A DNA stretch of 13,066 bases, from assembly GCA_024275095.1 (NCBI GenBank), contig JAJRZV010000136.1, positions 1 through 13,066 of the forward strand. The letters are read 5' to 3'. The position numbers and the translations under genes were made by a program. Position 1 is the first letter of the stretch; each line of letters starts with the position of its first letter. Origin of the DNA: a bacterium. Lineage in GTDB: Bacteria > JAJRZV01. The notes under the pieces were generated by a model that was not told the DNA's origin, searched no databases, and saw only the letters and a list, made by a program, of their open reading frames with translations. Below, one piece after another: positions 1 through 13,066 of the stretch.

Positions 1-312
1 CAAAGGAAATATCCAGAGGTCGTTAAATCCCTGGAGAAAGACCTGCCTCATCTTTTTACTTTCTTTGATGCCCCTCCTCCCGCAAGACGTTCCATGTATA
101 CCACAAACATCCTTGAAAGGGCCATTAAGGAGTTCAGAAGAAGAGTGAAAATTATTGATTCATTGCCTTCTCCTGATGCACTGTTAAAGCTTATTTTTCT
201 GCGTGTGATGGAGTTTAATTCCTCTGCCGCCACGAGAAAAGCTCGTGGCTTCACGGGCTGGAGCCTCTGGTCCGAAATGGAAGATGAATTAAAAATTACA
301 CACCTTTCTTGA
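1..312 (+). CDS. IS256-family (mutator-type) transposase, C-terminal fragment cut by the window edge
   Basis: The reading frame is open from base 1 to a TGA at 310-312, so the left edge of the window cuts the gene and only about the last 103 residues are visible. They carry the pattern of IS256-family DDE transposases: KYPEVVKSLEKD, then TFFDAPPPARRS, then the strongly conserved block TTNILERAIKEFRRR (about residues 34-48 of the fragment), followed by DSLPSPDALLKLIFL. In this family that block carries conserved acidic and basic residues at the C-terminal end of the catalytic domain. The protein would cut and join the ends of its own element. The first ATG in frame (base 94) is internal and is not the real start. 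Whether the full gene is intact cannot be judged, because the N-terminal three quarters lie outside the window. Confidence 0.9.
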   Translation, partial: QRKYPEVVKSLEKDLPHLFTFFDAPPPARRSMYTTNILERAIKEFRRRVKIIDSLPSPDALLKLIFLRVMEFNSSAATRKARGFTGWSLWSEMEDELKITHLS

Positions 313-320
313 CGCTATGG
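1..320 (+). mobile_element. IS256-family insertion sequence, right end only
   Basis: This is the transposase 3' end plus a likely terminal inverted repeat. The bases around 293-318 (ATTACACACC TTTCTTGACGC) resemble, from memory, the right ends of IS256-family elements (TTTACACA, a short AT-rich spacer, then TTGACGCTA or TTGACACTA). If so, the transposase stop codon lies inside the repeat and the element ends near 318-320. The left end and the direct target repeat are outside the window, so the exact boundary is not proven. Confidence 0.6.
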
Positions 321-742
321 CAAACCATCATGCGAAGATCACATTTACACATACTCTTATTTAAACATTACTTATTACTTATATAAGATTTTATTTTTAT
401 TTAAGCTTTTTTACTTGCTAAAGGGGGATTTCATATGTTAAAATATAAATTGAAAGCCAGGATAGCGTGGGGTGTGGGCCTCTCACGTCACCCATCCCTC
501 CCTCGGGCCGGGGTCCCACCCCATCACAACTATCCCAGCCATGCTATTAGAAGTAGCAAAATCAATGCCAAATATGAATGTGCAACGATTTATGGTGAAA
601 GCAGGAATTTAAAATCTTCTCTGTCCAACAAAAACAAAAAATGCTTTAATATTCAACACCTTTTACCCTCTCATCACCGGCTCTTCCGGAGTTTTTCATT
701 AAGAGCCACCATGCCGGAATTATTTTTGTGCAAATATTATCG
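313..742. other. Gene-free region between the IS remnant and the lipid A operon
   Basis: I see no convincing gene in these 430 bases. Bases 335-420 are very AT-rich and contain a tandem ATTACTT pair (367-380). A Shine-Dalgarno-like AAGGGGGA is followed by ATG at 435. The frame from this ATG stays open to 809, but it overlaps the antisense gene at 743, has no protein family look and crosses a GC-rich hairpin, so I do not call it. A second weak hairpin, GGCTCTT (679-685) with AAGAGCC (701-707), lies downstream of the stop of the minus-strand operon but has no U-tract. This is where the lipid A operon transcript must end. Confidence 0.6.
460..535. repeat. GC-rich imperfect inverted repeat (long hairpin)
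   Basis: GGATAG (460-465) pairs with CTATCC (530-535). After a small internal loop, GTGGGGTG (467-474) pairs with CACCCCAT (517-524), with one G-T wobble. The loop is also GC-rich. Bases 461-540 are about 68% G+C (54 of 80), against strongly AT-rich DNA upstream. It could be a structured RNA, the end of a small mobile element or a repeated extragenic palindrome. Nothing in the window decides among these. Confidence 0.5.
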
Positions 743-1303
743 TCAAAATTGTAGCAGCCCTGTCAATTTTTTGACAAAAACATGGCCTGCAAACACCCAA
801 ATGAAATAAAAAATTACAACAATTGCTAAATGATATTCCCGATTTCCGGTGAAACGTCTCAAGCTCCATTTTCCTTCTGATGACGTGAATCTGAACGATC
901 TGGGAACAAAGCGGGGGGTCCTTGAGGCATAAAGCTGATATTCAGTGCCAAACCGCACGGCAAGTAGCCTTTCTTCTTCAAGAGCAGCCAGGGTGTGGAT
1001 GTAAAAAAAGATGGGAAAATAACAAACAAGCAACCACCACAATGCGCCCCCGACACCCATTCCTACCATTACCAGAAAACTGCCCAAATAAAGTGGGTGC
1101 CTGACAAGACTGTAAGGACCACTGGTGGTGAGCTTGACGTTTTTCTCGATGTGGCCAGCAGCCCAGGCTCTGATGGTAAATCCTGCCAATGCAAGTACAA
1201 AACCCGCTATCCAGGTTTCTTTTTGATAATGCGAAAATGCCAGAGCGAGGATAAAGAATAACGTATTGATCATCACCCTGTATTTCAAAAGCATTTTCTT
1301 CAT
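743..1303 (-). CDS. Isoprenylcysteine carboxyl methyltransferase (ICMT/PEMT)-family membrane protein
   Basis: This is a 186-residue integral membrane protein with several hydrophobic stretches (about 11-24, 31-48, 75-105 and 158-175). The signature is in the middle: SGPYSLVRHPLYLG at residues 61-74, followed by EEERLLAVRFGTEYQLYASR from 109 to 128 and TPRFVP. In the ICMT/PEMT family the RHP motif and the downstream glutamate-containing stretch form the S-adenosylmethionine pocket, so it probably methylates a membrane-associated substrate. The substrate is not known; bacteria usually have no prenylated-protein pathway of the eukaryotic type, so the family name should not be read literally. The ATG at 1303 overlaps the previous stop as ATGA, with AGAGG upstream as ribosome binding site, so it is translationally coupled. 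It is the last gene of the five-gene lipid A operon, which hints at a lipid or envelope substrate (inference). Confidence 0.85.
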   Translation of the reverse strand: MKKMLLKYRVMINTLFFILALAFSHYQKETWIAGFVLALAGFTIRAWAAGHIEKNVKLTTSGPYSLVRHPLYLGSFLVMVGMGVGGALWWLLVCYFPIFFYIHTLAALEEERLLAVRFGTEYQLYASRTPRFVPRSFRFTSSEGKWSLRRFTGNREYHLAIVVIFYFIWVFAGHVFVKKLTGLLQF

Positions 1304-2172
1304 CTGTTCCTCTCTTCACTCGAGCTGGCAGGTGGGATGTTTTTCCACCGGTCATGCATCCAGAGATACTGCTCGGGATAACGCCGAATATAAACCTCCA
1401 GCGCACGTGAATACAGAGAAAAAAACTCTTCAGGTGTGGCTGCGTCCTCAATAATTGACAGGTATTCCACGCAAAGACTACCTTTTTTGAAATTGGTAAA
1501 TGCAATGACAGCAGGTGCGCCAGTGCGTTTCATAAGTAGATACGGACTTCGGGGGAAGCTCGCTGGTTTATTAAAAAACTCCACAAACAGGGCTTTTTCG
1601 TAAGGAGTGTTGTGATCCGGTAGTATGGCCACATCACGTTTTGCACGGAGTATCCTCGACATCTGGTAGAAAGAACCGTGAAATGGCACCTGGTGCATCC
1701 GCATTTTACTTCTCAATTCGACAAGCAATTCTTCAACTTTGGAATTTCTCACGGGTCTGCCCACGGTGCACAACCCCCCGTAACGAATGGCATGTGCAAA
1801 TCCTCCAAGTTCCCAGTTGCCCACGTGTGCTGTCAGTATAATCACCCCTGAGCCTTTTCTACGAGCCTCTTCGTACAGATCTACACCCCTCAATCTCAAA
1901 TGTTCCTCAAACCATCCCTTACCTTTCCTCAGCACATGAGCTGTTAGCAAAGTCATACTCCCCAGATGAGCAAAATGCTTCAATGCAGTGAGAAGGCGCC
2001 ACCGTCTTGATCTTTGAGGAAATGCCTGTCGAAGATTTTTAAGAGCAATTAACCATCGCCCCGGGAGAAAAAAAGACGCAATAACACCAATTATTGCCCC
2101 ACCAAAAACTACCAGTTTTTCTGGTAAAAATCCTGCAAGGTTGATTGCGATTTTAAGAACGCGGGCTATCAT
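1300..2172 (-). CDS. LpxL/HtrB-family lipid A secondary acyltransferase
   Basis: The 290-residue length is close to LpxL/LpxM enzymes (about 300). It should transfer a fatty acyl chain to the lipid A precursor at the inner membrane. Visible family signs are a hydrophobic N-terminus (about 18-37), the HX4E catalytic motif HVGNWE at residues 116-121, GRPVRN at 138-143, ILPDHN at 183-188 and WMHDRWK at 271-277. LpxL enzymes usually have D-Q in the ILPDHN position; here it reads D-H. The N-terminal 20 bp overlap the end of lpxK. The ATG at 2172 has no clear ribosome binding site, so it may depend on coupling with upstream translation. The downstream ICMT-family gene starts inside its stop codon. 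I cannot tell from sequence whether it acts as LpxL, LpxM or LpxP, so no symbol is given. The family assignment is firm; the acyl chain and position are unknown. Confidence 0.9.
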   Translation of the reverse strand: MIARVLKIAINLAGFLPEKLVVFGGAIIGVIASFFLPGRWLIALKNLRQAFPQRSRRWRLLTALKHFAHLGSMTLLTAHVLRKGKGWFEEHLRLRGVDLYEEARRKGSGVIILTAHVGNWELGGFAHAIRYGGLCTVGRPVRNSKVEELLVELRSKMRMHQVPFHGSFYQMSRILRAKRDVAILPDHNTPYEKALFVEFFNKPASFPRSPYLLMKRTGAPAVIAFTNFKKGSLCVEYLSIIEDAATPEEFFSLYSRALEVYIRRYPEQYLWMHDRWKNIPPASSSEERNR

Positions 2173-3178
2173 CTTGAGTTATACGCTGTAAAAGTATTTT
2201 AAAAAACTCCTCTTCATCCGATATGCTCAATTGGATGTCAACAACTATCGTCTTTTCTTTAACGTCTCGCGGCCAGGTGTCTGAACCATATCGGAGCCGG
2301 TCTTTCAAGGTTATAACCACATACGAGGCATCACCCTGATTTAAAGCACGGACCATTTCGTTCAAATGTTTTTTTTGAAAAACTCCGTGGTCTCCAACAA
2401 TGATACTTTTTTTTATTTTAAAGTATTTTTCCATTCCCTTTATAAAACGGTAAGGATGTGCAATACCACAGGCTACCACCACATCTGTTCCCTGTATTTC
2501 GGAGGGTGATACGCGTTCGAGTCGCCAGTTATAAAACACCTGCTTCTCATCAACTAAAAAAATACTTGTGTGCGGAAAACGCTGTGAAATTAAAGCAGGA
2601 ATTTTTTCAAAATTTCTAAGCACCAGAATTTCATCTCCACGCAAAAAAGAAGGAATAACTCTGTGAAGACATCGAGGTTTCAAACGCTCAACATCTGAAT
2701 AATCTTTCCCATTCAATATTACAATGTCAGCGTTTCTGTATATGTAATATGAAATATAAGCATCATCCATAATAACAACCGTTTTTTCCAGAAAAGGAAC
2801 AGATTTTAATGCTGCTCTCTTAGAGGGTCCAGCCAGGACTTTAATATGGAGTGGAGCAAGGTAAAATGCCTGAAGTGCAGCTTCATCCGGGACAAACATT
2901 TTTGCCTCTTTTATATCTTCCACTGTAACAGTATTTTTAAGCCAGCTTTTGTACGAATGAGAAACCAGATATACATTCCAACCATGCTGATTAAAAAGTG
3001 AAGCCAGAAATACGCATAATGGACTTTTGCCCGCTCCGCCTGCAGAGAGCGAGCCCACTGAGATAACTGGAACAGGTGCTCTGTACACCTGTGAGGTTAG
3101 CCAATCAAAATATTTTGTCCTTGCCCGCACACACCAGGAGTAAAAAACGCTTGCCAAATATATACACTTCTCTCTCAC
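2153..3178 (-). CDS. lpxK: Tetraacyldisaccharide 4'-kinase (LpxK), divergent
   Basis: LpxK phosphorylates the 4' position of the tetraacylated disaccharide at the inner membrane to give lipid IVA, the acceptor for Kdo. The length (341 aa) fits the family. The Walker A region is clear: VGSLSAGGAGKSP at 41-53 (family form VGNLTVGGTGKTP). Other landmarks are recognisable but altered: SHSYKS at 73-78 for the usual SRGYGG; PDEAALQA at 97-104 for GDEPLLLA, keeping D98-E99; MDDAYIS at 137-143 for LDDGFQH, keeping both aspartates; IPSFLRGDE at 175-183 for LPAGPLREP; and GDHGVF at 262-267 for the usual DHHxF. The start is GTG at 3178, overlapping the waaA stop as GTGA, with GGAGAG as ribosome binding site. 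Position between waaA and the acyltransferase gene supports the call. The motif changes suggest either a fast-evolving LpxK or altered activity. Confidence 0.85.
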   Translation of the reverse strand: MREKCIYLASVFYSWCVRARTKYFDWLTSQVYRAPVPVISVGSLSAGGAGKSPLCVFLASLFNQHGWNVYLVSHSYKSWLKNTVTVEDIKEAKMFVPDEAALQAFYLAPLHIKVLAGPSKRAALKSVPFLEKTVVIMDDAYISYYIYRNADIVILNGKDYSDVERLKPRCLHRVIPSFLRGDEILVLRNFEKIPALISQRFPHTSIFLVDEKQVFYNWRLERVSPSEIQGTDVVVACGIAHPYRFIKGMEKYFKIKKSIIVGDHGVFQKKHLNEMVRALNQGDASYVVITLKDRLRYGSDTWPRDVKEKTIVVDIQLSISDEEEFFKILLQRITQDDSPRS

Positions 3179-4443
3179 CTGGACTCTCCACCATGTACAC
3201 GTCGAATAACATCCACGGTAACTTCCAGGCCGTCTATCGTCTTTAAAATCTCCACAAGTTCATCCCGTTGACATGGAGGGCCCGACTGAAGAAACTTATC
3301 CACAGCAGTCACAACAGCCTCTTCCGAATGTGCAATACACACGCAACCTCTCCTGGCAAGTTCCTGCACTTCCACTTCATAATTCCAGTGATACGGCCCT
3401 ACCACCACAGGGACTCCACAAAAAAGAGGTTCGTAAATATTGTGGCCGCCTTTACGTGAAAAAGATCCTCCCATCACCGCGACAGCCATTGCAGGAAAAA
3501 GCGTGTTTAACACGCCCATCTTATCAATTACCATCACTTTCGAATTCTTTGTTTCACCTGAACTGTACAAAGAATAATCAATGCCATTGTCACTGAGTAA
3601 CTTCAACAAAACACGCAAAGTATGCAGGTGTCTCGGAGCGATTAGATGAAAGCAGTGTTTTAACCTTTGAACAGCTCTTATTAACACGGGAAATTCATCT
3701 TTGTGAAAGCTCACCCATAACACAGCTTTAGTACTTGAAATCACATGATCGAGAAAGGAAGGTGGAGAGACGGAAACGGAATATTCCCTGAGCTTGAGCG
3801 TACCACCTGTGATAACGTCACGAAGCCCGGGGAAAATTTTACGATAATAAAAAGCGCTTGAGCTATCTGCAAGGCACACTGTGCGCACGGCCGGAGCACC
3901 AGGCCTTAACAAAACTTTCATTATTGAAACCGTCTTGCGCCTCATAAAACCGGCACGAGCCGCAACAAGAACTACAGGGACACGAAAAATACGACACAAA
4001 AATAAAAAAGAAGGCCAGGTTTCACCTTCTATGATAACTACACATGCGGGCCGGACCTTTTTTAACCACATTGCCGCAATAAAAATCATATCCAGTGGAA
4101 ACAAAAAGGCCCATTTGATTAAATGGGGTTGGGCTCTTAATACCTGAAGTCCCTCCGGTGTCATGGAGGCCGCCGCAATGCGTAAATTTACACTATCCTT
4201 CTTCAGAACTTCCACAAGCCTTAATACGCTTTTCGCCTCGCCCACAGAAGGTGCGTAAAATAAATAATCCGGATTGATATCCGGAATGTTCAACGCAAAC
4301 CTCTCTTTCAACCCTTTTCTCCAGCGGGGCCTGCTCAAGCTGAGAAGTAAAAAAATGGGAAAAATTGAAACGAATATAACAATCCACATAAAATTGTACA
4401 GGGCTATAATAATGTAATCTATTACCATGCCCCCATTCTCCAT
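3175..4443 (-). CDS. waaA: 3-deoxy-D-manno-octulosonic acid (Kdo) transferase WaaA/KdtA
   Basis: WaaA transfers Kdo from CMP-Kdo to lipid IVA on the cytoplasmic face of the inner membrane, the first step of LPS core assembly. The 422 residues match the family length. There is an N-terminal membrane anchor (about 8-35), then the GT30 N-domain with APSVGE at 64-69 (E69 corresponds to the catalytic glutamate of the family), EGETWPSF at 139-146 (family E-x-E-x-WP) and GGTLK at 213-217. The C-domain has SFHKDE (245-250), PRH (270-272), DKMGVLNTLFP (307-317) and MGGSFSRKGGHNIYEPL (324-340), followed by GPYHWNYEVEVQ, which is the nucleotide-sugar binding pattern. The ATG at 4443 lies 22 bp inside the upstream gene and has GGAAGAA at a proper distance; ATG at 4428 is a weaker alternative. 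The number of Kdo residues added cannot be predicted from sequence. Confidence 0.96.
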   Translation of the reverse strand: MENGGMVIDYIIIALYNFMWIVIFVSIFPIFLLLSLSRPRWRKGLKERFALNIPDINPDYLFYAPSVGEAKSVLRLVEVLKKDSVNLRIAAASMTPEGLQVLRAQPHLIKWAFLFPLDMIFIAAMWLKKVRPACVVIIEGETWPSFLFLCRIFRVPVVLVAARAGFMRRKTVSIMKVLLRPGAPAVRTVCLADSSSAFYYRKIFPGLRDVITGGTLKLREYSVSVSPPSFLDHVISSTKAVLWVSFHKDEFPVLIRAVQRLKHCFHLIAPRHLHTLRVLLKLLSDNGIDYSLYSSGETKNSKVMVIDKMGVLNTLFPAMAVAVMGGSFSRKGGHNIYEPLFCGVPVVVGPYHWNYEVEVQELARRGCVCIAHSEEAVVTAVDKFLQSGPPCQRDELVEILKTIDGLEVTVDVIRRVHGGESR

Positions 4444-5003
4444 TGAAGTTCTTCCAGAGCACAGTGTTGCAGGTCACAGACAGAACCATGATAAATAATC
4501 TCTATCCGGGCAAACGGAAGAGGTATAATCGTTTTATCCCATGTAGGAAGGCGTATACAGGATGACACCTTAACTTCCACAGGAACAACAGGAACACCGG
4601 CCCGCTTTGCAAGTACGAGCCCGCCCTTTTTCAACCTGCCAGGAGGCCCTTTTGGGCCGTCTCCGGCCATGGCCACACGAAATCCCGAACGAAGATAACG
4701 TGTAAGCCTCAATAATGCTTCAAAACCTCCCTTTGACGATGAACCCCTTACAACTGTATACCCTCGCCGCATTGAAAGAGCTGCTGCGGCCATATCACCA
4801 TCCCGGCTCTGTGAAACCAGGATAGCCACTCGTTTAAAACGGTACAGTGGATAAAGAAGTAGCATATAAGAATGCCAGAAAAGGTACACAGCGGCTTTAC
4901 CTTCGACAAAAGCACCTTTTTGGTTTACATATCTGATCCGCCACGTACGGGCAAGAAGTATCAATATCAATCCTATCACCTTGCCGGCCAGTTTTCTCAG
5001 CAT
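4422..5003 (-). CDS. DUF374-family (LpxJ-like) lysophospholipid/lipid A acyltransferase
   Basis: This 193-residue protein has an N-terminal hydrophobic segment (about 7-19) and the DUF374 signature: FWHSYM at 42-47, SQSRDGD at 64-70, VVRGSSSKGG at 84-93, AGDGPKGPPGR at 113-123, PVVPVEV at 138-144 and WDKTIIPLPFARI at 155-167. DUF374 is related to acylglycerolphosphate-type acyltransferases. Known members include LpxJ of Helicobacter and Campylobacter, which adds a secondary acyl chain to lipid A. Here it is the first gene of the five-gene chain and is followed by waaA with a 22-bp overlap, so a lipid A role is likely, but the acceptor is inferred from context. The start at 5003 is the only good ATG; a ribosome binding site is weak (GGGG lies about 11-14 bases upstream). 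It could instead acylate another lipid. Confidence 0.85.
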   Translation of the reverse strand: MLRKLAGKVIGLILILLARTWRIRYVNQKGAFVEGKAAVYLFWHSYMLLLYPLYRFKRVAILVSQSRDGDMAAAALSMRRGYTVVRGSSSKGGFEALLRLTRYLRSGFRVAMAGDGPKGPPGRLKKGGLVLAKRAGVPVVPVEVKVSSCIRLPTWDKTIIPLPFARIEIIYHGSVCDLQHCALEELQWRMGAW

Positions 5004-5030
5004 TTTATAAGAAGCCCCGTGTGTTGTTTA

Positions 5031-5040
5031 TCTGTACAGA
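5031..5040. promoter_or_regulatory. Perfect 10-bp palindrome TCTGTACAGA at the predicted start of transcription
   Basis: TCTGTACAGA is its own reverse complement and sits immediately downstream of the candidate -10 of the lipid A operon, where a repressor could block initiation. A palindrome of this length can occur by chance, so the operator role is a guess based on position. Confidence 0.25.
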
Positions 5041-5041
5041 A

Positions 5042-5050
5042 AGTATATCA
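5042..5050 (-). promoter_or_regulatory. Candidate extended -10 promoter for the lipid A operon
   Basis: On the minus strand these bases read TGATATACT, an extended -10 element (TGn plus TATACT, five of six matches to TATAAT). No good -35 is found at 17-18 bp. Transcription would start near 5035, giving a leader of about 32 bases before the ATG at 5003. It is the only plausible promoter I find in the 151-bp gap upstream of the five overlapping genes. Confidence 0.35.
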
Positions 5051-5092
5051 CCTGTAAATTAATTTCATATTTCTATCTTCCGGATCAACTTG

Positions 5093-5114
5093 ACCCTACA
5101 TATTTATGTAGGGT
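5093..5114. repeat. Perfect hairpin between the lipoprotein gene and the lipid A operon
   Basis: ACCCTACAT (5093-5101) and ATGTAGGGT (5106-5114) form a 9-bp perfect stem with a 4-base loop (ATTT). It lies 41 bases beyond the stop of the lipoprotein gene and 90 bases before the DUF374 start. On the minus strand it is followed by TCAAGTTGATCC, with no U-tract, so it is not a standard intrinsic terminator. It could stabilise the 3' end of the upstream mRNA, act as a weak terminator, or bind a regulator. Confidence 0.45.
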
Positions 5115-5154
5115 ATACGCAGTTTAAAATTGTAAAAATATTCTCTATACAGAA

Positions 5155-7989
5155 TTAACGGCAGGTGTCATTATACACTGATACTTCTCCGGTGTTATCA
5201 GTTACAATGTAAACCCTCGCATAATTCATTGCCGGAAGTCGCAAGGTACTCAGATAATAAGCGCGCCTGATATGATTAGAAGGACTTATGGCAGAAAGGT
5301 TCAGTGTGCTCGGGTCAGTCGCATTAAGTACAATAACCCCATTGTACTCCGTCGCCTCAACGAGATAACGTGAAATGGAAAGCCCACTTCCACCTTCTAT
5401 GTAAAGCATATCCTTGATATTGTCTTTACTTCCTATGTCCCCTTCGAAAAGCTTTAGAAGATTGAGGTCAACATCATAGACTGCTGTCTTCAAATCCGTT
5501 CCCAAGGCGACGTAAAGATACTGGCCGTCAAAAGAGGCTGCCACAGCCGTTGGGTACATGCTTGCAGGAAGGTACGCCTTGGCAACCGGTGACACCGTTC
5601 CCGACGGATTTGCTCCGTCAAAGCGATAGATACTTGTATTGGATATCACATAAACAGAGTCGCCTCCTGAAGCTATAAAGGTGTTACTACTATCGATAAA
5701 GGCCCCGCTCTGCGCCACGAGAGACAACACATCTCCTGTGCGTTTGTAAACTTTAAGTTGAAAGGCTGTTCCCGAGGGTGCACACATCCACAAATAGTCA
5801 TCCGTGCCGGACGCATACGCGTCGAGGCATATCACATTACCTCCTCCTGATATAGTGGCAATACGTCGGGGGTTTTCCGGTTGTGTAATGGAATACACAT
5901 AGACGCTGTTTCCCCCTGCAAGCGCGTAGAGGTACTGGTTCTCCGTCGTACTCAAGCGGGTAATAGAAGCCTCTTCATCAATACGTGCAATAATGGGGGG
6001 GACATCATTGGCAGCATCTATGTTCCTGAAATCAAACACACTGATTCCACCATCTCCTTCCGCAGTCAGCAATATTGCAGATGGTTCGAAACCTTCGAGA
6101 TCTACAGGAACGTTGCTTAAATCAAGATGACTGTCAAATACAATTGAAGCAGGAGAGAGGTCATGAAGAGAAATACCTCTTCCCATACCTGCAGTGAGAA
6201 CAATTTGCCTGCCACCCTGATCCGCTCTTGCAATTCCATAAGCTCTTCCCACACCTGTAGATGGGTACACACAGGTGATAGCACCCGGCAATCCTTCTTT
6301 CAGTTGAGAACAAAAGTGAGCATTGGACTCCACACAACCAGTGCCCGGGAGCACGTATATCTCCTCCCAGCCGTGGTAATCCCAGGCAATGTAAGCAACA
6401 GTATCAGAGAAGGGATACGCATCCCGTACAATTTTTGGATAATAGTGATTGTAATCATACCCGCCGTCGTAGTTATCGTTAAATTCGCATCCAGTAACCG
6501 GAGCCGGTGCTGATGTGAGAGGATCCGCATAAATAGAATACACCCTCAGCCCGAATGGACAGTTTGTAGCAGTACAGGTGGGCCACTCCACCGCGTAAAG
6601 CAAACGCGAAGAGTCCATGATTTCCACCTTTTCGACAGGGTACGACTCCGGTCTGAAATTAAAGCTGGCCGTTCCTATCACGCTGATGCTCGGGGACACC
6701 CTCACACGAGCTACAAAAAGTTTATTGGTGACATCCTCGCCATAGTGCGAGACAAACACGTAGTGATCTCCACTCACTGCATCTTCCAGAACAGCGACGT
6801 CATTCAAAACGAGAGTTGTTCCAGCTCCCGTAAGCTGCCTTATGTTTATGATTTTGCACTGATTAAATCCCTGAAAGTTATCGGGATCGCTGACATCACA
6901 TGCGTATACCGTATCATAATCCTGCATGAGATACACCACCGTGACACCCGCCGGACTGTCCTCCACATCAAGTCTTCGAGTGTTCAGAGTGAGAGTATTT
7001 GAAGAAGGAATGAGCACGGGATTCGCCGGGTCACTGAGATCGTACATGCGTATTCCACCGTAAGCAATGAACAGAACAGGCCTTGTTCCATAAAAATGGA
7101 TCACCATATCTCCTGAAACAGCGGGAATCCGGGTAACAAACACCGGAGCATCCGGATCAGTCACGTCTATGATCCATGTGCCTCCACCTGAATGGTTGAC
7201 CACGGCATAGAGCCTACCGTTGTAAGAAAGAGGTAAAATATCCTGCGATGAACCACCTGCCATAAAAGAATTAAAATAATCGAACACGCATGAACAGATA
7301 ACCTGTTCACACTCGTCAGAGTCAAAATATCCACCATCATCAGCAGCACCTATCACAGGAGAATATATGCCGGAGGAAATGTAGCAGTAATCAAACGTGA
7401 ACTCCTGTTCCCCGGTTCCTGTGAGAGTGGTATTGTAGTCGTAAATGCCGTCTCCATTTGTGTCCAGCATAATGGGCCCAAAATCTGCATCATCGTATAC
7501 AACTGCACGAAATGTGTAGTTGCACGAACAGGAAGGCTGAGGATTAATCTGCCGTGAATCACACTGTACAAAAAGAGGAAGGTTTTTTCGTACATTAACA
7601 CTTGACCTTACAGAACACATCTGACCGTCAGACTTTAATGCTGTCACAACCACCGGATAATCATTCTCAAGTGCCCCCGGAGCAACATTGAACACGTGGG
7701 TAAAACTTTCGCTGAATGTACTACCCGCCTCGTCATCAGAAAATTCACGTGAATAAATCCAATCAAAGGAGTCTCCTGTTGCAACACCGATGAAAGAGTA
7801 GGGATTATCCTCTACCGTTACAGAGATATTCACCCTCATGGGTTCTCGACCCTGAAGAGGTGTAACGGAGAGAATTACATCCGGGCATTCGGAAGGCTTC
7901 GATTTGTCACACGAACAACCCGCATTTAAGTAAAGCGTTAATAAAAGAAATACTCCACCTGCCGCAAATAGTGATCGTTGTTTATTCAA
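5155..7989 (-). CDS. Large LVIVD-type beta-propeller lipoprotein
   Basis: From a TTG at 7989 this is a 944-residue secreted lipoprotein. The start region has Lys and Arg, a hydrophobic core and LNAGC, with the acylated cysteine at residue 25; serine at +2 would favour the outer membrane by the E. coli rule. A GTG at 8022 also opens the frame and would overlap the upstream gene by 8 bp, but it adds an acidic, signal-unlike leader and lacks a ribosome binding site, whereas TTG has AGGCGG just upstream. Residues 37-134 look PKD/Ig-like. Residues 135-234 are cysteine-rich, with a DTNGDGIYDY calcium-type loop near 176-185. From about 255 on there are propeller repeats of LVIVD type: WIIDVTDPDAPVFV (272-285), IRMYDLSDPANPVLI (313-327), VYACDVSDP (361-369) and VYVYSITQPENPRRI (696-710). 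No catalytic motif is seen; binding or scaffolding at the cell surface is inferred. It is probably co-transcribed with the large exported protein upstream. Confidence 0.8.
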   Translation of the reverse strand: MNKQRSLFAAGGVFLLLTLYLNAGCSCDKSKPSECPDVILSVTPLQGREPMRVNISVTVEDNPYSFIGVATGDSFDWIYSREFSDDEAGSTFSESFTHVFNVAPGALENDYPVVVTALKSDGQMCSVRSSVNVRKNLPLFVQCDSRQINPQPSCSCNYTFRAVVYDDADFGPIMLDTNGDGIYDYNTTLTGTGEQEFTFDYCYISSGIYSPVIGAADDGGYFDSDECEQVICSCVFDYFNSFMAGGSSQDILPLSYNGRLYAVVNHSGGGTWIIDVTDPDAPVFVTRIPAVSGDMVIHFYGTRPVLFIAYGGIRMYDLSDPANPVLIPSSNTLTLNTRRLDVEDSPAGVTVVYLMQDYDTVYACDVSDPDNFQGFNQCKIINIRQLTGAGTTLVLNDVAVLEDAVSGDHYVFVSHYGEDVTNKLFVARVRVSPSISVIGTASFNFRPESYPVEKVEIMDSSRLLYAVEWPTCTATNCPFGLRVYSIYADPLTSAPAPVTGCEFNDNYDGGYDYNHYYPKIVRDAYPFSDTVAYIAWDYHGWEEIYVLPGTGCVESNAHFCSQLKEGLPGAITCVYPSTGVGRAYGIARADQGGRQIVLTAGMGRGISLHDLSPASIVFDSHLDLSNVPVDLEGFEPSAILLTAEGDGGISVFDFRNIDAANDVPPIIARIDEEASITRLSTTENQYLYALAGGNSVYVYSITQPENPRRIATISGGGNVICLDAYASGTDDYLWMCAPSGTAFQLKVYKRTGDVLSLVAQSGAFIDSSNTFIASGGDSVYVISNTSIYRFDGANPSGTVSPVAKAYLPASMYPTAVAASFDGQYLYVALGTDLKTAVYDVDLNLLKLFEGDIGSKDNIKDMLYIEGGSGLSISRYLVEATEYNGVIVLNATDPSTLNLSAISPSNHIRRAYYLSTLRLPAMNYARVYIVTDNTGEVSVYNDTCR

Positions 7990-8014
7990 TAAGCCGCCTA
8001 TGTTCCAGGTTCCT

Positions 8015-11000
8015 TCATCCACGGCGCATTTTAAGATAGAAACCGCCCACGAAGACCAGCATCATCAGGAAAGTGACCATCATGCCGGTGTTACCTGTAG
8101 AATGTGTCATAACACATCCAAATGAAGAAAGAATCACGTCAGATTCACTTTCAGGAACACCGTCTGTTACCATGAAACGATATTTGATTTCACTGACGTT
8201 ACCAAGGTCATCGAATGCCCTGATGCGGAGCGTGTGAATTCCGAGATCAAGATTTTCCAGCACCACCTTTCTGTTGAGTGTGGGTTCCGTCCATCCTTTC
8301 TCATCAAGATTGTAACTGACAGTTACCTTGTCATCCGGAGCCTGCCAGTCATGAGCATAAATTTGAAATTCAAGTCGGCGCTCGTGTACCTCCGCCGGAA
8401 TATTGGGAATGGTGGCAAGGTGAGGCCCCACCCGGTCAACACGGAAGGTGTAAACTGCCGGTGTTGCATCAATAAATCCATCAGTATCCTTAGCCATCAC
8501 CTCCAGACGATGGGTGCCCTCGCGAATCACGGGGAAGGCTATGTTGTCAGATTTGAAGAAGGGTGACCACACCCCGTTATCTATCCGGTAGGAATACTGT
8601 ATTTCAGAAGCAGGGGTCTTGTCATCCACCGCGGTGAAATACGCACCATAGGTTACATCGTCAATAGGTTTAACCTCAGTAATAATTGTCTCCGGTATGG
8701 AAGAGGAAAGCTCGGAAGTCTCAGACGCCAGATCACCGGAAGGCGGGGCAAGGCCCAGGCTTCCAACATTCAAATCACTCAAACCCTCGAGAATATCGAA
8801 GACAAACTTCGCATCAATTCCGCTCTGCCAGAGATCTATGTACATGGCAAAGTAATTCCCTGCTGGGTCATCATCAGGGGTGGTGTCCCCTGCTGCTCCG
8901 ATGACAGGCGCGGTAATGCTCAATTGAGCAGGTTTGATGAGGGGAGAGATGTCCAGAGTAACCGACATGTTTGCACCCATGATGCCGCTCAGCAGTATGG
9001 GCAATATATCCCCCATAAACTTTTCATAGTCGGCAGAAGTGGGATAAACGGTATTGGTTGTCTCAACAATATTGAGCACCGTGGGATCCAATACAAATCC
9101 GGCAAAAATGCGGAATGCAGTGGTTGTATCACACACAGGCGGGTTCACCACACCGCAACGTTCTATATCCAGGCCCACGCCGATAAACAAATCGAGTTCC
9201 ATGCGAAAGATTTTCTGCCATCCCGAAGCCTGTGTATCCACCCAGAAATCCAGGTACATGTGAGGCACACGCATGATAAGGTCATTATACACGTAAAAAG
9301 TACCACCAGATGCTGTTGGTATGGAGGTTGCAGCCTCGGTGGTATACGCCCTGGTCTTATCTGCGTTCAGAGAGGCTTCAAACATCGGCACCACAGAAAT
9401 ACGCATGTCCCTATCGGGCTCTTTCTGGGGCAAATCGGGCAGGAAAAAGCCAAAAACATCTGTGTTAAGTACGGATGTTAAGGATTCTCCTATAGTGGGG
9501 GTATCACGATCAAGCGTGATGGACATAATTCCGTCTCTCAAAACTTCGTAAATAATTTCCGAAACCACCTGCTCGTGAAGGGCGACTCCTATATCATACC
9601 CAGCAGTTCCTACGGTGTTGCCGGTAAAAGGCAAGGTGTACCAATCCGTGGCAGTTGTGAAGGTGGTGGGCGGTAAAACAAGCACAGGTGCATAATCAGT
9701 TATCACTTCGATGTACGAATCTGAGCAGAAATTCGACGTGGCCACGCAGCCGATTGTCCCGGCTCCATTGTAGCACGGGTCACACACCCAGTTAGACGAA
9801 AGCCTGGGATCCACATTGAGCGCATTTAACCAGTAGGTATCTATATTAAGCTGTCCCAGGATCATGCCCCCGTTGTAACTCCCTCCCCACGGCCTGTAAC
9901 AGTACCACGCATTCGCAGCCACGTCGTAACCGATGTAGTCATAGCCGATGGGATGAGTGATTCCTCCCCTCCATACGGCAGAGACCGGGTCATAATAAGG
10001 ATTTTGAAGGGTACTGGTTAAATCAAACGCGCGGGTGCATCCAACGTACTGATCCAGCGCGCTGGAAATGGTGCTATCGAACCATGCACGAAATTCTGCA
10101 TCGAAAAACGGCACGACCTGCGTGAGCTGTTCTGTTGCATCGCAGTCACACCAGAGGTCTGAACACCCAACAGTGGTAGGGTCTGCATAGGTAGAGGATA
10201 TGGCATCGGTATAGTCCGGGTACCCGTCACCGTCACTGTCCGGGCACTGGTTGGTGCCTGACGACACCGTGCAATCCGCGCCGTCAAGGCATTCACAATT
10301 ATCCGGTACCTGCCAGTCATACTGAAACTGAGCCCCCACGTAAATATCCCCCATACAAATATTCAAATACTGGGTGTGGGGATCAGTGCTTTCCTTGTGC
10401 TGGAGCGCAGGTGCCAGTTCCACATCCAGGGAAACCCCACACGGTGGGTTGGGGCAGTACAGGGAAGTCCCGGCCTTGGCGTCAACGTATATATAATCGT
10501 CACACCGGGTAGATGCAGGACCGGCAAGCCAGTTGGGATCTGACGTAACAGGTGCAGTCCACGGACGGCCAAACCGCAGTTCCAACTCGATGTCTTTGAG
10601 GAAGATATGAAAATGAATGGCATCGTCTGTATCAGAGGTATCGTAAGGAAAACAGGTATCCGGCAGATCAGTCTCAGTTCCTTCGGTCGAGTACATCACT
10701 GCATTACTACCATTGGGGGGTGGCGTTGAATAATCATACTGAACAACCCATGGATCACTGTCAATGTTCTGCAACTGCACGGCAAAACAGACATTTCCAA
10801 GCAGAGGGATATCCATGCACTCATCCATTAACCAGTCGGGCTCCCATCCCTTGCAGTACATGTAGTCATCCTGGCCATCGTCACATCCCGTGGTTCCCAC
10901 GCTTGCGGCCGGAGAACCTGCCTCGCATGAGCCCGTAAAATTCGCGGAAGAACACACTGTATCACCATTATCATCCTGGTAACAGAGCTTGCCCTCCCAG

Positions 11001-11254
11001 CAAAACTCCACGGGAGTCGAGTAATTATCATCATCAGTGAAGCGCCGGAACAAAAGATCAAGGTAATTCTGGGTCAAGCTGTTATTGATGACGTTGGCAA
11101 GGATTTCATTGATAAACCCGAATCCTGTATCCGTAATGGCCACAACAATGTTATTGGTCATGGAACCTGCAAACGTGGATGCTCGGGCTTCTAACGAAAA
11201 CCCTGCGACAAAAATCATACTGATAATACTTATTAGAAATCCTTTTTTAATCAT
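8015..11254 (-). CDS. Giant exported protein with TULIP/BPI-like pattern, Ig-like repeats and a C-terminal anchor
   Basis: This is a 1079-residue protein with a signal peptide (residues 1-25, cleavage after ARA). ATG at 11254 is preferred because GGGGGG sits 7 bases upstream; the ATG at 11260 is only 1 base from it. After an amphipathic stretch (28-71) comes a cysteine-rich region with many Asp residues and a calcium-type loop DSDGDGYPDYTD (339-350). Residues 555-773 follow the pattern of the C-terminal half of BPI/TULIP lipid-binding proteins: a helix HEQVVSEIIYEVLRDG, then beta-rich text including MRVPHMYLDFWVD (661-673) and MELDLFIGVGLDI, then a helix-rich LPILLSGI segment. Two Ig-like repeats follow (about 865-940, 943-1031), each with the YRIDNG/YNLDEKG - EGTHRLEV/LGIHTLRI pattern. 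The end is C1047, a membrane segment (1056-1074) and KMRRG. I do not recognise a named family for the whole protein. The ligand is unknown; the TULIP relation is an inference from pattern. Confidence 0.8.
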   Translation of the reverse strand: MIKKGFLISIISMIFVAGFSLEARASTFAGSMTNNIVVAITDTGFGFINEILANVINNSLTQNYLDLLFRRFTDDDNYSTPVEFCWEGKLCYQDDNGDTVCSSANFTGSCEAGSPAASVGTTGCDDGQDDYMYCKGWEPDWLMDECMDIPLLGNVCFAVQLQNIDSDPWVVQYDYSTPPPNGSNAVMYSTEGTETDLPDTCFPYDTSDTDDAIHFHIFLKDIELELRFGRPWTAPVTSDPNWLAGPASTRCDDYIYVDAKAGTSLYCPNPPCGVSLDVELAPALQHKESTDPHTQYLNICMGDIYVGAQFQYDWQVPDNCECLDGADCTVSSGTNQCPDSDGDGYPDYTDAISSTYADPTTVGCSDLWCDCDATEQLTQVVPFFDAEFRAWFDSTISSALDQYVGCTRAFDLTSTLQNPYYDPVSAVWRGGITHPIGYDYIGYDVAANAWYCYRPWGGSYNGGMILGQLNIDTYWLNALNVDPRLSSNWVCDPCYNGAGTIGCVATSNFCSDSYIEVITDYAPVLVLPPTTFTTATDWYTLPFTGNTVGTAGYDIGVALHEQVVSEIIYEVLRDGIMSITLDRDTPTIGESLTSVLNTDVFGFFLPDLPQKEPDRDMRISVVPMFEASLNADKTRAYTTEAATSIPTASGGTFYVYNDLIMRVPHMYLDFWVDTQASGWQKIFRMELDLFIGVGLDIERCGVVNPPVCDTTTAFRIFAGFVLDPTVLNIVETTNTVYPTSADYEKFMGDILPILLSGIMGANMSVTLDISPLIKPAQLSITAPVIGAAGDTTPDDDPAGNYFAMYIDLWQSGIDAKFVFDILEGLSDLNVGSLGLAPPSGDLASETSELSSSIPETIITEVKPIDDVTYGAYFTAVDDKTPASEIQYSYRIDNGVWSPFFKSDNIAFPVIREGTHRLEVMAKDTDGFIDATPAVYTFRVDRVGPHLATIPNIPAEVHERRLEFQIYAHDWQAPDDKVTVSYNLDEKGWTEPTLNRKVVLENLDLGIHTLRIRAFDDLGNVSEIKYRFMVTDGVPESESDVILSSFGCVMTHSTGNTGMMVTFLMMLVFVGGFYLKMRRG

Positions 11255-11285
11255 TTCCATACCCCCCGGGCATAGCTGTAATTTT

Positions 11286-11315
11286 ATTATCTTACAAAAC
11301 CTCTCTCCAAGTCAA
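11286..11315 (-). promoter_or_regulatory. Sigma70-like promoter for the two large exported protein genes
   Basis: On the minus strand, TTGACT (11310-11315, five of six to TTGACA) and GATAAT (11286-11291, five of six to TATAAT) are separated by 18 bp. Transcription would begin near 11279, about 25 bases before the ATG at 11254. The segment lies in the short gap after nagZ, so the exported-protein pair can be expressed independently of it. Confidence 0.6.
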
Positions 11316-11369
11316 GATTTACACGGTCTCCATTTCCACAAGCAAGGGTGACATTTAAAATTATCCGCC

Positions 11370-12464
11370 TTAACTCTCCGTCACACTTCCTTCTATCTCA
11401 CCGACCAGCTGAACATGTTTTTCCGATTTAACGATATTGAGATCAAGGGGAGGTAATTCTTTTCGATTTTTTGTCATTTCTTCACGTATTTCATCAATCC
11501 AGCCTGAAGAAAGCATCAAGCGTTTCTCAGGAATTATATTCTTTTTCACCGCATCAAACAGTGCTGACGCCACTTCCTCTACGCATTCATACCGGCTCAC
11601 GATCAGCATATCCACCCCTGCATCCACTGCTTTCACCGCGGCTTCACCAATGCTTCCCCATCTCTCGACAGCACCCATGTTGAGGTCATCACTGAAAACA
11701 AGGCCGTCAAAGTCAAGATCGCGCCTCAGAATTTCCATTACAACCTTCCGTGAAAATGTTGCAGGAGAAAATGAATCAATTACTTCGTATACCACGTGGG
11801 CCGTCATTATGGAAAATACGCGATTCTCAATCAAATGTACGAAGGGACGCAAATGAACCTCCTGAACTTCTTTCCAAGACAACCTGCACACGGGCAGACT
11901 CTTGTGTGAATCTTCCGCAACCGTTCCATGCCCGGGAAAATGCTTTGCGCATGCAATGATACCCTGGTCCTGAAAAGCCGCCGCGTAAATGAGCCCGAGC
12001 TCGGAAACAGTAAGCGCACTGCTGCTGAAGGATCTATCACCAATAACCTCGTTCCCGTCAGATGAAGTGACATCCACTACAGGAGCAAAGTTCACATTAA
12101 TACCTGATTCACGAAGTTCCACTGCCATGGATGCCGCCATCTCATAAACTTTTCTTACATCCCCGCCCTGTTCAAAATATCGTCCTACCACAGCAGGAGC
12201 GGGGTACCTGGTATATCCCTTCTTAAGACGCTGTACCCTGCCGCCCTCCTGATCCACGCATATAAGTGGACTCTTCCCGGCTGTAAAGGCAATCCTATCA
12301 GTGAGGTCCCTCACCTGTTGGGGAGACTCACAATTCTTTTCAAAAAGAACCACTCCTCCGATACCTTCTTTTATAAGCTTTCTCAAATCTGAATCCACAT
12401 CTTTCCCCTCAAATCCTGTGACGATAAGGTTCATAACCGCCCTTTTAAGATCTGCGTTCTTCAA
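11370..12464 (-). CDS. nagZ: Beta-N-acetylhexosaminidase NagZ (glycoside hydrolase family 3)
   Basis: From a TTG at 12464 this is a 364-residue single-domain GH3 enzyme without a signal peptide, so cytoplasmic. NagZ removes N-acetylglucosamine from anhydro-muropeptides during peptidoglycan recycling. Visible motifs in order are VDQEGGRVQRL (70-80), NFAPVVDV (125-132), GDRSFS (142-147), KHFPGHG (174-180) with D185-S-H187 as the Asp-His acid/base dyad typical of NagZ-type enzymes, MTAH, and VFSDDLNMGA (256-265) with nucleophile D259. The start is chosen because AAAGGGGGAACA precedes the TTG, and a promoter places the transcript start near 12487. The GTG at 12491 has no ribosome binding site and would lie outside that transcript. 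The tail after about residue 335 is hydrophilic and not part of the catalytic barrel. The neighbouring peptide permease fits a wall-recycling setting. A different beta-N-acetylhexosaminidase substrate is possible but less likely. Confidence 0.93.
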   Translation of the reverse strand: MKNADLKRAVMNLIVTGFEGKDVDSDLRKLIKEGIGGVVLFEKNCESPQQVRDLTDRIAFTAGKSPLICVDQEGGRVQRLKKGYTRYPAPAVVGRYFEQGGDVRKVYEMAASMAVELRESGINVNFAPVVDVTSSDGNEVIGDRSFSSSALTVSELGLIYAAAFQDQGIIACAKHFPGHGTVAEDSHKSLPVCRLSWKEVQEVHLRPFVHLIENRVFSIMTAHVVYEVIDSFSPATFSRKVVMEILRRDLDFDGLVFSDDLNMGAVERWGSIGEAAVKAVDAGVDMLIVSRYECVEEVASALFDAVKKNIIPEKRLMLSSGWIDEIREEMTKNRKELPPLDLNIVKSEKHVQLVGEIEGSVTES

Positions 12465-12493
12465 TGTTCCCCCTTTTAAGTCTTTTATCACAC

Positions 12494-12522
12494 AGTGTAT
12501 TACGGAGTAGCTCGCCTCTCAA
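12494..12522 (-). promoter_or_regulatory. Candidate sigma70-like promoter for nagZ
   Basis: On the minus strand TTGAGA (12517-12522, five of six to TTGACA) and TACACT (12494-12499, four of six to TATAAT) are spaced by exactly 17 bp. The predicted start near 12487 lies between the GTG at 12491 and the TTG at 12464, supporting the TTG as start codon. It would let nagZ be transcribed apart from the permease gene, although read-through is also possible because no terminator is seen in the gap. Confidence 0.4.
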
Positions 12523-12539
12523 TGCTTTGAAAACTTAAA

Positions 12540-13066
12540 TTATATCTTCTCCGCGATTTTGTGGAGAGAGAAAACCACAGAAAAAAACAACAACCCAGGC
12601 AAAATTACAGCAAAAGGCTGAAGTAATAGATATTCCGTGCCCTCAGCAATGATACGACCGATACTTTCTGTCTCCGGGGGACCCACTCCCAGAAAACTTA
12701 GAGACGCCTCTGTAAGCATGCTTCCTGCTACGGTAAGAAGCACCTGGACTCTCACACCGCTTTCAATCTGAGGAAAAACGTGATAAAGAAGCGTACGCCC
12801 CGGGGATGCTCCGGTAGAGACATTCGCTGCCACAAAATCCTGTGATACAACTCTCATTGCTATACCTCGACTGATACGGGCGAAACCAACCCATGCAAAA
12901 GAAGCAATGGCCAGAATTACATTGGTAAATGAAGGTCCCAGAAAAGCGGCGAATGCCAGTGCAAGTAAAAATCCGGGGAAAGCCTGAAACACTTCCAGAA
13001 CTCTCATAAACACCGCATCAACCAATCCTCCTGCGTAACCCGAGAGTATCCCGCAAAAGGTTCCGA
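12540..13066 (-). CDS. DppC/OppC-type ABC transporter permease, N-terminus beyond the window
   Basis: The frame is open to the right edge, so the first part of the gene is missing and about 174 C-terminal residues are visible. They match the inner-membrane permease of dipeptide/oligopeptide importers: GILSGYAGGLVDAVFMRVLEVFQAFPG at the start, given here in pieces as LSGYAGG, then VDAVFMR, then FQAFPG. A cytoplasmic EAA-type loop follows (DFVAANVSTGASPGRTLLYHVFP), seen as VAANVSTGA and HVFP, and ASLSFLGVGPPETESIGRII, seen as SLSFLGVGPP. Hydrophobic segments alternate between them. Residues after the last segment are few (HKIAEKI), shorter than the usual tail. The TTG at 13025 is internal. Its operon partners, the second permease, ATPases and binding protein, should lie to the right. 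The substrate is probably a peptide, perhaps a murein peptide given the following nagZ, but nickel or other solutes use related permeases. Confidence 0.9.
   Translation of the reverse strand, partial: GTFCGILSGYAGGLVDAVFMRVLEVFQAFPGFLLALAFAAFLGPSFTNVILAIASFAWVGFARISRGIAMRVVSQDFVAANVSTGASPGRTLLYHVFPQIESGVRVQVLLTVAGSMLTEASLSFLGVGPPETESIGRIIAEGTEYLLLQPFAVILPGLLFFSVVFSLHKIAEKI

What the first reader, a model, noticed from the sequence alone, without database searches (positions are those of the whole stretch)
8015..11254. Possible BPI/TULIP-like lipid-binding domain in a giant bacterial surface protein
Residues about 555-773 (numbered from the ATG at 11254) run helix, beta-rich stretch, helix in the order typical of the second half of BPI-type TULIP domains. 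There is a long amphipathic helix ending in LRDG, an LPDLPQKEP-like segment, alternating hydrophobic strands with MRVPHMYLDFWVD, and a final LPILLSGI helix. The N-terminal stretch 28-71 could be the start of the first half, with the Cys-rich, Asp-rich region as a large insertion. TULIP proteins bind lipids and BPI binds LPS; here the gene is two genes away from a lipid A operon. I recall similar patterns in uncharacterised deltaproteobacterial surface proteins, but cannot verify it here.
Basis: inference. Interest (0 to 1): 0.6.

Follow-up and report, generated by a model that had tools for sequence, protein, structure and literature searches.

The report
Bacterial surface protein resembling human BPI
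A bacterium from a barely sampled lineage encodes a large, predicted surface-displayed protein whose core is a true relative of the human lipid- and endotoxin-binding proteins BPI and LBP; it belongs to an undescribed bacterial family that is probably used to hold or carry greasy molecules at the cell surface.

Summary
The gene (8015-11254/11260, minus strand; 1079-1081 aa) encodes a signal peptide, a BPI-like TULIP pseudo-dimer (N half enlarged by Cys/Asp-rich insertions, C half ~552-832), two Ig-like repeats and a Cys-TM-Arg C-terminal tag. A crude AlphaFold model of the window's C half (pLDDT 44, pTM 0.48) finds LBP, BPI and CETP first in the PDB (Foldseek E 3.8e-6 to 7e-3; VIA Z 9.1/7.4, next 4.2). 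Forty-one family proteins from 18 bacterial genomes give profiles hitting BPI in register at both halves (N 1.4e-7, C 1.4e-5); some relatives exceed Pfam's LBP_BPI_CETP_C cut-off, though the window protein does not. A profile without window-like sequences still hits the window at 1.9e-9. The genome has a myxosortase (beside a TULIP paralogue) and a type II secretin, so surface anchoring is likely; many loci pair the TULIP gene with beta-propeller lipoproteins. LPS binding is not supported: the domain is strongly acidic and the lipid A neighbourhood is not conserved. Likely function: surface-tethered binding or shuttling of hydrophobic ligands; the ligand is unknown. A new, BPI-like variant of bacterial TULIP proteins.

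The parts
11180..11254 (-). Sec signal peptide MIKKGFLISIISMIFVAGFSLEARA, predicted cleavage after ARA
   Evidence: sequence, (start codon spacing); cleavage site by inspection
9626..11158 (-). N-terminal TULIP half (residues 35-545, numbered from ATG 11260) with large Cys/Asp-rich insertions (26 Cys); residues 35-71 are the first strand and helix
   Evidence: profile-profile alignment of 35-71 to the BPI-N-like domain of compact relatives, pairwise P 0.001-0.006; order of elements shared with relatives; compact relatives' N profile hits BPI-N at 1.4e-7
10214..10240 (-). DSDGDGYPD, calcium-loop-like motif inside the N-half insertion
   Evidence: pattern match; function inferred
8765..9607 (-). 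C-terminal TULIP half, LBP_BPI_CETP_C-like (residues 552-832)
8153..8653 (-). two Ig-like (Y_Y_Y / OmpL47-type) repeats, residues about 870-1036
   Evidence: Pfam Y_Y_Y E 4e-4, NF047446 E 1.4e-6, both below cut-off
8018..8128 (-). C-terminal sorting tag: SSFGC (Cys1049), hydrophobic helix, KMRRG; MYXO-CTERM-like
   Evidence: sequence and its conservation in relatives; own-genome myxosortase and GspD
5155..8022 (-). partner gene: lipoprotein with PKD-like N part and beta-propeller (LVIVD / choice-of-anchor B-like) repeats; start more likely a TTG a few codons inside
   Evidence: homologous genes beside relatives

Best explanation
The protein is a surface-displayed, two-domain BPI-like TULIP. 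It leaves the cytoplasm by Sec. Its Cys-TM-Arg tag holds it in the inner membrane until a myxosortase-type protease cuts the tag, and type II secretion then carries it to the outer face of the outer membrane, where the lipidated cysteine anchors it. Two Ig-like repeats hold the TULIP pseudo-dimer away from the membrane. The tube binds a hydrophobic ligand (lipid, lipopeptide, hydrocarbon or similar) from outside or from the outer leaflet, and presents it to, or receives it from, the co-encoded beta-propeller lipoprotein. Shown here (computationally): fold and homology of the C half, the homology of relatives' N half to BPI-N, the tag, the myxosortase and secretin genes, and the recurring propeller-lipoprotein neighbour. 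Inferred: actual lipidation, surface location, ligand binding, and hand-over to the partner.
For: Window C-half model: top five PDB hits are LBP, BPI, BPI, LBP, CETP; VIA Z 9.1 and 7.4 against 4.2 for the next unrelated chain. Family profiles hit BPI/LBP C halves (1.4e-5; 1.5e-5 including the window) and BPI/LBP N halves (1.4e-7), both in register. Pfam LBP_BPI_CETP_C above cut-off in two relatives scanned. Non-circular link from compact relatives to the window E 1.9e-9, shuffles none. Tag present in most window-like relatives and absent from the short secreted ones. Myxosortase core above curated cut-off, encoded just upstream of the C20 TULIP paralogue across a 340-base contig overlap. GspD E 5e-172. 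Myxosortase family in 13 of 18 TULIP genomes against 34 of 368 others, Fisher 1.4e-9, not corrected for relatedness. Propeller lipoproteins beside TULIP genes in eight genomes. Myxosortase pathway as described in PMC11980579.
Against: No ligand, lipidation or location data. The AlphaFold model is low confidence (pLDDT 43.7), and the full N+C model failed (pLDDT 29). The window's own tag does not reach the TIGR03382 model at E 10. Several family members have no propeller neighbour in the DNA read, so the partnership is not universal.
Confidence: 0.6

Rival explanations
1. It handles LPS or lipid A specifically (like BPI/LBP), as the nearby kdtA-lpxK-lpxL genes hint, for example moving or sensing endotoxin at the outer membrane.
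For: BPI and LBP bind LPS; lipid A genes lie two genes downstream on the same strand; one other TULIP gene (G341:C1) has LpxK directly downstream.
Against: Net charge of the window TULIP region is about -83 and most relatives are also acidic, unlike the cationic LPS-binding tip of BPI (established knowledge). Except for that one LpxK, none of the lipid A genes is found near other family loci; about one such adjacency is expected by chance among some 30 loci (rough estimate).
Confidence: 0.12
2. It is an adhesin or structural surface protein in which the TULIP fold is a scaffold and no longer carries a ligand.
For: Very large Cys-rich insertions in the N half, Ig repeats, surface tag and propeller-type partners are all common in adhesion proteins.
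Against: The C-half core (helix, FFLPDL segment, strands, LPILL helix) is conserved between compact secreted relatives and giant ones, which is easier to understand if the tube matters.
Confidence: 0.22
3. The resemblance to BPI is convergence of amphipathic helix/sheet patterns, not homology.
For: The window protein alone is below Pfam's cut-off (13 against 23 bits).
Against: Both halves hit BPI/LBP in order and register, with no other significant PDB match; two relatives exceed Pfam's cut-off; shuffle control empty.
Confidence: 0.04

Closest known systems
BPI / LBP / CETP (eukaryotic two-domain TULIP proteins; PDB 1BP1/1EWF, 4M4D, 2OBD)
   Same: two TULIP halves in the same order (compact relatives), detectable sequence homology in both halves, C half structure hit of the window itself
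   Different: bacterial; N half inflated by Cys/Asp-rich insertions in the window; followed by Ig repeats and a sorting tag; strongly acidic rather than cationic; window itself below Pfam's cut-off
Bacterial TULIPs DUF4403, YceB/DUF1439, DUF2140, DUF2993, P47/OrfX2 (Levine 2019, PMC6791001)
   Same: bacterial TULIP fold; DUF4403 is also a pseudo-dimer
   Different: no Pfam match to these families; a strongest published bacterial-eukaryotic link (DUF4403-N to BPI-N, 63% HHsearch probability) needed profile-profile methods, whereas plain profile-sequence search reaches BPI here; different architecture and anchoring
MYXO-CTERM / myxosortase surface proteins (for example TraA; PMC11980579)
   Same: signal peptide, C-terminal Cys + TM helix + basic tail, myxosortase and T2SS secretin in the genome
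   Different: the genome has no near relatives among those held (kinship 'same domain' only); window tag does not reach the NCBI MYXO-CTERM model; no TULIP cargo found in the literature searched

Membership tests
TULIP superfamily (BPI-like) | helix wrapped by a long curved beta-sheet, in BPI-C order | tested here: met
   C-half model: elements in BPI-C order; LBP/BPI/CETP are the top PDB hits; model confidence is low
TULIP superfamily (BPI-like) | two TULIP halves forming a pseudo-dimer | tested here: inconclusive
   Met for compact relatives (N and C profiles each hit BPI; N resembles C). For the window only residues 35-71 of the N half are aligned (P 0.001-0.006); full-length model failed
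Pfam PF02886 LBP_BPI_CETP_C | score above the gathering cut-off of 23 bits | tested here: not met
   Window 13 bits; relatives L086 34.9-38.6 and L104 36.1 bits do pass
BPI/LBP as LPS-binding proteins | cationic LPS-binding tip / LPS binding | tested here: inconclusive
   Strongly acidic TULIP region speaks against it; this is net charge only, binding itself not testable here
Lipid-binding/transfer protein | binds a hydrophobic ligand in the tube | not testable with these tools
   needs purified protein
MYXO-CTERM sorted protein | invariant Cys, TM helix, basic tail at C-terminus | tested here: met
   SSFGC...LMMLVFVGGFYLKMRRG; same in most window-like relatives
MYXO-CTERM sorted protein | NCBI tag model TIGR03382 above cut-off | tested here: not met
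   not reported for the window protein at E 10; paralogue C20 reaches it (16.9 against 15.85)
MYXO-CTERM sorted protein | myxosortase and type II secretion in the same genome | tested here: met
   Mrt_core NF040914 102-104 bits against 100; GspD 572 bits
DUF4403 / DUF1439 / DUF2140 / DUF2993 | Pfam match to these families | tested here: not met
   no match up to E 1 in the Pfam scans of the window and relatives

The most novel reading that the evidence does not exclude
An unrecognised, multi-lineage bacterial family of full BPI/LBP-type pseudo-dimers, displayed on the cell surface by myxosortase and working with beta-propeller lipoproteins, is the closest known prokaryotic relative of the animal BPI/LBP/CETP proteins, so that the two-domain lipid-transfer tube of animal innate immunity and lipoprotein metabolism has a bacterial sister (ancestor or transferred gene).
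Probability: 0.45. Interest if true: 0.78.

Novelty: new variant of a known kind. Interest (0 to 1): 0.6.

Why it matters
Bacterial TULIPs were known, but those described link to the eukaryotic ones only by weak profile-profile comparison (PMC6791001). Here ordinary profile searches connect a bacterial family to human BPI and mouse LBP over both halves, which makes the origin of the BPI pseudo-dimer testable with sequence data. It also suggests that some diderm bacteria display lipid-binding tubes on the outside of the cell, with a dedicated sorting protease and propeller lipoproteins, a possible route for taking up or moving hydrophobic compounds.

Tried and rejected
Full TULIP region (844 aa) in AlphaFold with the four permitted rows: pLDDT 29, useless. 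Genome-contig scan: three loci only. Viral collection and phage records: no relatives. Single-sequence phmmer against PDB: nothing; profiles were needed. Lipid A neighbourhood as functional evidence: rejected, not conserved. Literature searches for bacterial BPI-family proteins: none found beyond the 2017 and 2019 TULIP papers, but only open-licence papers are held. L031 (C86, same genome), first taken as a family member, is only a weak candidate. A regular expression for the N-terminal motif was badly registered and told nothing.

Full report
What is there. Residue numbers below count from ATG 11260.

Is it BPI-like? On its own the window protein gives only a weak Pfam LBP_BPI_CETP_C match (E 0.067, 13 bits, cut-off 23), which is however the only match to that family in the 2.45-Mb genome (E 0.009). 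To go further I collected relatives. A profile of six C halves (A1) found 18 of 386 genomes, with up to three proteins each; after fetching the loci I had 42 hits, one of them a duplicate of the same contig. They fall into giant tagged proteins like the window's, lipoproteins with a C-terminal TULIP (L086, L090, L094-L096), and short secreted proteins of about 510-540 aa, the size of BPI (L084, L087, L091, L100).

Non-circular link. A profile of nine compact relatives only, without any window-like sequence, hits the window at residues 553-632 with E 1.9e-9 (search size 5000), and 2000 shuffled versions of the window segment give nothing. The same compact set searched against all PDB sequences returns human BPI (E 1.4e-5) and mouse LBP (1.7e-5) over 178-206 of 221 positions, the next hit being 0.67. 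A profile of 18 members including the window returns BPI only (1.5e-5). Pfam LBP_BPI_CETP_C matches 8 of 18 members at E up to 1, the best at 1e-9, and L104, a further BPI-sized protein, at 6e-9. The N halves of the compact set hit BPI residues 1-217 at 1.4e-7 and LBP at 1.6e-5. So both halves match in order and register.

The window's own structure. The allowed alignment for AlphaFold was shallow (four rows). The whole TULIP region failed (pLDDT 29). The C half gave pLDDT 43.7, pTM 0.48, but with the elements in BPI-C order. Against the PDB its first five hits are LBP, BPI, BPI, LBP, CETP (E 3.8e-6 to 6.8e-3), and VIA-align gives Z 9.1 for LBP and 7.4 for BPI on their C halves, against 4.2 for the next chain. 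The model is too poor for any detail, but the ranking is clear and agrees with the sequence evidence.

The N half. In the window this half carries 26 cysteines and insertions. The rest of the N half is aligned with relatives but not proven to be TULIP in the window.

Display on the surface. The tag has the three parts of MYXO-CTERM (PMC11980579). It is below the NCBI tag model for the window, but paralogue C20 reaches it. The genome encodes a myxosortase-family protease above the curated cut-off and a GspD secretin. The protease gene lies directly upstream of the C20 TULIP paralogue: contig C119 ends in its N-terminus and overlaps contig C20 by 340 bases. Over the same 386 genomes the myxosortase family occurs in 13 of 18 TULIP genomes and 34 of 368 others (Fisher 1.4e-9; relatedness not corrected). 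Two of the exceptions, G117 and G255, have only short untagged TULIPs; the other three are 80-86% complete genomes.

Partners. The window TULIP gene is followed at once by a lipoprotein gene (5155-8022) with a PKD-like part and propeller repeats. Homologous PKD-propeller lipoproteins sit next to TULIP genes in G043 (two loci) and G048; a second type, BNR-like lipoproteins that are all related to each other, sits by TULIP genes in G000:C20, G048, G189, G306, G167, G150 and G289. Other family loci have no such neighbour, so the link is common but not general.

How it probably works. A surface-tethered TULIP tube on an Ig stalk, binding a hydrophobic ligand and cooperating with the propeller lipoprotein (inference; confidence 0.6 for surface display and hydrophobic binding together). 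LPS-specific binding is unlikely: net charge about -83 over the TULIP region and acidic relatives, and lipid A genes are not conserved neighbours; the single other LpxK neighbour, at G341:C1, is what chance would give by my rough estimate.

Known or new. TULIPs in bacteria are known (PMC6791001, PMC5507252). The held literature shows no bacterial family with this direct resemblance to BPI/LBP, but subscription papers and preprints are not held, and public Pfam may already contain unnamed bacterial members. Three relatives have named public records: two 'MAG: bacterium' and one Candidatus Dadabacteria MAG. I therefore call it a new variant of a known kind.

Noticed in passing
L101 (G000:C119) 1171-1833 and 1997-3103; overlap with L029 (G000:C20): Myxosortase-family protease gene directly upstream of a TULIP paralogue; contigs C119 and C20 overlap by 340 bases, so one gene cluster spans both.
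   Followed up: partly
L099 3971-5002 (G341:C1): LpxK gene immediately downstream of a 2127-aa giant TULIP protein; not seen at the related locus L083 in G069.
   Followed up: partly
L040 7945-9135, L077 10700-13113, L078 5707-8216, L079 2095-3534, L080 2276-3691, L081 6193-9767, L029 164-3192, L036 3500-4732: A family of BNR-like lipoproteins (often beginning with CGR after the signal) found again and again beside TULIP genes; mostly without a Pfam match above cut-off.
   Followed up: partly
L104 (G189:C42): BPI-sized protein (465 aa before the contig edge) with the strongest whole-genome LBP_BPI_CETP_C score of the survey (E 7.8e-10).
   Followed up: partly
L077 4123-10623 (G306): Two nearly identical tandem TULIP genes, a recent duplication.
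   Followed up: no
window 1-312: C-terminal end of a Mutator-family transposase at the window edge.
   Followed up: no
window 10214-10240: Single calcium-loop-like DSDGDGYPD motif in the Cys-rich insertion; with 28 cysteines before the tag cysteine, all but Cys1049 could pair.
   Followed up: no
L031 3396-6203 (G000:C86): A possible very divergent TULIP paralogue with the same kind of tag and a PKD-propeller lipoprotein upstream; evidence weak.
   Followed up: partly
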